Shown here: piece after piece, positions 1 to 64,000 of the stretch
Layout: each line of letters starts with the position of its first letter
Position numbering within the stretch: position 1 is the stretch's first letter
Source: Nitrospira sp.
GTDB lineage: Bacteria > Nitrospirota > Nitrospiria > Nitrospirales > Nitrospiraceae
DNA: 64,000 nt
Direction of reading: 5' to 3'
Assembly: GCA_005116955.1 (NCBI GenBank)
Contig: SWDI01000001.1
Location: forward strand, 214,464 to 278,463
Program-made: the position numbers and the translations under genes
Notes under the pieces: model-generated
Told to the model about the DNA's origin: nothing
The model's input: only the letters and a program-made list of their open reading frames with translations
Databases searched by the model: none

Positions 1-180
1 CTTTGTCTCTGCGAGTCAGCCATCGTACTCCTGGCATGCCGAGCAGAGGTATGCGTATTGCTCCCGGTATTAAATAGGAGTCCTCTGACCCTTCATGTGG
101 GAACAAAGGATTGGTATAAGGAGCAAAGCTCCGAGGGGGTTGAGTGCGTTTAACGGCTTGAGTAACTGGAGAGGTTCCAT

Positions 181-690
181 GTGATGTGGACTATTCCTAG
201 TTTCTCCGTGCATTGTAGAGGGACACTTATTCTCCTTGGAGGTCTGCTTTGCGCCGCAGTAGCCGCCGGTTGTGGTGACGTCGGGCAGGTACAGAGAGCG
301 ACGCGACCGAATCCGTATCTGACCCCGGATACGAGGCACTCCATTCCCCTGTCATCATCCGCCGGGAAGGAACATCGCGCCGTGATGTTGCAGCACCTGG
401 AAACGATTCAGGTGATCGTGAACGCGTTGGTGGAAGAGGATTATGAGTTGGCACAGGGTCTGACCGACATGCATCTGGGCTTCTTTCAACATCGGCAGGC
501 TATGGCCCACCAGGAGCCGGAGAAGTTTCCTGCCGCCTACCATGATCTGGCCATGGCTCATCATCAGGCGGCGGAAAAATTGGAGCGAATTATTCCCACC
601 AAGGACTTGAAGCAGATCCTGCCGTCGTTGAATAATGTTTTGAAGGCTTGTGTGAGCTGTCATCTGGAGTACAAAGTCAGGGACAATTGA
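181..690 (+). CDS. Lipoprotein with a C-terminal c-type haem site
   Basis: The N-terminus has a hydrophobic segment ending in a lipobox (VAAGC), so the protein is probably lipid-anchored outside the inner membrane. The body is helical and His-rich. A single CVSCH haem motif lies near the C-terminus (about residue 157), as in cytochrome c'-type four-helix proteins. The start is GTG at 181 or ATG at 184, after a GGAGAGG ribosome site. It is the first gene of a run with hemerythrin and two cytochromes c, which suggests a small periplasmic electron or diatomic-gas binding set. The exact partner is unknown. No homologue search was possible. Confidence 0.75.
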   Translation: MMWTIPSFSVHCRGTLILLGGLLCAAVAAGCGDVGQVQRATRPNPYLTPDTRHSIPLSSSAGKEHRAVMLQHLETIQVIVNALVEEDYELAQGLTDMHLGFFQHRQAMAHQEPEKFPAAYHDLAMAHHQAAEKLERIIPTKDLKQILPSLNNVLKACVSCHLEYKVRDN

Positions 691-710
691 TAAATCATGG
701 GAGGATACAA

Positions 711-1190
711 TTGAGTGAGCAGAAGACAATCACGGCGTTTTATGAAGAGGATCACGATCGGCTGGATGAATTGTTCAAGACCTTTCAAATGTCGAAACGG
801 TCGGACTTTGCCAAGGCCAAGGAAGCCTTCAAGGAATTCAAGGTTGGCCTCCAGCGGCATATTGTGTGGGAAGAGGAGTTGCTCTTTCCAATCTGGGAAG
901 AGAAAACCGGCATGGTCGAGGATGGGCCGACGCCCATGATGCGACATGAGCATAGCCAGATCAAACAGCTGCTTGACACGATTCACAAAAAGGTGGAAGG
1001 GAACAATCTCGAGTCCGACCAGGACGAACAGGCATTGTTAACTCTCTTGGGCTCTCATAATCGGAAAGAAGAGCGGGCGCTCTATCCCGCAATCGATAAC
1101 GTGACCAACGCAGAAGAACGCGCAACCGTCTTCAGCAACATGAATACTATTCCGGAAGATCGCTACAACGCCTGTTGCAACGGGCACTGA
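711..1190 (+). CDS. Hemerythrin HHE-domain protein
   Basis: About 159 residues if translation starts at TTG 711, which has GGGAGG six bases upstream; an ATG-like extension to 648 would overlap the previous gene. The fold is the hemerythrin-like HHE helical bundle. Candidate metal ligands are in EDHDRLDE, RHIVWEEELLFP, RHEHSQI and GSHNRKEERALYP. Such proteins bind a non-haem di-iron centre and sense or carry O2 or NO. The gene is followed 10 bp later by a cytochrome c, and this pair is repeated immediately downstream in decayed form. The protein has no signal peptide, so it is probably cytoplasmic. Confidence 0.82.
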   Translation: MSEQKTITAFYEEDHDRLDELFKTFQMSKRSDFAKAKEAFKEFKVGLQRHIVWEEELLFPIWEEKTGMVEDGPTPMMRHEHSQIKQLLDTIHKKVEGNNLESDQDEQALLTLLGSHNRKEERALYPAIDNVTNAEERATVFSNMNTIPEDRYNACCNGH

Positions 1191-1200
1191 GGTAAGCCAA

Positions 1201-1719
1201 ATGGAACAACGCGATGTAGTCATAGGACAGACTGAGGTCAAGGTTAAGGGAAGACATCTCGCGGTGCCTCCAAAAATTAGCCTCAACCTGGGCCTGATTC
1301 TCCTCGTGGGCTGCTTGGGGGTAGTATGTGCACCGGGCTTCGACCGAAATGTCTGGGCCGAGTCGGCCGTCTCACAACCGGGTGTGAAGCGCAAGGCTAG
1401 TGTTGAACGAGGCCGGAACATCTTCCACGGCAACGGGGCCTGCTCCTACTGCCATGGAATGGACGGCTATCTCGATCGATTGCCACAAATGGAAGAGAAG
1501 GTCGCTGCGCAAATTGCCCGGCTGAATCCGCCTCCGACGGATCTGCGTGATCCCGGCGTGCTTCGCCTGAAGACGAACAAGGAACGAGCCCGGGCCATCC
1601 GGGAAGGCCATCCTAGCACCGGCAGGTTTCGAGATTTCACCATGACCGATCGGGACATGGCCGATACCTTGTTCTATCTGGCGTTCATCAGAAAAGATCC
1701 CAACCCGGAAAAGGATTGA
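1201..1719 (+). CDS. Class I c-type cytochrome, one haem
   Basis: 172 residues with an N-terminal hydrophobic export segment (about residues 28-53) and one CSYCH haem motif (about residue 82). The distal region TMTDRDMADTLFYLAFIRK resembles the C-terminal helix of small class I cytochromes; the axial Met is probably within it. It is a periplasmic electron carrier. The unusually long stretch before the export segment suggests the true start could be internal. It has a close paralogue at 2245-2697, and the shared stretch includes LNPPPTDLR and the RxREGHP segment. Confidence 0.78.
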   Translation: MEQRDVVIGQTEVKVKGRHLAVPPKISLNLGLILLVGCLGVVCAPGFDRNVWAESAVSQPGVKRKASVERGRNIFHGNGACSYCHGMDGYLDRLPQMEEKVAAQIARLNPPPTDLRDPGVLRLKTNKERARAIREGHPSTGRFRDFTMTDRDMADTLFYLAFIRKDPNPEKD

Positions 1720-1736
1720 TCGTCAAGGAAAGCGGC

Positions 1737-2118
1737 AGATGAAACTCCGTATTGATTCCAAGGAAGCGTTCAAGGAGTTTAAGATAGGCCTCCAGTAGCA
1801 TATTGTGTGTGAAGAGGAGCTGTTGTTCCCAATGTGGGAAGAGAAAACCGGCATGGTCGAGGACGGGCCGACGCCCGTCATGCGGTTTGAGCACAGCCAG
1901 ATCAGGCAGTACCTGGACGCGATTTATCAAAAAGTCGAGGGCCGGAATCCTGATACCGACCGGGAAGAGCAGGCGCTGGGCTCTCATAATCGGAAAGAAG
2001 AACGGACGCTCTATCCCGCAATCGATAACGTGACAGTGCAGAAGAACGTGCAACCGTGTTCAGCAGCATGAACGCTATTCCGAAAGACGGGTACAATGCC
2101 TGTTGCAGTCAGCACTGA
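1737..2118 (+). pseudogene. Decayed second copy of the hemerythrin gene
   Basis: This segment aligns with 800-1190. It carries EEELLFPMWEEKTGMVEDGP and GSHNRKEERTLYP almost unchanged, but three lesions are visible. The first ~30 codons are missing or unrelated. The CGG of the conserved LQRH is now TAG (about 1796-1798). One base is lost in the stretch coding VTNAEERA (about 2034-2038), which puts the conserved CC-x2-H tail (TGTTGCAGTCAGCAC) out of frame. A 12-bp in-frame deletion is also present before the GSHNR motif. The gene cannot make a full hemerythrin. Confidence 0.8.
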
Positions 2119-2130
2119 TGAGTTAGCCAA

Positions 2131-2246
2131 GCTCGGTCTCTCTGGTTCATCTGGGCTATCTGGCTTGGGCATGGTGACATAGATAAATCGCACAACCAAT
2201 TCAACGAGACAGACCAGAAAGGCGAAATAGACGGAAAAGACCAAAT
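2131..2246. repeat. Imperfect inverted repeat between hemerythrin pseudogene and cytochrome
   Basis: The spacer holds a pyrimidine-rich arm (CTCTCTGGTTCATCTGG, from about 2140) and, about 50 bases on, a purine-rich arm (GAGACAGACCAGAAAGGCG). The arms are roughly complementary, at about 17 of 28 positions. This could be a dispersed non-coding repeat or a transcript hairpin. I find no second copy in the window. Confidence 0.3.
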
Positions 2247-2697
2247 GAAGAAGGCAGCCTGCTCAGTTGTTTTTAGAGTTCTGCTCGTGAGTGGGCTCGG
2301 GATTCCCGCGATACCCACGTCTGACACACAAGCCTGGGCCGAACCTACGGTCTCTCAACCAAGCGGGAAGTTGAAGGGCAATATCCTTCGAGGTCGGGAG
2401 ATCTTCAATGGGAAAGGGGTCTGTTACTACTGTCATGGGATTGATGGTGATATCGGCAGACCACCTCAACTTGCGGCGGACACTGCTGCACTCATCGCGA
2501 AACTGAATCCTCCTCCGACAGATTTGCGGAATCCCGAGGTCCAGCGCCTGAAGACCGACAAGGAACGGTCCCGCACCATCAGGGAAGGCCATCCCGGCAC
2601 CGGCATGTTCCCCGACACCACCATGACCGATCAAGACCTTGCGGATACGCTGCTCTACCTCGCGCTCATCAGAAAAGATCCGCATCCGGAGCAGTAG
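2245..2697 (+). CDS. Class I c-type cytochrome, paralogue of the 1201-1719 gene
   Basis: 150 residues with a clear Sec signal (basic MKK, hydrophobic core, cleavage near AWA-EP) and one CYYCH haem motif at about residue 70. From the haem site to the end it matches the upstream cytochrome almost residue by residue (for example LNPPPTDLRNPEVQRLKTDK). It is the intact member of the second copy of a duplicated hemerythrin-cytochrome pair. The predicted product is a soluble periplasmic electron carrier with unknown partners. Confidence 0.82.
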   Translation: MKKAACSVVFRVLLVSGLGIPAIPTSDTQAWAEPTVSQPSGKLKGNILRGREIFNGKGVCYYCHGIDGDIGRPPQLAADTAALIAKLNPPPTDLRNPEVQRLKTDKERSRTIREGHPGTGMFPDTTMTDQDLADTLLYLALIRKDPHPEQ

Positions 2698-2744
2698 ATC
2701 TGGGAATTAACGCCAGAAGCCTCTCCTTCTGCTACGAGAACAAG

Positions 2745-2981
2745 ATGAATAAAACCACAACAACCAGGTACAACGTGGCCGAACATCTTCGCACCCAAGA
2801 GGAGATGGCGGCATATTTGGAGGCCTGTTTAGAAGAGGCCAATGGCGATGCTGCGTTTATTGCTAAGGTGATGGGGAGATCATGCCAACGCCAGGAAAAC
2901 TCAAGGAGTCCAGCCTCTATAACTCTTCGCTCGAAGCGCGACTTAGCCGGAGGGCTGGCCCACCGTAATGTATTCCCGTGA
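2745..2981 (+). pseudogene. Truncated HigA-type (addiction-module) antitoxin remnant
   Basis: The first ~43 residues (VAEHLRTQEEMAAYLEACLE then EANGDAAFIAKVMG) match the start of the probable addiction-module antidote proteins, which continue into an HTH of the type GLxRESLYKALS. Here the frame is lost after AKVMG. A weak echo of the HTH (KESSLYNSSLEARLS) is readable in another frame at about 2900-2945. No toxin gene adjoins it. I read it as a frameshifted orphan antitoxin. Confidence 0.55.
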
Positions 2982-3041
2982 GGATCCAGTCTCGACCCCA
3001 TCCTATTGGAAGCGTCAGGTTCGCCCAACGGGGCGCACGAA

Positions 3042-4196
3042 TCAGATTAGCCACTCAGGCGATAAAAGTAAGATAATTCCTAGACTAGCCATCACCAAGC
3101 CGCTGGTAAGTTTCAGCCACCGCCCGGCACCTTCTTGCAATTTCCGTCGGCTCAGCGTGACCACCGCGATGGTCACCATGAGGCCGTCGTCAAGAATATA
3201 GGCCAGGTTATATAAGCCGAGGTAACCGTAGTATTGCCAGGCGGGCAACTGCTGCATCGTCAGAATCTGGGTGTAGAGCGCTGGAAATCCAGCCGTACAG
3301 AGTAATTCGATCGTATTCACCAGGCCCGCCAGAACGACGACGCCGGCCAAGGCCCCTGCAAGTTGCTCAGCTTGAAGAATACGGCGGATGCGAGCGTAGA
3401 GCCCAGGCTTCGCGGACTCGGGAATACTCAGCGAAAAGCCTTGCCGCCAGGCAAAGAAATCCTTCACATTGACCGTTCCCATACACAAGGCGATGGCACC
3501 AAGTCCGATCTGTACGGTGCGTGATACACCTACCACAAGAAACATGTTGAGCCATGCCGCCATGAAGGCAAAGTAGACCAGCCCGCTCACGATGACGAAG
3601 GTGCCCGCGATCAGCGCCATCTTCCGTCGATCCTGGAGATTGACCAGCAACGACAGGAGAAAGAGCAGGACCCACATGGCGCAGGGATTGAAGCCGTCCA
3701 GCAGGCCGATGAGAACGGTGAACAGCGGAAGGCCCAGATCGTGGACGTGAAGCCGGCCGAGCCATCGCGTCTCGATGCTCTCAACCGACGGATTCACGGT
3801 AGCACCCAGTGCCTTTCGGTCGAGCTTGGCGCGAATCTCAGCTCCGGTTGTCTCGGATGACTGGAATCCAATGATGAGCTCCGTGCCTACCAGAAACGTG
3901 GGAACGCCGACCGTCGTGATACCTCGCTCCTGCACCAAGGTGATCAGTCGCTCTCGCGCGGTGGGGTCCTCAGCGATGTCGTGGAGGGCAATGTGAAGTG
4001 AGGGCTGTTCCCGTCGAAGTTCGTCGAGAAAGATCTTTGCGGCTTCGCAATGGGGACAGCCCGCTCGCACGAAGACGTCGATGTCTGGCGTCGAGTCTGC
4101 AGCCTGAAGAGTGGTCCCACTCAAGACCAGCAGAATGAAAAGGTAGAGAATGGGTCCCAGACTACATCTCTCACCAGTTGCATGCTGAAAGAACAC
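3042..4196 (-). CDS. Thioredoxin/glutaredoxin-like domain fused to a DsbD/CcdA-type membrane domain
   Basis: 384 residues. An N-terminal export segment is followed by a thioredoxin-like domain with CPHC (about residues 47-50) and VGVPTFLVG, which carries the cis-Pro. Then comes a polytopic domain with about six membrane segments and conserved cysteines in GFNPCAMW and ELLCTAGFPALYT. In DsbD/CcdA proteins such membrane cysteines carry electrons from cytoplasmic thioredoxin to the periplasm. Having the redox domain at the N-terminus makes it a self-contained unit. It starts 9 bp after the cytochrome c at 4206-4565, so it may keep haem-binding cysteines reduced. Confidence 0.8.
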   Translation of the reverse strand: MFFQHATGERCSLGPILYLFILLVLSGTTLQAADSTPDIDVFVRAGCPHCEAAKIFLDELRREQPSLHIALHDIAEDPTARERLITLVQERGITTVGVPTFLVGTELIIGFQSSETTGAEIRAKLDRKALGATVNPSVESIETRWLGRLHVHDLGLPLFTVLIGLLDGFNPCAMWVLLFLLSLLVNLQDRRKMALIAGTFVIVSGLVYFAFMAAWLNMFLVVGVSRTVQIGLGAIALCMGTVNVKDFFAWRQGFSLSIPESAKPGLYARIRRILQAEQLAGALAGVVVLAGLVNTIELLCTAGFPALYTQILTMQQLPAWQYYGYLGLYNLAYILDDGLMVTIAVVTLSRRKLQEGAGRWLKLTSGLVMASLGIILLLSPEWLI

Positions 4197-4205
4197 AACC
4201 TCGTA

Positions 4206-4565
4206 CTAGCTGACGATGTTCTGTGGTGACATGGATCTGATATATGACAACACATCCAACATCTGCTCGTCCGTCAGCTTGCCGCGAAAGCCGTGCATCG
4301 GGCTGAACAACACGCCATTCGAGATGGCCACGAGCAGCTCCCAATCCGTCTTCGAACGACTGGTCTGAGATCGAAAATCGGCTGGTCGGACGATTAAATC
4401 TCGGCTGTCCGGTCCATTCCCCTCCAGTTCGGACCCATGACAACGGAGGCACTGTTGCTCATACACCCCTTGTCCGGCCTTTGGATTCCCACGGATCACT
4501 TGCGCTGAAACCAAGGATGTTGTGGCGAAGAGGAAGATGACGGCGACAGTCAGTATCGGTTTCAT
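4206..4565 (-). CDS. Small c-type cytochrome (one haem)
   Basis: 119 residues from ATG at 4565, with AAAGGAT just upstream. It has a signal peptide (cleavage near VSA-QV) and one CLRCH haem motif at about residue 42. The C-terminal helix is LTDEQMLDVLSYIRSM, and HGFRGKL lies shortly before it. This is the typical cytochrome c6/c553-like layout. A reading frame reaches further upstream to 4829, but that part overlaps the UspA gene and is not coding. It is transcribed with UspA and the DsbD-like gene. Role: periplasmic electron transfer. Confidence 0.82.
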   Translation of the reverse strand: MKPILTVAVIFLFATTSLVSAQVIRGNPKAGQGVYEQQCLRCHGSELEGNGPDSRDLIVRPADFRSQTSRSKTDWELLVAISNGVLFSPMHGFRGKLTDEQMLDVLSYIRSMSPQNIVS

Positions 4566-4576
4566 GTTCGATCCTT

Positions 4577-5434
4577 TCAGCGCAGGACAAGTATCGGACA
4601 GCTTACGTGATGCACAACGGTGTGAGAGACGCTCCCCAAGAGGAAGCGGGACACGCCCTTGCGCCCATGAGAGGTCACGACCACCAAGTCCATATCCTTG
4701 GCCTCCTGTTCGATCACCGCTGCAGGATTGCCTTGAGCGACTTTCGTGCTGACCGTATAGCGCGGGTTCAAGAGCTTGCCGGCGGTCGATTTGACGAGCT
4801 CCTCCGCATAGCGCTCCGCGCCTTCCCACCAGGTACTGGTTCCCAGGGCGTCATAGGGATCGTTCACTCCGATCGGGATAATGGCGTGGACCACACGGAG
4901 TTCTGCCGGATCGGCGAGCGGATGCTCCGTCAACCATTTCACGATTCGATCCGCATCGTTTCGCTCCTCGATGGCGATGAGGACCCGTTGCACTTTCCGC
5001 GCGGCTCCCCTGACGATCAACGTCGGGCAGGAGCCGTGCATGAGCACCCGATGGGATACACTCCCGAGGACAGCCTCGGACAGACGGCTTCGGCCGCGCA
5101 CGCCGACGGCGACAAGGTCGGCGGAAAGGTTTTTGGCGCTGTCGAGGATGAGCTGAGCAGGACTGCCGATTTCGTTCACCTTCCTGATCGACGCCACCTC
5201 TGCCGGGACCATGGCGGCGGCGCGCTCCAGCAGCTGGTGCCCCGAATCGACCATCGCCTTGCGGAAATCATCGTACCCTTGCACGTTGCCCGCTTGGGCC
5301 ACGACTGGATGTTCCAAAATCCCTAAATCGACGCCGTGGACCAGCGTGACATCCGTTGGATGACAAAGCTGGAACGTCTGGGTGATAGCAGCGAAAGACT
5401 GGTCCGACCAATCAACACCGATGATGACTCTCAT
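4577..5434 (-). CDS. Tandem universal stress protein (two UspA domains)
   Basis: 285 residues from ATG 5434 (MRVIIGVDWSD), with GGGAAAGG upstream. There are two Usp domains of about 145 residues. Each has the nucleotide-binding signature Gx2Gx9G(S/T): GVRGRSRLSEAVLGSVS and SHGRKGVSRFLLGSVS, so both probably bind ATP. The end of the gene lies 11 bp before the cytochrome c. A second tandem Usp is encoded at 33232-34077. Known Usp proteins act under starvation, hypoxia or redox stress; the specific role is not visible from sequence. Confidence 0.9.
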   Translation of the reverse strand: MRVIIGVDWSDQSFAAITQTFQLCHPTDVTLVHGVDLGILEHPVVAQAGNVQGYDDFRKAMVDSGHQLLERAAAMVPAEVASIRKVNEIGSPAQLILDSAKNLSADLVAVGVRGRSRLSEAVLGSVSHRVLMHGSCPTLIVRGAARKVQRVLIAIEERNDADRIVKWLTEHPLADPAELRVVHAIIPIGVNDPYDALGTSTWWEGAERYAEELVKSTAGKLLNPRYTVSTKVAQGNPAAVIEQEAKDMDLVVVTSHGRKGVSRFLLGSVSHTVVHHVSCPILVLR

Positions 5435-5458
5435 GTCATGACCTTTCCCATCCACATG

Positions 5459-6004
5459 TCAGAAGAGTGGATGTGGCGCGGTGCCAAACGGAAGCACGCG
5501 CGGTGATTCACCCACATTGCCGCGAATATGCCACGCCCCGTCTTCGAGGACGAGGTAGTGCACTTCTTCATGCCAGCTGTCGATGGGGACATACAGACCG
5601 CTGGTCTTGGACCTGGCCCAGAGATGGCCGGTACAGGTAACCTCCAGCACTGAATTGCGACCCGCTCCAACCTTGGCCATCTTCGTGAAGAGATGGGTGC
5701 TCGCAATCTCCTGATACTCGTCAAAGAGGTCTTTCCAGATCTTCCGGAGATCGTCTTTCTTGAGCCCATGGTAGTTGTACTGGGCGGAGTAGATGGCCAT
5801 GACCTTTTCAAGGTCATGAGATTTAATGGCCTCTTCGGCCTGCTCAAAGGTATCGACAACCGTGTTGACCGTCGCCTTGTCTACCTCAATCACCGACCCG
5901 GACGGCACGACGATTTTTGCCGCTGTTGTGCCGACTCCGACGGCACATGTGATGAGGAAAACCAGTGAGACGACCGCCGAACCAGCCCGACCTCGTACGC
6001 TCAA
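5459..6004 (-). CDS. Exported NTF2/SnoaL-like protein
   Basis: 181 residues with a signal peptide (hydrophobic core LVFLITCAVGVGTTA). The mature part resembles small NTF2-like cone folds: YSAQYNYHGLKKDDLRKIWK, VLEVTCTGHLWA, and DSWHEEVHYLVLEDGAWHIRG before an APHPLF end. It has a clear paralogue at 48383-48964 (AYDYHGLRDNDVRRVW, DSWFREVHYLVKEGDAWRF, the same HPLF end). A ligand or catalytic role cannot be read from sequence. It lies 24 bp upstream of the tandem Usp and probably shares its transcript. Confidence 0.7.
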   Translation of the reverse strand: MSVRGRAGSAVVSLVFLITCAVGVGTTAAKIVVPSGSVIEVDKATVNTVVDTFEQAEEAIKSHDLEKVMAIYSAQYNYHGLKKDDLRKIWKDLFDEYQEIASTHLFTKMAKVGAGRNSVLEVTCTGHLWARSKTSGLYVPIDSWHEEVHYLVLEDGAWHIRGNVGESPRVLPFGTAPHPLF

Positions 6005-6074
6005 GAAAGCCTCCTTTGGGTGTCAATCCCCCCACGTGTCGGTGTCTTTGTTTGTGTCTTCATGCCACCTGCTC

Positions 6075-6767
6075 TTATTGCGACAGGAAGCCCGTGGAGG
6101 AATGTGCCCGTTCCTTCCATTCCAACAGCGACTCTTCCGCCAAGTTCAAATACTCCACCACATCGTGATCGCTGACTTGTGCAAAATCGATATAGTGGTG
6201 ACCCACAGCCAAGAATGGGTCCGGTGTGGCAAGCACTCTAAATTCGTCCACCTGCATGCAAGCCTTCCGAATGGTCTCCATTGGGCCAACCGGAATAGCC
6301 GCGACCAGGCGGCGCGGTTTGAGGTGTCTGATGGACTGGACGGCTGCGAAGAACGTGGAGCCGGTGGCGATCCCATCATCCACGAGAATGACGATGCGGT
6401 CGGTGAGCGTGTGAAGCTGCCGACCTTGGCGGTATAGGTCTTGCCGTCGAGCAATCTCTCGCCGTTGCACCTGAATCAGCTCTTCAATGTCCGTCCGAAA
6501 GCGACTGTATGCTGCCATGGCATCAGGATTCAGATAGACCGTTCCTGTTTCACCCACTGCGCCCAGTGCATACTCGGGATTATCCGGTGCTCCCAGCTTA
6601 CGGGTGATACATACGTCCAGCGGTAGGTGCAGTCCCAGGCTCAGCTGATACCCGACTGCAACCCCACCACGTGGCAGCGCCAAGATCAGAGCTGCCTGAT
6701 CCTCACGATATTGGATCAGGCGCTCCACGAGTCGACGGCCAGCCTCTTCGCGATTCTTGAATGTCAC
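6075..6767 (-). CDS. Phosphoribosyltransferase-family protein
   Basis: 230 residues. The PRPP-binding loop is VILVDDGIATGST (about residues 125-137). An early ALPRGGVAVGYQL segment and DVCITRKLGAPDNPEYALGA match the type I phosphoribosyltransferase proteins found near stress genes; mycobacterial relatives of this subfamily occur in the hypoxia regulon. The hood region is non-canonical, so the nucleobase (if any) is unknown. It sits between a tiny membrane protein gene and the NTF2-like gene on the same strand. Confidence 0.82.
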   Translation of the reverse strand: MTFKNREEAGRRLVERLIQYREDQAALILALPRGGVAVGYQLSLGLHLPLDVCITRKLGAPDNPEYALGAVGETGTVYLNPDAMAAYSRFRTDIEELIQVQRREIARRQDLYRQGRQLHTLTDRIVILVDDGIATGSTFFAAVQSIRHLKPRRLVAAIPVGPMETIRKACMQVDEFRVLATPDPFLAVGHHYIDFAQVSDHDVVEYLNLAEESLLEWKERAHSSTGFLSQ

Positions 6768-6799
6768 GCTCTTCCCTTCCGTCCACTGGACTCACGGGT

Positions 6800-6952
6800 C
6801 TACATCAGGCCGCTTGTCACACTAACGCCGATCAAAAACATCGCCACTAGAATCAGGATGAGTGTGAGAAGGAGGTGGTGGTGCGGCCCGGCCTCTTTCT
6901 GATCCCAATGCATCTCCCAGGGAATTTCGAGGTAGCGAGGATGGCGAAACAT
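6800..6952 (-). CDS. 50-residue single-pass membrane protein
   Basis: ATG at 6952 is preceded by a strong AAGGAGG site. The N-terminus is polar (FRHPRYLEIPWEMHWDQ), then HHH, then one hydrophobic helix (LLLTLILILVAMFLIGVSV). It lies between hsp20 and the phosphoribosyltransferase gene on the same strand, so it is probably co-expressed with the stress block. I do not recognise the family. Confidence 0.6.
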   Translation of the reverse strand: MFRHPRYLEIPWEMHWDQKEAGPHHHLLLTLILILVAMFLIGVSVTSGLM

Positions 6953-6971
6953 GGTGTCCTCCTTATCCCTA

Positions 6972-7445
6972 TCAGCCAACTTTCACCTCAATCGCTTTGG
7001 GCTTGGCCTTCTCCGACTTCCCGAGATGGACCTTCAGTACGCCGTCTTTGTACTCGGCCGTCACCTTGGTGCCATCCGCATCTTCCGGCAACGTAAAGCT
7101 CCGCATAAAACTGCCGTAGGCCCGCTCGACACGGTGATACTTCTTCCCTTTTTCTTCCTTCTCGTATTTCCGCTCGCCCGTGATCGTGAGGACATCGTCA
7201 TTCACATTCAGCTTGATGTCTTCTTTCTTCATCTCCGGGATCTCGGCTTTGATAACGTACTCCTTGTCATCTTCCGAGATATCCACCAACGGCGACCATT
7301 CAGCCACGGTGATCGCCTCCTGCTTATCGCCACCGGAAGGAACCGATGGACGGCCGAAGTAGCTTGACAGTCGTTTCTCCATGTCTTCGAGTTCCTTGAA
7401 CGGATTCCATCGCGTGGTCGGTTCCCATCGTGTTAATGCGCTCAT
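6972..7445 (-). CDS. Small heat-shock protein, Hsp20/alpha-crystallin family
   Basis: 157 residues. The start ATG at 7445 sits 8 bases after AAGGAGG; the ATG at 7451 would be too close to it. The alpha-crystallin domain spans about residues 45-140 (WSPLVDISEDDKEYVIKAEI, GERKYEKEEKGKKYHRVER, FTLPEDADGTKVTAEYKDGV) and ends near the IEVKVG tail. These proteins form oligomers that hold unfolding proteins without ATP. A candidate sigma-54 promoter lies 57-73 bases upstream of the start codon. It is the first gene of the minus-strand stress block. Confidence 0.92.
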   Translation of the reverse strand: MSALTRWEPTTRWNPFKELEDMEKRLSSYFGRPSVPSGGDKQEAITVAEWSPLVDISEDDKEYVIKAEIPEMKKEDIKLNVNDDVLTITGERKYEKEEKGKKYHRVERAYGSFMRSFTLPEDADGTKVTAEYKDGVLKVHLGKSEKAKPKAIEVKVG

Positions 7446-7758
7446 GACCATTGCCTCCTTGTGTGATTGATGAGGGGCTGGATGCCCCGCCACTGAACCA
7501 ATGCATTGACGGTGCCAGGGGGAAAGAGACGAACGTTGGTGCTTCCCTCTAGGAAATGCGGAGAGTTAGATTTCTGTTGGATTGGAGCCTGGCAAGGACA
7601 GCAATGTGAACTGTGGCATTACGGGGCAGTCGCGCACGTGAGGCTGTCGCCTCATTCATCAATGATCGGCGTAGACTAAGGTGCGAAGTGGACGAAGAGA
7701 TCCTTCCAGTGAATCTTATCGTGTAAGTCTGGCTCGTATGAAGTAGGAGGGACCCATC
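7446..7758. other. Divergent intergenic region between hsp20 and a zinc-ribbon gene
   Basis: 313 bp with no convincing gene. It contains the hsp20 promoter candidate and a 25-base motif at 7606-7630 (GTGAACTGT then GCATT and CAGT) that recurs at 24706-24730 upstream of a cytochrome gene. Confidence 0.5.
7502..7518 (-). promoter_or_regulatory. Candidate sigma-54 (-24/-12) promoter for hsp20
   Basis: On the minus strand the sequence CTGGCACCGTCAATGCA has the GG-N10-GC spacing of sigma-54 promoters: TGGCAC at -24, and ATGCA at -12 against consensus TTGCA (one mismatch). It is suitably placed upstream of the hsp20 start codon at 7445. No activator site was confirmed. Confidence 0.4.
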
Positions 7759-7968
7759 ATGATTAAAACAGGCACTGGGAAGAGCGATGTATGGGATGAT
7801 CATTGCCATCGTTGTGGCGGGCTCATGGTTCCCGAACAGGTGTTAGAAATCAGGTCAATGGACTTCCGTTGTGTGAGTTGCGGTGAGCGCATTGATCCCG
7901 TAATTCTTGCCCATCGTGAAAAATATTCCATACGGAATGAAAGCAAAACGCTCATGATAGGTCAGTAG
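7759..7968 (+). CDS. Small zinc-ribbon protein
   Basis: 69 residues. ATG follows AGGAGGG. There are two CxxC knuckles, CHRCGGLM and CVSCGERID, separated by about 22 residues, which is a treble-clef or rubredoxin-like zinc site. A similar protein is encoded at 46095-46301 on the minus strand (CLRCNGLV, CVNCGMVVDDVI). It probably binds Zn and may be a regulator or adaptor; the function is unknown. It lies just upstream of the hydrogenase operon and could be its first gene, but 88 bp separate them. Confidence 0.65.
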   Translation: MIKTGTGKSDVWDDHCHRCGGLMVPEQVLEIRSMDFRCVSCGERIDPVILAHREKYSIRNESKTLMIGQ

Positions 7969-8056
7969 TCCGATTCCTCGTCTTGCGTGACCGGAGAGGA
8001 GCATTTACGATGGCGACAAGAGGGACGCTTTTATAAAGAAAGTGTTGAGTGTGTAA

Positions 8057-9205
8057 ATGACCAGCGGGATGCGCGGCGCCTTACCAACAGCCAGCCTCCA
8101 ACGATTGCTCGATGCTCTCAGTGCAAAGGGATATCGCATGGTCGGACCCATTGTGCGGGATGGGTCGGTCGTGTGGGAGACCGTCCAGTCTGTGTCGGAT
8201 CTGCCGATTGGCTGGCGCGATCAGCAAGAACCGGGACGCTACCGGCTGGAACAGACCGGCTCACCGGAAATCTTCGGTGTCGTCCATGGACCGCAATCGC
8301 TCAAGCCGTTCGTCTTTGCACCACGCGAGCCGCTCTTGCAGATCGAGCGGAGTAAGGACGGATTCGCCACAAGACCAACACTTCCTCAATCGGAAAAGGT
8401 CGCGGTGATCGGCGCTCGTGCCTGTGATCTGGCCGGGCTTGCTACGCAAGACCAGATTTTTCTGAACGGCGCCTACCGAGATCCCTATTACGCAGCACGC
8501 CGTGAAGGACTGTTCCTAGTCGCTGTGAATTGCACCAGAGCGCTGAACACCTGTTTCTGCGCATCCATGGAGACCGGCCCCCGTGCCAAGCATGGTTTCG
8601 ATCTCGCTTTGACGGAGCTAGATGACCAGCTCTTGATCGAAGCGGGTAGTGAGGCAGGACGCGATCTTCTTTCCAACCTCTGCTTGTCTAGGGGTTCAGA
8701 ACAACTGAGTGCTGAGGCAGCAACGCGTGTCGACGCCTGCGCCCAGAGCCAAGTCAGACGGTTGGATCACTCAGACTTGCCGCAGGCTCTCTATGATGCT
8801 CACGAACATCCTCGTTGGGACGAGGTCGCGAGTCGCTGTCTTGCCTGCACCAATTGCACGATGGTGTGTCCAACTTGCTTTTGTCATACGGTCGAGGAGA
8901 CGCCTGACCTCTCCCACCAGCACACTACTCATGCCAGATTGTGGGATTCCTGTTTCACTCAGGAGCACGGGTATATCCACGGCAAGAATATTCGCCCGAC
9001 GATCAAAGATCGGTACCGCATGTGGCTGACGCATAAGCTCGCATCCTGGATCGATCAATTCGGCGCGTCCGGTTGCGTCGGCTGTGGTCGATGTATCACT
9101 TGGTGCCCGGTCGGGATCGATTTGACCGAAGAGTTGCCGGCGTTGCTGACACCAAGCGAACAGCAGTCAACCACCAGCCGTCGGCCAGAGGCGGCCGGCG
9201 GATAG
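8057..9205 (+). CDS. hydB: Group 3b [NiFe] hydrogenase beta subunit (iron-sulfur electron transfer)
   Basis: 382 residues. The C-terminal half carries two ferredoxin-type clusters: CLACTNCTMVCPTCFC (about residues 261-276) and CVGCGRCITWCPVGID (about 340-355). The N-terminal ~200 residues match the sulfite-reductase-A/sulfhydrogenase-beta family (VIGARACDLAGLATQDQIF). In group 3b enzymes this subunit passes electrons between the small subunit clusters and the FAD/NAD(P) subunit. No strong ribosome site precedes 8057; ATG 8069 is an alternative start. It is the first gene of the beta-gamma-delta-alpha order known from archaeal sulfhydrogenases. Confidence 0.9.
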   Translation: MTSGMRGALPTASLQRLLDALSAKGYRMVGPIVRDGSVVWETVQSVSDLPIGWRDQQEPGRYRLEQTGSPEIFGVVHGPQSLKPFVFAPREPLLQIERSKDGFATRPTLPQSEKVAVIGARACDLAGLATQDQIFLNGAYRDPYYAARREGLFLVAVNCTRALNTCFCASMETGPRAKHGFDLALTELDDQLLIEAGSEAGRDLLSNLCLSRGSEQLSAEAATRVDACAQSQVRRLDHSDLPQALYDAHEHPRWDEVASRCLACTNCTMVCPTCFCHTVEETPDLSHQHTTHARLWDSCFTQEHGYIHGKNIRPTIKDRYRMWLTHKLASWIDQFGASGCVGCGRCITWCPVGIDLTEELPALLTPSEQQSTTSRRPEAAGG

Positions 9206-9220
9206 CATTGCAGGAAACAA

Positions 9221-10054
9221 ATGGCCAATCCCTACGTCATCCATCCGGCCACCATTGTCGAAAAGATCCAGGAAGCCGAAGACATAATTACCTATCGCTT
9301 GCAGCTCGTGGACGAGCAGGCGCGGCAGTGCTTTCGATTCGCAGCCGGCCAGTTCAATATGGTCTATGTGTTTGGCGTCGGCGAAGTGGCGATTTCCATC
9401 GTCTCGGACCCGGATGAGCCGGAGTTTCTGAACCATACCATCCGTACGGTGGGGCGAATCACGAAGGCTATTGCCGCTCTCCAACCAGGTGATGTGCTAG
9501 GCATTCGTGGCCCCTTCGGACAGGGGTGGCCGCTGGACGAGGCATGTGGGCGGAACGTGGTGATCGTGACCGGCGGCCTGGGATGTGCTCCGGTGGTGGG
9601 AGCCATCGAATATATTTTCAAGCGGCGCGAGCAGTATGGCTCTATTAAGATCCTTCATGGCGTCAAGACCCCACATGACCTGCTCTATCGTGAGCGATTC
9701 GATCAATGGCGGCGCGCTCCCGATACGGAAGTCCTGCTGGCCAGCGGTCAGCCGGACAAGACCTGGAGTTATCACATCGGTGTGGTGACGGAGCTGTTTG
9801 AGGAAGTGGCGATCGATCCCATGAAGAGCATCGCGCTGATGTGTGGGCCGGAGATCATGATGCGTCTGGGCGTACCCATCTTGATGAGACGGGGCATTCC
9901 TGAAACCGCCATCTACCTGTCCTTGGAGCGGCACATGGAGTGTGGAATCGGCCTCTGTGGCCATTGCCAGATGGGTCCGTACTTCTTGTGCAAAGACGGC
10001 CCGGTCATGCGGTACGACCGAGTGGCGCAGTGGTTGGGACAGACAGGCGTGTGA
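9221..10054 (+). CDS. hydG: Group 3b [NiFe] hydrogenase gamma subunit (FAD/NAD(P) reductase)
   Basis: 277 residues. A ferredoxin-reductase-type FAD domain (about 1-100, with AGQFNMVYVFG) is followed by a pyridine nucleotide domain (VIVTGGLGCAPVV, LMCGPEIMM). A C-terminal 2Fe-2S site has spacing CGIGLCGHCQMGPYFLC (about residues 240-256), as in dihydroorotate dehydrogenase electron transfer subunits. It exchanges electrons with NAD(P)H in the cytoplasm. The gene starts 15 bp after the beta gene. Confidence 0.9.
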   Translation: MANPYVIHPATIVEKIQEAEDIITYRLQLVDEQARQCFRFAAGQFNMVYVFGVGEVAISIVSDPDEPEFLNHTIRTVGRITKAIAALQPGDVLGIRGPFGQGWPLDEACGRNVVIVTGGLGCAPVVGAIEYIFKRREQYGSIKILHGVKTPHDLLYRERFDQWRRAPDTEVLLASGQPDKTWSYHIGVVTELFEEVAIDPMKSIALMCGPEIMMRLGVPILMRRGIPETAIYLSLERHMECGIGLCGHCQMGPYFLCKDGPVMRYDRVAQWLGQTGV

Positions 10055-10063
10055 GGCGAAGCC

Positions 10064-10885
10064 ATGTCCAATCCTGAATTGAGGCAGCGGCCAAGGCTGG
10101 CGGTGATCAAGTTCGCCTCATGCGACGGGTGCCAGCTCAGCATTTTGAATCTTGAGGACGACCTGCTGGCATTGGGCCAGGCGTTGGATATCGCCTATTT
10201 CCCAGAAGCCTCCAGCGCGATGAATGCGGGCCCATACGACATCGCGCTGGTGGAGGGATCCATCACCACGGCAGAGGATGCCCATCGCATTCTGAACGTC
10301 CGACAGCAGGCGAAGGTCCTGATCACGATCGGAGCCTGCGCGACAGCCGGCGGCATTCAGGCGCTGCGCAACTGGGGCGATATCGAGGCTTTTAAACAGG
10401 CTGTCTATCCCAGGCCGGACTATATCCAGAGTCTCAGCACCTCCACTCCCATCTCGGAACATGTCCACGTGGACTTCGAATTGTGGGGCTGTCCGATCGA
10501 GAAGGGCCAACTCCTGCGCGTCATTACAGATCTGGTGGCTGGAGTCCAGCTTCACCTGCCGGCTGACAGTGTCTGTCTAGAGTGCAAGCGGCGAGGAAAT
10601 GTGTGCGTGGTGGTTGCGAAGGGGATGCCTTGTCTTGGGCCGGTGACCAGGACCGGTTGCGGGGCGATCTGTCCGGCTATGGGGCGGGACTGTTACGGCT
10701 GTTTTGGACCAAGCGAAGGCGCACGGAAAGGGCCAGGTCTTCCACCCAACACGGCCTCCCTCGCGAGGCACTTCCATGAGGGACTGCACCTGATTCCGGT
10801 CGAAGTCCTGCGACGATTTCGTGGTATCAACGGCGCTGTGGACCCCTTTCGGAATGAAAGCACGGTTTGGGAGAACAAGGGGTAA
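10064..10885 (+). CDS. hydD: Group 3b [NiFe] hydrogenase small (delta) subunit
   Basis: 273 residues. The proximal cluster motif is ASCDGCQ (about residue 19), with further ligands in TIGACATAGG and ELWGCPI. The C-terminal cysteines (CLECKRRGNVC, CLGPVTRTGCGAICP, CYGCFGP) ligate the medial and distal clusters. No Tat signal is present, so the enzyme is cytoplasmic, as expected for group 3. It connects the NiFe site in the alpha subunit to beta/gamma. Confidence 0.92.
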   Translation: MSNPELRQRPRLAVIKFASCDGCQLSILNLEDDLLALGQALDIAYFPEASSAMNAGPYDIALVEGSITTAEDAHRILNVRQQAKVLITIGACATAGGIQALRNWGDIEAFKQAVYPRPDYIQSLSTSTPISEHVHVDFELWGCPIEKGQLLRVITDLVAGVQLHLPADSVCLECKRRGNVCVVVAKGMPCLGPVTRTGCGAICPAMGRDCYGCFGPSEGARKGPGLPPNTASLARHFHEGLHLIPVEVLRRFRGINGAVDPFRNESTVWENKG

Positions 10886-10902
10886 TAGGTGAGGAGTAGA
10901 GG

Positions 10903-12219
10903 GTGACGGGCAAAGAAGAGGCGAGGAGCACGAGAACGATTGCCGTCGACCTGGTGGCACGCGTGGAGGGTGAAGGCGCGCTCCGTGTCACCGTGAAAGA
11001 CGGCACCGTCCAGGACGTAGAACTCAGAATCTTTGAGCCACCCAGGTTTTTCGAAGCTTTCTTGCAGGGACGGCATTACAGCGAAGTGCCGGACATTGTT
11101 GCACGGATCTGCGGCATCTGTCCCGTGGCGTATCAGATGAGCGCGGTCCATGCGCTCGAACAGATATTTGGGTTGCGAGTTGAGGGATCACTGCGGGATC
11201 TACGGCGGCTCATCTATTGCGGCGAGTGGATCGAAAGCCATGCGCTGCATGTCTACCTGCTCCAGGCACCTGATTTTCTCGGGTATGACAGCGGCATTGC
11301 GATGGCGAAGGATCATCCGGCTGTGGTGACCCGAGGCTTGCGGCTCAAGAAGGCCGGCAATGCGATCATGACGTTGTTGGGCGGCCGTTCCGTGCATCCG
11401 GTCTCCGTGAAGGTGGGTGGTTTCTCGCGGGTGCCTCGGCGCAGCGAGCTGGAGGGATTGAAAGATGAACTGCTGTGGGTGCGCGATGCGGCGATCGAGA
11501 CGGTGCGCTGGGTCGCGGATTTCGACTATCCCGATTTTATGCCCGACTACACATATGTCGCGCTTCGTCACCCTGATGAGTATCCCTTCAATGAAGGCCA
11601 GGTTGCTGTATCCAGTGGTCTGCAGATTTCGGCAAACGAGTTCGAACAACATTTCACCGAGCATCAAGTAGCCTATTCCAACGCCCTCCACTGCACGTTA
11701 CACGAGTCATCCTATTTGGTTGGACCGTTGGCTCGGCTGAACTTGAATCAGGAGCATGTGACGCCGTTGGCCAAGCAGGTCTTAACCAACTGTACGATTG
11801 CGTTGCCCTTGCGGAATCCGTTCCATGGGATCATTGCACGCTCGGTCGAAATCCTCTACGCGCTGGAAGAATCACTGCGCCTCATCGAACGGTACGAACC
11901 TCCACCCGTGCCGGCGCTCCCGGTCGTCGTTCGACCAGGCACCGGTATGGCTTGTACGGAAGCGCCACGGGGAATTCTCTACCATCGATACCAGGTGGAT
12001 GGCGACGGTGTGATCCGTGAAGCCAAGATCGTTCCACCGACCTCGCAGAACCAATCTCGTATCGAACAGGATCTGCGTCTGTTCATGCCACGCCTGTTGC
12101 ATCTTCCCGATCAGGAGGTGGCGCTCGCCTGTGAACGGGTCATCCGTTGCTACGATCCCTGCATTTCCTGCGCGACGCATTTTCTGAATCTGGAGATCAC
12201 ACGGGAAGGGGCTAAGTGA
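10903..12219 (+). CDS. hydA: Group 3b [NiFe] hydrogenase large (alpha) subunit, catalytic
   Basis: 438 residues from GTG 10903. The NiFe ligands are in the L1 motif [14 protein letters not shown] (about residues 69-82) and the L2 motif [11 protein letters not shown] near the C-terminus (about 416-426). The 12-13 residues after the L2 His form the tail that a maturation endopeptidase removes. The next gene encodes such a protease and overlaps by 4 bp (GTGA). Group 3b enzymes couple NADP(H) and H2 reversibly, and some also reduce sulfur. Confidence 0.94.
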
Positions 12220-12698
12220 AGAAAGACAGTCCTCATTCATCTACCATTCGGATCATCGGTCTTGGTAACGGCATGCGAGGAGACGACGCGGTCGGACTCA
12301 TGGCTGCCCGCCGGATCCGACAAGAACTCGGTGACAGAGTCGAGGTGATCGAAGCGGAGATGGCGGGCGTTGACCTTATCGACCTGATGAAAGGTGGGTC
12401 CGTCGCGATCCTGATCGATGCAGTGCGCAGTGGGAAGGCTCCTGGCAGCGTCCATCGACTCGATGCTTCGGTGAGCCCGATCGGTGGACAAGTCTTTCCT
12501 CGCTCCAGCCATGCCATCGGGGTCTCGGAGGCGATCGAGCTGGCCCGAGCAATGGACGTCCTTCCAACTACCGTCATCGTGTACGGAGTTGAGGTAGGGA
12601 ATACGGAAATCGGCCAACCGTTGTCGCCCCATATGGGCGAGGCGTTGGATCAAGTCGTGAAACAGATCATCCAGGAATGTGAAGCCTGTCATGCATGA
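12216..12698 (+). CDS. Hydrogenase maturation endopeptidase (HycI/HyaD family)
   Basis: 160 residues starting at GTG 12216, within the stop of the large-subunit gene. It has the family signature [13 protein letters not shown] (about residues 13-25), acidic residues in [11 protein letters not shown] at about residue 69, and a conserved HAIG. This nickel-dependent protease cuts the C-terminal tail from the large subunit once Ni is inserted. Its position immediately after the substrate gene supports a dedicated role. Confidence 0.9.
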
Positions 12699-13044
12699 GT
12701 TTCATCTGATGACACAAGTCGTGAAGGCGGTGGGAGAGAAGCTGAACGGAACTGGATCCGCCAGACTATCCGCAGTGCGGCTCAAAGTCAGCGCACTGTC
12801 TCACTTGCTGACTCATGACCATTCCGCATTGCAGATGGCGTTTGAGCTGGCTGCTCGTGGCACGAAGGCCGAAGGTGCGGCATTGGAAATCATCCCTGTC
12901 CCAGGAGAGGCTTGGTGTCCCCGCTGTGCTCGAGACACAATGGTTACGGAATCAGAGCATGTCTGTCCGATTTGCGGAGATGCGGTGATCGCGAGACCCA
13001 CCGAATCAGAAGTCGTGCTCCACGAATTGGTGGTCCAGGAATGA
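12691..13044 (+). CDS. hypA: HypA nickel metallochaperone
   Basis: 117 residues from ATG 12691, which gives the obligatory MHE start, the His-2 nickel ligand. The zinc site is CPRCARDTMVTESEHVCPIC (about residues 74-93). HypA delivers Ni to the large subunit, normally with HypB. The start lies inside the end of the protease gene (8-bp overlap), so translation is coupled. No hypB is found anywhere in the window. Confidence 0.92.
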   Translation: MHEFHLMTQVVKAVGEKLNGTGSARLSAVRLKVSALSHLLTHDHSALQMAFELAARGTKAEGAALEIIPVPGEAWCPRCARDTMVTESEHVCPICGDAVIARPTESEVVLHELVVQE

Positions 13045-15437
13045 GTGACGCTCTTGCTCAGCGCGTGCGGGTCGAGGTGGAGGGAACGGTGCAAGGTGTG
13101 GGGTTCCGCCCGTTCGTCTATCGGCTGGCACGTGAGTTGGGGCTGACCGGGTGGGTTCAGAACACAAGAAACGATGTGCTGATCGAAGTAGAAGGGGACG
13201 TACCGGTCGTCGAAGAATTTCTCCAGCGGTTGCGTACCGACGCCCCGTCCTCGGCTTCCGTCGAGACTATGAGCAGGACGGTCGTTCCAATACTCGACGA
13301 CGCCGGCTTTTCGATTAATCAGAGCGCGGAATCAGGCCAACGAGTCCTCGTCATTCCTCCGGATCTCGCGACTTGCGCCGATTGTCAGCGAGAGCTCGCC
13401 GACCCACACGACCGTCACTTCCGGTATCCATTCCTCACCTGCACACAATGCGGTCCACGCTATAGCCTGCTCGCAGCGATCCCGTACGAACGGTCCAATA
13501 CGACCATGGCTGGGTTCGAACTCTGCTCTGTCTGTCGCACCGAGTATTCCACCGAATCAGACAGGCGTTTTCATGCGGAACCAATTGCCTGTCCGATCTG
13601 CGGTCCAAGCCTATATTTGTGGGATGAGCAGGGCCACGAAACCGCGAATGATGAAGGAGCCTTGCAACAGGCAGCGACTTTGCTCGCACAAGGACTTGTC
13701 GTCGCGGTGAAAGGGCTGGGTGGATTTCAACTCTGGGTCGATGCGAAATCAGAGGAGGCTGTCCGGCGCTTACGGGATCGGAAACGAAGGCTGGAGAAGC
13801 CCTTCGCCGTGCTGTTCCCGTCCATTGACGCGATCAGAGACTATTGCCTCTTGTCGTCAGACGAGGAAGCGCTCCTCTGCTCGCCGCAAGCACCGATCGT
13901 CTTAGCCCGCAAGCGACGAGAAGCAAGCCTAGCCGACGCGGTGGCGCCGAGCAATCCTTATCTGGGTGTGATGTTGCCGGCAACGCCGCTCCATCATCTC
14001 TTAATGGCGTCGCTCGGGCGTCCCATGGTTGCCACGAGCGGCAACCGATCCGAAGAACCGATTGTGACCGATGAGCGAGAAGCCTTGGTTCGACTGAAAG
14101 GGATTGCCGACGCGCTGCTCGTACATGACCGGCCGATCGCGAGGCCGGTCGATGACTCGGTGGTATTGGTGGTTCCCGGAAAAGTTCAGTCGGTGGACGG
14201 GGAACAAAAGGAAAAACCAAGAGCCGATGTGATGATCCTCCGCCGGGCGCGAGGCTATGCGCCTCTTGCTATCCGCTGGCCTGACAATGCGACAGATGGA
14301 GGAGCGCAAGGTCCAATTCTCGCCGTCGGTGGACATCTCAAGAACACCATCGCTTTTCTGACAGGTAATCGTGTGGTGCTCAGCCAACATCTCGGAGATC
14401 TTTCTACCCTGGAAGCAGACGCGGCTTTCCGGCAAGCAGTCGAAGACCTCCAAGGGCTCCTTCATATTAAACCTCAGGCCATTGCCAGCGATCTACATCC
14501 CGATTATCGCTCGACAATTTTCGCGCGATCTCTGAGCGAAACCCTGTCGGTGCCGCTGATCCCCGTACAGCATCACCATGCCCACGTGGCCTCTTGCATG
14601 GCGGAACACAAGCTCGACGGCGAGGTTCTTGGTGTCGCCTGGGATGGAGCTGGCTATGGAGGAGACGGTCAGGTGTGGGGAGGAGAATTCTTGATCGCAA
14701 GTTACCGGCAGTTCACTCGGTTTGCCTCCCTCAAACCCTTTCGGTTGTTGGGCGGAGAAGCGGCCATGAAGGAGCCGGGCCGATCCGCCGCTGCAGTATT
14801 GTGGGAATTGATGGGCGAAAACATGCTGGAGCATGATCTTCCCTCTTGGGGAGTGACACACGGTCAGCGGGTACAATGGGGAAGTCTGCTCCGGTCCGGC
14901 GTCGCGTCACCTTGGACGACGAGCATGGGGCGGCTGTTCGACGCCGTGGCATCGCTCACAGGCTTGTGTCATCAGGCGTCCTTCGAAGGGCAGGCGGCCA
15001 TGGGCGTTCAGTTTGCTGCGGAGCAAGCAGTGGAGGCTGGTGAAGTCACGGTCGAAGGATATCCAATGGATCTGGTGCCCAGTGATAGTCCAGACACCAA
15101 ATGGACGGTCGATTGGCGTTCCATGGTGAGCGCCATGCTGGACGAGCTTCGCCGAGGCTGTCGTCTCGAGCGCATTGCCGTGCGGTTTCATGTGAGTCTT
15201 GCCAACTCGATTGTTCGCGTGGCGCAAGTGGCTGGGTTCCCTCGTGTCGTCCTGACCGGCGGCTGTTTCCAAAATCGGCTGCTCCTGTCACTCGTGAGAC
15301 AACAGTTGGAGGCGGCAGGATTTACTGTCTATAGCCATGCGCTGGTTCCACCCAACGACGGCGGACTCTCACTTGGGCAGGCCGTGGTTGCTGCTCACCA
15401 ACTGAAATTGACGGTCGACATGGGAGGGAGAGCCTAG
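13041..15437 (+). CDS. hypF: HypF carbamoyltransferase
   Basis: 798 residues from ATG 13041, overlapping hypA by 4 bp; an upstream extension of the frame lies inside hypA. In order: acylphosphatase domain (GTVQGVGFRPFVYRLA, about 15-30), two zinc fingers (CADCQ ... CTQCG at about 111-136; CSVC ... CPICG at about 161-188), a YrdC-like domain (about 205-390), and a Kae1-like C-terminal domain with HHHAHVASCMAEH (about 512) and LTGGCFQN. It makes the cyanide ligand precursor by transferring carbamoyl from carbamoyl phosphate to HypE. Confidence 0.94.
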   Translation: MSDALAQRVRVEVEGTVQGVGFRPFVYRLARELGLTGWVQNTRNDVLIEVEGDVPVVEEFLQRLRTDAPSSASVETMSRTVVPILDDAGFSINQSAESGQRVLVIPPDLATCADCQRELADPHDRHFRYPFLTCTQCGPRYSLLAAIPYERSNTTMAGFELCSVCRTEYSTESDRRFHAEPIACPICGPSLYLWDEQGHETANDEGALQQAATLLAQGLVVAVKGLGGFQLWVDAKSEEAVRRLRDRKRRLEKPFAVLFPSIDAIRDYCLLSSDEEALLCSPQAPIVLARKRREASLADAVAPSNPYLGVMLPATPLHHLLMASLGRPMVATSGNRSEEPIVTDEREALVRLKGIADALLVHDRPIARPVDDSVVLVVPGKVQSVDGEQKEKPRADVMILRRARGYAPLAIRWPDNATDGGAQGPILAVGGHLKNTIAFLTGNRVVLSQHLGDLSTLEADAAFRQAVEDLQGLLHIKPQAIASDLHPDYRSTIFARSLSETLSVPLIPVQHHHAHVASCMAEHKLDGEVLGVAWDGAGYGGDGQVWGGEFLIASYRQFTRFASLKPFRLLGGEAAMKEPGRSAAAVLWELMGENMLEHDLPSWGVTHGQRVQWGSLLRSGVASPWTTSMGRLFDAVASLTGLCHQASFEGQAAMGVQFAAEQAVEAGEVTVEGYPMDLVPSDSPDTKWTVDWRSMVSAMLDELRRGCRLERIAVRFHVSLANSIVRVAQVAGFPRVVLTGGCFQNRLLLSLVRQQLEAAGFTVYSHALVPPNDGGLSLGQAVVAAHQLKLTVDMGGRA

Positions 15438-15438
15438 A

Positions 15439-15702
15439 ATGTGTCTCGCAGTCCCGGGCCGGGTTCTGAACATCGAAGAGGACCAGCTTCGTATGGCGAC
15501 GGTGTCATTCGGTGGGGTCACAAAGTCCGTTTCATTGGCTCTGGTCCCGGAAGCGGGAATCGGTGACTACGTGATCGTCCATGTCGGGTTTGCGATCAGC
15601 AAGCTGGACGAGGAAGCCACACGACGAACGTTGGAGACTTACGCTGATATGGCGGCCTCTGGATTGCCAGATGGGGCTTATATGGTAAAGCGCCGAAGAT
15701 AG
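15439..15702 (+). CDS. hypC: HypC/HupF chaperone
   Basis: 87 residues beginning MCLAVPG; Cys-2 carries the Fe(CN)2CO unit together with HypD. It starts 1 bp after the hypF stop. The expected partner genes hypD and hypE do not follow directly but lie 6.8 kb further on, beyond the foreign-looking insert. Confidence 0.93.
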   Translation: MCLAVPGRVLNIEEDQLRMATVSFGGVTKSVSLALVPEAGIGDYVIVHVGFAISKLDEEATRRTLETYADMAASGLPDGAYMVKRRR

Positions 15703-15720
15703 CGTGTTAAGGGGCTTGAA

Positions 15721-15975
15721 TCAGTAGTGGAATCGAAGCTGCGCAATTTCTAACGCATCATTGATCACGCGATACACCATGCGATGTTCGTCTGTAATGC
15801 GCCGTGACCACAAGCCTGAGAGCGCATGCTTCAATGGTTCCGGTTTGCCGACGCCACCGAAGGGTTCGCGTTGTGTGTCGCGGATGAGCTTGTTGATCCG
15901 TTCAACCATACGTTTGTCGTGCTTCTGCCAATACAGGTAGTCTTCCCATGCCTCGTTTGCGAACACCAGCTTCAC
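15721..15975 (-). CDS. yoeB: YoeB-type RNase toxin
   Basis: 84 residues. It has the Txe/YoeB layout: FANEAWEDYLYWQKHDKRMVE at the start, then GKPEPLKHALSGLWSRRITD, and the C-terminal catalytic tail RFHY. YoeB is a ribosome-dependent mRNA endonuclease. It overlaps the antitoxin gene by 4 bp and points toward hypC. It marks the left edge of the insert. Confidence 0.9.
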   Translation of the reverse strand: MKLVFANEAWEDYLYWQKHDKRMVERINKLIRDTQREPFGGVGKPEPLKHALSGLWSRRITDEHRMVYRVINDALEIAQLRFHY

Positions 15976-16223
15976 TTGGCCAGCTTCCGCTCAACGCCTT
16001 TGCCTGCGTTTAGTTGCGCAACGGCTGAGAGCAGTCTCTTGGCGTTGGCGGGCGTTCGCAGAAGATAGGCGGTTTCCTCCAGCGCTTTGTAGTCTTCGAG
16101 CGACAGCATTACAACGGACTGTTCGCCGTTGCGGGTAATGATCAAGGCTTCGTGGTCGTCGCACACCCGGTCCATGGCGCGAGCAAGATTGGCACGAACG
16201 GTGGTGTAGGTCAACGTATCCAT
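15972..16223 (-). CDS. yefM: YefM/Phd-type antitoxin
   Basis: 83 residues. The N-terminal Phd/YefM DNA-binding part is TYTTVRANLARAMDRVCDDH, with ALIITRNGEQSVVMLSLEDY, followed by a disordered toxin-binding tail. It neutralises YoeB and represses the operon. A palindrome with TGTAC cores sits just upstream. Confidence 0.9.
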   Translation of the reverse strand: MDTLTYTTVRANLARAMDRVCDDHEALIITRNGEQSVVMLSLEDYKALEETAYLLRTPANAKRLLSAVAQLNAGKGVERKLAK

Positions 16224-16236
16224 GGTAGCCTCCTGG

Positions 16237-16258
16237 TATGTACGTGTTAATGTACATA
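16237..16258 (-). promoter_or_regulatory. Probable YefM operator palindrome
   Basis: TATGTAC-N8-GTACATA is a perfect 7-bp inverted repeat 14-35 bases upstream of yefM. Known YefM operators in E. coli contain the TGTACA core, which is present here. It probably mediates autorepression. Confidence 0.6.
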
Positions 16259-16259
16259 T

Positions 16260-16488
16260 GAATGCAGGAAATGTCCAGTGTCGCTACAGCCCCTCACCCC
16301 GCATCCCACCAGACGCTACGTGATAAGGCCGTGCGATGCCGGCGAATTCACACGTTCCCCCGATGGTGGACCACGAGGGAATGTGAGCCAGCTGGCCTCG
16401 TGGTGGTTTCATAAGCCTGCGTGACAAGTAGACTCGCAGCCCCATCTCGTTGAAACGCTCATAATCCTGGCGGTATGCTCCATACTTC
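16260..16488 (+). repeat. Long spacer repeat, copy 1
   Basis: About 230 bp with a diverged copy at 19060-19262. Matching blocks in the same order are AATGC-GGAA, TCCAGT-TCGC-ACA, TCACACGTTC, and CTC-TTGAAACG followed by -TATGCTC. A third copy of only the last block is at 17690-17760. No coding content is credible. The copies sit in front of the genes of the insert, like cassette spacers. Confidence 0.55.
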
Positions 16489-16507
16489 ACAGCTTGCCGA
16501 GGTGGGA

Positions 16508-16888
16508 ATGTCGAAATCGATCACAACCTACTGGAACCCGTTGGCTCCCGACCAACAGACCCGCTGGACTCCTATCAAAGGTCTGGAGGGGATGGCCGAG
16601 GAGATCACCCTGAGTATCGATCCGGATACAGGCGAATACACCAGACTGACCCGCTTCCTGCCGGGCGCTGACAGGTCCCCATTCTGGGGGAAATCCCATG
16701 CATATCCGGAGGAGATCTTCATTGTCAGCGGGCGGCTGTACGACCAGGCCTTCGATCGTTGCCTTGAAACGGGAGACTACTCAAGCCGCCCTCCCGGAGA
16801 ACATCATGGTCCGTTTAAGACCGACGTCGGATGTGTGGTGCTTGAGGTGTCATTCACAAACAGGGTGGGGAGCGGAAAGAGTAGCTAG
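16508..16888 (+). CDS. Cupin-fold (ChrR-like) protein
   Basis: 126 residues from ATG 16508, with GAGGTGGG upstream. It shows a double-stranded beta-helix pattern: TRLTRFLPGADRSPFWGKSH, HAYPEEIFIVSGRLYD, and PPGEHHGPFKTDVGCVVLEV. The His and Glu residues could bind a metal. Such cupins occur as anti-sigma modules or as stand-alone enzymes; the substrate is unknown. It is the first gene of the plus-strand cassette-like run. Confidence 0.68.
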   Translation: MSKSITTYWNPLAPDQQTRWTPIKGLEGMAEEITLSIDPDTGEYTRLTRFLPGADRSPFWGKSHAYPEEIFIVSGRLYDQAFDRCLETGDYSSRPPGEHHGPFKTDVGCVVLEVSFTNRVGSGKSS

Positions 16889-16937
16889 TAGGGAGAGGAG
16901 TGTGGGCGTCCAACACGAAATGATCACGGAGCTGTGA

Positions 16938-17585
16938 ATGGTTGGCACTATCATGAGGCAGTCAATTTCGCTCCATCCTCCTGTCTACGGCCAATGGGCG
17001 ATTTTCAATCCGCCGGGTCACCCGAAGCTCGCGTACGATTTCTTGACCGTAGATGACGGAAAGTCGCCGTACAAAGGGACCAGTCTGTTCCGCCATCTCG
17101 TGTCCACTATCTCGGTGGAGTCCACGCTGGCCTGGAACCAACCAGTCTTGGCGGTCATGGAGGGAACCGTGGTCGCCGCAAGCGACGGCATGCCTGACCG
17201 ACACCAGCTCTGTATGGCGAAGGATCTGTTCCGCCTCATGTGCTTCGGCCCAAAGCCCGTTCCGCCGTTTTCCACACTGGGTGGAAATTACGTCATTCTG
17301 AACTGTGGCGGCGCCTTCCCTCTGTATGCACATCTACAGAACGGCTCGGTGCTGGTCCGCCCCGGTGATATCGTGAGATCAGGGGACGTACTGGGAAGAG
17401 TCGGGAATTCAGGTGCATCACTGCAGCCTCATCTGCACTTCCAAGTTATGGCTACGCCTGATCCTTTTCCCCTCTTCAAAAACTTGGTGCCGTTTGTGTT
17501 GGATGAGGCACAAAAACGCAGGGCTGGGGTATGGCAGACCGTGTGTCAGGAGGCATTGTCCAACGGCGATCATCTGCTCCTGTAG
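16938..17585 (+). CDS. M23-family (LytM-like) peptidase domain protein
   Basis: 215 residues. Zinc-site elements of M23 peptidases are visible: GHPKLAYDF (HxxxxxD type, about residues 27-35), YAHLQNGSVLVRPGDIVRSG and QPHLHFQV (HxH, about residues 166-168). M23 enzymes cut peptidoglycan cross-links. No signal peptide is seen, which is odd for a wall hydrolase; a non-lytic or intracellular role is possible. The start could also be ATG 16953. Confidence 0.68.
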   Translation: MVGTIMRQSISLHPPVYGQWAIFNPPGHPKLAYDFLTVDDGKSPYKGTSLFRHLVSTISVESTLAWNQPVLAVMEGTVVAASDGMPDRHQLCMAKDLFRLMCFGPKPVPPFSTLGGNYVILNCGGAFPLYAHLQNGSVLVRPGDIVRSGDVLGRVGNSGASLQPHLHFQVMATPDPFPLFKNLVPFVLDEAQKRRAGVWQTVCQEALSNGDHLLL

Positions 17586-17689
17586 GGCGACCATGAGTCC
17601 CAACCCTTCGGGTGAGATGACGCCAGATCCATGAAGAAGAGGATCGCCCGCCTGAGTCCCTCTACCCATGCGTCACGCGCAGACTCCAG

Positions 17690-17760
17690 GTTGACTCTCG
17701 TTGAAACGCCAACGTTATGGAGGTATGCTCGGAACATTCGGTGACGTGTTATAAGGACTT
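17690..17760 (+). repeat. Spacer repeat, short third copy
   Basis: CTCGTTGAAACGCCAAC, then GGTATGCTCGGAACATT and GTGTTATA. It matches 19219-19277 closely and the end of copy 1 (about 16446-16481). It ends just before the DUF2442 gene. Confidence 0.5.
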
Positions 17761-17765
17761 GATCA

Positions 17766-18023
17766 ATGAGAATTGCAGAACTCGAGGCACAACCAAACTG
17801 CGTGCTCTCCATTGTGGCGGATGATGGCCGGGTTGGCCGGTTTGATGTCAGCCCTTATCTACAGTATGAGGCGTTCGAGGCGCTTCGAGACGAGACCGAA
17901 TTTAAGAAGCTCATCAATGGTGGGGATGTTGTCGAATGGGACTGTGGGGCCGACTTGTCAGCGGACACGATCGAGGCGCGGTGGCAGGTGGTTGGAAAGG
18001 TAGCCCGGCAAACAACCGCCTAA
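17766..18023 (+). CDS. DUF2442-family protein
   Basis: 85 residues with the pattern of DUF2442: LSIVADDGRVGRFDVSPYL, then FEALRDETEFKKLI and VEWDCGADLSADTI. Family members are often next to toxin-antitoxin-like DUF4160 genes, but none is adjacent here. The function is unknown. It is one of the short genes of the cassette-like run; its end overlaps an attC-like half site. Confidence 0.72.
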   Translation: MRIAELEAQPNCVLSIVADDGRVGRFDVSPYLQYEAFEALRDETEFKKLINGGDVVEWDCGADLSADTIEARWQVVGKVARQTTA

Positions 18024-18055
18024 CAAATCGCTCCAGCCGATTCCGCTCACGCTCC
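18018..18055 (+). other. attC-like 5' half site
   Basis: GCCTAACAAATCGCTCCAGC and the following CCGATTCCGCTC closely resemble the R''/L'' side of integron attC sites (R'' = RYYYAAC). It overlaps the DUF2442 stop codon, as attC sites commonly do. No clean matching R' (GTTRRRY) follows within the usual 60-140 bp; the nearest candidate is GCGTTATGT at 18312-18320. Confidence 0.45.
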
Positions 18056-18316
18056 GCTCTCATGAGAGTTGGCTGGCTATGCAGTGTGATCACGATCTCT
18101 GGCACGCCAAGCAACATGTGAAGCTCGGCAAGGTCGGAAAGGTTCGGCTGACTGCGGCCTAGAAGAAGGTGGCAGCCAAGTCGCAAGGCGTCTGAAAGGG
18201 GAAATGCGCGGGCATCAGAAGACGGGCTGATCGTCCCGCTAAAACTGCACACTGGTCCCTAATTTCTCTGGTAGATTCGCCTCTTGCGCGGATTGGCTGA
18301 AACATTGTGAGGCGTT

Positions 18317-19039
18317 ATGTTTATTGCTTCGTGGAACTGCGGCGGGGCGCTTCGGAACAAATTCTCCGCCCTTCAGGATCTGCTTCCGGATATCGCCATT
18401 GTCCAAGAGTGCGAAGATCCATCACGTAGTGCTAGCGCTGAATACAGAAAATGGGCAGGCAATCACCTATGGGTCGGCGACAATAAAAATCGCGGTCTTG
18501 GAGTGTTTGCGCAGCCGAACATAAGCATTGAGCCAGTCGAGCTTCAGTCCGACGGTCTCAAGACTTTTCTTCCGTGCAAACTTCAACAGTCAATTCTGCT
18601 GGTCGGTGTATGGACAAGGCAAACGGAATCCTATGACTATCGATATATTGGCCAACTGTGGAAGTATATTCAGTTGCACAAAGTCACACTTGAAGCAAAT
18701 ACGTCTATGCTCGTGGGAGATCTGAATAGCAATGTCATCTGGGATCGGCGGCACTCCGCTGCAAAACACTCAGACGTCGTGCGTGAGTTGTCCAACATTG
18801 GCCTTGAGAGCGCATATCACAGAGTGCGCTCCGTTCCCCAGGGAAAGGAGCCAGACCCCACGTTTTTCTTGCAGCGCAATCTCAAGAAGCCATATCACAT
18901 CGACTATGCCTTCATGCCTGCCGCCTGGTTGGAGTCGTGCACAGTCGAAATTGGAGATTCCACGCACTGGCTCAAATACAGCGATCACATGCCGTTGAGA
19001 GTCAAAGTAGATCATCCGGCATGGAGCCTAACGACATAG
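18317..19039 (+). CDS. Endonuclease/exonuclease/phosphatase-family protein
   Basis: 240 residues. It shows the EEP fold signatures: FIASWNCGGAL at the start (Asn metal ligand), DIAIVQECE (catalytic Glu), MLVGDLNSN (DxN) and a C-terminal YSDHMPLRV (SDH). All key residues appear present, so it is probably an active Mg-dependent nuclease or phosphodiesterase; the substrate is unknown. The reading frame ends across GCCTAAC, an attC-like R''. It could have a defence role, given the neighbouring genes. Confidence 0.82.
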   Translation: MFIASWNCGGALRNKFSALQDLLPDIAIVQECEDPSRSASAEYRKWAGNHLWVGDNKNRGLGVFAQPNISIEPVELQSDGLKTFLPCKLQQSILLVGVWTRQTESYDYRYIGQLWKYIQLHKVTLEANTSMLVGDLNSNVIWDRRHSAAKHSDVVRELSNIGLESAYHRVRSVPQGKEPDPTFFLQRNLKKPYHIDYAFMPAAWLESCTVEIGDSTHWLKYSDHMPLRVKVDHPAWSLTT

Positions 19040-19325
19040 GAGGGAATGCTGTACAGTTGAATGCGGGAACTCTCCAGTATCGCCACAACGCCGAACCCGG
19101 TATCCATCCAGGAGCTAGGCGGCAAGGTTGTGCGAGGCCCGCGGGCTCACACGTTCGGTCGCTGGCGCACTAAAGCGGAGTTCAATCCCTTTGGCTGCTC
19201 AATTTATTCCATAGACTGTCTCATTGAAACGGCAACAATTATAGCGTTATGCTCGGACCATTTGATGGTGTGTTATACGGTGGTATATCCGACTCTTATG
19301 TAGAGCGGGCTAAACAGTGTTAGAC
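19026..19325 (+). other. Possible expanded attC region
   Basis: GCCTAAC at 19026-19032 fits an attC R'' and GTTAGAC at 19319-19325 fits an R' (GTTRRRY). The 300-bp distance is too long for a normal attC; spacer repeat copy 2 fills it. Either the repeat was inserted into an attC site, or the two half sites belong to different sites. Confidence 0.35.
19060..19262 (+). repeat. Long spacer repeat, copy 2
   Basis: Diverged copy of 16260-16488 with the blocks in the same order: AATGCGGGAACTCTCCAGTA, CTCACACGTTCGG and CTCATTGAAACGGCAAC. It lies between the EEP nuclease gene and the FRG gene. Confidence 0.55.
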
Positions 19326-19345
19326 GGCCTGGACGCTAACGAACA

Positions 19346-20125
19346 ATGATCCAAAGTGTAGAGGAATTTATCGTTGTCGTTCGTCAAGACTCAGAGCCAT
19401 GGCCGCCCGAACAACCTCGGTGGTTTCGAGGTGAGCCTGCTGGGTACACACCCCTTGTGCCATCTTTGTATCGCCGAACGGGCGGCGCGGCGCGCGAGAA
19501 CCAGCTCCTGCAAACTTTCCGAGCCAGAGCGGCGGCCTTCGGAATTGACTACCTGCCGGACCGAGAGAAGATCGATGAGTGGTTATTTCTCGCCCAGCAT
19601 GCAGGTCTACCAACACGACTACTTGATTGGTCGGAGAGTGCGCTGATCGGTCTGTATTTTGCCCTGAAGAAGGACAAGCCCATAGTATGGATGCTCAATC
19701 CTCATCATCTGAACCACTTTGCGTGGGGCAGCCCTCAGGGCGCTGATCCAAACAATCGGCGTGAGTTTCCACTTGCTTGGCATCGCCCAGCGCCTCCTGA
19801 GATCAATCCTGCTGCCGAAAATGTGTGCGGCGCCTGGGAAGAGGATGTGCCAGGCGTGCCGCTTCCCGTTGCAGTCCACCCGAGCTACGTTCATAGCAGG
19901 CTGCGGGCACAACGCGGGTGCTTTACCATTCACGGCAAGAAGAAGGAAAGCCTTCAGGCTCTAGTGTCAGCAACAGTCCTGAAACGCTACGAAGTTGACC
20001 CGGCACACCGATCTGCCATGATGCGTGATCTTGCGACTCTTGGTGTAACGGAGGTAGTTGCCTATCCTGACCTTGATGGTCTCGCTCGAGACTTGAGGCA
20101 GCGCTTCTTGGGAGAGGACGTCTAA
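19346..20125 (+). CDS. FRG-domain protein
   Basis: 259 residues. The FRG signature is PRWFRGEPAGYTPLVPSLYR near the N-terminus, followed by WLFLAQHAGLPTRLLDWSES and ALIGLYFALK. FRG proteins are common in defence islands and mobile cassettes, but their activity is not established. The stop codon sits in the R'' box of the attC-like site at 20120-20170, as in integron cassettes. Confidence 0.8.
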   Translation: MIQSVEEFIVVVRQDSEPWPPEQPRWFRGEPAGYTPLVPSLYRRTGGAARENQLLQTFRARAAAFGIDYLPDREKIDEWLFLAQHAGLPTRLLDWSESALIGLYFALKKDKPIVWMLNPHHLNHFAWGSPQGADPNNRREFPLAWHRPAPPEINPAAENVCGAWEEDVPGVPLPVAVHPSYVHSRLRAQRGCFTIHGKKKESLQALVSATVLKRYEVDPAHRSAMMRDLATLGVTEVVAYPDLDGLARDLRQRFLGEDV

Positions 20126-20170
20126 CACGGGTTGCACCAGACGGGCGCCGGTGAACGCTGACCGTTAGGT
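20120..20170 (+). other. attC-like recombination site (best preserved)
   Basis: The 51-bp site has R'' GTCTAAC (20120-20126) and R' GTTAGGT (20164-20170). The inner arms GGTTGCACC and GGTGAAC pair with one unpaired G in the L'' arm, the hallmark extra-helical base of attC. It overlaps the FRG stop codon and ends 9 bp before the next gene. Confidence 0.6.
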
Positions 20171-20179
20171 TGATTTGAG

Positions 20180-20716
20180 ATGATGAGTGCAGCATTTTCC
20201 GAAGCGCCCACGCTCGACGCGATCAGCCAGCTTCGACGGAAGTACCCGTACGCGGCGGTGCTGTCGACCTACGTTGCTATCGAACGCATCCTTAAGTCCC
20301 ATCTCGTTACTGTTCGACAGCATTTGAGCTTCCCGAAGAAGACGCTGACTCGCGGACCGCACAAGGGGAAATCCCTCGCGGCAGTGGTCAGCTTGCGGAG
20401 TGGTGCCTTCCTAAAAGGCGTCGTGTGCCACATGACGCTCGGCGATATCGAGGATGCCATGAACCTCCCTTACAGTGCACGCAGCGCGACGCATCGGAAC
20501 GAGGCGATGCACTCAAATCTATATCTTTCAGGTGAGACGAGGTTGACGTACATAGGCCGACAACGAAAGAATTCGGCGAGGATCAAGCAAGCAGTTGCTC
20601 ATCTTCGGTATGTCGTCGACAACTTCACTGGCTATCGACTGCTCGAGAAACGCAATGGTGAACTTATCGCTCAATCTTCATCACCCATGCAGTCGGCTGG
20701 TCCCCCCGGCGGCTGA
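20180..20716 (+). CDS. Unknown protein of the cassette-like run
   Basis: 178 residues. Not recognised. The N-terminal half is helical (AISQLRRKYPYAAVLSTYVA), and a basic segment follows (FPKKTLTRGPHKGKSLAAVV). The centre has ATHRNEAMHSN, an RHxxxH-like pattern reminiscent of HEPN or cysteine-free nucleases but too weak to assign. It starts 10 bp after the attC-like site. Confidence 0.55.
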   Translation: MMSAAFSEAPTLDAISQLRRKYPYAAVLSTYVAIERILKSHLVTVRQHLSFPKKTLTRGPHKGKSLAAVVSLRSGAFLKGVVCHMTLGDIEDAMNLPYSARSATHRNEAMHSNLYLSGETRLTYIGRQRKNSARIKQAVAHLRYVVDNFTGYRLLEKRNGELIAQSSSPMQSAGPPGG

Positions 20717-20723
20717 CGGAGGC

Positions 20724-20730
20724 GTTAGGT
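20724..20730 (+). other. attC-like R' box
   Basis: GTTAGGT, in the context GGCGTTAGGTTG, is identical to the R' flank at 20164-20172 (CGTTAGGTTG). It lies between the stop of one small gene and the ribosome site of the next. The matching R'' is not evident. Confidence 0.4.
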
Positions 20731-20747
20731 TGCTCAGGAGGACAGGG

Positions 20748-21251
20748 ATGGGGCCACGCACTGACAAAGGTTATAGAGGCGACGCAGCACAATTCTTTGT
20801 TGCGGGCGAGTTGTGTCGTCGCCAGCTGGTGGCGGTCGTCACGCTTGGCAATTGCCCTAATACCGACATCCTGATAAGTAATGCTGCTGGCACGCGCTTT
20901 TGCCATGTTCAAGTGAAGACCTTCGTGCCAGGGAATCGCACAGTTTCGGTAGGCATGAAAGCCGAAAAGGACTACGGGTCTCATTTCTTTTGGGTTTTGG
21001 CCGGAATTCCACTACCCGACTCCTCCAATGGCTTCGAGTTTTTCATCGTGCCATCGTCAGAAATGGCGCGCGCAGTCAGAAACAGCTTTCAACTTTGGGC
21101 ATCTAGCCCGGGTGCTAAAGGGCAGCAACGAAATTCTGCTACTAACAAAGTACGCACACTATATCTCCCCCCAAGGACTGAGAAGAACGGTTGGTCTCTT
21201 GTCCCATACCGCAATGATTGGCAGCGCATCGTCAATGCAGTCGCACCCTAA
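20748..21251 (+). CDS. DUF4365-like protein, probable PD-(D/E)xK nuclease fold
   Basis: 167 residues from ATG 20748, preceded by AGGAGGA; the frame upstream of this overlaps the previous gene. The N-terminal pattern GDAAQFFVAGELCRR, PNTDILISN, HVQVKTF fits a restriction-endonuclease-like core: E, then D, then QxK. Proteins of this kind are scattered in mobile DNA. The stop overlaps a CCCTAAC attC-like half site. Confidence 0.6.
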   Translation: MGPRTDKGYRGDAAQFFVAGELCRRQLVAVVTLGNCPNTDILISNAAGTRFCHVQVKTFVPGNRTVSVGMKAEKDYGSHFFWVLAGIPLPDSSNGFEFFIVPSSEMARAVRNSFQLWASSPGAKGQQRNSATNKVRTLYLPPRTEKNGWSLVPYRNDWQRIVNAVAP

Positions 21252-21340
21252 CCACAGGTTCCAGCAGACCGTCGGTGCGCTGTGCCACCACCGGGGGCTC
21301 CGCGCCTGCCGGTGAGTCGCGGGGCCGTTGAGACTCGCAG
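21247..21340 (+). other. attC-like site, imperfect
   Basis: CCCTAACCACAGGTTCCAGC (from 21247) resembles the R''/L'' side of the other sites, and CCGTTGAGAC (from about 21325) could be an R' side. The segment between is GC-rich and hairpin-prone. The R' does not fit the consensus exactly. Confidence 0.4.
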
Positions 21341-21428
21341 GATTTACAAGGAGGTGCACCAATGCCGCGCCACTTCTTCGACGTTGTTTGGCTAATACTA
21401 ACCAACGAAGTCACGGGATATTTTCGTC

Positions 21429-21614
21429 ATGAAGTACGTGGATGAGTTTCGCGATCGCGCGGTGGCGGCGGCGTTGGCGGAGCGGATCAAGAAGACGGTC
21501 ACCAGGCCTTGGACGATCATGGAGGTCTGTAGTGGACAGACCCATTCGATCGTGCGGTTCGGGCTCGACAGCTTGTTGCTACACAATCGCACGCTTGTTC
21601 AGGGACGAGCGTGA
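21429..21614 (+). pseudogene. Truncated, diverged copy of the hypD 5' end
   Basis: The first ~57 codons align with the intact hypD at 22478: [29 protein letters not shown] against [18 protein letters not shown], and [13 protein letters not shown] identity is only about three quarters, so it is not a recent duplication. After TLVQGRA the frame stops, exactly where HypD needs GPGCPVC. It is a non-functional remnant at the right edge of the insert. Confidence 0.85.
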
Positions 21615-21656
21615 GGCCAGATTATTGAGGTGGTAGGCAGGCAATCACGTCGGTGC

Positions 21657-22055
21657 TTACCAAAGTGTGCGCACGTGCTTGTATTGCCGGATGAGACTGT
21701 CCTTGGTCAGCACGGTCGCATTCTCTTCTCTCGCGGTCGCGACAATGATTTGATCTGCTGGATCTCCGTGAAACGGCTGAGGCAGCGTCGTTGAGCGGTA
21801 GCTGAGTGTGGGAGTGAGGGGTACGAGTCGAAGTTTGGGCATCTCGAGTGCGACACGAAACCATTCTTCAGGATCACAGGAAATTCCGATCCGTTTCTTC
21901 TCCAACAGCTTACTGAACTCCCATGCCGATATCGCTGAAAGGAGCAGTTCCGAATAGTGATCGGGATTATTGAGAAGGGTGCGGACGCGAGGGGACAGCT
22001 TCTTCGGGTTCATCTGCCACCAGACCCACACATGCGTATCGAGGACGTACTTCAC
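21657..22055 (-). CDS. vapC: VapC-type PIN-domain RNase toxin
   Basis: 132 residues if it starts at GTG 22055, giving a 4-bp GTGA overlap with the antitoxin; an ATG at 22070 is also possible. PIN acidic residues are in YVLDTHVWVW, SAISAWEFSKL and DPADQIIVATA. It probably cleaves RNA, with Mg. With vapB it closes the insert on the hypD side. Confidence 0.85.
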   Translation of the reverse strand: MKYVLDTHVWVWWQMNPKKLSPRVRTLLNNPDHYSELLLSAISAWEFSKLLEKKRIGISCDPEEWFRVALEMPKLRLVPLTPTLSYRSTTLPQPFHGDPADQIIVATAREENATVLTKDSLIRQYKHVRTLW

Positions 22056-22279
22056 CGGCAGACGTTCCACTCGGCTTGGCCGAGAGGCGACACGATATCA
22101 TTTTCGAACACGAGAGCTTCTGCCAATCTGCCCGGTGCCGTGCGCTTTCCGGCGAAGGGAACAATTTCGGCGAGCGGCTTGCCTCGTTTTGTGACCACGA
22201 CCGGCTCTCGTGTTTCTGCGACTTCTCCCAATACTTTCAACGCGTGCGCCTTAAAGTCCGTCACGGGCATGGTTTTCAT
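22052..22279 (-). CDS. vapB: VapB/Phd-type antitoxin
   Basis: 75 residues. The Phd/YefM-type N-terminus includes MPVTDFKAHALKVLGEVAET and REPVVVTKRGKPLAEIVPF. The C-terminal part should wrap the PIN toxin. It has a near-consensus promoter upstream. Confidence 0.85.
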   Translation of the reverse strand: MKTMPVTDFKAHALKVLGEVAETREPVVVTKRGKPLAEIVPFAGKRTAPGRLAEALVFENDIVSPLGQAEWNVCR

Positions 22280-22321
22280 GCGGCATTACCCCCTTCCATC
22301 TCTCGCTTCTGGTGATGATCC

Positions 22322-22350
22322 TATATAGTCATTTATAATGGTCATGTCAA
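22322..22350 (-). promoter_or_regulatory. Sigma-70 promoter of vapBC
   Basis: On the minus strand, TTGACA (22350-22345), a 17-bp spacer, then TATATA (22327-22322), about 43 bases before the vapB start. This is the best housekeeping-type promoter I see in the window. Confidence 0.65.
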
Positions 22351-22477
22351 GTAACCGGCGCGAACGGTCGAAGTGGCAACCTGTTCCTATTACGCTGTTA
22401 GAGGTTTATAAGATTTGGAAGCAGAGTAAGCACTCTACTCATCGTGGGACTGTTGTGGAACAACGGGTGCTACAGTC

Positions 22478-23587
22478 ATGAAGTACGTGGATGAGTTTCG
22501 GGATCGCGGTCATGCCGAGACCTTGGCAGGCGCTATCAAACGCACCGTCACCAGGCCTTGGACGATCATGGAGGTCTGCGGAGGGCAAACCCATGCGATT
22601 GTGCGGTTTGGTCTCGACAGCCTGTTGCCGAAAGATATCACGCTCGTTCATGGACCGGGCTGTCCGGTCTGTGTGACCTCGGTATCGCTGATCGACCAGG
22701 CGGTCTGCCTTGCGTCCTTGCCGGGAGTGATCTTCTGTTCGTTCGGCGACATGCTGCGCGTTCCCGGTTCCCGTGGTGATCTGTTCGGAGTGAAGGCGGC
22801 GGGCGGGGATGTTCGGATTATCTATTCGCCATTGGATGCGCTGGAACTGGCCCGTAAGAATCCAGATCGCGAGGTCGTCTGTTTCGCCGTGGGATTTGAA
22901 ACCACTGCACCGGCCTGGGCCATGGCAGTCGCACAGGCGAAACAGGCGGGGATCACGAACTTCAGCTTGTTGATCGCCCATGTGCTGGTGCCGCCGGCGA
23001 TGGAGGCAATCCTCTCGTCGCCACAGAATCGGATCCAGGGATTTCTCGCCGCAGGCCATGTTTGTACCGTGATGGGCTATGAAGAGTACGAGGCCATCGC
23101 TCAACGGTATCGAGTCCCGATCGTCGTGACCGGGTTTGAGCCGCTCGATGTGCTCGAAGGCGTCGCGATGCTGGTCAGTCAGTTGGAGGAAGGACGGGTT
23201 AAGGTCGAGAATCAGTATGTACGCTCGGTGAGCCGGGAAGGGAACCGACCAGCGAGGAGTATCGTCGACGAAGTCTTTGAACCGGTGTCGCGGGCCTGGC
23301 GCGGTATCGGCGAAATTCCAGCGAGCGGTCTTCGCCTCAAGTCTGCTTACTGCGCCTACGACGCTGAACTGAAGTTTCAACGGGAACTTGCGCAGCTCTC
23401 AGTAGGCATTGAAGATCCAGAGTGCCAAAGTGGGCTGGTTCTCCAGGGATTGCTCAAGCCGATGGACTGTCCAGCCTTTGGGGTTCGCTGCACGCCGGAG
23501 CAGCCGTTAGGCGCGCCGATGGTGTCGAGCGAGGGAGCCTGCGCCGCCTATTATCGGTACCGCTCCCATGCCACAAGTAAGGTCTAG
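22478..23587 (+). CDS. hypD: HypD, Fe(CN)2CO assembly protein
   Basis: 369 residues, the full family length. Active cysteines are in VCGGQTHA (about residue 34), GPGCPVCVT (about 57-63), and the C-terminal CGVRC-like FGVRCTPE and cluster region. HypD with HypC assembles the iron-cyanide-carbonyl unit. It is separated from hypC by the insert, so it probably now needs its own promoter in 22351-22477. Confidence 0.93.
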
Positions 23588-23604
23588 ACGGAAAATGCGA
23601 GCAA

Positions 23605-24666
23605 ATGACTGTGCATGACAACAGACCATTTGAACCGGCTTGCCCGCTTCCGATCTCGGCAAAGAACACCGTACAGCTTGCACATGGCGGTGGTGGTCGG
23701 CTGATGCAGGAGTTGATTCAAGACATATTCGTGCGGGCCTTTCATAATCCTCTACTGGACTCATTGCATGACGGCGCAACCTGGCCGGTGGAGAAAGGCA
23801 CGCTTGCGTTCACCACTGATTCGTATGTGGTGCATCCGCTGTTTTTCCCAGGTGGTGACATCGGGAGTTTGGCGGTGAACGGCACGATCAATGATCTGGC
23901 CATGTGTGGTGCGAAGCCACTCTATCTGAGCGCGGGATTTATCCTGGAAGAGGGGCTCAGTATGGACGTGCTCCAGCGAGTGGTGAACTCCATGGCCGAG
24001 GCCGCGCGAGCGGCAGGTGTGTCGATTGTGACGGGCGATACGAAGGTTGTGGATCGAGGCAAAGGCGACGAGATCTTCATTAATACAGCGGGGGTTGGTT
24101 TTGTCCCAGCCGGCGTCCGCGTGTTGCCGACGTTGATCCAACCGGGCGATGCCATTCTCGTGAGCGGTGACCTCGGTTCTCACGGTGTGGCGGTGCTCAG
24201 TGTGCGGGAAGGACTCACGTTCGAGGGCGACATCAAAAGCGATTCAGCACCGTTGCATCACATCGTGGCGGACTTACTCGACAGCGGAATCGACATCCAT
24301 TGCCTGCGCGATTTGACTCGTGGTGGACTGGCTAGCGTGCTGAACGAACTGGCTGTGGCGGCAAAGGTCGGCATGATGGTAGACGAGTCGACCATTCCTG
24401 TGAGCGAGCCGGTCCGTGGAGCCTGCGAGCTGTTGGGACTCGATCCACTCTATGTGGCGAACGAAGGACGCTTCGTCGCGATCGTACCGGCTCTACAAGC
24501 CGAAGCCGCGCTCGCTGTGATGCGCCGGCACAAGGCAGCCAGCCTGGCGGCTCACATCGGCATGGTGACGGATCGCGATCCTTCCATGGTTGTCCTGCGG
24601 ACTGTTGTCGGCACGCATCGTGTTCTGGATCTGCTCTCAGGCGAGCAACTCCCGAGAATTTGTTAG
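23605..24666 (+). CDS. hypE: HypE, cyanide-donor dehydratase
   Basis: 353 residues with the PurM-like fold: [14 protein letters not shown] near the N-terminus, then [19 protein letters not shown] and [15 protein letters not shown]. It ends in the obligatory PRIC; the terminal Cys carries the carbamoyl that is dehydrated to cyanide. It starts 17 bp after hypD. Confidence 0.93.
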
Positions 24667-24705
24667 TACCGTCTGAAATCTCCTGCCTTCGTTGAGTCAT
24701 CCTGA

Positions 24706-24730
24706 GTGAACTGTAGCATTCTGCGACAGT
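24706..24730. repeat. 25-base motif shared with 7606-7630
   Basis: 20 of 25 positions match, with GTGAACTGT, GCATT and CAGT conserved. The two copies lie upstream of a cytochrome c gene and within the hsp20/zinc-ribbon intergenic region. It could be a regulatory site or a dispersed repeat. Confidence 0.3.
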
Positions 24731-24910
24731 GATCGGTTGACCTTCCGTGGAGTTTTTCCCGACGCTAAATGAGGGGCCGCACTGGAGACGGTGCGAAGTC
24801 CTGTCCTTCCAACAGCTTCAGCTTTGGCCGAGAGGGCTGTACGGTTAGCTTCAATGGCACAATGATTGCGCAGGATATTTTCAGCGGTAGTCCAATTGAA
24901 GGAGGGGCCT

Positions 24911-25282
24911 GTGACTTCACGATTCATCGTCTTAGGAGCATTGCTCGTTCTGTCATGCCAGCCGGTTGCCCATGCTGCTTCGGAGCAGAAGGAAGGGAGT
25001 CCGCAGACGCTGCGTGAACACTACAATCTCCAGGATGGCAAACGCCTCTACGAGCAGTATTGCCGGTTTTGCCATGGCGAACGGGGGAAAGGAAAAGCCT
25101 TTGATGTGACTCCGCCGCCGGCCGATCTCACCAGCCCAACTGTTCAGCAGAAGTCAGATTTCGAGCTCACACAGATTATTCACGGGGGTGAGCAGGGCAC
25201 CGCGATGGGGGCCTGGAAATGGGCTTTGTCTGACAAAGACAAGCAGAATGTCCTGCAGTACATCCGATCGTTGGCTCGATGA
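24911..25282 (+). CDS. Small c-type cytochrome
   Basis: 123 residues from GTG 24911, behind GGAGGGG; the frame extends upstream to 24866 without a better start. It has a signal peptide (FIVLGALLVLSCQPVAHA), a haem site CRFCH (about residue 53), FDVTPPPADLTSP, and the C-terminal helix SDKDKQNVLQYIRSL. It is related in layout to the 4206-4565 cytochrome. A periplasmic carrier with unknown partners. Confidence 0.82.
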   Translation: MTSRFIVLGALLVLSCQPVAHAASEQKEGSPQTLREHYNLQDGKRLYEQYCRFCHGERGKGKAFDVTPPPADLTSPTVQQKSDFELTQIIHGGEQGTAMGAWKWALSDKDKQNVLQYIRSLAR

Positions 25283-25449
25283 TGGCCAGGTGAGATGAGA
25301 ATGCCATAGCGCACGTGACGGAAAAACAGCGATGACAAGTTTCGTGTTGCTAATAAGGGCTGCGCATGGCCAGTTGCTGGGAGTATTCCGTGTAGTACAA
25401 TCATCCCAGGCTTTCAGCTCCATTTTCAGTATCGAAACGTCTGACACTG

Positions 25450-25854
25450 ATGATCGACACGTCCAGCCGTAGATGTGAAGTGAGAAAGAGTCCTGGCGAT
25501 CAGGCGATTGTTTTGATCCGCAGAGGGCTGCTGCTGTGCTGTCTGGCCCTAGCAGGGATCTCTGGCTGCGCCTCACCTGAATCGATCGACCTGGATTCTT
25601 TTGACCCGTCACACAATCAGACGGAGATCGCCAACTACTATCGAAATCAAGCTGTTGCGATGCGCGAGAAGGCCGACGCGCAAGCGACGGCTGCTGTGCG
25701 TTATGAAGCGCTCTTTGGACCAGAGGCCGACTTGGTTTCCGGTGCCAAGGCACTGGCACACTATTATGAGCAGACCGCACAGGAATTAGAACGAGTGGCG
25801 CAAGCTCATGAAGCTGTTGCTCGGAACAAGCGAACGCCTGCGGCTGTTCGGTGA
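25450..25854 (+). CDS. Small helical lipoprotein
   Basis: 134 residues. A lipobox (LAGISGC) follows a hydrophobic segment after an unusually long basic N-terminus; an internal start is possible. The mature region is a long helix rich in Ala, Glu and Tyr (IANYYRNQAVAMREKADAQA, LAHYYEQTAQELERVAQAHE). The family is not recognised. It is followed by an SPFH lipoprotein gene. Confidence 0.65.
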   Translation: MIDTSSRRCEVRKSPGDQAIVLIRRGLLLCCLALAGISGCASPESIDLDSFDPSHNQTEIANYYRNQAVAMREKADAQATAAVRYEALFGPEADLVSGAKALAHYYEQTAQELERVAQAHEAVARNKRTPAAVR

Positions 25855-25910
25855 ATGGTGAGATTGGCCGGAACGCATACGACGCATGCGATAAGAAAGA
25901 GGAGGGATCT

Positions 25911-26768
25911 ATGAAACAGTCTTCAATCGTTCGTCTCCTGCTTATACTGATTCCTTTACTGATGACCCTTCAGAGTTGCAGTAGTACTGTGTATCCAGGA
26001 AGTCGAGGGTTGAGGTGGTCTCCCCTGACCAGCGGATTAGCGAAAGAACCGCTCAGGGAAGGAATCTACTGGCGGGCGCCCTGGAATGACGTCTTGGTCT
26101 ACGACACGCGATGGAAAAGCTTTAGAGAAAAGGTGGATGCGCTGACTGCGGACGATCTGCCGGTCACCGTCTATGCCACCATCACGATGCGCCCAGTCCC
26201 CGATGAAATCTACTTTCTGGCTCAAGAGGTAGGGCCTGAGTGGTACAAGCAACTCGTGCACCCCCAACTCCTGTCCGCTGTCCGTGGGGTCGTCGCCAAT
26301 TACTCGATGGTGACGCTTCCGGAGCGAAGCAGCGAAATCGGCAACAAGATCGAAGCCGTCGTCGTTGAAACACTGAAAGGTCGCCATTTGGATGTCTACA
26401 ACGTGGCGCTTTCCGAAATGGAATTCTCCCAGATGGTCTTGCGGGCCATCGAACAGAAGCAGGCGAAGGAGCAGGAGAAGGAGCAGAAGGATTTCGAAGT
26501 GGTCATTGCTCAGCGCAACGCTGAGATTGCCAGGATCCAAGCCAAGGGAGAAGGTGATTCCTTGAAAATTCGGGCGGAAGGCGAATCCGACAGCATGAAG
26601 ATCCGAGCCGTGGGGCAGGCGCAGTCGCAGGAAGTCATCACCAAAACGTTGACGCCGGACTATTTGAAGTTCAAGCTCTATGAAAACCCTAATTCCAAGA
26701 CCATCATCGTACCCGAAAAGCTCAATGTTCCACTGATTCTGAGTCCTGGCGCCGATCACTCGCGATAG
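25911..26768 (+). CDS. SPFH/prohibitin-family protein with a lipoprotein signal
   Basis: 285 residues from ATG 25911 (GGAGGG upstream). The N-terminal signal ends in TLQSC, a lipobox. The SPFH domain (about 30-180) includes GLRWSPLTSG, LREGIYWRAPWND and ALTADDLPVTVYATITMRP. A coiled coil follows (AIEQKQAKEQEKEQKDFEVV, then repeated IRAEGES). Prohibitin/HflC-type proteins form membrane rings that steer proteases. A lipid-anchored form would face the periplasm, which is unusual. Confidence 0.78.
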   Translation: MKQSSIVRLLLILIPLLMTLQSCSSTVYPGSRGLRWSPLTSGLAKEPLREGIYWRAPWNDVLVYDTRWKSFREKVDALTADDLPVTVYATITMRPVPDEIYFLAQEVGPEWYKQLVHPQLLSAVRGVVANYSMVTLPERSSEIGNKIEAVVVETLKGRHLDVYNVALSEMEFSQMVLRAIEQKQAKEQEKEQKDFEVVIAQRNAEIARIQAKGEGDSLKIRAEGESDSMKIRAVGQAQSQEVITKTLTPDYLKFKLYENPNSKTIIVPEKLNVPLILSPGADHSR

Positions 26769-26776
26769 GAGTCGTC

Positions 26777-27235
26777 ATGAGACTGGCGCAGTATTTCGAG
26801 CGTGCCTATGATCCGAAGACTCTCACGGTGCGACAAATCATGGAGGGGGTGGTCTGTACGGTGAGCCCTGAAACCAGGGGGATCGCGATTGCGGAGATCA
26901 TGGCCGAGCGGAATTTTGGGGTGGTGCCCGTCGTGGAACGCGATTCAACGCTTGTCGGTCTGGTGTCTGAATTCGACCTGCTACGGGCCATCGACGAGGG
27001 TAAAGATCTTCGCCAGATCATGGCCGAAGACATGATGACAAGACATGTCGTCACGGTGACCGAAGACGTGCTCGTGCAGGATTTTATCAAGCTCCTTCAA
27101 CAGCAACACCTTATCCGAACTCCGGTTGTGAAGGGGAACACGTTGGTCGGGATCGTCACGAGACGGGATGCGGTGTTCGCCTATGTGAAGGCGACGGCTC
27201 CATATTGGAAACCGAGGAAGGGTGGAGATAGATAA
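26777..27235 (+). CDS. CBS-pair protein
   Basis: 152 residues with two CBS motifs: about 15-75 (VRQIMEGVVCTVSPETRGI, FGVVPVVERDSTLVGLVSEF) and about 85-145 (DMMTRHVVTVTEDVLVQDF, RTPVVKGNTLVGIVTRRD). CBS pairs bind adenine nucleotides and sense energy state. It is similar in size and organisation to the hypoxic response protein 1 of mycobacteria. It begins 8 bp after the SPFH gene. Confidence 0.88.
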   Translation: MRLAQYFERAYDPKTLTVRQIMEGVVCTVSPETRGIAIAEIMAERNFGVVPVVERDSTLVGLVSEFDLLRAIDEGKDLRQIMAEDMMTRHVVTVTEDVLVQDFIKLLQQQHLIRTPVVKGNTLVGIVTRRDAVFAYVKATAPYWKPRKGGDR

Positions 27236-27293
27236 TCCTGGAATGTGCTGCGCGTAAGCTGAGCCTTGGTAGGAGTCTCGGAGCGTTGCGGTA

Positions 27294-27617
27294 CTATTGC
27301 AAATGTAAGAGAGCCGACAAGATGACCTCGACAGCCTCGTAGAGGACCCCTTCCTCACCTCTACGAGCCAGAAACTCTCCTTGCCCTCTTTGCCGATCAA
27401 GCACAAAGGTCACTTTCAGATCTACGCGATACACGGTGAGTTTGGTGTTTTCGACCACGACCTGTTGCTCTTTGACCCAAGCTGACTGGATGCCGTGAAC
27501 CGTCTTGGATGCTGTGGCTATTTCTCTCCTTCCTGGTTTTACCTGCTCGGCGTATACGTAAAATAGCTGTGTGTCGAATTTGGCCTTGCGGGGTCTCTCT
27601 AGGTGGACTAGAATCAA
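27294..27617 (-). pseudogene. Dodecin-like fragment with altered ends
   Basis: The centre, about residues 34-72 of this frame (IATASKTVHGIQSAWVKEQQ, then VVVENTKLTVYRVDLKVTFVLD), has the dodecin helix-strand pattern. The normal N-terminal beta strand (about 25 residues) is replaced by unrelated sequence, and the frame runs ~35 residues beyond the usual end. Dodecins bind flavins as dodecamers. I read this as a decayed or rearranged gene; a functional extended variant cannot be excluded. It overlaps the upstream region of the kinase gene. Confidence 0.5.
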
Positions 27618-27628
27618 CTTCTCTCACC

Positions 27629-28726
27629 ATGACACCCAAAGTCGCAAAAAAAGAGCGTTGGGTGAGGGCACGACTGCTTTCACAGGCACCTCACGCCGAA
27701 GATCGGCAAGGGAAGGCGGTCGAATCGGCACAAGACAATTTCTTTGCCGAAGCCTTCCGCCTAAGCCCTCACCTGATCGGTATTACAGATCTCGAGACAG
27801 GGCTCTGTCTCGAGATCAATGACGCCTGCCTCGCCACATTCGGCTTTCGCCGGGATGAAGTTATCGGAAAGACGACATTGATGTTGGGCATTTGGCCTGA
27901 TCCTCATGATCGGGCCAGGCTCATCGATCGATTGAAATCTGAAGGGTCAGTCCGAAACCTTGAAGTGTCGACGCGGATGAAAGATGGGGAGCTGCGACAG
28001 TTTCTCATCTCGACGGACTTGATCACGCTCAGAGAGAAGCCTTGCCTCCTGACGATCGGCAATGACATTACCGATCGCAAGCGGGTTGAGGAGGTGCTGC
28101 GGCGGACCCATGAAGAGTTGGAACAACGCGTCCAGGAAAGAACGGTCGACCTCGAGCGAACCCATGCAGCGATGCGGGATAGTGAGGCGCGCTTCCGTTT
28201 GTTCATCGAACATGTGCCGGCTGCCATTGCGATGTTTGACCGCAACATGCGTTATTTGGTGGCCAGTCGCCGGTGGATGGAAGACTATCAGCTTACAGGG
28301 GCGATCCTCGGCCGATCGCACTATGACGAGCTTCCGGAGATTTCATCACGATGGAAAGAGATCCATCGTCGCGGACTGGCCGGAGAAATTCTGAGCGCAG
28401 ATGAAGACCAGTTCGTTCGAGATGATGGCTCGATGCAGTGGATAACGTGGGATGTTCGCCCTTGGTATAGCGGCGATGAAGTAGGCGGAATTGTGATTGC
28501 CACGGAGGATGTGACGGCTCGTGTGGAGGCACAGAACGCCTTGCATGAAAAGGAGGGACGGTCCGACCAGGTCATTCGGTTGGCCAACTTCGGAATTTTT
28601 GATCATGACCATCGCACGGGGCAAATGTACTGGTCCCCTGCGATGAGAGAAATCTACGGAGTGGGACCCGATGATCCCGCGTCTTTCGAGGGGGTATGTT
28701 CAGTTACTCCATCCGGAAGACCGTGA
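27629..28726 (+). CDS. Multi-PAS sensor histidine kinase, N-terminal part (frameshifted)
   Basis: About 355 useful residues. PAS domains begin near SPHLIGITDLETGLCLEIND (about 45), HVPAAIAMFDRNMRYLVASR (about 200), and LANFGIFDHDHRTGQMYWSP (about 325). A short coiled coil lies between the first two. After DPASFEG the frame runs into a stop; the sequence continues in the next frame as YVQLLHPEDRE. Removing one G from the GGGGG at about 28690-28694 would join the two parts. The start is uncertain; ATG 27629 fits best. Confidence 0.7.
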   Translation: MTPKVAKKERWVRARLLSQAPHAEDRQGKAVESAQDNFFAEAFRLSPHLIGITDLETGLCLEINDACLATFGFRRDEVIGKTTLMLGIWPDPHDRARLIDRLKSEGSVRNLEVSTRMKDGELRQFLISTDLITLREKPCLLTIGNDITDRKRVEEVLRRTHEELEQRVQERTVDLERTHAAMRDSEARFRLFIEHVPAAIAMFDRNMRYLVASRRWMEDYQLTGAILGRSHYDELPEISSRWKEIHRRGLAGEILSADEDQFVRDDGSMQWITWDVRPWYSGDEVGGIVIATEDVTARVEAQNALHEKEGRSDQVIRLANFGIFDHDHRTGQMYWSPAMREIYGVGPDDPASFEGVCSVTPSGRP

Positions 28727-30008
28727 AACAGTCGTCCTGGCTATCAAGCAGGCCCAAGATCCTGCCGGTGATGATCTCTTCTCGGTGGAACACCGTGTGT
28801 TGCACCGCGATGGGAGTGTCAGGTGGGTGAGTTTTCGATCATGGACGCTATTCGACAACGAGGGGTCTGAGCGCCGCCCTACTCAAACCTTGGGGGCGAT
28901 GATCGATATCACCAAGCGCAAACAGGCCGAGGAAGCGCTGAAAATAAGTGAGCGCCGATTCGCATCCTTTATGGATAATTTGCACGACTTTGCCTGGATC
29001 AAAGATGCTCAGGGACGGTATCTCTACGTCAATCGACTCTTTGAAGAATCCCTCCTCAAAAGATTAGATTGGAAAGAAAAGACTGCTCGTGAGTTGTGGT
29101 CTGAGGAGATCGCCGTACAATATGAGTTGAACGATCGGAAAGTGTGGGAGACCAGGGTCCCTCTGCACACAGTCGAGCCGTTCGTTCAGGATGGGGAGTT
29201 CCGGCACGCGCTTGTGAGCAAGTTTCCCATCGTCGATCACAAAGGAGCGCCGGTGTTGTTGGGAGGTGTCGCCGTCGACATCACCGAACGCAAACAGGCG
29301 GAAGAGGCGCTTCATCGCAACCAGCTGGAATTGCATCAGCAGCAAGTGCAATTGGAAGAACTGACGTCCAAGCTGCTGGCTGCGCAGGAGCATGAGCGGA
29401 AGCGAATCGCCCGTGATCTGCATGACGACGTCAGCCAGCGATTGGCCGCCTTGGTCTTGGAAGTCGCATCCTTGGAACACCACCCGTCTACGGTACCCGG
29501 TGAACTCACTCGAGCGCTGGCGCCACTTCGTGAACAGTTGGAGCAGCTTTCTGACGATGTGCACACGCTCGCGTATCGGCTTCACCCTTCGCTCCTGGAG
29601 CATGCCGGATTGCGCCCGGCGGTCGAAGAGCATGTTCATCAGGTTTCTCGGCGCACGGGCTTGCCCATTCATCTGAAGATTCTTGATGTTCCGGATGCGG
29701 TGCCGCTTGATCAGGCGACCTGTCTCTTCCGCGTTATGCAGGAGAGCGTTCAAAATGTGGTGAAACATGCGCAGGCAACGACCGTGACGGTCCAGCTCCG
29801 AGGGTCATCAAAGGGGGTCGGTCTGTCCGTCATTGATAATGGGAAGGGATTTGACCCACAGGACCTGCGTATTCATCAACAAGGGCTGGGATTGAGCAGT
29901 ATGGAGGAGCGGCTGCGACAACTGCACGGGTTCTTTCGAATCCAATCTCGCTCATCTCACGGCACAAAGGTCTGTGCGTGGGTGCCGTGCAAGGTGGAGG
30001 TCTCATGA
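28671..30008 (+). CDS. Sensor histidine kinase, C-terminal part (PAS + HisKA_3 + ATPase)
   Basis: It begins inside a PAS domain (YVQLLHPEDRETVVLAIKQA), has another PAS (about 100-215, ending VAVDITERKQAEEALHR), then the NarL-system dimerisation motif RKRIARDLHDDVSQRLAAL, with the phospho-His at about residue 250. The ATPase region has VMQESVQNVVKHAQA and VIDNGKGFDPQ plus GLGLSSMEERL. It overlaps its response regulator by 4 bp. With the upstream 5' part it would be a kinase of about 790 residues. Confidence 0.8.
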   Translation: MIPRLSRGYVQLLHPEDRETVVLAIKQAQDPAGDDLFSVEHRVLHRDGSVRWVSFRSWTLFDNEGSERRPTQTLGAMIDITKRKQAEEALKISERRFASFMDNLHDFAWIKDAQGRYLYVNRLFEESLLKRLDWKEKTARELWSEEIAVQYELNDRKVWETRVPLHTVEPFVQDGEFRHALVSKFPIVDHKGAPVLLGGVAVDITERKQAEEALHRNQLELHQQQVQLEELTSKLLAAQEHERKRIARDLHDDVSQRLAALVLEVASLEHHPSTVPGELTRALAPLREQLEQLSDDVHTLAYRLHPSLLEHAGLRPAVEEHVHQVSRRTGLPIHLKILDVPDAVPLDQATCLFRVMQESVQNVVKHAQATTVTVQLRGSSKGVGLSVIDNGKGFDPQDLRIHQQGLGLSSMEERLRQLHGFFRIQSRSSHGTKVCAWVPCKVEVS

Positions 30009-30658
30009 ATCGACCCCGTATTCTGATGGCTGATGATCACGCCATTGTCCTGGCTGGACTTCGGAAACTGGTGGAAGCCGAGGGCGAGGTGGTTGGTATG
30101 GTGGAGGACGGACGAGCCTTAGTGGAAGCGGCGCAGCAGCTTCGTCCCGACATCGTGTTGCTAGACATCTCAATGCCGTTGCTCAACGGACTCGATGCAG
30201 CGCGCCAAATAAGTAAGCTAGTGCCGGAGAGCAAGCTCATCTTCCTCACCATGCATGCTACCCCCACCTATGCGACCGAAGCCTTTAAGGCCGGAGCCTC
30301 CGGCTATCTGATAAAGCGGTCCGCCGCCGTGGAGCTCAAGCAAGCCATCCAGGCGGTGATGCGAGGACAACACTACATGACTCCGCTTATCACGAAAGAT
30401 GTCTTGGCGGCGACACTCCAATCTCCGGATGGCCAGTTCAATAAGCCATTGGTGACCTCTCTTACCCAGCGGCAACGGGAGGTGTTACAGCTTGTTGCCG
30501 AGGGAAAAGGTACCAAGGCCATTGCCTCGATCCTGAACATTTCCGTGAAAACTGTGGAGTTTCACAAGTTTCGCATTATGAGTGAACTCGATCTTCACTC
30601 GACGGCCGAGCTAGTCAAGTACGCGATTGGCGAAGGCCTTGTGAGTGTGTCGTCGTAG
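30005..30658 (+). CDS. NarL/LuxR-type response regulator
   Basis: 217 residues from ATG 30005 (ATGA overlap with the kinase). Receiver domain: ILMADDHAIV, phospho-acceptor Asp in IVLLDISMP (about residue 54), and Lys in GYLIKRS. The C-terminal LuxR HTH is LTQRQREVLQLVAEGKGTKA and IASILNISVKTVEFHKFRIM. It is the DNA-binding partner of the multi-PAS kinase. Possible targets are the surrounding stress genes (inference). Confidence 0.9.
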   Translation: MNRPRILMADDHAIVLAGLRKLVEAEGEVVGMVEDGRALVEAAQQLRPDIVLLDISMPLLNGLDAARQISKLVPESKLIFLTMHATPTYATEAFKAGASGYLIKRSAAVELKQAIQAVMRGQHYMTPLITKDVLAATLQSPDGQFNKPLVTSLTQRQREVLQLVAEGKGTKAIASILNISVKTVEFHKFRIMSELDLHSTAELVKYAIGEGLVSVSS

Positions 30659-30945
30659 TCACGTCCACTGGTCACGCATACTACCCGAAGTACAGTCGTG
30701 TGCTACTACTACAACATCATGAGTTCATCTACTAGCGTTACCATTCAGTACTAGTAATCTCCCTGCATCTTTCTAGTGGGCTTCCTAGTTCACAAGGCCC
30801 GTCATATATCCTTACTATTAGTTAACGAAAGAATTAGTCCGTTTTTGTACGTTGTTGTGTGCGATCCCTATTCATTTGAGCATGTAGGTTCTTCCGTGAC
30901 AGTTAAGAAGTCGTTGTAAGTTTTGGTCTTTGTGTAGAAGGGTGT

Positions 30946-31206
30946 ATGCAAGTTTCAGCAATCATAGAGCGTGTTTATGGTGCCCTAGAGCAGTTTGGTA
31001 CTACTTGTTCAATGGAAGAGGTGGTTGGGCTTTGTCCAGACCTGACCTGGAACCAAGTGTATCTAGCCATTGATTATTTGAGCAAGACCGGAAAAGTCTC
31101 TGTGACCTTAGACCCAGACAGGACGTACACAGTCCGGGTCTATTCATCAGCCACCGAGGCATCTCAATTCTCACCAAAACAAGATCACGTCCACAGTGCT
31201 GCCTAG
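30946..31206 (+). CDS. Small winged-helix-like protein
   Basis: 86 residues preceded by AGAAGGG. IIERVYGALEQFGTTCSMEE, VVGLCPDLTWNQVYLAIDYL and SKTGKVSVTLDPDRTYTV fit a three-helix winged-helix fold with a beta wing. It has no partner gene. It may be a small DNA-binding regulator; not recognised beyond that. Confidence 0.6.
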   Translation: MQVSAIIERVYGALEQFGTTCSMEEVVGLCPDLTWNQVYLAIDYLSKTGKVSVTLDPDRTYTVRVYSSATEASQFSPKQDHVHSAA

Positions 31207-31645
31207 AACCTAGGCGTAGCATACCCCTGCCGCTGGTGGCCCTAGCTTACGGTAATGATCTCCCGTGGAGTATGGGTTCCTAATGAGATAGGCCTAGCGT
31301 ACTGGAGGCTTACAGCAGTCTAGACTTTCTAAGGGCTCCCTGCCTCATGAAGTAGTCCTCGCACTCTGTTCTCAGGGCCATCCGAACCAGATACACTCGA
31401 ACAGATCGAGACTCTGCGCATTGCCAACCTACTTGACAGTCGATTTGGTCGGGAATAAATTCATGCCCCATAAAAATCCCAAAGAGCCATGGGGCCAAGT
31501 TGTTGGCTGACATCACACCTCGTGTCGATGCCATGCTTATCAGCTTTTTCAGGGGAGAAAGGATGTCTGCCGGCCTCAATGTTTTGGGAGGTGTGCTGTG
31601 GAATACCACTTCGTAGCGTGACGGGTCCGGACGAAAGGAGTAACT
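31207..31645. other. Intergenic region before a micro-protein gene
   Basis: 439 bp. A 99-codon minus-strand frame (31310-31609) lacks a ribosome site and a recognisable domain, so I do not call it. The stretch ends with the AAAGGAG site of the 27-residue protein. Confidence 0.4.
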
Positions 31646-31729
31646 ATGGATAGTACCTTCTTAATGTTTGCAGTTGTGATGCTCGTGATCTTCATCGGCG
31701 GTATCATCGTGTACAAAAAGAGCGTATAA
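31646..31729 (+). CDS. 27-residue single-pass membrane micro-protein
   Basis: ATG follows GAAAGGAG by 5 bases. The protein is MDS plus a hydrophobic helix ending IGGIIVYKKSV. A sibling of 26 residues is encoded at 34298-34378 (minus strand) and shares the MD start, the GG in the helix and an identical VYKKS C-terminal motif. Conservation of two copies supports real translation. The function is unknown; it could be a subunit or regulator of a membrane complex. Confidence 0.65.
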   Translation: MDSTFLMFAVVMLVIFIGGIIVYKKSV

Positions 31730-31989
31730 GCAGCGTTCTTCTCCGTCTCGTCATCTTGTGAAGGGGCTCATTGCCGAAGTCCCGTAAGTTGGACGGTTGT
31801 CATTCGTGCTGAGCAAGAATGTAGGTCCACCTTTTTCAGGCCTTATCCTTCTACTCTCTGCAAGGTTCTTCCTATGTCTGAACGCGTACCAAACTCAGAC
31901 AGTATAATCTTGGGCCTTTGTTCAGGGATGGATGAAGAGGCATCAAACCGAATCATGGGTACGAGCAATGGATGATAGGGAGATGTTAG

Positions 31990-32919
31990 CTATTCTCGGA
32001 TGGCCTTGGCTCGCTTTTGCAGATAGGCGTTTCGGACCGCAGCATAGAGGTCGAGCGTCGATTCTTCCACCCCCTGAAACTTTTCCAGATTCAAAGAGCG
32101 TTCGTTGACGACTTCCGTCGCACGTGCGCCAATTGAGATGGCATAGGTAAGGGCTCGCTCATCGATGTCGACCACTGTCGGAATCGAATCGATGTTATGC
32201 ATGGTCGGCAGGATGAGCCAGTAAATCGGATTGAGGGCGATGTCTCCAGCATAGCCTGCAAGATCTCGAACCGTATAGGGTCCCAGAATCGGTATCATGA
32301 GATAGGGACCTGGTGGAACTCCATAAAATCCGAGCGTTTGTCCCGTATCTTCCTCCGGTGTCGTCAGCTTGAAGTAATGCTGGGCCACATCGAAAAATCC
32401 GCCGATCCCGACCGTCGTATTAATGAGAAATCGCCCAACTTCAATCCCAGCTCCTTTGAATTTTCCCTGAAACATATTGTTCAGGAATCGCGGGGTTGCA
32501 CGGCTATTGTAGAAAATATTGCTGACGCCGACCTGGACAATATTCGGCACGATGAAGTTGTAACCCTTGGCGACCGGCTTCAATATCCAGCGATCAAGCT
32601 GCCGGTTGAATTCAAAGAATTTGGTGTTGAGTGGTTCCCACGGATCGTATTCTTCGATCCCTTCTTCACCCGGCTTCGAAAACGGATCGAGTGGCTCTTC
32701 AGAGGACGCGTCGTGGACCTGTGCTTCTGACGGGAGAGCCTTGGGATTCGCATCAGCCAGAAGAACTGGCCGAGCGTTCTGCTCGATGGTGGGGGCGAGT
32801 GAGTTTGTCGAGCCCTTTTGAGTCACGCAACCTGAGAGCACGATCAATAAGACGGCAAGAACGAGTCCATATTCACGTTGCCTGAAGCAGACCGGCCTAC
32901 ACCCAGCTTTTGTCCTCAT
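31990..32919 (-). CDS. mlaA: MlaA (VacJ) outer-membrane lipoprotein
   Basis: 309 residues with lipobox VLSGC after a long basic start. The conserved core is DPWEPLNTKFFEFNRQLDRW, then FLNNMFQGKFKGAGIEVGRF, TTPEEDTGQTLGFYGVPPGP and YLMIPILGP. MlaA removes misplaced phospholipids from the outer membrane. The other Mla genes are not next to it here. Confidence 0.9.
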   Translation of the reverse strand: MRTKAGCRPVCFRQREYGLVLAVLLIVLSGCVTQKGSTNSLAPTIEQNARPVLLADANPKALPSEAQVHDASSEEPLDPFSKPGEEGIEEYDPWEPLNTKFFEFNRQLDRWILKPVAKGYNFIVPNIVQVGVSNIFYNSRATPRFLNNMFQGKFKGAGIEVGRFLINTTVGIGGFFDVAQHYFKLTTPEEDTGQTLGFYGVPPGPYLMIPILGPYTVRDLAGYAGDIALNPIYWLILPTMHNIDSIPTVVDIDERALTYAISIGARATEVVNERSLNLEKFQGVEESTLDLYAAVRNAYLQKRAKAIRE

Positions 32920-33231
32920 TCTTAAGATAACCTCTCGAGTTGAATGAAACGAGCATTGAGCCCAAAGTGCCGCACTCTACCAAAAAAGTTGAGTCACCCG
33001 CCAATCAAATATTTCGGAATTGTTCTTGTGGACCAAGACCTTAGTCTACGATCGCCGAGCATTCGTAGTCGTGGCATCAACGTTGCCTTACCTCCACTCA
33101 TCTATAGGTCAACACAGCCAGACGGGCCTGTATCCACTGTGCTTCAGTATTCTGCTGATGGTGTTTTCGATGAGTGGTTTGCACCATGCGGGGGATCTGG
33201 TGACGTCAGGCTTCGAATAAGGAGGATGCCG
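32920..33231. other. Intergenic region between mlaA and the second tandem Usp
   Basis: 312 bp. The Usp reading frame continues upstream through it without a stop, but without Usp-like sequence or a start with a ribosome site. I see no gene in it. Confidence 0.4.
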
Positions 33232-34077
33232 ATGAAAGCCGTCGTAGGAGTGGATGGGTCGAAGTATTCAGAGTGGGTGTTGGGTTGGCTGGGTAAGATG
33301 CCGTTTCGGGTGGCACCAGGAGTCACAGCAATTCATGCGATGGATCTTCAATCCGTGCGACCGCCGTTCATCGTACAACCGTCCGTCAGTGGGTATGAAC
33401 CGGACGAAGGGGAAGCCATTCATCTCCTAGAGTCTCGAGCCAAGCAGGTAGAAGCAGAGACGAAGCGGCGCTTCGTGAAGCTTGGGCTCAAGGGCTCGGT
33501 GCGCGTCGTGCAGGACAAGATTGCACAAGCCCTCATCGAGCAGGCAGGCCATAAGGGATTGATCGTGGTTGGGAGCCGAGGGCTAGATGCCATCGATCGT
33601 TTGGTGCTGGGGAGCGTCTCGACAACAGTCACGCTCCATGCGTCCTGTCCGGTCTTGATTGTGAAAGAGCCTCCCCAAACCCTTCGGCGGATGCTCGTCG
33701 CGACAGACGGCTCTCCGTCATCCAAGAAAGCGCTCCAGTTCATGACCAAACAGTTCACGGCCAAGCCTGATGCCAAGCCGCTCGTGATTCTGCTGGTCCA
33801 TGTTATGCCGTTTCTGCGCTACACGATGGTGAAGGAGGCGGGGGAGCAATTGCTCGCGCAGGAGGCAGCCAAGCTTGAGAAAGTCGGGTACCGCGTCAGG
33901 CAGTTTCCCTGTGTGGGACCAGCCGCTGAGGAGATCATGAAAGTGGTGAATCGCGAACAGCCGGATCTAATCGTGACAGGGGCCAAAGGGCGAAGTGCAG
34001 TGACGCGCTTTCTCCAGGGCAGCGTCTCGATGAAACTCGCCCAACAGAGTGCCTGTTCCGTTCTCGTTGTCAGATAA
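33232..34077 (+). CDS. Tandem universal stress protein (two UspA domains)
   Basis: 281 residues from ATG 33232, six bases after AAGGAGG; the ATG at 33226 touches the ribosome site. The nucleotide-binding signatures are GSRGLDAIDRLVLGSVS and GAKGRSAVTRFLQGSVS, both complete. It is a paralogue of the double Usp at 4577-5434. It is followed by a strong hairpin. Confidence 0.9.
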   Translation: MKAVVGVDGSKYSEWVLGWLGKMPFRVAPGVTAIHAMDLQSVRPPFIVQPSVSGYEPDEGEAIHLLESRAKQVEAETKRRFVKLGLKGSVRVVQDKIAQALIEQAGHKGLIVVGSRGLDAIDRLVLGSVSTTVTLHASCPVLIVKEPPQTLRRMLVATDGSPSSKKALQFMTKQFTAKPDAKPLVILLVHVMPFLRYTMVKEAGEQLLAQEAAKLEKVGYRVRQFPCVGPAAEEIMKVVNREQPDLIVTGAKGRSAVTRFLQGSVSMKLAQQSACSVLVVR

Positions 34078-34117
34078 GTCGCGAACCCATCAACCTACCG
34101 CACGCACGGAAACAGAA

Positions 34118-34150
34118 CCATCGCTCGCCTCTGAGAGAGGCAAGCGATGG
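34118..34150 (+). terminator. Hairpin after the second tandem Usp gene
   Basis: CCATCGCT-C-GCCTCT, loop GAG, AGAGGC-A-AGCGATGG: a 15-bp stem with one mismatch, 40 bp after the stop. It lacks a long T run, so it may stop transcription weakly or protect the mRNA end. Confidence 0.5.
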
Positions 34151-34297
34151 TATGAATCGGAAGAGGTTCGACGAAAGGAAATGGTCCTTGCCATGAGAAA
34201 TGTCTCTCTCCGCCAGACCGGATCATCTACCGCGCAAGAGTACTTCTCAACAAGATGAGGCCTTCCCTAGGAGGATGCCCAATTCTGGGCCGGCGAC

Positions 34298-34378
34298 CTA
34301 CGCACTCTTTTTGTACACGATCAACCCACCGATGAGGAGTGCACCCATCACCAATGCGAACAGCGTCATCGTATCCAT
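34298..34378 (-). CDS. 26-residue single-pass membrane micro-protein (sibling of 31646-31729)
   Basis: ATG at 34378 is preceded by GAAAGGAG. The helix contains MGALLIGGLIVYKKSA; the end is almost identical to the first copy. The two genes lie 2.6 kb apart in opposite orientation, flanking mlaA and usp. The shared C-terminal VYKKS would be cytoplasmic under the positive-inside rule. Confidence 0.65.
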   Translation of the reverse strand: MDTMTLFALVMGALLIGGLIVYKKSA

Positions 34379-34614
34379 AACGGCTCCTTTCAATTAAGAA
34401 GACTACAAACCTTTACATGTATAGTGGAGCAACTCTTGTGCTTGCATTGATCGAAGACGGCGGTTTCTAAACTCCTGAAAAAGAGGTGTCTACAACACCC
34501 TGTATGTCAAATCTATTCAGTGAGCTGGGGAGAATGTCATCAAGGCTGTCTATTCCCTTAGACAACGAAAGGTGAGGGAAAGATTCAGCGCCTCAAGTGT
34601 GGTAGCTGAAGCGG

Positions 34615-35565
34615 CTAAAACGAGATCAGACGGTCACGTCCATGGGGCATCGACAAGTCTTGGTCTGGGCCGATCGGGACGATACGGGTAGGGTTAATAT
34701 CATCGTGTGTGACGTAGTAGTGGCGTTTGATGTGGTCGACATTGACGGTCTCGGCAATGCCGTCGGTTTGGTAGAGATCTTTCAGATACCCGAACAGGTT
34801 CGGGTAGTCGGCGATTCGTCGGAGATTGCATTTGAAATGTCCGTGGTACACAGTGTCGAACCGAACCAATGTGACAAAAAGCCGCCAGTCGGTTTCCACG
34901 AACTCCGGTCCGAATAAGTATCGGTGACTTGCCAGGCGCACATCGAGTTGATCCAGCGCGGTAAATAATCGCCGTACCGCTCGTTCATAGCCGTGTTGGG
35001 ATGTGGCGAACCCTGCTCGATAGACGCCGTCGTTCACATTCTCGTAGATGAACGTGTTGAGCTCATCGATCTCTTGCCGCAGGCCGTCCGGGTACAAATC
35101 AATCGGGCTTTCAGTGAATCGATTGAACTCACCGTTGAAGATTCTCATCAGATCGTCATCGGAGTTGGTGACGATACGTTTGGTAACGGAGTCCCACAGC
35201 ACGGGCACTGTGATACGTCCGATATAGTTCGAATCCGTGGCTTTATAGGCTTCTCGAAGAAACTGGAATCCATTGATGGTGTCGGGGGAATGTCCTGCGC
35301 CTTCGCGAAATGCCCATCCTCGCTCGTCACGAATAGGATCCACGACGGTCATACCGATCACAGTCTCAAGCTTCTTGAGCTTACGCACAATGATCGTGCG
35401 GTGGGCCCAGGGGCAGGCCCATGAGACGTAGAGATGGTAACGTCTGGCAGCGGCGGGATAGCCCGAACTACCGTCGGCGGTCACCCACCTCCGGAACACA
35501 TCCGGCTGGCGCGTAAACTCACCGGCTGGCGATTGCTCGTCTGGAAATTGGGCTCGAACTTCCAT
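34615..35565 (-). CDS. Glutathionyl-hydroquinone reductase (ECM4/YqjG-type GST)
   Basis: 316 residues, the usual length. The active-site motif is VSWACPWAHRTIIVR (Cys at about residue 50). It also has VPVLWDSVTKRIVTNSDDDL, ENVNDGVYRAGFAT and DWRLFVTLVRFD, all typical of the family. These enzymes reduce glutathionyl-hydroquinones in the cytoplasm. Glutathione use by this organism is an open question. Confidence 0.9.
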   Translation of the reverse strand: MEVRAQFPDEQSPAGEFTRQPDVFRRWVTADGSSGYPAAARRYHLYVSWACPWAHRTIIVRKLKKLETVIGMTVVDPIRDERGWAFREGAGHSPDTINGFQFLREAYKATDSNYIGRITVPVLWDSVTKRIVTNSDDDLMRIFNGEFNRFTESPIDLYPDGLRQEIDELNTFIYENVNDGVYRAGFATSQHGYERAVRRLFTALDQLDVRLASHRYLFGPEFVETDWRLFVTLVRFDTVYHGHFKCNLRRIADYPNLFGYLKDLYQTDGIAETVNVDHIKRHYYVTHDDINPTRIVPIGPDQDLSMPHGRDRLISF

Positions 35566-35796
35566 ACAGCGGCACTCTCCCTTGAAATCAGTATCTCATA
35601 TCCGCAACCACTGGCGCAGGGGAGTCTCTCTACCCAGCTGTCGCATTTCGCTACAGCATCAAGCGTTCACAGTAGCAAAAGGCGACGAATGTACGGCATT
35701 GCATGAGAAATATAACGTATTTGGGAGGCATGCCCCGTGCGAGAAGCTCACAGTCGGAGGACGAGTGAATCTGAGATTTAAGAGTGGACCAAGGGG

Positions 35797-37017
35797 ATGG
35801 GATTTGTGGCTCATACCTGCCTGAATCAGCACACAGCCGGATTGCCTGCACAGGTCATACGTGGTTTGGCAGCTTGCATGATCATAGCGCTGAGTGTTGC
35901 CTGCGAAAACAAACCGGCAGAGACCTCCGCGGTCAAACCGGACTTGCCTTCCGCGCGAACGGGGTTGTTGCGTCTGACGCCCGAGGAGTTATCCCGAATG
36001 CAGCTGGAACTCGTGCCGGTGGCGCAGGGGCAGCTTCTTTCACATCGTGAATTTTCCGCAACGGTCCAGGCCAACCAAAACGAATTGGCCGAGGTCACCA
36101 CTTTGATCCGGGGCCGGGTTGTGAAAGTCCATGTTGATGTCGGGCAGGACGTGAAAAAAGGCGCTCTTTTGGCGATGCTCCACAGTGTGGATCTGGGCGT
36201 GGCGGAGGGAGACTACCTCAAGGCCGGGGCCAGGCTGCATGAAGTGGAGCTAGCACATCTCCGCGCGAAGGATCTGTACGAAAACAAGGCCGTCAGCCTC
36301 GCTGAGCTGCAGAGACGTGAGGCCGCCATGAAGACGGCGCGAGCTGAACTGCGGGAGGCCAAAAACCGTCTCGAACTGCTTGGTGTGCCACTAGAGGAGA
36401 TTGGCAGGCTGGAGCGGGAATTGACGATTAAAGCCAACATGCCTTTACGTGCACCGTTCGATGGGCGGGTCATCACACGCAACATCACGCGGGGGGAAGT
36501 GGTCGAGACGGAACAAAAGCTGTTCACCGTGGCCAATCTTACGGATGTGTGGGTGATCGGCAACGTGCCGGAGAAGGACGTGCGATTCATCCGCAAGGAT
36601 CAGAAGGTGAATGTGGTCCTTGCCGCCTATCCCCATGCGATCTTCAGCGGGGCCATCACCTATGTGGGAGATGTGCTTGATCCAGCAACGCGCACCATGC
36701 GTCTGCGGGTCACGGTTTCCAACCACGATCGTCTGTTGAAACCGGAAATGTTCGCCATCGTCAGCGTGTTTGCAACATCGAGTCCAGACGCGCTGAGCGT
36801 ACCGCTAGCGGCTGTCCAGGATGGGCCTGGCGGTAAGACGGTATTCGTTCAACGGGAGGTCGGCACCTTCGAGGCGCGGACGGTCACGTTAGGGAACGAA
36901 GAGGGAGACGTGGTCAGGGTGATGGAGGGCGTCAAGGTAGGCGAACAGGTTGTGACGAAAGGCTCCTTCGCCCTTAAGTCTGAAATGGAACGGCACAAGA
37001 TCGAGCCCTCGCTATGA
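35797..37017 (+). CDS. RND efflux periplasmic adaptor (CzcB/CusB family)
   Basis: 406 residues. The signal region ends in a possible lipobox (LSVACEN). The barrel-sandwich domain includes VTTLIRGRVVKVHVDVGQDV, then a helical hairpin (AELQRREAAMKTARAELREA) and MPLRAPFDGRVITRNI. The gene overlaps the RND pump gene by 4 bp. No outer-membrane channel gene adjoins, so it must recruit one from elsewhere. Confidence 0.9.
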   Translation: MGFVAHTCLNQHTAGLPAQVIRGLAACMIIALSVACENKPAETSAVKPDLPSARTGLLRLTPEELSRMQLELVPVAQGQLLSHREFSATVQANQNELAEVTTLIRGRVVKVHVDVGQDVKKGALLAMLHSVDLGVAEGDYLKAGARLHEVELAHLRAKDLYENKAVSLAELQRREAAMKTARAELREAKNRLELLGVPLEEIGRLERELTIKANMPLRAPFDGRVITRNITRGEVVETEQKLFTVANLTDVWVIGNVPEKDVRFIRKDQKVNVVLAAYPHAIFSGAITYVGDVLDPATRTMRLRVTVSNHDRLLKPEMFAIVSVFATSSPDALSVPLAAVQDGPGGKTVFVQREVGTFEARTVTLGNEEGDVVRVMEGVKVGEQVVTKGSFALKSEMERHKIEPSL

Positions 37018-40000
37018 TTGTCTCGCTCCTGGAATTCTCGCTGCGGCAAAGAATATTAGTCATCGGCCTGGCATGTCTGCTCTCGGTTGTCGGTGTGATT
37101 GCCTTTGAGTCGATCCCGATCGATGCCTACCCCGACGTGACGAATATCCAAGTGCAGGTATTGACCGAAGCGGCCGGCCTCTCGCCGGTCGAAGTCGAGC
37201 GCTTCATCACCTATCCGCTCGAACTTCAGATGACCGGGTTGCCTGGATTAGCGGAGATCCGGTCGCTTTCTAAGTTCGCACTGTCACAGATCACGGTCGT
37301 GTTCAACGACGACGTGGATATCTACTTCGCCCGCCAGTTGGTCCTCGAGCGGATCATGGCGGCCAAAGAGCGGTTGCCAGAGGGGCTCGAGCCCGTGATG
37401 GCCCCCATCACAACGGGGCTGGGCGAGGTCTATCACTATTATGTCGAAGGGCCCCATGCGACAGCGACCGATCCACAGGTCGTCGAGAGGGAGTTGACGG
37501 ATCAGCGCACCATGCAGGAGTGGGTTCTGCGGCCTCAGCTCAAGAGTGTGCCGGGAGTGATCGATGTGAACGGCATGGGTGGGTTTGTGAAGCAGTATCA
37601 GGTCCTCGTCGATCCGGCCAAACTGCGCAAGTTCGACTTGACGCTCCACCAGATCTATGAGGCGGTGGTGAAGAACAACGCCAATGTCGGGGGCAACGTG
37701 CTGGAGCGTCATGCCGAACGCTCGATCGTTCGGGGGCTTGGGCTGATCGGGACCGTGAGTGATATCGAATCCATCATTGTGAAAGCGGTCGGTGGCACAC
37801 CGGTGTTCGTCCGGGATGTCGCGGAAGTCCGCATCGGCCACGCCGTTCGTCATGGCGCGGTGGTTCTCAATGGGGAGCGCGAAGTCGTGATAGGAACAGT
37901 GCTCATGCTTCGCGGAGGTAATGCCCGTCAGGTGGTTGAGGCGGTCAAGACGAAGCTGGAGGATTTGCAGCAGAGTAATATTCTACCGGGAGGCACAAGG
38001 CTGATCCCCTTTTACGATCGCATCGAACTCGTTAGCGCGGCCATTAATACGGTGCGGGATGCATTGATCGAAGGGATTGTGCTGGTGGTCTTCGTCTTCT
38101 TTTTCTTCCTGGGCCATGTCCGCAGCGCCATCATCGTCACGGTGACGTTGATCGTCACTCCGCTCGTGACCTTTATCGTGATGGAGCGGTTCGGGCTCTC
38201 GGCCAACTTGATGACGCTTGGTGGGCTGGCGATCGCCGTTGGCGAGATCGCCGACGGGTCCCTGGTCGTCGTGGAAAACGCCTATCGGCATCTCGCACAG
38301 CACAGCGGCGCGTCGCAGGAAAGCAGGCTCAGTATCATTCTCCATGCGACGAAGGAAGTCGGTCGACCGATCCTGTTCGGTATTCTGATCATCAGCGTCG
38401 TCTTCCTGCCGCTTCTGACGCTCCAGGGAATGGAAGGCAAGATGTTCGCGCCGCTGGCCTACACGCTGGTGATTGCACTCTTGGCCTCGGTCGTGGTGAC
38501 GCTGACCCTGTCACCGGTGCTCGCGTCTCTCTTCTTGCGTGGAGACCATCCTAAAGAGACGCGCGTGACGCTCTGGATGAAACAGGGCTATCTGCCGGTT
38601 TTACAATGGACGCTCCGGCACCGCGGCCTCATCCTGACGAGTTCAACCGCGATCGTGCTGTGCAGCCTTTCCCTCGTTCCATTCGTGGGGCGGGAATTCA
38701 TTCCACTTCTTGAGGAAGGGGCCCTGACACCTCAAGTGGTGAAGTTGCCGAGCGTGTCGCTTCCTGAGTCTATCGAGCTAGAGAAGCAGACTCAGAAAGC
38801 CATGCTGGAATTTCCCGAAGTGAAGATGGCGGTGAGCAGGATCGGCCGAGCGGAGATTCCCTACCACCCAGAAGATCTCTACGAGAGCGATCCGATTGTC
38901 TCCCTCCACGACCGAAGTACCTGGAAGACGGCGAAGACTCAATCAGAATTGACCGATGCGATCCGCCGGAAGTTAGCCGAAATTCCCGGTATCTCCATCC
39001 TCATGAGTCAGCCAATCCAAGAACGAGTGGACGAGTTGATCTCCGGCATCAGGACCGAATGCGCCATCAAGCTGTTCGGAGACGATCTCGACCTGCTCCG
39101 CGACAAGGCGCAGGAGATTGCCGCCTTGATACAACACATCAACGGCGTCAAAGATATCAAGATCGAACAGGTCGCTGGGCAGCCCTACCTCATTATCGAC
39201 ATCGATCGGCAAAAGATCGCCCGTTTTGGCATCAACGTGGCTGACGTGCAAGAGATCATCGCCACCGCGATCGGTGGGAAGGCGGCGACGCAGGTCTATG
39301 AAGGTGAGCGGCGGTTTCAGCTCACCCTGAGATTTCTTGAACCGTACCGGAATAGTGTTGCCGCCATTGGAGAAATCCGCGTGAAGTCTTCTTCCGGAGC
39401 CCTCATTCCCATGAGTGACCTGGCCAAGATCGAAATGCGTGAAGGCCCGGCTCGTATCAGTCGAGAGCATGTGAAGCGCCGCATCTACATCGGCTTCAAT
39501 GTCGTTGGCCGGGACATCGGCGGTGTGGTGGATGAAGGGCGCGCGAAGCTGGCGGCGCAACTCCACTTACCGGAAGGCTATACTGTCGTATGGGGCGGGG
39601 CGTTCGAAAACATGGAGCGGGCCAACGCGCGATTGATGATTGTCGTGCCGATCACACTGGGCCTCGTGTTCTTTCTTCTGTTCTGGGCCTTCCATTCGCT
39701 GCGATACGCAACCTTGATCATTATCAACCTGCCGTTCGCGTTGATCGGAGGCGTCGTGTCGCTATGGCTGAGCGGGCAGTATCTGAGCGTACCGGCCTCT
39801 ATCGGTTTTATTGAGCTGTTTGGACTGGCCGTGGGGAACGGGATCGTGCTGGTCTCCTATATCAACCAGCTGCGCAACGAGGGACAGCAGATCGATGAAG
39901 CGATTCTGTCCGGTTGCAGTCTCCGTCTTCGCCCTGTCGTGATGACCATGATGACCACGCTGCTTGGACTTCTGCCGCTGGCGCTGGCGCAAGGAATTGG

Positions 40001-40145
40001 GGCGGAGGTCCAGCGGCCGCTTGCCAGCGTCGTCATCGGTGGACTCTTTACATCGACAGCGCTGACACTGGTTGTACTCCCTGCGCTCTATAGTCTGTTC
40101 GCTGGGCAGGAGGTGAGGAAAGAGGAGGCGCCGGAATGGGTATGA
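37014..40145 (+). CDS. Heavy-metal RND efflux pump (CzcA/CusA family)
   Basis: 1043 residues, full length. The N-terminus ILVIGLACLLSVVGVIAFES and IPIDAYPDVTNIQVQVLTEA is typical of HME-RND proteins, with twelve expected membrane helices. The TM4 region reads VGEIADGSLVVVENAYRHL; the acidic pattern differs from classical Co/Zn/Cd CzcA, so the metal is uncertain. With the adaptor it forms the inner part of a proton-driven tripartite pump. Confidence 0.92.
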   Translation: MIVSLLEFSLRQRILVIGLACLLSVVGVIAFESIPIDAYPDVTNIQVQVLTEAAGLSPVEVERFITYPLELQMTGLPGLAEIRSLSKFALSQITVVFNDDVDIYFARQLVLERIMAAKERLPEGLEPVMAPITTGLGEVYHYYVEGPHATATDPQVVERELTDQRTMQEWVLRPQLKSVPGVIDVNGMGGFVKQYQVLVDPAKLRKFDLTLHQIYEAVVKNNANVGGNVLERHAERSIVRGLGLIGTVSDIESIIVKAVGGTPVFVRDVAEVRIGHAVRHGAVVLNGEREVVIGTVLMLRGGNARQVVEAVKTKLEDLQQSNILPGGTRLIPFYDRIELVSAAINTVRDALIEGIVLVVFVFFFFLGHVRSAIIVTVTLIVTPLVTFIVMERFGLSANLMTLGGLAIAVGEIADGSLVVVENAYRHLAQHSGASQESRLSIILHATKEVGRPILFGILIISVVFLPLLTLQGMEGKMFAPLAYTLVIALLASVVVTLTLSPVLASLFLRGDHPKETRVTLWMKQGYLPVLQWTLRHRGLILTSSTAIVLCSLSLVPFVGREFIPLLEEGALTPQVVKLPSVSLPESIELEKQTQKAMLEFPEVKMAVSRIGRAEIPYHPEDLYESDPIVSLHDRSTWKTAKTQSELTDAIRRKLAEIPGISILMSQPIQERVDELISGIRTECAIKLFGDDLDLLRDKAQEIAALIQHINGVKDIKIEQVAGQPYLIIDIDRQKIARFGINVADVQEIIATAIGGKAATQVYEGERRFQLTLRFLEPYRNSVAAIGEIRVKSSSGALIPMSDLAKIEMREGPARISREHVKRRIYIGFNVVGRDIGGVVDEGRAKLAAQLHLPEGYTVVWGGAFENMERANARLMIVVPITLGLVFFLLFWAFHSLRYATLIIINLPFALIGGVVSLWLSGQYLSVPASIGFIELFGLAVGNGIVLVSYINQLRNEGQQIDEAILSGCSLRLRPVVMTMMTTLLGLLPLALAQGIGAEVQRPLASVVIGGLFTSTALTLVVLPALYSLFAGQEVRKEEAPEWV

Positions 40146-40493
40146 GGGGAGGGAGAGCGACATCGTCAATCCCTTCGCTCGCCGAGGGCGCACGATCGGA
40201 ATGTGCTCCCTCAATGCGCGCGGTCAGGGATCAACGATACCGCTCTCCCAATTGGAATGAAAATATATGGGGGAAGGGCTAGATAGGGGTCGTCAGAGTG
40301 CTCGTTCTATGCACGTAGCTGAGGACTAACGACCCTGTCTCTTGGAGAGGAAATAACAGTGCCGACACGGTCAGGCATTGATCTTGTATGTGTTTTTTGG
40401 TAAGCCTGCCGGACCTGTCCAGGCTTGCTGCGTTTTCAAGCTGGTGAGGCCTAATTCACAGAGCGATCAGTCGGAACGGGGAGGGGGCTTCTT
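40146..40493. other. Intergenic region, leader of the TPR/FGE-like gene
   Basis: 348 bp without a gene. It contains a hairpin (AAGCCTGCCGGAC, CTGTCCAGGCTT region, about 40403-40427) and ends in the GGGGAGGGGG ribosome site of the next gene. Confidence 0.4.
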
Positions 40494-41735
40494 ATGAGAC
40501 ATGTGTTGGCGGGAATGACCTTGTTGTGCTTCTTCATCGTTCCTGGGGCTGTTGTACATGCAGCCGGCGGAGAGCGGGAATTTTCCAAAGGGGAGAACCT
40601 GTTGAAGAACAAACAGTATGCGGAGGCGCGGGCAGCGCTGGAGGCCGGTCTCCTGAAGGATCCGTCCAATATCCAGGTCCATTTCAATCTGGCCGAGGCT
40701 TGCCGAGCCCTGGAATCCTGGGCCTGTGCGGAGCAACATTACGAGAGTGCATTGGATCTGGATGCCAAATCCGGGACGAAATCCTATTTACCCAAGACTA
40801 AAGCGAAGGTGTGGCGCTTACGAGAGGAAACAACGGCATGGCGGCTCCTGAACGAGGGAAAGGGCCTGATCGCCAGTGGAAAAACGAAGCAGGCGGAGGA
40901 GGCTCTGCACAGCGCCGAGGAGCTTGGTCTCAACAATGAGCAACAGACACTCTATCAGCAGCTGCAGGCGAAGCTGCCACGATCACGATCTGCCTCCTCG
41001 AAATATCTGACATCTGCCGGATCGGCAGGAGGTGCGGGGGAGACCGAGACGCTCGATACGCAGATGGTCCTAGTGCCGGCGGGGAAGTTTATGCGAGGAA
41101 GTAATCTCGGAGACGACGAGAAACCTGTTCAGCAGATCTATCTCAATGCCTTCCATATGGACAAATATGAAGTGACGGTCGGGCAGTATGCCAGGTATTT
41201 GGAGGCGACGGACATGGAGGAGCCTCCGGACTGGAGCACCATGCATCAACCGCAACATCTGCGGCGCCCGGTCGTCAATGTGAGTTGGGAGGATGCGGTC
41301 AATTATTGCAAATGGGCCGGCAAGCGCCTGCCGACCGAGGCGGAGTGGGAAAAAGCGGCGCGGGGAACAGATGGGCGGATCTATCCCTGGGGTAATGAAG
41401 CTCCAAGTCGGCTCCTTGCCAATTACGGGAGAAAGGAGTGGGACGACCACCTCGCCTTAGCCCCGGTCGGATCGTATGAAGCGGGGAAGAGCCCCTACGG
41501 GATCTATGATATGGCCGGGAATGCTTGGGAATGGGTGTTCGATTGGTATGAACTGGATTACTACAAGAAAAGTCCTGAAAAAAACCCCATTGGGCCGGCA
41601 AAAGGTGATGGAAAAGTGTTGCGGGGCGGATCCTGGCTGTACGTGTCTGAGTTTCTGCGGTCCGCGCACCGGTTCGATGCGCAGCCGACGAATCGGCTCT
41701 TTGGATACGGGTTCCGTTGTGCGAAAACGCCATAG
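40494..41735 (+). CDS. TPR + formylglycine-generating-enzyme-like (SUMF1) protein, exported
   Basis: 413 residues. Signal peptide (cleavage near VHA-AG), TPR-like helices (about 35-165, KNKQYAEARAALEAGLLKDP), then an FGE-sulfatase domain (about 190-413): MVLVPAGKFMRGSNLGDDEK, YEVTVGQYARYLEA, GKRLPTEAEWEKAARGTDGR, and the end LRGGSWLY ... YGFRCAK. The copper-binding cysteine pair of true FGE is not evident, so it may be a structural or signalling homologue. It is predicted periplasmic. Confidence 0.82.
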   Translation: MRHVLAGMTLLCFFIVPGAVVHAAGGEREFSKGENLLKNKQYAEARAALEAGLLKDPSNIQVHFNLAEACRALESWACAEQHYESALDLDAKSGTKSYLPKTKAKVWRLREETTAWRLLNEGKGLIASGKTKQAEEALHSAEELGLNNEQQTLYQQLQAKLPRSRSASSKYLTSAGSAGGAGETETLDTQMVLVPAGKFMRGSNLGDDEKPVQQIYLNAFHMDKYEVTVGQYARYLEATDMEEPPDWSTMHQPQHLRRPVVNVSWEDAVNYCKWAGKRLPTEAEWEKAARGTDGRIYPWGNEAPSRLLANYGRKEWDDHLALAPVGSYEAGKSPYGIYDMAGNAWEWVFDWYELDYYKKSPEKNPIGPAKGDGKVLRGGSWLYVSEFLRSAHRFDAQPTNRLFGYGFRCAKTP

Positions 41736-41809
41736 CTCTTTTGCCAGCGGCACCGATTGATGGGGGGGGCCGGGTTGTCGGAGTGCTTCCTTGGTCCAAA
41801 AGATAGGGC

Positions 41810-42271
41810 TCAACGATATTTGGCGAAGCAGATCAAGTCGAGATGGTCATAATGATCGGGAAGAATCGTTTCGGCCTTGTACCCGAGGTTCATGAAGAAC
41901 TGAATGTTTCTGGCTGTACGCAGCATGGTGCAGGCGTAAAACTTGTGGGCATCGGTTGTGGCTCGTTCAATTTCGTGGATGAGGGATTTCCCCACTCCTT
42001 GACGTTGATGAGTGGGGTTGACAGAGAGCAATCAGATGACACAGACGCCAGCTACCGTCCAGAAACGCACGGAACCGGCGATTGTTCCCCCCACTTCTGC
42101 CATGAAAATATGTTTCTCCCGGGCATCCTGTTGCAGGCTCTCAAGGGTTTCTGTGGTCCACCCGCTCACCTTGTAGACGCCCGCATATTCGCCGAATGCA
42201 GCTTGTTGCACTTGGAGCAGCGAGGGAAAGTCCGCGTCGGTCGCCAGTCGAATTTGAACCATCACATGCAT
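41810..42271 (-). pseudogene. GNAT acetyltransferase interrupted by one in-frame TGA
   Basis: Two halves lie in the same frame: MVQIRLATDADFPSLLQVQQ to VAGVCVI, then TGA at 42034-42032, then LLSVNPTHQRQGVGKSLIHE, the acetyl-CoA binding motif, and on to the C-terminus. A single CGA-to-TGA change (Arg) explains it. All other parts of the fold look intact, so the lesion seems recent. Confidence 0.75.
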
Positions 42272-42423
42272 TCGGGGGAAGAGGAAGCCGCTTCCATCTT
42301 ACATAGCGGAAGCAACAGAAATTGGCAAGATATCGGTTTGGTGCGTGGAAACTGGTGATGAGAGACATCACCCCATTGGGATATTCGTACATTTTTGATT
42401 CTCAATAATATGAAGGAGGTTCA

Positions 42424-42909
42424 ATGCTGAAGGAAGTAACTGGAGACATTTTACGGACAAAAGCAGAAATGGTGGCACACGGTGTGGCTCCGAACGACAG
42501 CTATGCGAACGGCTTGGCATTGAGTCTGCGAGAACAGTGGCCCGCCATGTACAAAGATTTCAGACATTATTGCCAAACGTTTACGCCGAAGACCGGTGAA
42601 CTGTGGGCCTGGGCAGGCGCCGGTGGGGTGCGAATCGTGAGCCTCTTTACCCAGGAACCAGCTCCCAGTCATGGGGCCAAGCCTGGGAAGGCGACGATTG
42701 AGAACGTCAATCACTGTCTCAAAGCCTTTGCGAAGTTGATCGAGAGCGAGAAAATCAAGAGCGTGGCGCTTCCCCGCTTGGCAACAGGCGTCGGAGGGCT
42801 CGACTGGAAAGAGGTCAAGCCGTTGATTGAAAAACATCTCGGCCACTTGTCTATTCCGGTCTACGTGTACGCAACGTATCAGTCAGGCGTTCAGGCCACG
42901 GAGGGATGA
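42424..42909 (+). CDS. Macro-domain protein
   Basis: 161 residues preceded by GAAGGAGG. Macro fold: EVTGDILRTKAEMVAHGVAP, then the loop ALPRLATGVGGLDWKEVKPL and IPVYVYATYQ. Macro domains bind ADP-ribose and often remove it from proteins or DNA. It resembles DarG/YmdB-like small forms in size; no DarT toxin is adjacent. Confidence 0.82.
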   Translation: MLKEVTGDILRTKAEMVAHGVAPNDSYANGLALSLREQWPAMYKDFRHYCQTFTPKTGELWAWAGAGGVRIVSLFTQEPAPSHGAKPGKATIENVNHCLKAFAKLIESEKIKSVALPRLATGVGGLDWKEVKPLIEKHLGHLSIPVYVYATYQSGVQATEG

Positions 42910-42970
42910 AGTCTCGTCGTCCAGTTGAGGAGGTTTGGTCAGTGCGAATTGGCGCACGGAGAGAGGCTAC

Positions 42971-44152
42971 ATGCGACAAGTTCCACAAGACCTGTATGAC
43001 CGGCTGGTTGCGCTGCGAAGAGAATTGCATCGGTATCCGGAGCTCAGCTGGCACGAAACGCGTACAGCCGGTGTGATCCGTCTATTTCTTCAGAGCTTCG
43101 GCATTCAATGCCGCACCAATGTGGCAGGTACCGGCGTCGTCGCGGATATCAGCGGAAAGACCGGAGTGCCCTGCGTGGTGTTGCGGGCCGATACGGACGC
43201 GCTTCCCATTCAAGAAGAAACCGGCCTTGAATTCGCATCGGTGCACAATGGCGTCATGCACGCCTGCGGCCACGATGGACATACGACGATGTTACTTGGC
43301 GCGGCTGCGCTGCTTTCCCAGGAGAAAGATTTGCCGGCGCCGGTGCGGCTGATTTTCCAGCCCGCGGAAGAAAAAGGGACCGGCGCCATCGCCATGATCA
43401 AGGAAGGGGTGCTCGAGGGAGCCGGCCTGATCTTCGGCGGACATCTGGATCGCCATTATCGTCCCGGCACCATCGTCGTGAGCGAAGGTCCGGTCAATGC
43501 GTCGTCGGATAACTTTTCGATTGAGATCATCGGGCAAGGCGCACATGGGGCAAGGCCACACGAAAGCATCGATGCGGTGGTGGTGGGGAGCCTCATGATC
43601 ATGGCATTGCAGACGATCGTCTCACGTGAGATCGATCCGGCACGCCCCTCGGTTGTATCCGTCGGCCAGTTTCACGCCGGGACTGCGCCGAACGTGATTG
43701 CGGGACAGGCCAAGCTGGAAGGGACTGTGCGTGCCCAAGATCCGGCAGTCCGCCAACAACTGCTCAACTCCGTGCGCCGCATTGCCGAATCCATCGCACA
43801 GTTGCACGGTGCGAAGATTCACGTTGCGGTCACGGAAGGAACGCCGCCACTCATCAATCAGCCTGAGTCGGCCAACATGGCGCGCCGTGCCGCGATCGAA
43901 GCGGTCGGGGAGGCGAATGTGTTGCCCCTGAAGACGGCGAATATGGGGGCGGAAGATTTCAGCTACTACCTTGAGCAAATTCCCGGTGCCTATGTCCGAT
44001 TCGGCAGCCAAGTTCCTGGCAGGGAAGGCTATCCGGCACATTCGAGCAAGTTCGACTTCGATGAAGAAGCTCTGGCCGTAGGAGCCGCGTATTACCACGC
44101 CATTGCCAAGATCGCCGGTCAGCAACTCGAGAAGAAAGCAACATCCGTCTGA
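42971..44152 (+). CDS. M20-family amidohydrolase
   Basis: 393 residues from ATG 42971. The metal-site motif is NGVMHACGHDGHTTMLLGAA (about 95-110), plus PAEEKGTGAIAMI with the catalytic Glu, and the dimerisation-domain segment GQGAHGARPHESIDAVVVGS. It is of the hippurate/indole-acetyl-amino-acid hydrolase type. The usual HHP is HLDRHYRPG here. It hydrolyses N-acyl amino acids in the cytoplasm; the exact substrate is unknown. Confidence 0.88.
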   Translation: MRQVPQDLYDRLVALRRELHRYPELSWHETRTAGVIRLFLQSFGIQCRTNVAGTGVVADISGKTGVPCVVLRADTDALPIQEETGLEFASVHNGVMHACGHDGHTTMLLGAAALLSQEKDLPAPVRLIFQPAEEKGTGAIAMIKEGVLEGAGLIFGGHLDRHYRPGTIVVSEGPVNASSDNFSIEIIGQGAHGARPHESIDAVVVGSLMIMALQTIVSREIDPARPSVVSVGQFHAGTAPNVIAGQAKLEGTVRAQDPAVRQQLLNSVRRIAESIAQLHGAKIHVAVTEGTPPLINQPESANMARRAAIEAVGEANVLPLKTANMGAEDFSYYLEQIPGAYVRFGSQVPGREGYPAHSSKFDFDEEALAVGAAYYHAIAKIAGQQLEKKATSV

Positions 44153-44172
44153 TCCGTCGCAACGGGAGAGTT

Positions 44173-45583
44173 GTGATCAGAGTCAGAGAAGCTCGGGAAG
44201 AGGATGTGGGTCAGATCCGTGAGATCTTTCTCGCGGTCTACGGTACGGATTATCCACATCGAGAACTCTACGATGAACTTTGGCTGAAGCGCTCCGTCTT
44301 CACCGATGATGCCCTCATTCTCGTTGCTGAGGATACGGAAGCCGGTCGTGTCGTCGGGACGGCCTCCGTGCTGTTCGACTTCGGGGCCCATTCCGATCTC
44401 GTAGGAGAGTTTGGTCGCCTTGCTGTGCATCCTGAGTATCGCCGGATGCAGGTCGGGAAGTTGCTCATGGACAAGCGGCTGGAGGCCATCAAAAACCGTT
44501 TGCACGTGGGACTCGTGGTCGCGCGCACCGTGCATCCCTATGCCCAGCGCATCAGCCTGGCTCAGGGATTCATCGCCACAGGCTTTCTACCCTTGAAACA
44601 TTTCTTTCGCCACCGCGAGAGCTTTGCGCTGCTAGCTCGGTATTTCGGCGATGCCCTGGCCCTCCGCCGTAACAACCCGCGCATCATTCCAGAAGCCTAT
44701 GCCTTGGCCAATCTCGTGATGAGCCAACCGCCCCTCACGCCAGATTTCATCGTCGACGAAGACTCTGCCTCTTATCCGTCCGGCGGCGACTATCGACTGG
44801 AACAGCTTCAAGCCGAGGGGTATCCCGCCTTGTTGCGCATCGAACGAGGTCGAGTGAGAAACCGGGAAATCTTTGGGCCTATGCGGTTGGACTACGGCTT
44901 CTTCAAGCTGCAGGCTCGCCAAACTAGTGGACTGTAACACTTAAATAGTTAGTATAATTGCGCCTATGGAGGGCGCGATGAAACTGACTAACCGCGAACG
45001 CATGGAACTGCAACGGCAAGCATACGCCAATACAACAAGCAGCCCAAACCCGTGAAGTGGAAGTACTTCGATCCATCGCGACGAATTACTCCCGAATCAA
45101 TCGTTACAGGCCACTAGTTACTTTCTGGCCCGCTCCGGCGGCCAGATTGTAGGAGCCGTCGGCTACACGATGGACCCGGTCGAGCACATCGTGCGAGTGT
45201 TCGAGCTCATCGCGCTGGCCGATGATGTGGTGCAATTTCTATTGGCCGAACTTGAGCGGAAGTGCCGGGAGGAAATGGGGATCGAGTACATTGAGATCGA
45301 TGTCAGCGCCTACGCGCCTCGCATGCAGCGGACATTACTAGAGCTGAATTTTCTCCCAGTCGCCTATGTGCCGGCCATGGTGTTCTATCACGTGGAGCGG
45401 CTCGACATTGTGAAGATGGTGCGTTTGAATAAGCTGCAAGAGTTGGGATCGCTTGGCCTGACTGAACCGGTTCAAGCCGTGGCGGATGTCGTGATGCGAG
45501 GGTTTTCAACGTGTGTCATCGCGCCTCGCATGGCCCAGGCGATCAAAGAGGTGCCGTTGTTTCGTGGGATGAACACTGAATAG
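44173..45583 (+). pseudogene. Double-GNAT acetyltransferase gene interrupted by an IS630-derived element
   Basis: The 5' part (44173-44922, GTG start) has a GNAT domain with GEFGRLAVHPEYRRMQVGKL and a long C-terminal region. The 3' part resumes at 45117 with SYFLARSGGQIVGAVGYTMD, a second GNAT-like domain. Removing 44927-45116 joins them in frame (codon A|GT), giving one frame of 1221 bp including the stop. The interrupted 5' product would end RQTSGL. It is followed in the same frame by a cNMP-binding domain after a TAG. Confidence 0.78.
44925..45116 (+). mobile_element. IS630-family internally deleted element (MITE-like)
   Basis: About 190 bp with terminal inverted repeats GTGGACTGTAAC (44927-44938) and GTTACAGGCCAC (45103-45114), 11 of 12 matching, flanked by a TA duplication (44925-44926, 45115-45116) as IS630 elements make. 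Inside, MKLTNRERMELQRQA resembles an IS630 transposase N-terminus and KPVKWKYFDPSRRITPES a C-terminus. The middle of the transposase is gone, so it could move only with help from another copy. Confidence 0.75.
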
Positions 45584-45610
45584 GCGACGAGGTTAGCGGG
45601 AGTCTGCACC

Positions 45611-46015
45611 GTGAGGAGCATAGGGGGGGGTGCTCGGCTCTTTTCCGGGCATGATCCGGGCGACCGGCTCTATCTTATGCTTCAAGGGCAAGTCACCATC
45701 AGTAGCGGCTCTTCTCCTCACGTGATCGGTACTGTGCACACCGGCGAGACCTGTGGAGAAGTATCGCTCCTTTCGGCCAGGCATCACTCCGCCACCGCGA
45801 CGGCTGTGAACGACATTGAGGTGGCAGAGTTATTCCGGCGTGACTTGGAGGATCTCATTCGGCGTCGTCCGGATATCGGTGTGATTATCTACCGCAACTT
45901 GGCCGTTGGACTGGGAGAGAAACTCCTGCGTTCCGGCGAATGGAACCGGGATCCGGAGCGAAGCGAAGCCGACAGCCTGACTCTCACGTCGCAGAGTGCG
46001 TTGCACAGGACCTGA
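45611..46015 (+). CDS. Cyclic-nucleotide-binding domain (tail of the split GNAT gene or own gene)
   Basis: 134 residues from GTG 45611. Crp-like effector domain: GARLFSGHDPGDRLYLMLQG, VGTVHTGETCGEVSLLSARH, ATATAVNDIEVAEL. It is in frame with the preceding GNAT part; only TAG 45581-45583, probably from CAG, separates LFRGMNTE from ATRLAGVCTV. A weak GGGAG at 45599 could allow separate translation. The ancestral protein would be GNAT-GNAT-cNBD. Confidence 0.65.
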   Translation: MRSIGGGARLFSGHDPGDRLYLMLQGQVTISSGSSPHVIGTVHTGETCGEVSLLSARHHSATATAVNDIEVAELFRRDLEDLIRRRPDIGVIIYRNLAVGLGEKLLRSGEWNRDPERSEADSLTLTSQSALHRT

Positions 46016-46094
46016 TGGCACACCAAGCACCGGTCGTTCTCTCTTGGCCTCGAACGGCAAGCGGTTTCGGAATCGGCTGGTGGCGTGAGGCCCG

Positions 46095-46301
46095 TCACGC
46101 AGCTTGGCCACCGTACCGCCGGCGCTCGGGATGTGAGGCTCTCCTCGGCTGTGACGTGACGCGCCGATTGTCACGAATCACATCGTCGACGACCATTCCA
46201 CAATTCACGCAGCGCCAACCATGAAGGTCCGCCGGCGAACCAGTCTGAACCGCGAAGCTGTCGTCATTGACGACGAGGCCGTTGCATCGTAGGCAATTCA
46301 T
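46095..46301 (-). CDS. Small zinc-ribbon protein (relative of 7759-7968)
   Basis: 68 residues, ATG after GGGAGATGAAC. Zinc knuckles NCLRCNGLVV and RCVNCGMVVDDVI, then a basic tail (NRRVTSQPRRASHPERRR). The spacing between knuckles matches the protein at 7759. The basic tail suggests nucleic acid binding. Function unknown. Confidence 0.65.
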   Translation of the reverse strand: MNCLRCNGLVVNDDSFAVQTGSPADLHGWRCVNCGMVVDDVIRDNRRVTSQPRRASHPERRRYGGQAA

Positions 46302-46304
46302 CGT

Positions 46305-46616
46305 TCATCTCCCAGGAGTGATGTCATTTCCTCTCCGAGGATCCGGTTGCGGAGTTCCGGTAGCGGCAGTGTGCACAGGCTGGACTCGTGCGGTTTGCAG
46401 CAAGGCTGTCCCATCTTGGAAGCCCAGCAGGTACCGCCTGAGGATTTCGGGAGGGCACTGTCGATAGTTGTTGGTATGGTCACTATTCATCAGCGCATCT
46501 CGTAGTCCATCTGCTTCCGCGCCCCACCCGTCCACTTCCGGTTCAGTGCGAGCCTGGGCAGATTGCCGTCGGCACCACTCGATACGAACAGTGATGGGGT
46601 GTGTTGCGTGTCTCAT
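46305..46616 (-). CDS. Possible small unknown protein upstream of the zinc-ribbon gene
   Basis: 103 residues. Not recognised. DHTNNYRQCPPEILRRYLLG looks protein-like, but there is no good ribosome site, and Arg/Pro-rich ends are often spurious. It ends 3 bp before the zinc-ribbon start, which would fit an operon. Confidence 0.3.
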   Translation of the reverse strand: MRHATHPITVRIEWCRRQSAQARTEPEVDGWGAEADGLRDALMNSDHTNNYRQCPPEILRRYLLGFQDGTALLQTARVQPVHTAATGTPQPDPRRGNDITPGR

Positions 46617-47076
46617 GATTCACTCATTAGGTATCCAATCTCACGTCTTATTTCTCGTGGCAGCAAGTTGAATGCCACGGTGAGGAGTGGCAAAGAACCC
46701 TGTCATGATGGGTCTACTCACTCAGCAGTTTGGTACGTAATTATAATGAGTTACACGATGGGATGAGGTAGGTGAGGATAAGGTCTATGGATACCTGAGT
46801 AGTCGAGGTCAGTGGAGGAGGTGTAGGATAGGGACTCTACTGTTTCCTCATGAGACTAGGTAAAGCCCTAGAAGAAGTATCTGGTGCTGAAGAGAGTAGA
46901 TTAAGCGTATGGCATCCCAACTTCTGCTTCTCCCTCATTCAAGATTCCACGATCACTCCAGCATGTACCTCCCTTTGAGTTTTAGAGGGTGGTCTTATCA
47001 GACAACATGATTGCGTGCTCTTCGCTCAACGGTTATAAACAGTGCAGAGGATCTTCGGCTCAGGTATTTCTCTAGC
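46617..47076. other. AT-richer intergenic region
   Basis: 460 bp without a credible gene. The composition is clearly more AT-rich than the neighbours. It may hold promoters for both flanking genes. Confidence 0.4.
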
Positions 47077-47352
47077 ATGGCAAACAAACTACGGCGTTCG
47101 GCTGATTTTCCCAAAGCAGCGATTGAGGCGCTATGGCAGGGCAATGTGATCGGAGCGATCAAGGTGGTTCGCCAGGAACGGAATATCGGTCTGAAAGAGG
47201 CGAAGGAAGCGGTCGAGACTTACATCGCATCAGAGCGGGCCCTCAAGAAAAAGATGGACCAAGTACTTGCCACGGCAAAACAGAAATTTATTCAGTGGTT
47301 CATCGGATTTCTGGTGCTTGCGGCCGGAATGGCGTATTTCGTGATGGGGTGA
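47077..47352 (+). CDS. Membrane protein with an L7/L12-like helical motif
   Basis: 91 residues from ATG 47077 (a TTG at 47011 would add 22 residues). PKAAIEALWQGNVIGAIKVV and RQERNIGLKEAKEAVETYI echo the C-terminal domain of ribosomal L7/L12 (IKVVR...GLKEAKxLV). One C-terminal membrane helix follows (FIQWFIGFLVLAAGMAYFVM). It has a sibling at 52416-52691. It may tether a translation-factor-like docking domain to the membrane (inference). Confidence 0.68.
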   Translation: MANKLRRSADFPKAAIEALWQGNVIGAIKVVRQERNIGLKEAKEAVETYIASERALKKKMDQVLATAKQKFIQWFIGFLVLAAGMAYFVMG

Positions 47353-47836
47353 TTCGAGGCAATGAATGAGTGACTGGTTACCGGTCCTTGTGACTCTTCT
47401 TCCATTCGTTTTTCCGATCCTTTAATGCCCGTCGGTTCGCTCCAGCCATGGACAGAGTGGCGGTTTTCATCTCCGATGTAGATTTCCGGGGCATCGTGGC
47501 CAGTCTCCCAACTCCATTGCCTCAGACAAAGGCGTGGACGGCATTCAGTTTGGACACAAGTAGTGCATTTGGGTATAACAATTGCTCTAATATTATTTCA
47601 ACGGAGCTGGACGTGTGGTTGTTCGGCAGAGCGGCCGATGGCTGCGCGCGCTCTATCAGCGCCTTGGGCGTTGCTAGGGATAGCGAGGAGATGGATGCAC
47701 AGAGGGTGTACTACACTGATTTTCATCAAGCGAAGCGAATTGTCGTAATACGGCGGGCGGCTTTGGTAAACATCACAGGCGCAGTACCCTTCGCGCTTCC
47801 TCAGGCGAGACGGTGGTGCGTAATTGGAGGCATCTG
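47353..47836. other. Intergenic region before the bacterioferritin-like gene
   Basis: 484 bp. A 129-codon plus frame (47448-47837) has no ribosome site or recognisable domain and is probably chance. An AT-rich stretch at 47570-47605 may contain a promoter. Confidence 0.4.
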
Positions 47837-48292
47837 ATGAACGATCAAGACACACAACGAGCGGTCGAAATTCTCAACCGGATTATGGAGCACGAACTAG
47901 CGGGAGTCGTACGCTATACACATTACTCACTCATGATCTACGGCTATAATCGCATTCCTATTGTGTCGTGGCTGAAGAGTAATGCTGACGAGAGCCTTGC
48001 CCATGCGCATAAAGCCGGGGAACTGGTTACCTTGCTTGGTGGTCACCCATCGCTGAAGATTGGAACGCTCTTGGAGACCGAGAAGCACGACGTGGGGGAT
48101 ATTCTGCAGGAGAGCTTGGAGCACGAAAAGGGTGCCATCGCAGCCTATTACGATTTGCTAAAGATCTCCGAAGGAAAGTCCGTCCTGTTGGAAGAATTTG
48201 CACGAGAAATGATCGTGGGTGAAGAACTGCACCTTGATGAGGTGAACAAGATGCTGCGTAAGTCAGGTGATGTTCAGCCATTTCGCTCCTAA
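47837..48292 (+). CDS. Bacterioferritin-like (ferritin-like di-iron) protein
   Basis: 151 residues from ATG 47837, behind GGAGG. Helical bundle with ligand motifs MEHELAGVVRYTHYS, DESLAHAHKAGEL, LEHEKGAIAAYYDLL and REMIVGEELHLDEV (E, ExxH type). It resembles the bacterioferritin/Dps-like family that stores iron or detoxifies peroxide. No haem-ligating Met is certain. Confidence 0.8.
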   Translation: MNDQDTQRAVEILNRIMEHELAGVVRYTHYSLMIYGYNRIPIVSWLKSNADESLAHAHKAGELVTLLGGHPSLKIGTLLETEKHDVGDILQESLEHEKGAIAAYYDLLKISEGKSVLLEEFAREMIVGEELHLDEVNKMLRKSGDVQPFRS

Positions 48293-48382
48293 GCCTTCAA
48301 ACAATCGGGGAAGACACTCATGCAGACAACATTGCCCGCCTTATTGCATGGCGGGCGATGTGCTTCGTTGATGGAGGTGCCG

Positions 48383-48964
48383 ATGCGGCGATACGACAAG
48401 GTGAATGTTCGGATTGGTCTTGGTCTGATCTTGAGCTTGGTGTTGGGGGCGGAAGTGGCGTCCGCCAAGGTGCAAGTCTTGCCGGAGATGGTGTTACAGG
48501 TGGAGGGAAAGAAAATTATCGAACAAGGCGGTCTGCTCCGCCATCCTGTCGTGAAAGGGCTGCTTGCGGCGTTCGAGCGGGCTGAAGCGGCGTTACAAAA
48601 AGAAGATATAGATGCTCTCATGCGGTTTTATGCACCCGCCTATGACTATCATGGGTTGAGAGATAATGACGTGCGACGGGTGTGGGGCGAGGTATTTGAG
48701 CATTACAAGGCCGTAGAATCACTCCATCTGTTCTCCGATGTCAAAGTCCTGCGGGTGAATGACGAACTCCGTGTAGAGGTCACCTGTACGGGTGGTTTGT
48801 ATGGCACCGACGAACACACAGGAAAGCGACTCACGCTAGACAGTTGGTTTCGTGAAGTCCACTATCTGGTGAAAGAGGGTGATGCCTGGCGGTTTCTTGG
48901 CAATGCCGGCGAGGTGCCGGCTGGCGCTCCCTTTTCATCCGCCCCACATCACCCGCTGTTTTGA
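48383..48964 (+). CDS. Exported NTF2/SnoaL-like protein (paralogue of 5459-6004)
   Basis: 193 residues from ATG 48383 (GGAGGT upstream); a longer frame from 48320 lacks a signal-like start. The signal peptide cleaves near ASA-KV. It shares AYDYHGLRDNDVRRVW, RVEVTCTGGLYG and DSWFREVHYLVKEGDAWRF with the first copy, and both end HPLF. Ligand unknown. It follows the bacterioferritin-like gene. Confidence 0.7.
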   Translation: MRRYDKVNVRIGLGLILSLVLGAEVASAKVQVLPEMVLQVEGKKIIEQGGLLRHPVVKGLLAAFERAEAALQKEDIDALMRFYAPAYDYHGLRDNDVRRVWGEVFEHYKAVESLHLFSDVKVLRVNDELRVEVTCTGGLYGTDEHTGKRLTLDSWFREVHYLVKEGDAWRFLGNAGEVPAGAPFSSAPHHPLF

Positions 48965-48977
48965 TTATCCGTGAGAC

Positions 48978-49394
48978 TTAGGTTTGTCGGCGGCGAGCCA
49001 TGATCGCCGGCATGGTGGCGAAGATCAGGAGAGCCGCGTAGTAGGCAGCGCCTGACACAGGATCCCGGTTCAGAAACACCTCGGCTGGCGACATTCTTCT
49101 GAGCCATATCCCTACGACGAGGTCGGAGAGCAAGATGAAACCCATGGCCATGAAGCCAACAGGCAGTGCCGAAGGCTGCCGAGCATCGAGCTTGTGACGG
49201 ACGACCCATCTCGCTGCGGCGACAATAACGGCGATCATCAGCGGCATCTCCAACAATTCGGCCGCTCTTTCACCGAGCAGTGGAACAACGAGGAGTACTC
49301 GCCCAGTTCCCAGCACGAACCCCGCACCGAACACGAAGAGAAAATAAAGGACTGCTGCTCGCAGGATCCGCATGGACCAGTCAACCTTTCGCAT
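48978..49394 (-). CDS. Four-helix membrane protein of unknown function
   Basis: 138 residues from ATG 49394 (TTG 49403 also possible). Hydrophobic segments at about 10-32, 42-65, 80-100 and 115-135 (AAVLYFLFVFGAGFVLGTGR, ALPVGFMAMGFILLSDLVVG). No active-site motif recognised. It is convergent with the NTF2-like gene. Confidence 0.6.
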   Translation of the reverse strand: MRKVDWSMRILRAAVLYFLFVFGAGFVLGTGRVLLVVPLLGERAAELLEMPLMIAVIVAAARWVVRHKLDARQPSALPVGFMAMGFILLSDLVVGIWLRRMSPAEVFLNRDPVSGAAYYAALLIFATMPAIMARRRQT

Positions 49395-49638
49395 TCCAGA
49401 CAAATGCTGTTGCTAAGATTTCAGAAGCCTATGGTACCCCAAAGCGGGGTTAGTACGGGCAGCCGAGACCGGGGCATGCCATTCCGCACATTCATTGATG
49501 AATGAGCAATTGACCTGCCCCATATGTTGGGACGGAGGATTCCCTGCAACGCAACACATGCAGTCAGTGGATTGATGAGCGTCACGTCCTGTCCTGGATG
49601 CCGACGGTTGATCTTTTCGTTGCTGAAAGATGTGCCTC

Positions 49639-50046
49639 TCAATGAATCTCAATAAACCACCGAGGCTTCATACACCAGAAATCCTTTCGCACATGCTGCT
49701 TCAGGGTCTTCTTTGAATCCAGTACGTAGGTTCCACTCGAATCTCGGACGAAGACAACCCAATGCCAAAATGCCCGCTCTTTTATACGATGCCACTTGAT
49801 GGCTAAGAGCGCTCGATTCGGGAGCGCATCCCAGGAGACAAACGGCATTGTCCTGATCGATGATCGGAGCCGATAGTGTCTGAGGAGTCGGCGCACATAC
49901 GTGGTCTCAGACCACAGCCGACTGTCCGCTGCAGAGATGCCCATCCGATTCGCGACTCGCTTTGCGGCTGTGTAGCTCACATCGGCGAGAGCCGCGACAC
50001 TGGCGATCCCACATCCGGTTTGCTCCAGTTGAACGACCGGCTTCAT
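49639..50046 (-). CDS. C39-like papain-fold peptidase
   Basis: 135 residues from ATG 50046, translationally coupled to the preceding GNAT gene (TGATG). Catalytic Cys in LEQTGCGIASVAALADVSY (about residue 10), His in RAFWHWVVFVRDSSG, and Asp in YVLDSKK. It has no export signal. Paired or fused GNAT + C39 proteins are known in other bacteria, where a peptide-modifying role is suspected. Confidence 0.7.
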   Translation of the reverse strand: MKPVVQLEQTGCGIASVAALADVSYTAAKRVANRMGISAADSRLWSETTYVRRLLRHYRLRSSIRTMPFVSWDALPNRALLAIKWHRIKERAFWHWVVFVRDSSGTYVLDSKKTLKQHVRKDFWCMKPRWFIEIH

Positions 50047-50528
50047 CACAACGTCAGCTTTAACTTCCGCCCCCCTGAGATGGTAAACCCGTTCCGTTGA
50101 TAAAAGTTCAGGGTTCGATCGAATTGTGGCAAAGGAGGTGTTGTCACTTCGAGACGTTTCCATCCCCGTGTCTGGCCAATCTGTTTCGCTTCTGCGAGGA
50201 GTGCGGACCCAATTCCGTGCGAACGATGTGGGGATCGGACATAGAACTCCGGGATCGTTCCGTAGGCACCTTCGGTGTACAGGGCATAGCTTTCATACAG
50301 AGAAAGGAATCCAACCGGCTTGGAGTCTAGTGTCGCAAGTAGGACGGTATAGAGGCCTTCCTTCATCCACGCGCGAGCGCGCCTCACAGTGTCAGCATGA
50401 TCAAGCCCAAAAGCCTTGTCATTCACCGCCGTCATGATGTCATGCAAGAGTTCCCCAACCATCGTGGCAACGGTATCCGCATCGTGAATTTCAGCGCGAG
50501 CAATATGGATGGCCACCGAATCCTCCAT
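50046..50528 (-). CDS. GNAT-family N-acetyltransferase
   Basis: 160 residues from ATG 50528; the frame extends to 51083 but that part runs over other remnants. Core motifs: GTIPEFYVRSPHRSHGIGSA (acetyl-CoA loop RxxGIG), LEVTTPPLPQFDRTLNFYQR and NGFTISGG. It overlaps the C39-like gene by one base and probably acts with it. Confidence 0.8.
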   Translation of the reverse strand: MEDSVAIHIARAEIHDADTVATMVGELLHDIMTAVNDKAFGLDHADTVRRARAWMKEGLYTVLLATLDSKPVGFLSLYESYALYTEGAYGTIPEFYVRSPHRSHGIGSALLAEAKQIGQTRGWKRLEVTTPPLPQFDRTLNFYQRNGFTISGGRKLKLTL

Positions 50529-50756
50529 GGTCACGCTACTACCTGTGTTGCGCCTCGTCAACGATGAAACGGACCATGGTAGTCCAAGGTGTGCCGTCAG
50601 TAGGCGAACAATAACTATTGCAACTTCGGGGCGAATCCTGATTATGTTTGTCTCTTGAAAATGGCGGTCAGCAAAGATAAAGCACATGAGTGATGACCCT
50701 CTCACGCTACTGTCCGCAATGTGGACATGAACCGGCATTGAAGGACGAAACAGACA

Positions 50757-51035
50757 ATGGATGCGGCACGGTTCTATGAAACGCAGGCACTGACGTATCT
50801 TGAGGATCGAGATCGGTCCCGTGTAGGCGCTGAGGTTGTTCAGGGCTGGGCGAGAGCTCTCCCGTTTGGTACTTCCGTCGTCGAAATCGCCTGCGGCGGA
50901 GGGTATCCCATTACACAGGTTCTTGTGGACTCCGGGCTCGCGGTATGGGCGATCGATACATCTCCCACCTTGCTGAGACAATTTCGATTGCGTTTCCCTT
51001 GGCGGTTTCAAGTTCCAAGTGCAACGGGTGAATGA
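50757..51035 (+). pseudogene. Truncated SAM-dependent methyltransferase
   Basis: 92 residues. Class I methyltransferase motif I is SVVEIACGGGYPITQVLVDS, followed by VWAIDTSPTLLRQFRLRFP. The rest of the fold is absent; the frame runs into the end of an IS30-type transposase remnant from about 51000. It cannot be a complete enzyme. Confidence 0.65.
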
Positions 51036-51095
51036 TGGCGCAATTGCGCATAGACTTCCAGGGGCGTCGCAAAGTCGAGACATTTTCGTGGGCGC
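51000..51095 (-). mobile_element. IS30-family transposase C-terminal remnant
   Basis: On the minus strand, from about 51094 to the stop at 51010-51008, the frame reads RPRKCLDFATPLEVYAQLRH and ends HHSPVALGT. This matches the IS30 transposase end (NxRPRKxLxxxTPxEVF). It sits exactly where the methyltransferase gene breaks off. The rest of the element is missing. Confidence 0.65.
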
Positions 51096-51178
51096 GTGAC
51101 GCTGTTACGCCTCACCACGGCAGCGCAGCAGGCCCTCATGGCCCTGGCACGAGCCAATATCCTGGCCCTCAGCCCGAC

Positions 51179-52216
51179 TTAGCCGGAGATTAGGGTACCC
51201 GGCCAGATCTTGATCTTTTTCGCGTCTGCCGCCACACTTTCAACGACCTTGTCGAAGATACTCTTTTCGACGAACAGGCGGGAACCGGCGCAACAACATT
51301 GGCCCTGGTTGAAAAATATCGCGCTGGCCACTCCGGGAATGCTGGCTTCCACGTCCGCATCTTTACACACGATATTGGGTGATTTTCCGCCAAGCTCCAA
51401 CGACACTTTCTTGAGATTGCCTGCGGCTGCGCCAAGGATGAGCTTTCCCACCTCCGTGGAGCCGGTGAAGGCCACTTTGTCGACATTCGGGTGGGCCGTC
51501 AGGGCTGCTCCAGCGGTTTCGCCGAACCCAGGCATGATGTTTACGACGCCGTCTGGGAATCCTGCTTCGCCGATCAGTTCACCAAGACGCAACGCCGACA
51601 ACGGCGTCTGCTCGGCCGGATTCAAGACCACGGTACAGCCGGCGGCCAGGGCTGGCCCGAGCTTACACGCCGCCATCAGCAGCGGAAAGTTCCAGGGTAT
51701 GATCTGAGCCACTACACCTACTGGCTCGCGCAACGTATAGGCAAGGTACTGGGTGCCTGATGTGTAGGGTACCGAGATGGGGATCGTGTTGCCTTCGATT
51801 TTTGTCGCCCACCATGCCATGTACCGAAACAGGTCGATGGCTAGTGGTACATCTGCAACCTGGGCCGCGCCGACCGGCTTTCCATTGTCCAGTGACTCAA
51901 GTTGAGCGAATTCTTCCGCATGGGATTCCATCAAGTCAGCCAGTTTCCAGACCTGCCGGCCACGCTCAGAGGCGGTGAGCCAGCGCCAGGGGCCGCTCTC
52001 GAAGGCTGTCCGCGCTGCGGTGACGGCTCGGTTCACGTCGGCACGATCCCCTTCGGCCACCTGAGCGAGGATGTCGCCGGTGGCGGGGTTGTAGGTGAAA
52101 AACATTTTGCCCGACGAGGCGTCGAGCCATCAACCACTGATCAGCATCTTGCGAGGTGCGCCGACAAACGATTGGATTTGTTCGTGTAAAGGGATCTGTT
52201 CAGTGACGGTTGTCAT
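51179..52216 (-). pseudogene. Aldehyde dehydrogenase with an in-frame TGA and a lost C-terminus
   Basis: It starts at ATG 52216 (GAGGAGG upstream). After RKMLISG a TGA (52132-52130) is followed in frame by [18 protein letters not shown]. The remaining frame has [32 protein letters not shown], the catalytic Glu in [11 protein letters not shown], and the catalytic Cys region [17 protein letters not shown]. It ends at about residue 345 of the normal ~490, near 51195, next to the IS30 scar. Confidence 0.82.
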
Positions 52217-52415
52217 GATCATCCTCCTCTTCGAGGCCTCATTGAGTGTGAGGTGTGTGGGGTTTGGGTAGCACACACTTATTATGGAGGAACTGGACAG
52301 GGGAGAATCTAGGCCTCGGCACCCATGCGTCTCATTCAGGTCACTGCGGAAATCAGGAAGACGTGAGCCGATAGTTTCTGCTAGACTCTCCCCCACGACG
52401 ACGAAGGAGGGAAAA

Positions 52416-52691
52416 GTGGCATACGATCTTCCCAAGAAGGCATTGGAGGCGCTGTTGCAAGGCGAGCGCAATAAAGCGGTCGACCAGGTTCAGCTTGAGG
52501 GAAACATGAGTCGGGAGGACGCCAGGGAAGTGGTCGCGACCTATATCTTCTCAGACCCCTCTTTACAAGCGATGATGAGAATGAAGGAAGCCACAGCGGA
52601 GACCAAATGGGGTCTCATGCGTTGGTTGATCCTGTTGCAAGCAATTGTCGTCGCGATCGGATACTTCCTCTTTTTCCACAATCAATGGTGA
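52416..52691 (+). CDS. Membrane protein with an L7/L12-like helical motif (sibling of 47077-47352)
   Basis: 91 residues from GTG 52416 (AAGGAGGG upstream). KKALEALLQGERNKAVDQVQ and GNMSREDAREVVATYIF align with the sibling; a membrane helix follows (LMRWLILLQAIVVAIGYFLF). The two proteins have the same length. Function unknown. Confidence 0.66.
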   Translation: MAYDLPKKALEALLQGERNKAVDQVQLEGNMSREDAREVVATYIFSDPSLQAMMRMKEATAETKWGLMRWLILLQAIVVAIGYFLFFHNQW

Positions 52692-52802
52692 GCGAGCCTC
52701 AGGCCGGAAGGTGACCTGACTGTCGCTGTCCCGCTGGTTTGGCGTATCCCCGGCTTGTGGTCTGCTTTCTTTTGCTCTCTGGCCCCACCCGGAGACACGA
52801 GC

Positions 52803-53819
52803 ATGTTCCTTCCGTGGCTTTTCTTCATCATCTCCGCCGGCGCGATTGTCTTCGCGGGGACGAAACTCTCACGCTATGGGGATCAAATTGCTGAACTGAC
52901 CGGCTTGGGGCGATTGTGGATCGGCGTCGTGTTAATGGCCGCCGCCACGTCCCTGCCGGAAGTCTTTACCACGATGAGCGCCGGATGGATCGATGCTCCG
53001 GACCTGGCGGCCGGCAACCTCTTCGGGGCCGGGATGAGTAACATGCTGACGCTTGGGCTTATCGACCTCCTATATCGTCAGAAGCGGGTGTGGCAGCAGG
53101 CGGCCTTGGGGCATACGTTGACGGCGACCCTTGCCATGGTGTTGACGGCCCTCGCAGCGTTTTTCGTGCTGTTACGGGTCGAGGTTGTCCATTTCGGCGT
53201 AGGCTTTGAGAGTGTGATACTTCTGATTCTCTATGTGCTAGGGATGAGGCTGGTGTTTCGGCAAGAGGACATGGCGCGCCGTCAACTCGAACACAAAGCC
53301 GTTGTGGAGGGTCTGGCTGAGGAGCCAGGTTCCGACGGGAGTCGACGCGATGCGCTCCGTTATGCCGTCAGAGGGTTCTCTATCGGCGCCCTCGTCTTGC
53401 TGGTCGCGGCGCCGGTGTTGGCCTGGTCGGCTGAGCGGATCGCGGAAGAAAGCGGTATGACCGCCACTTTTATCGGAACGTCACTGGTTGCCATCACCAC
53501 CTCGTTGCCTGAGCTGGTCGTCTCGATTTCCGCCGTTCGATTGGGCGCGTTCGATCTGGCGGTCGGCAATCTGTTCGGCAGTAATGCCTTCAACATGGCG
53601 GCGTTCTTCTTCGCGGATCTTGCCTATCGCGGGGGAGGGTTATTGAACACCGTGAGTTCAATGCATGCGCTCACGGCTTTGTGGGCGATCATTATGATGA
53701 ACATCGGGTTGATGGGGATCATTTACCGGGCGGAACGACGGTTCAGGCTGATTGAGCCGGATAGCCTGTTAATGATCGTCGTCTACGTCCTGGGGCTCTG
53801 GCTTCTCTTCAACGGGTAA
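52803..53819 (+). CDS. Cation (Ca2+/Na+-type) exchanger
   Basis: 338 residues. Two inverted halves, each with an alpha-repeat: AATSLPEVFTTMSAG (about 48-62) and ITTSLPELVVSISAVRLG (about 228-245), plus GNLFGAGMSNM and GNLFGSNAFNM. About ten membrane helices. It exchanges Ca2+ or similar cations for Na+ or H+. It lies just upstream of a Ca2+-type P-ATPase. Confidence 0.85.
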   Translation: MFLPWLFFIISAGAIVFAGTKLSRYGDQIAELTGLGRLWIGVVLMAAATSLPEVFTTMSAGWIDAPDLAAGNLFGAGMSNMLTLGLIDLLYRQKRVWQQAALGHTLTATLAMVLTALAAFFVLLRVEVVHFGVGFESVILLILYVLGMRLVFRQEDMARRQLEHKAVVEGLAEEPGSDGSRRDALRYAVRGFSIGALVLLVAAPVLAWSAERIAEESGMTATFIGTSLVAITTSLPELVVSISAVRLGAFDLAVGNLFGSNAFNMAAFFFADLAYRGGGLLNTVSSMHALTALWAIIMMNIGLMGIIYRAERRFRLIEPDSLLMIVVYVLGLWLLFNG

Positions 53820-54040
53820 CCAGCAACCAACCACTCCTCCAAGTACTCCCACCTTCTTTGTGTTGCATTTGACCACCATGGCCCTTTGCTGTCGTGGCAT
53901 AACGCCACAGTGAACTGAGCAAGTACGTCAGATAGTCGAATGCTATGCATGGCATGCACCCTGCTGTGAATGGTCCTAGTGAAAGGGACGTTATGCGGAT
54001 TGAGAAGAGACTACCGGTACCTAGTGGGACGAAGAGAGCA

Positions 54041-56761
54041 ATGGCATGGTATGCCACACCGACAGAAGCTCTGGCTGGTGAACTTCAGACAGACCTCAGC
54101 GTTGGTCTGAATGCCGATGAAGCGACACGCCGGCAAGCGCAAGAAGGTCCCAACGCACTGCCTGACGCTCCTCCTCCCTCGCTGCTGAAACTCTTTCTCT
54201 CGCAGTTCTCAAGCCTCATCGTGTGGGTGCTGATCGGGGCGGCCATTGTGTCCGGGTTGCTGGAAGACTGGATTGATGCTGCGGCGATTCTGGCCATCGT
54301 GTTTCTCAATGGTGTGCTGGGGTTTGTGCAGGAATTTCGAGCTGAGCGATCGCTGGCGGCACTGCGCAAGATGTCGGTCGCGATGGCCCGCGTCATTCGT
54401 GGCGGTGTGTTGCAGTCCATTCCGGCACGGGAACTGGTCACAGGAGATGTGATTGCCCTCGAAGCGGGTGACCGCATTCCTGCCGATGTACGCCTGTTCT
54501 ATACGACGAATTTCCAATCTCAAGAAGCCTCGCTCACTGGCGAATCGACACCCGTACATAAGCAGGCAGAGCGACTCGATACCGCCGAGGTGCCGCTCGC
54601 CGATCAACACAACATGGTCTTCATGGGTACCGTCGCGGTCTCGGGTAAAGCCCGCGGGCTGGTGGTCGCGACAGGCCTCGGCACGGAATTAGGTCGGATC
54701 GCGGCCATGATTCAGAAGGCTGCCGAGGCGGAGCGTGCTGAAACCCCGTTGCAGCGGAGGCTGGAACAATTCGGCCAGACACTTCTGTGGCTGGCGCTCG
54801 GCGTCGTTACGGTGGTGTTCACTCTCGGATATCTCCGCGGGGAGCCGTTGGTCGAGATGTTTCTTACTTCGGTGAGCCTCGCCGTCGCAGCCGTACCGGA
54901 AGGCCTTCCTGCTGTCGTCACGATTACGCTGGCCTTGGGCGTAACCAGGATGGCCAAACGACATGCGCTGATTCGCAAACTCCCCGCAGTCGAAACACTG
55001 GGTTCCGCCACTGTGATTTGTACCGACAAGACCGGCACCTTGACGAAGAACGAGATGACCGTGACGCACGTGATCATGGACAACGTCCACTTCGAAGTGA
55101 CCGGCGAGGGGTATGAACCATCTGGAGAGATCCGCCCCTCGCCCGTCAGTCATTCACCCTCACCCCTTCCAGCAGGCATTCATCATCTGCTCACTACGTC
55201 GGTTCTCTGCAATGGGGCGGCATTGCGACAGGAGAACGGAGTCTGGCAAATCATCGGCGATCCGACCGAAGGGGCACTGCTCGTGGCAGCGGCGAAGGCT
55301 GGTCTGACGAAAGATGAGCTGGAGCGCCGGGCACCGTTCGTACGCGAAGTGCCGTTCGATGCTGAGCGGAAGATGATGACGATCGTCCGCCGAACGGAGC
55401 AAGGCCTTGTGGCATACTGCAAAGGAGCACCTGATGTCCTGCTGAATCGTTGCACTGGACGCGTCACGCTGGAGGGTCGGACTGAGGCCCTGGACGAAGC
55501 GCATCGGCAGCTGATCAGCGAAGCCAACGCCTCGTTGGCTCAACAAGCCCTCCGCGTACTAGGTGTTGCGTATAAGCCCATTGGGCAACCGGCAAGTTCA
55601 GATGAAGAAGTTGAGCACGATCTGTTCTTTCTAGGCCTCCTTGCGATGAAGGATCCCTTGCGGCCCGAAGCGGCAGAGGCGGTGCGCCTCTGCCGGGATG
55701 CGGGCATCCGTACTGCTATGATCACTGGCGATCACAAGGAGACCGCGATCGCGATTGCGCGTGAATTAGGCTTGCATCACGATGAGGGGGTGGCGTTGTC
55801 CGGGGCAGAGCTGGATGGCTTAACCGACGAGCAATTGACGCAACGGGTCGAGTGCGTGAGTGTGTACGCCCGTGTGTCGGCTGAGCACAAGCTCCGGATC
55901 GTCGAGGCCTGGAAGCGGAACGGGGCCGTTGTTGCAATGACGGGTGACGGAGTGAACGACGCGCCCGCCATCAAGGCTGCCGATATCGGAGTGGCCATGG
56001 GCATCGCCGGCACGGATGTGACGAAGGAAGCGGCCGATATGGTTGTCACCGACGATAACTTTGCTTCGATCGCCGCGGCGGTGGAAGAAGGCCGAGGGGT
56101 ATTCGACAACATCCGGAAAACGGTGCATTTTCTCCTGTCGTGCAACGTCAGCGAAGTGCTTGTCATGCTGTTCGCGACGCTCTTTGGCCTGCCGCTTCCG
56201 CTCCTGCCGATTCACATTCTGTGGATGAATCTCGTGACGGACGGCTTTCCTGCTCTTGCGTTGGCAGTCGATCCGAAGGCGCCGGATTTGATGCGGCAGC
56301 CGCCGCGACAGGCCCAGGCCCGCTTATTGGATGGCGGGCGGTTATGGGCCATCGCTGGCGAGGGGTTGATGTTGTCGGTCATCGCCCTAGGCGCGTTCTG
56401 GTGTAGCCTATTTATGTGGAAACAACCGATTGAGCAGGCACGGACCGTGGCCTTTACTGTGATGGTCGCCGCGCAGCTGGTGCATGTCTTCAATTGCCGG
56501 AGCGATCGCTGGTCGCTGTTCCAGATGGGTGTGACGACCAACCATGCCCTCATCTGGGCTGTGGTGTTATCTGTTGCCTTACAAGTCGGTATTCTGACGA
56601 TTCCGTTCATGGAGCCTATCTTCAAGGTCGCGCCGCTCCCGATTGAAGATTGGGAACTGATGGTGGCTATGGCGCTTCTCCCGTTGGCCATTGTCGAGGC
56701 GGTCAAGTGGTTTCAACGACGAGCAAGCGCTCGGCTACAGAAGTCACAAGGCGATCAATGA
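54041..56761 (+). CDS. P-type cation-transporting ATPase (type II, Ca2+-like)
   Basis: 906 residues from ATG 54041, which gives the family N-terminus MAWYATPTEALAGEL; the frame extends to 53945. Key motifs: SLTGEST (actuator), AAVPEGLPAVVTITLALGVT (TM4 ion site, PEGLP as in Ca2+ pumps), CTDKTGTLTKNEM (phospho-Asp at about 330), KGAPDVLLNRC, and MTGDGVNDAPAIKAADIG. All catalytic residues are present. It is probably a Ca2+ exporter. The mycobacterial hypoxia gene ctpF belongs to the same broad class. Confidence 0.92.
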   Translation: MAWYATPTEALAGELQTDLSVGLNADEATRRQAQEGPNALPDAPPPSLLKLFLSQFSSLIVWVLIGAAIVSGLLEDWIDAAAILAIVFLNGVLGFVQEFRAERSLAALRKMSVAMARVIRGGVLQSIPARELVTGDVIALEAGDRIPADVRLFYTTNFQSQEASLTGESTPVHKQAERLDTAEVPLADQHNMVFMGTVAVSGKARGLVVATGLGTELGRIAAMIQKAAEAERAETPLQRRLEQFGQTLLWLALGVVTVVFTLGYLRGEPLVEMFLTSVSLAVAAVPEGLPAVVTITLALGVTRMAKRHALIRKLPAVETLGSATVICTDKTGTLTKNEMTVTHVIMDNVHFEVTGEGYEPSGEIRPSPVSHSPSPLPAGIHHLLTTSVLCNGAALRQENGVWQIIGDPTEGALLVAAAKAGLTKDELERRAPFVREVPFDAERKMMTIVRRTEQGLVAYCKGAPDVLLNRCTGRVTLEGRTEALDEAHRQLISEANASLAQQALRVLGVAYKPIGQPASSDEEVEHDLFFLGLLAMKDPLRPEAAEAVRLCRDAGIRTAMITGDHKETAIAIARELGLHHDEGVALSGAELDGLTDEQLTQRVECVSVYARVSAEHKLRIVEAWKRNGAVVAMTGDGVNDAPAIKAADIGVAMGIAGTDVTKEAADMVVTDDNFASIAAAVEEGRGVFDNIRKTVHFLLSCNVSEVLVMLFATLFGLPLPLLPIHILWMNLVTDGFPALALAVDPKAPDLMRQPPRQAQARLLDGGRLWAIAGEGLMLSVIALGAFWCSLFMWKQPIEQARTVAFTVMVAAQLVHVFNCRSDRWSLFQMGVTTNHALIWAVVLSVALQVGILTIPFMEPIFKVAPLPIEDWELMVAMALLPLAIVEAVKWFQRRASARLQKSQGDQ

Positions 56762-57358
56762 ATTCCCCAGCGTGGGCCTTCCACGGTAGATACAACCCCT
56801 CTTTTGTGGGTGATCCACTGGACCAGTATCAACCGGCAGGGCACTAGCAATTACTCACCCCATTCTGGTTAATTATTATATGGAGTGTGGAATAGCTATG
56901 TCCCCGACAGTCGGGTCCTGTCCGGCCTGCTCCCCGAGACTATCGGTATTCAGAAATAGTTCTTCAAAAGCTTTCTGGTGTTCCTGCAACACATTTCCTT
57001 GCATACGTAGATGAAGAAAGTGTCACGACAACTGATCTGGATGATGCGGCCTCAGAGTTGGGTTCCCATAACATTGGAGGTAGGGCCTGTGATGGCCAGG
57101 TTTTTTCGTCGGTGATGACACTCGGACGAAGGGTAAGGGGCACGATCATGCTGTCGGGTAAGAAGCCTGCTCCTCGTGAGCAGCGAGAGGGGTTAAAGAA
57201 CGTTGAATGGTTGGATTACCGTTCTGCTAGTCCAGTTCCACCTGGGAAAACTGTAAACGGAAGTTTTGTACCAGGAGTGCGAGGATCGGAGCAATGGACA
57301 AAACGAGGGAGCAAGTGCGGGTATTTGTCCAATGCTCTCCGGCGTCGATGGAGGGACA
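56762..57358. other. Long intergenic region
   Basis: 597 bp. A 111-codon frame at 57058-57393 and short minus frames show no domain or ribosome site. AT-rich around 56870-56880. I see no certain feature. Confidence 0.4.
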
Positions 57359-58240
57359 ATGGGCGTGACAAGAATGCACAATACGCTCAGTAAGAGCCAC
57401 GTGATGGCTGATCGTATGGCAACGGTGAACCGCCTGGAAGAGGTGGTCTCGACATCGGATGAGTTCGATCTAGTCGTCTCCCAAGCCTTACCGGTTCTGT
57501 TGGATCGGGCCACGGGTTATACGAAGCGGTTCTTACGGGAGACCGGCCAATGGAGCGACGACATCGAACATGAAAAATTTGCGTTGCGTTGGGGCTCTGA
57601 GTATCTTGAACGGTTTTTAGTCTGCGGACGTAGTGAAGTCCCATGTCGGCCCTTGTTTCTGTTCGACTCCTTAGTGGCCAAACAGCACAGCAAGCCGGAA
57701 CCATTTTGTTATCATCCCGACTTGCTGCGGCCGCTCGGTCGATTTCTCGATGGGCTCGTCGCGAGGGCGGTCGTCAGTCGTGACGCGCTGATCGCGCTCT
57801 ATCATCATTCCTATGGATGGGGCGCGGGGGATGTGATTGCGGTGACCGGACTCAATGGGTTGGAAAGCCAGCGTATCTACAAGAATTTTCGACGGTGGCG
57901 TGAGAGCGGCTGGCAGCGCACGATGGATGAGGTGGGCCTCACGAAGGCTGAGCTGGCTGAACTTGGGAATCAGCAGCAGCGACATCGACAACGATTCAAC
58001 GGCGAGGCTGAGCGACTGATCCGAGTCGCTCAGGCGCATTACCGAAAAAGTGAGCCGGATCATTATCCTTGTCTCTCACGGTCTCAATGGGGAGACATGT
58101 TCACGCAGGGTTATGGCTGCGATTATCGAATTTGGCACCTGGCACTCTGCCTCGATTGCATGCAAACGGCCTGGGGGCTGGGATCCAGCGGATCTTTGAC
58201 CGGCGAAAAGCCGCGTCTGGAATTGCAGGTGCGACCATAG
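57359..58240 (+). CDS. Unknown protein with a sigma-like HTH segment
   Basis: 293 residues from ATG 57359 (GGAGGG upstream). Not recognised. The middle part (ALIALYHHSYGWGAGDVIAV, TGLNGLESQRIYKNFRRWRE) looks like a helix-turn-helix of the sigma-70 region 4 type, followed by Arg/Gln-rich helices. The C-terminus has CLDCMQTAWGL. It starts 50 bp before the membrane coiled-coil gene's leader, so the two may form a regulator pair. Confidence 0.55.
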   Translation: MGVTRMHNTLSKSHVMADRMATVNRLEEVVSTSDEFDLVVSQALPVLLDRATGYTKRFLRETGQWSDDIEHEKFALRWGSEYLERFLVCGRSEVPCRPLFLFDSLVAKQHSKPEPFCYHPDLLRPLGRFLDGLVARAVVSRDALIALYHHSYGWGAGDVIAVTGLNGLESQRIYKNFRRWRESGWQRTMDEVGLTKAELAELGNQQQRHRQRFNGEAERLIRVAQAHYRKSEPDHYPCLSRSQWGDMFTQGYGCDYRIWHLALCLDCMQTAWGLGSSGSLTGEKPRLELQVRP

Positions 58241-58290
58241 GGGCGCGTCTAGTGGGCGCATAGATGCAGTAGGAAGGTGAGGAGGTTCTT

Positions 58291-59526
58291 ATGGGTCACG
58301 AAGAGGAAGTAGAAGCGTATCGATCCCAACTCCTTGAATCATTGAACAGCCGGCCCGCGATTCGTAGCTGGTCGGATCCTATACAGGTCTATGTCAATGA
58401 GCGGCGTGTTGGAGAGCTTGAAAGCGCAGGGATTGGTGCAACACTACAAGTCCAGTGCATCGATCACATCGAGACAGTACAGCTTCGCGCCGAAGATGGA
58501 ACGCTCTTAGGAGGGCTTACGGCCCCCGAGTGTGGATACCGAGCGGATCGTGTCAGGATTTCTGCTGATACGGTCGAGCTCTCTGTACACAATATGGCAC
58601 AAGGAGGAACGCTTAGTGCGCTGTTCACTCCTGCGCCAAGCTTTTGGAGCCGCGCCTGGAAGAGCATTGCTGATGTTACCGACAGAGTGGTCGCCCGCCG
58701 TCCTGAACCGGCAATGGCCTATGGAATGCGAATGGTCGTCTTCACGCAAGCGCTAGTGGCGATTGCTGTCGTTGGGTTGATCACTGACCGTATCACGACA
58801 GGAAGGACATCGGATCGCACGCCACCTCCGGTTGTTCAAGCAGCAACTCTTTCGCCGACACCGGTCGCTGACATGGCAAAGTTTGAGCAACAGCTGGATG
58901 AGCTGGCACGGATGCAAGCGAAGGTTGATGACGCGCTCGGGTCTCAACAGAAAGGCGTGGCGCAGCTGCAGCAGGCCTTGGTCAAGCTGTCGTCTACGCA
59001 GGAGTCCTTCGAGTCCAATGTGCTGACTGTCAGGGAGGAGATCGAAAAGCGGCTGGAAACGGTCGGTCGCGAGACAGATCGCCAGACACGCCAGATGGCG
59101 AGCCGAGGGCGGGTCGAGCAGGAGCAGTTGGAAGCTGCTATCCAGAATCTTACAGCGGACAATCATCGGCTCTCCAAAGAAGTCGTCAGCTTGGAAGAAT
59201 ATAACCAGGTGCTGAAGACTAAGTTGCAGACGGCAGTTGCGAGTGCATCGAAAGCTGTGGATCCAAGCCCTGAGCGGCTCTTGAAAATGGCTGATAGCCT
59301 CCAGGCGACTCAGCAGCAGATGCCGTTTCTCTTCTGGGTGACCTTCAACGATGGCACCAGTCAGGAAAGCATCGACAAGTGGGTTTATGAAAAGCAGGGT
59401 CACAAGGGAGCCGTCAGCGAAGGCTGGCAAGAAGTACGGATCGTTCCACCAGCAGTCCCACCCGATCGATTCCTGGAGCAGATCAGAGGAGAGAAAATCG
59501 TCAAGGCAGCGCGGATCGGCCAGTAG
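58291..59526 (+). CDS. Unknown membrane coiled-coil protein
   Basis: 411 residues (GGTGAGGAGG before ATG). N-terminal cytoplasmic beta-rich part (about 1-120), one membrane helix (VVFTQALVAIAVVGLITDRI, about 150-169), then a long coiled coil (about 190-330, LDELARMQAKVDDALGSQQK) and a C-terminal globular region. The layout resembles anti-sigma factors or zinc-finger-less membrane sensors; no zinc site is seen. It follows the HTH-containing gene. Confidence 0.58.
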   Translation: MGHEEEVEAYRSQLLESLNSRPAIRSWSDPIQVYVNERRVGELESAGIGATLQVQCIDHIETVQLRAEDGTLLGGLTAPECGYRADRVRISADTVELSVHNMAQGGTLSALFTPAPSFWSRAWKSIADVTDRVVARRPEPAMAYGMRMVVFTQALVAIAVVGLITDRITTGRTSDRTPPPVVQAATLSPTPVADMAKFEQQLDELARMQAKVDDALGSQQKGVAQLQQALVKLSSTQESFESNVLTVREEIEKRLETVGRETDRQTRQMASRGRVEQEQLEAAIQNLTADNHRLSKEVVSLEEYNQVLKTKLQTAVASASKAVDPSPERLLKMADSLQATQQQMPFLFWVTFNDGTSQESIDKWVYEKQGHKGAVSEGWQEVRIVPPAVPPDRFLEQIRGEKIVKAARIGQ

Positions 59527-60002
59527 GATGTTCCGCGAGAAACGCCTTTCCTGCGACATCGTTTGGTGGGGATGGACCTATCGAAATCGCCACGGGAGGG
59601 GGCGTATTCTCGGTGTCCCGTCCGTGAGGTAATATCGATGTTCGTTGTTGGTAAAACGCTTAGATCACGTCGAGTCAGCCGCGGGGTTTTCCCTGGTGGG
59701 TGCAAACCATGAGGCTCACTATTCAGTCAATCGTCCAGGACTGGACATATTCCGGCTCGCTCCGAGAAGTTTTGTCCGTTGAGCCGGAGAAGCTGTGGTG
59801 AGTAGCATGTCACTTATGAATGACGGACAAACCAGCAACACCAACAGCTCACGTGTCCGATCGAGACTCTGGTATTCAACCTTCAGCCGATCATTCGACG
59901 ACCACAGTCCGAACTGGCTCTTATAAATAAAAATAACGAAATCATAAACAAGCCGACGACTGATCACGCGCAGTCGCCTACGAGAGGAAGAAAGGAAGGC
60001 TC
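59527..60002. other. Intergenic region before the glycosyltransferase
   Basis: 476 bp. No convincing gene; an 82-codon minus frame has no support. An AT-rich tract (about 59920-59950) precedes the GGAAGG ribosome site. Confidence 0.4.
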
Positions 60003-61088
60003 ATGAGAATCGCACAAGTGGCTCCATTGTGGGAAAGCGTCCCGCCCAAGCTGTATGGGGGTACGGAACGAATTGTTTCGTATATTACGGAAGAGTTGGT
60101 TGCCCAGGGACATGATGTCACGCTGTTTGCCAGCGGTGACTCAGAAACAACCGCGCGGCTTGAAGCGATCTGCCCCCAGGCCCTCCGGTTGAACACCGGC
60201 ATCTTCAACCGAGACGCTCCGATGATGATGCTTCAGGAACGGGGCCTTGGCGCGGCGAAGGGCTTTGACATTATTCATTCACACTTGGATTTCATCGGAT
60301 TCCCGTTGGCACGGAGGAACAGCATTCCGGTTGTGACGACCTTGCACGGTCGTCAGGATCTTCCCGAATTGGTACCCGTCTTTCGTGAGTTCCCAGAAAT
60401 GCCCTTGGTGTCCATTTCAGATGCCCAGCGCAAACCGCTACCTTGGGCCAACTGGGCGGCGACTATCCACCATGGTCTTCCTCGAAATCTCTATACGTTT
60501 CATCCTCAGGCGCAAGGGTATCTGGCTTTTCTGGGGCGGATCTCCCCTGAAAAACGTCCGGACCACGCGATCGAAATCGCCAAACGCACTGGCCTTCCCT
60601 TGCGGATTGCGGCAAAGGTCGATCCGGCCGACCAGAACTACTTCGAAGCTGAGATTGAGCCGTTGCTCAACCATCCACTGATTGAGTTCGTTGGAGAGAT
60701 CTCCGATGCTGAGAAAGACGACTTTCTCGGCAATGCGATGGCGTTGGTGTGTCCTTACGATTGGCCGGAGCCTTTCGGGTTGGTGCTGATCGAAGCCTTG
60801 GCCTGCGGAACGCCGGTGTTAGCCTATCGACGCGGATCGATTCCTGAGATCATCAATCACGGCGTCACCGGCTTTATTTGTGAAACGGTCTCCGAAATGG
60901 TGGACGCAGTTGGGCAAGTCTCCTTTATTGATCGACAGCACTGTCGGGCGGCCTTTGATGAGCGGTTTACGGCGGAGCGGATGGCACGCGACTATGTGGC
61001 GCTCTATGAACGTCTTCTCGAAGACGGGACCGCGCAAGCCGCACACGCCTTCGCTGTCGAACCACACAAGATTCTTGGACGAGGCTAG
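60003..61088 (+). CDS. Glycosyltransferase family 4 protein
   Basis: 361 residues. GT-B fold: YGGTERIVSYITEELVAQGH at the N-terminal Rossmann domain, then LAFLGRISPEKRPDHAIEIA, and the donor site WPEPFGLVLIEALACGTPVL with RRGSIPEIINHGVTGF. It transfers a nucleotide-sugar residue, perhaps for glycans or trehalose-like compounds; the acceptor is unknown. The MFS gene starts 1 bp after it, so they are co-translated. Confidence 0.9.
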   Translation: MRIAQVAPLWESVPPKLYGGTERIVSYITEELVAQGHDVTLFASGDSETTARLEAICPQALRLNTGIFNRDAPMMMLQERGLGAAKGFDIIHSHLDFIGFPLARRNSIPVVTTLHGRQDLPELVPVFREFPEMPLVSISDAQRKPLPWANWAATIHHGLPRNLYTFHPQAQGYLAFLGRISPEKRPDHAIEIAKRTGLPLRIAAKVDPADQNYFEAEIEPLLNHPLIEFVGEISDAEKDDFLGNAMALVCPYDWPEPFGLVLIEALACGTPVLAYRRGSIPEIINHGVTGFICETVSEMVDAVGQVSFIDRQHCRAAFDERFTAERMARDYVALYERLLEDGTAQAAHAFAVEPHKILGRG

Positions 61089-61089
61089 C

Positions 61090-62430
61090 ATGTCTGACGT
61101 ACGTACGCATTCACAAGGGACTGGTTCCACTCCGAGCCGTGCTCGAGGCTGGGAGTTGGTCAAAACGAGAGACTTCGGTTTTTTGTTCGCTGGTCAGACG
61201 ATCTCTCAGATCGGCGACAGCCTCAATAAGGTCGCGTTGCTCTGGTTTGTGTATGACCTAACCGGCTCGGCGCTCAAGATGGCGGTGGTTGGACTGCTCC
61301 AAACACTACCCCCTCTGCTGTTTGGGCCGCTCATTGGTGTCTATCTGGATCGCGTTCGAAAGAAGCCGGTGATGATAGGGGTCGATCTTCTCCGAACCCT
61401 CATGGTGCTCTTGATCCCAGTGCTCTTTGCCATGGGGGCCTTGTCGCTTGATCGGCTGTATATCCTTGTGTTTGCCACCGCAATCTTTTCCACGATTTTC
61501 GGGCCGGCTTTGACCTCGGCGGTTCCTCTTATTGTACCCAAAGAGCGGTTGATTGCCGCCAATGCCTTACTGCAGACGACGACCAACGTAGGGCTTCTTG
61601 TGGGTCCTGCCGTCAGTGGCCTCGGGATCGCGCTCATCGGAGCGCAAAACGTGCTCTATGTCGATGCGGCCACGTTTTTCATCTCGGCGCTGTGCCTGTT
61701 CCCCATTCGGGTGCGTGAAAGGATCGACCGTCTTGGTGTTGCAGGTAAAGGGTTGACGGAAGGCATCGCCACCGATTTGATGGTGGGTTTCCGCTTCGTG
61801 TTCGTCGAACAGAAGACCGTCACGCTTCTCATGTTGACGGCCACCCTTTATAGTGTCGGCATCAGTGCCTTCATCTTTCTCCTTCCGGTCTTTGCGAAAG
61901 AGGTGCTTGGCGCGGGGCCCATCCAGCTTGGATGGCTGTGGTCGGCACTGGGCGTCGGGATGGTGCTCGCGTCTCTCAGTTTGACATCGATTGCGCAGGG
62001 CGACGTACCTTGGCGTCTGCGATTCATGTCTGGCGCCTTGGCGGTCGGCGGCATTGCTGTTGCCGCACTTGGTTTCTTCGATACTCCCGTCGTCGCCGGA
62101 GTCTTGATTGCGGTGATTGGGGGAAGCACCGCCATGTTTACGCCCTTGGTATGGACGATGCTCCAAGAATTGACGCCGGAGCATCTCCTCGGGCGAGTCT
62201 TTACAAGCTTCGCAACGGGGGGGATGGCCTCTTCGATGGCTGGAATGGCTGGTTTTGGATGGGCGGCCGATCACATCGGTCCTGCTGCCAGTTTAGGAGG
62301 GATCAGTCTCATTCTTCTTCTGACGGCTGCGACCGCGTGGCTATTCAGCTTTTATAAAGCACACTCCCGGGGATTGGCCGTTTCTTCATCCAGCTCCTTT
62401 ACCCCGCACCCAAGCACTGCCCAATCATAG
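61090..62430 (+). CDS. MFS transporter (MFS_3/EntS-like)
   Basis: 446 residues from ATG 61090; the upstream frame overlaps the glycosyltransferase. Twelve expected helices. TRDFGFLFAGQTISQIGDSL, LQTLPPLLFGPLIGVYLDRV and LVGPAVSGLGIALIGA fit exporters of the enterobactin-exporter family. A second, similar transporter begins at 63725. Substrate unknown. Confidence 0.88.
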   Translation: MSDVRTHSQGTGSTPSRARGWELVKTRDFGFLFAGQTISQIGDSLNKVALLWFVYDLTGSALKMAVVGLLQTLPPLLFGPLIGVYLDRVRKKPVMIGVDLLRTLMVLLIPVLFAMGALSLDRLYILVFATAIFSTIFGPALTSAVPLIVPKERLIAANALLQTTTNVGLLVGPAVSGLGIALIGAQNVLYVDAATFFISALCLFPIRVRERIDRLGVAGKGLTEGIATDLMVGFRFVFVEQKTVTLLMLTATLYSVGISAFIFLLPVFAKEVLGAGPIQLGWLWSALGVGMVLASLSLTSIAQGDVPWRLRFMSGALAVGGIAVAALGFFDTPVVAGVLIAVIGGSTAMFTPLVWTMLQELTPEHLLGRVFTSFATGGMASSMAGMAGFGWAADHIGPAASLGGISLILLLTAATAWLFSFYKAHSRGLAVSSSSSFTPHPSTAQS

Positions 62431-62469
62431 AAACCGGACCTCACGGCCTGGTTGAATGACAAGACAGAA

Positions 62470-62490
62470 GCCTCCGGCTCAACCGGAGGC
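62470..62490 (+). terminator. Perfect hairpin after the first MFS gene
   Basis: GCCTCCGG, loop CTCAA, CCGGAGGC: an 8-bp perfect stem 40 bp after the stop. No U tract follows; possibly a weak terminator. Confidence 0.5.
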
Positions 62491-62618
62491 GCGTCAATCG
62501 GCGCAGTTCTCTGACGAGAGAGGGCTCTCTCACCTACGCGCAGATGACAGAGCAGCATGAGCGAGTTACAATGCCTGAGAACATCTCAGGAGTGTTATTC
62601 ACGAGGAGGACTCGCGCG

Positions 62619-63725
62619 ATGATCACATCGTCGAGAACGCTGATCGTTCTGTGTCTGAATGTGTTGGTACTGGCGCCGATAGGTGTGGGTTCAGCATTCT
62701 CTGAAACACAAGAAAAGGAAGGTGCGACGGAAGCGAAGCCGCAGCCTGCTCCTGCGCCGAAAACGGATATGATGTCCACCGATCACAAAGAAGTTGTGCC
62801 GGAGAAGCATACGCCACGCCCGCAGCACCACCCAGCCGATTCCGACAGTCAGCCGGCACCGCACAAGCCATCATCTGAACATAAAATGCCATCACAGCTC
62901 GTTCCTCCCATCAAGGCTGATGGGCTGCCTGAACCGGAGATTAAGGAGAGAGAGTCGGCCAAAGAGAAGGAACCGGTTCAGGAGAAGGAGTTGGCCAAAG
63001 AGAAGGAGCCAGCACAGGAGAAAGAGTCGGTGAAAGAGAAGGAGCCGGTCAAGGAGAAGCAACCGGCCAAGGAAAAGCATCCGGCCAAAGAAAAACAGCC
63101 GCTCAAAGAAAAAGATCCAGCCAAAGAGAAAGAGTCGGTGAAAGAGAAGGAGCCGGCCAAAGAGAAGGAGTCAGTCAAGGAGAAAGAGCCAGTGAAGGAG
63201 AAAGAGCCAGTGAAGGAGAAAGAGCCAGTGAAGGAGAAAGAGCCAGTGAAGGAGAAAGAGACGCCCAAGAAAGCGCTTGGCTCGCTAATCTTGTCCATCA
63301 AGCTTGCACTGATGGGAGATTCACGGCTCTTCCACTACGAGATTGAGGTGGCGGACGATCAGCAAACGGTTACCCTGAGCGGGCGTGTGGTGAGTGAAGA
63401 GGAAAAGGCTGCTGCAACGGAAGTTGCACAGACCGTTCATGGCGTGAAAACCGTCATCAATAAAATTATTCTGGACAAGGACTTGGCAAAGTCGTTGCTG
63501 AAAAAACAGGATGAAATCCTGACGACGCTCATTAAAGAACGCTTCGCCAAGAGCGCCACCTTGAAAGCGGCAAACTTCGAGGTGAAGACCGAGGACGGTG
63601 TTGTCCTGCTCAACGGAACTGTACGTTTTCAGGTTATCGCACTCGAAGCTGCCGAGACAGCTCGTCAAGTGCCGGGTGTTCGAGCTGTAAACACCGAGAA
63701 GATACGGCTGGAGGGTGAGAGCTGA
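62619..63725 (+). CDS. Exported BON-domain protein with a Lys-Glu repeat linker
   Basis: 368 residues from ATG 62619 (GAGGAGGA upstream). Signal peptide (cleavage near SAFS-ET), a Pro/His-rich stretch, about 17 hexads of the type KEKEPV (residues ~113-216), then two BON-like domains (VTLSGRVVSEEEKAAATEVA and VVLLNGTVRFQVIALEAAET). BON domains bind membranes or phospholipid. The linker should be extended or a long charged helix reaching across the periplasm. Confidence 0.78.
   Translation: MITSSRTLIVLCLNVLVLAPIGVGSAFSETQEKEGATEAKPQPAPAPKTDMMSTDHKEVVPEKHTPRPQHHPADSDSQPAPHKPSSEHKMPSQLVPPIKADGLPEPEIKERESAKEKEPVQEKELAKEKEPAQEKESVKEKEPVKEKQPAKEKHPAKEKQPLKEKDPAKEKESVKEKEPAKEKESVKEKEPVKEKEPVKEKEPVKEKEPVKEKETPKKALGSLILSIKLALMGDSRLFHYEIEVADDQQTVTLSGRVVSEEEKAAATEVAQTVHGVKTVINKIILDKDLAKSLLKKQDEILTTLIKERFAKSATLKAANFEVKTEDGVVLLNGTVRFQVIALEAAETARQVPGVRAVNTEKIRLEGES
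63182..63260 (+). repeat. 18-bp perfect tandem repeat inside the BON gene
   Basis: The unit GAGCCAGTGAAGGAGAAA is present just over four times without change (starts at 63186, 63204, 63222, 63240), inside a longer degenerate array from about 62955. Perfect identity suggests recent copy-number change by slippage. Confidence 0.85.
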
Positions 63726-64000
63726 TGCAGGGCCGCTCCGGCTCATTGGCTGGCGCTCCCACCACAGCGGAGCAAGCAAGCAACGGTTTGGTCGAGAATC
63801 GTCCACTCCTCCTGACCCGTGATTTCGGACTTGTGTGGTCCGGACAACTGATTTCTCAAATAGGCGACGGTGTCTCCAAGCTGGCCCTGCTGTGGTTTGT
63901 CTATGCCGTCACCGGGTCACCACTGAAGACCTCTATCATTGGGCTGCTACAGACGATTCCCCCGATTGTTCTTGGCCCTCTCATCGGCGTGTATGTCGAC
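63725..64000 (+). CDS. MFS transporter, N-terminal part (runs off the window)
   Basis: The first 92 codons, starting in the TGATG overlap with the BON gene. TRDFGLVWSGQLISQIGDGV, SKLALLWFVYAVTGSPLKTS and LGPLIGVYVD match the transporter at 61090 nearly residue for residue. It is a tandem paralogue; the rest is outside the window. Confidence 0.85.
   Translation, partial: MQGRSGSLAGAPTTAEQASNGLVENRPLLLTRDFGLVWSGQLISQIGDGVSKLALLWFVYAVTGSPLKTSIIGLLQTIPPIVLGPLIGVYVD

Follow-up and report, generated by a model that had tools for sequence, protein, structure and literature searches.

A clade-restricted family of single-helix membrane micro-proteins with several paralogs per genome in Nitrospira

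AcrZ, KdpF, MgtR and CydX, together with phospholamban and sarcolipin in animals, are small single-helix regulators or subunits of membrane proteins. CydX, for instance, is part of the cytochrome bd oxidase (PMC4325964). Type I toxins are small membrane-localised proteins as well (PMC8147318, PMC6563280), and de novo membrane proteins have been described in yeast (PMC7005711). Presented in our work are two genes of a Nitrospira genome, designated A and B, which encode single-helix membrane micro-proteins of 27 and 26 aa. The DNA studied is a 64-kb window of Nitrospira sp. (assembly GCA_005116955.1, contig SWDI01000001.1, positions 214,464-278,463 of the forward strand), and the coordinates of A, B and their surroundings refer to that window:

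28671..31206, + strand: PAS sensor kinase (HisKA_3), LuxR-type response regulator and 86-aa protein, upstream of A (Pfam; neighbour clusters c7, c6, c8)
31586..31645, + strand: conserved leader / promoter region of A, including the GTGG-N4-CCAC dyad at 31598-31609 (22-locus alignment)
31633..31640, + strand: Shine-Dalgarno GAAAGGAG of A (sequence)
31646..31729, + strand: micro-protein A, 27 aa, MDSTFLMFAVVMLVIFIGGIIVYKKSV (sequence; HMM family member; dN/dS 0.18 over 22 loci of A type)
31990..32919, - strand: mlaA, convergent with A (Pfam MlaA, E = 5.5e-68)
33232..34077, + strand: universal stress protein gene (usp), convergent with B (Pfam Usp, E = 1e-42)
34117..34151, - strand: 16-bp hairpin between the convergent usp and B (terminator scan)
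34298..34378, - strand: micro-protein B, 26 aa, MDTMTLFALVMGALLIGGLIVYKKSA (sequence; HMM family member; dN/dS 0.18 over 27 loci of B type)
34384..34391, - strand: Shine-Dalgarno GAAAGGAG of B (sequence; conserved in B-type loci)
34427..34443, - strand: upstream element AAGCACAAGAGTTGCTC of B, a putative promoter or operator (conserved over 27 B-type loci)
34615..35565, - strand: glutathione S-transferase (GST)-like protein, upstream of B on the same strand (Pfam GST_C_2, E = 4e-15; cluster c1)

Both frames start with ATG GAT (MD) behind the same Shine-Dalgarno, contain a single hydrophobic stretch with a GG pair (hydropathy over 17 residues of 3.11 and 2.52 for the two) and end in VYKKSV for A and VYKKSA for B, with an identity of 62% between them. 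A preliminary description of this DNA had reported two sibling frames with these lengths, starts, ribosome sites, GG helix and VYKKS-plus-one ends, lying in opposite orientation around mlaA and usp; the sequence agrees exactly, and the arrangement is confirmed by the Pfam matches to MlaA and Usp. When the whole window was scanned for micro-ORFs (ATG start, GGAG-led, 20-35 codons, hydrophobic helix), A and B were the sole matches, and the same scan of 30 Markov-shuffled windows returned none. The sensor kinase / LuxR regulator / 86-aa protein context is kept at many A-type loci (clusters c7, c6, c8), and the GST-like neighbour of B is conserved in 28 loci (cluster c1). The 16-bp hairpin at 34117-34151 could be a shared terminator of the usp and B transcripts. 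The 86-aa protein (30946-31206, + strand), whose gene follows that of the LuxR-type regulator and precedes A, is not matched by Pfam and looks like a small winged-helix protein; several diverged paralogs of it occur in some genomes bearing the micro-proteins (9 matches in G021), and 5 of the 10 non-bearing genomes searched had no match at E 1e-5.

The pair itself is real, but the genome holds five members and not only the two siblings first reported (C1:246109 and C1:248764, which are the window pair, C4:45842, C1:706873 and C5:863465). Further members in this genome were found by a two-row profile, and five were reached after adding a second subfamily. Among same-genus genomes, 63 of 79 gave hits at E <= 1e-3, usually 2-5 per genome, and 134 distinct members were collected from the loci studied. 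The first 78 members collected all have an ATG start, a length of 25-27 aa and a Shine-Dalgarno core 2-8 nt before the start, and this core is also present in the wider 134-member listing. The core can be written as M[DE]xxxxxFxxVMxxxIxIGGxxVYKK[SG]x. In the second subfamily, encountered in some genomes, the pattern reads MDxNWLxFGxxILGLVxAAxxVYKKGQ, and the C-terminus can be longer by as many as four residues; the family as a whole ranges from 25 to 31 residues. Searches of Pfam, NCBIfam, PHROGs and PDB chains gave no usable relative of the micro-proteins, and the weak profile matches (photosystem II protein M, PHROGs and others) were all above usable E-values. A and B thus belong to a real protein family of single-helix membrane micro-proteins with several paralogs per genome.

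Synteny study showed that the main contexts of the paralogs are the sensor kinase / LuxR regulator / 86-aa protein with mlaA, usp with GST, an uncharacterised five-gene operon facing a cytochrome c gene, a LuxR-regulator locus and a methyltransferase / proA-like locus. No neighbour common to all paralog types was found among the loci examined. One further paralog is preceded, at L035 (~2744-8075) and loci like it, by a conserved operon in which lipoprotein-like and uncharacterised genes are combined. This operon faces the gene of a small cytochrome c, and one of its genes matches a copper-amine-oxidase-like domain (E = 2e-8). Two B-type genes stand in tandem in one genome (L224, 2397-3008), and two A-type copies plus one B were located in another genome at L229 (2717-12525). 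The closely similar genomes G303 and G345 (L220, L255) have up to eight second-subfamily matches, some with an in-frame TGA, which suggests that these copies are decaying. A very diverged candidate relative, MASILITFVFVVLMLLIVGLISYANSE (L221, 3986-4069), lacks the MD and KK ends and is of doubtful membership; it is located upstream of NfeD-like, flotillin-like and cydA-like genes, ~3.7 kb from the cydA-like one.

Concerning selection, pairwise Nei-Gojobori estimates, pooled and not tree-based, gave a dN/dS of 0.18 for the mlaA-locus (A) type (22 sequences, a group chosen by sequence rules that may have admitted a few copies located elsewhere). The 26-aa type next to the GST gene (B26, 27 sequences) likewise reached 0.18, its 27-aa relatives there (B27) 0.21 and two small groups 0.07-0.27, and the nucleotide differences are concentrated on third codon positions. 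The synonymous divergence of B equals that of its neighbour (0.48 vs 0.48), and that of A is lower than that of mlaA (0.36 vs 0.58), perhaps owing to constraint on the start region. At the level of sequence, these patterns establish A and B as protein-coding genes under purifying selection. Each paralog is a cistron of its own with a strong Shine-Dalgarno. A ratio near 1 and conservation ending with the strain were the two outcomes that the preliminary description had set against its own proposal of a real, undescribed membrane micro-protein family; the subgroup values of 0.07-0.27, the presence in 63/79 genus genomes, the 134 loci and the lack of a match in Pfam, NCBIfam, PHROGs and PDB all bear that proposal out. 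A reader might still suspect that the conserved unit is not a protein, and that the frame is incidental to a leader, a promoter or a small RNA, given that the ~60 nt upstream of A (77-90% majority base over 22 loci) are about as conserved as the frame. Nevertheless, the low dN/dS and the third-position excess speak against this, frame length is kept in paralogs with unrelated leaders, and an Rfam search gave no match; we find the suspicion scarcely credible, and the codon-level evidence already contradicts it.

Even copies that have diverged furthest, such as L087 and L164, keep the leader of A. Its motif is unique in the genome, and a shared regulon through it was therefore rejected. The 150 nt 3' of the A stop are unconserved (39-64% majority base, 22 loci). 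For B, the element AAGCACAAGAGTTGCTC has a single exact match in this genome, and none of its near matches examined there precedes another micro-ORF. Leaders of the A and B types are conserved within each type and differ between them. A sigma-54 promoter was considered for B and rejected: AAGCAC-N5-TTGCTC has a spacing like that of -24/-12 elements, but it lacks the GG, and there was no sign of a shared regulon. Similarly, RNA structure in the A leader is not claimed, as only 2/19 pairs covary in its consensus (stem TTCGTT/AACGAA). The 5' mRNA folds of A and B, the two that were folded singly, are not stronger than shuffles (z = 0.57 for A and -0.66 for B).

These data bear on whether the micro-proteins are type I toxins, i.e., small hydrophobic peptides which act by damaging or occupying the membrane and whose expression an antisense RNA silences. 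Their size, single helix, basic C-terminus, multiple copies and stand-alone genes would fit, and so would the in-frame stops of some distant relatives in G303/G345. However, the leaders of the window pair are not unusually structured and show no sequestered Shine-Dalgarno. The unconserved sequence 3' of A-type genes, with no conserved element downstream, makes an antisense promoter there unlikely, and Rfam gave no family; an antisense RNA may exist all the same. Moreover, the synonymous sites of B are as free as those of its neighbour, orthologs retain their locus and neighbours throughout the clade, and no relative was found in viral contigs. All in all, a toxin is an unlikely identity for these peptides.

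A scan of 84,980 prokaryote species yielded 70 loci with the titles Nitrospira, Nitrospiraceae or Nitrospirae, plus one labelled Nitrosospira. In the phylum outside the genus, there were short or weak matches only (E 0.001-0.1), mostly fragments inside long frames, and these were not accepted. Thus, a phylum-wide family, as implied by the earlier suggestion of searching across Nitrospirota, gave way to one confined to a single Nitrospira branch. A tree was built from the MlaA proteins of 22 micro-protein-bearing loci and of 11 genus genomes devoid of the family, and in 93% of bootstraps a single change split the bearing from the non-bearing sequences. The MlaA proteins of the bearing loci form one clade, making a single origin within Nitrospira likely, and no such micro-ORF was present at mlaA either in the 11 genus genomes lacking the family or in 4 other genera. 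The simplest reading, and a likely one on this tree, is one gain within Nitrospira followed by duplication and vertical inheritance.

The window genome has ammonia monooxygenase and therefore belongs to a comammox Nitrospira. Searching this enzyme as PF02461 in 77 genus genomes, we detected the micro-protein family in 47/48 monooxygenase-positive and 14/29 monooxygenase-negative genomes (47 with both, 14 with the micro-protein only, 1 with the monooxygenase only and 15 with neither); the single genome with the enzyme but not the family is 87% complete. The association is strong when kinship is ignored (Fisher p = 3e-7), but it is confounded by phylogeny because the tree suggests one gain, and relatedness accounts for it equally well as a functional tie does. 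The counts, along with the single helix and its conserved face, would also be in keeping with small subunits, constitutively present in a complex of respiration or ammonia oxidation, comparable to CydX. Against such a role, no locus examined adjoins an amo, nxr or oxidase operon, the 14 monooxygenase-negative carriers would have to be explained, and the occurrence in one genome of several paralogs with different leaders points to a conditional and not a constitutive supply. Small respiratory subunit families of Pfam were not matched either, with no CydX/YbgT, KdpF or CcoQ profile among the Pfam matches up to E 10 for the 64 members searched. Hence, we hold a constitutive subunit to be unlikely.

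Conservation along the helix is periodic at 100 degrees (permutation p = 0.00075, in a column test on 90 distinct core sequences with position weights, where relatedness shrinks the effective sample) and thereby defines one conserved face consisting of F8, V11, M12, L/I15, G18, G19 and V22. On the opposite face, hydrophobic residues replace one another freely. F8 and G19 are invariant in the 134 members, and Y23 and K25 exceed 90% by weight. Since residue 2 is acidic (D/E) and lysines occupy positions 24-25 near the C-terminus, an N-out/C-in topology is predicted from charge only, by the positive-inside rule. Lineage restriction, the single inferred origin and the absence of a micro-ORF beside mlaA in non-bearing genomes would all be expected of recently born, lineage-specific membrane peptides exerting a generic, partner-free effect (e.g., on fluidity or charge). 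Nonetheless, the invariant F8/G19 and the face-specific conservation exceed the needs of a generic hydrophobic helix, and an effect of this sort is very unlikely.

Judging from the helix face and by analogy, we give an even chance to a role as N-out/C-in single-helix accessory subunits or regulators on larger inner-membrane proteins, with paralogs used under different conditions. As such an accessory regulator, the peptide would sit in the inner membrane with its N-terminus out and its C-terminus (YKK) in, and a heptad-like stripe (F8 / V11-M12 / L-I15 / G18-G19 / V22) would pack against a partner helix. The putative partner would most likely be a larger membrane protein encoded elsewhere in the genome, since no neighbour is common to all paralogs. 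Acting in trans, the peptide would stabilise or tune this partner, as AcrZ, KdpF, MgtR and phospholamban do, and paralogs with different leaders would supply it under different conditions. A adjoins the sensor kinase / LuxR regulator pair and B adjoins usp, a signal or stress association seen only in some of the types. The conserved face could also serve self-association, e.g., in a pore. A broader scenario, in which the family arose once in the comammox-containing branch, multiplied into several paralogs under different control and took on the conserved regulation of a membrane complex linked to the energy metabolism or stress response of this branch, is offered tentatively and may well prove wrong.

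Literature on micro-proteins or sORFs in Nitrospira provided nothing relevant in a search covering few subscription journals. A multi-copy family of nearly all examined comammox genomes has probably gone unseen until now, the apparent reason being the shortness of its members, which gene callers easily miss. Its interest lies in the restriction to a comammox-containing branch and in the expansion of paralogs. With its probable single origin and the purifying selection acting on it, the family is well suited as an example of membrane genes specific to one lineage. For functional study, the invariance of F8 and G19 offers clear mutants. The case also shows that a pair of short ORFs can be a reliable lead when, within one window, their ends and ribosome sites match.

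Regarding described systems, the LPXTG cell-wall anchor (TIGR01167 / PF00746) was matched at E 0.02, below the cut-off, and its resemblance is compositional only. As in the anchor segment, a hydrophobic stretch is followed by KK, but the Nitrospira peptides have neither the LPXTG motif nor a cargo domain, and the host is Gram-negative. With the type I toxins (Fst/Ldr, Ibs, TisB, TimP; PMC8147318, PMC7667032) they share a short hydrophobic peptide, a basic end and several copies. They differ in that A and B of the window have no structured or sequestered leader, and in that the family keeps fixed genomic positions under purifying selection across the clade; no sign of an antisense partner was seen in the downstream sequence or in Rfam. 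The likeness to AcrZ, KdpF, MgtR, CydX and phospholamban comprises a length under ~50 residues, one helix with a conserved face and a likely packing on a larger protein. In contrast to AcrZ, KdpF, MgtR and CydX, the Nitrospira family has no sequence match or constant adjacent partner, counts several paralogs and is limited to one Nitrospira branch. It is new as a family but of a familiar general type: it belongs to none of the families tested, and its mode of action would come closest to that of small regulators of membrane proteins, for example AcrZ or KdpF.
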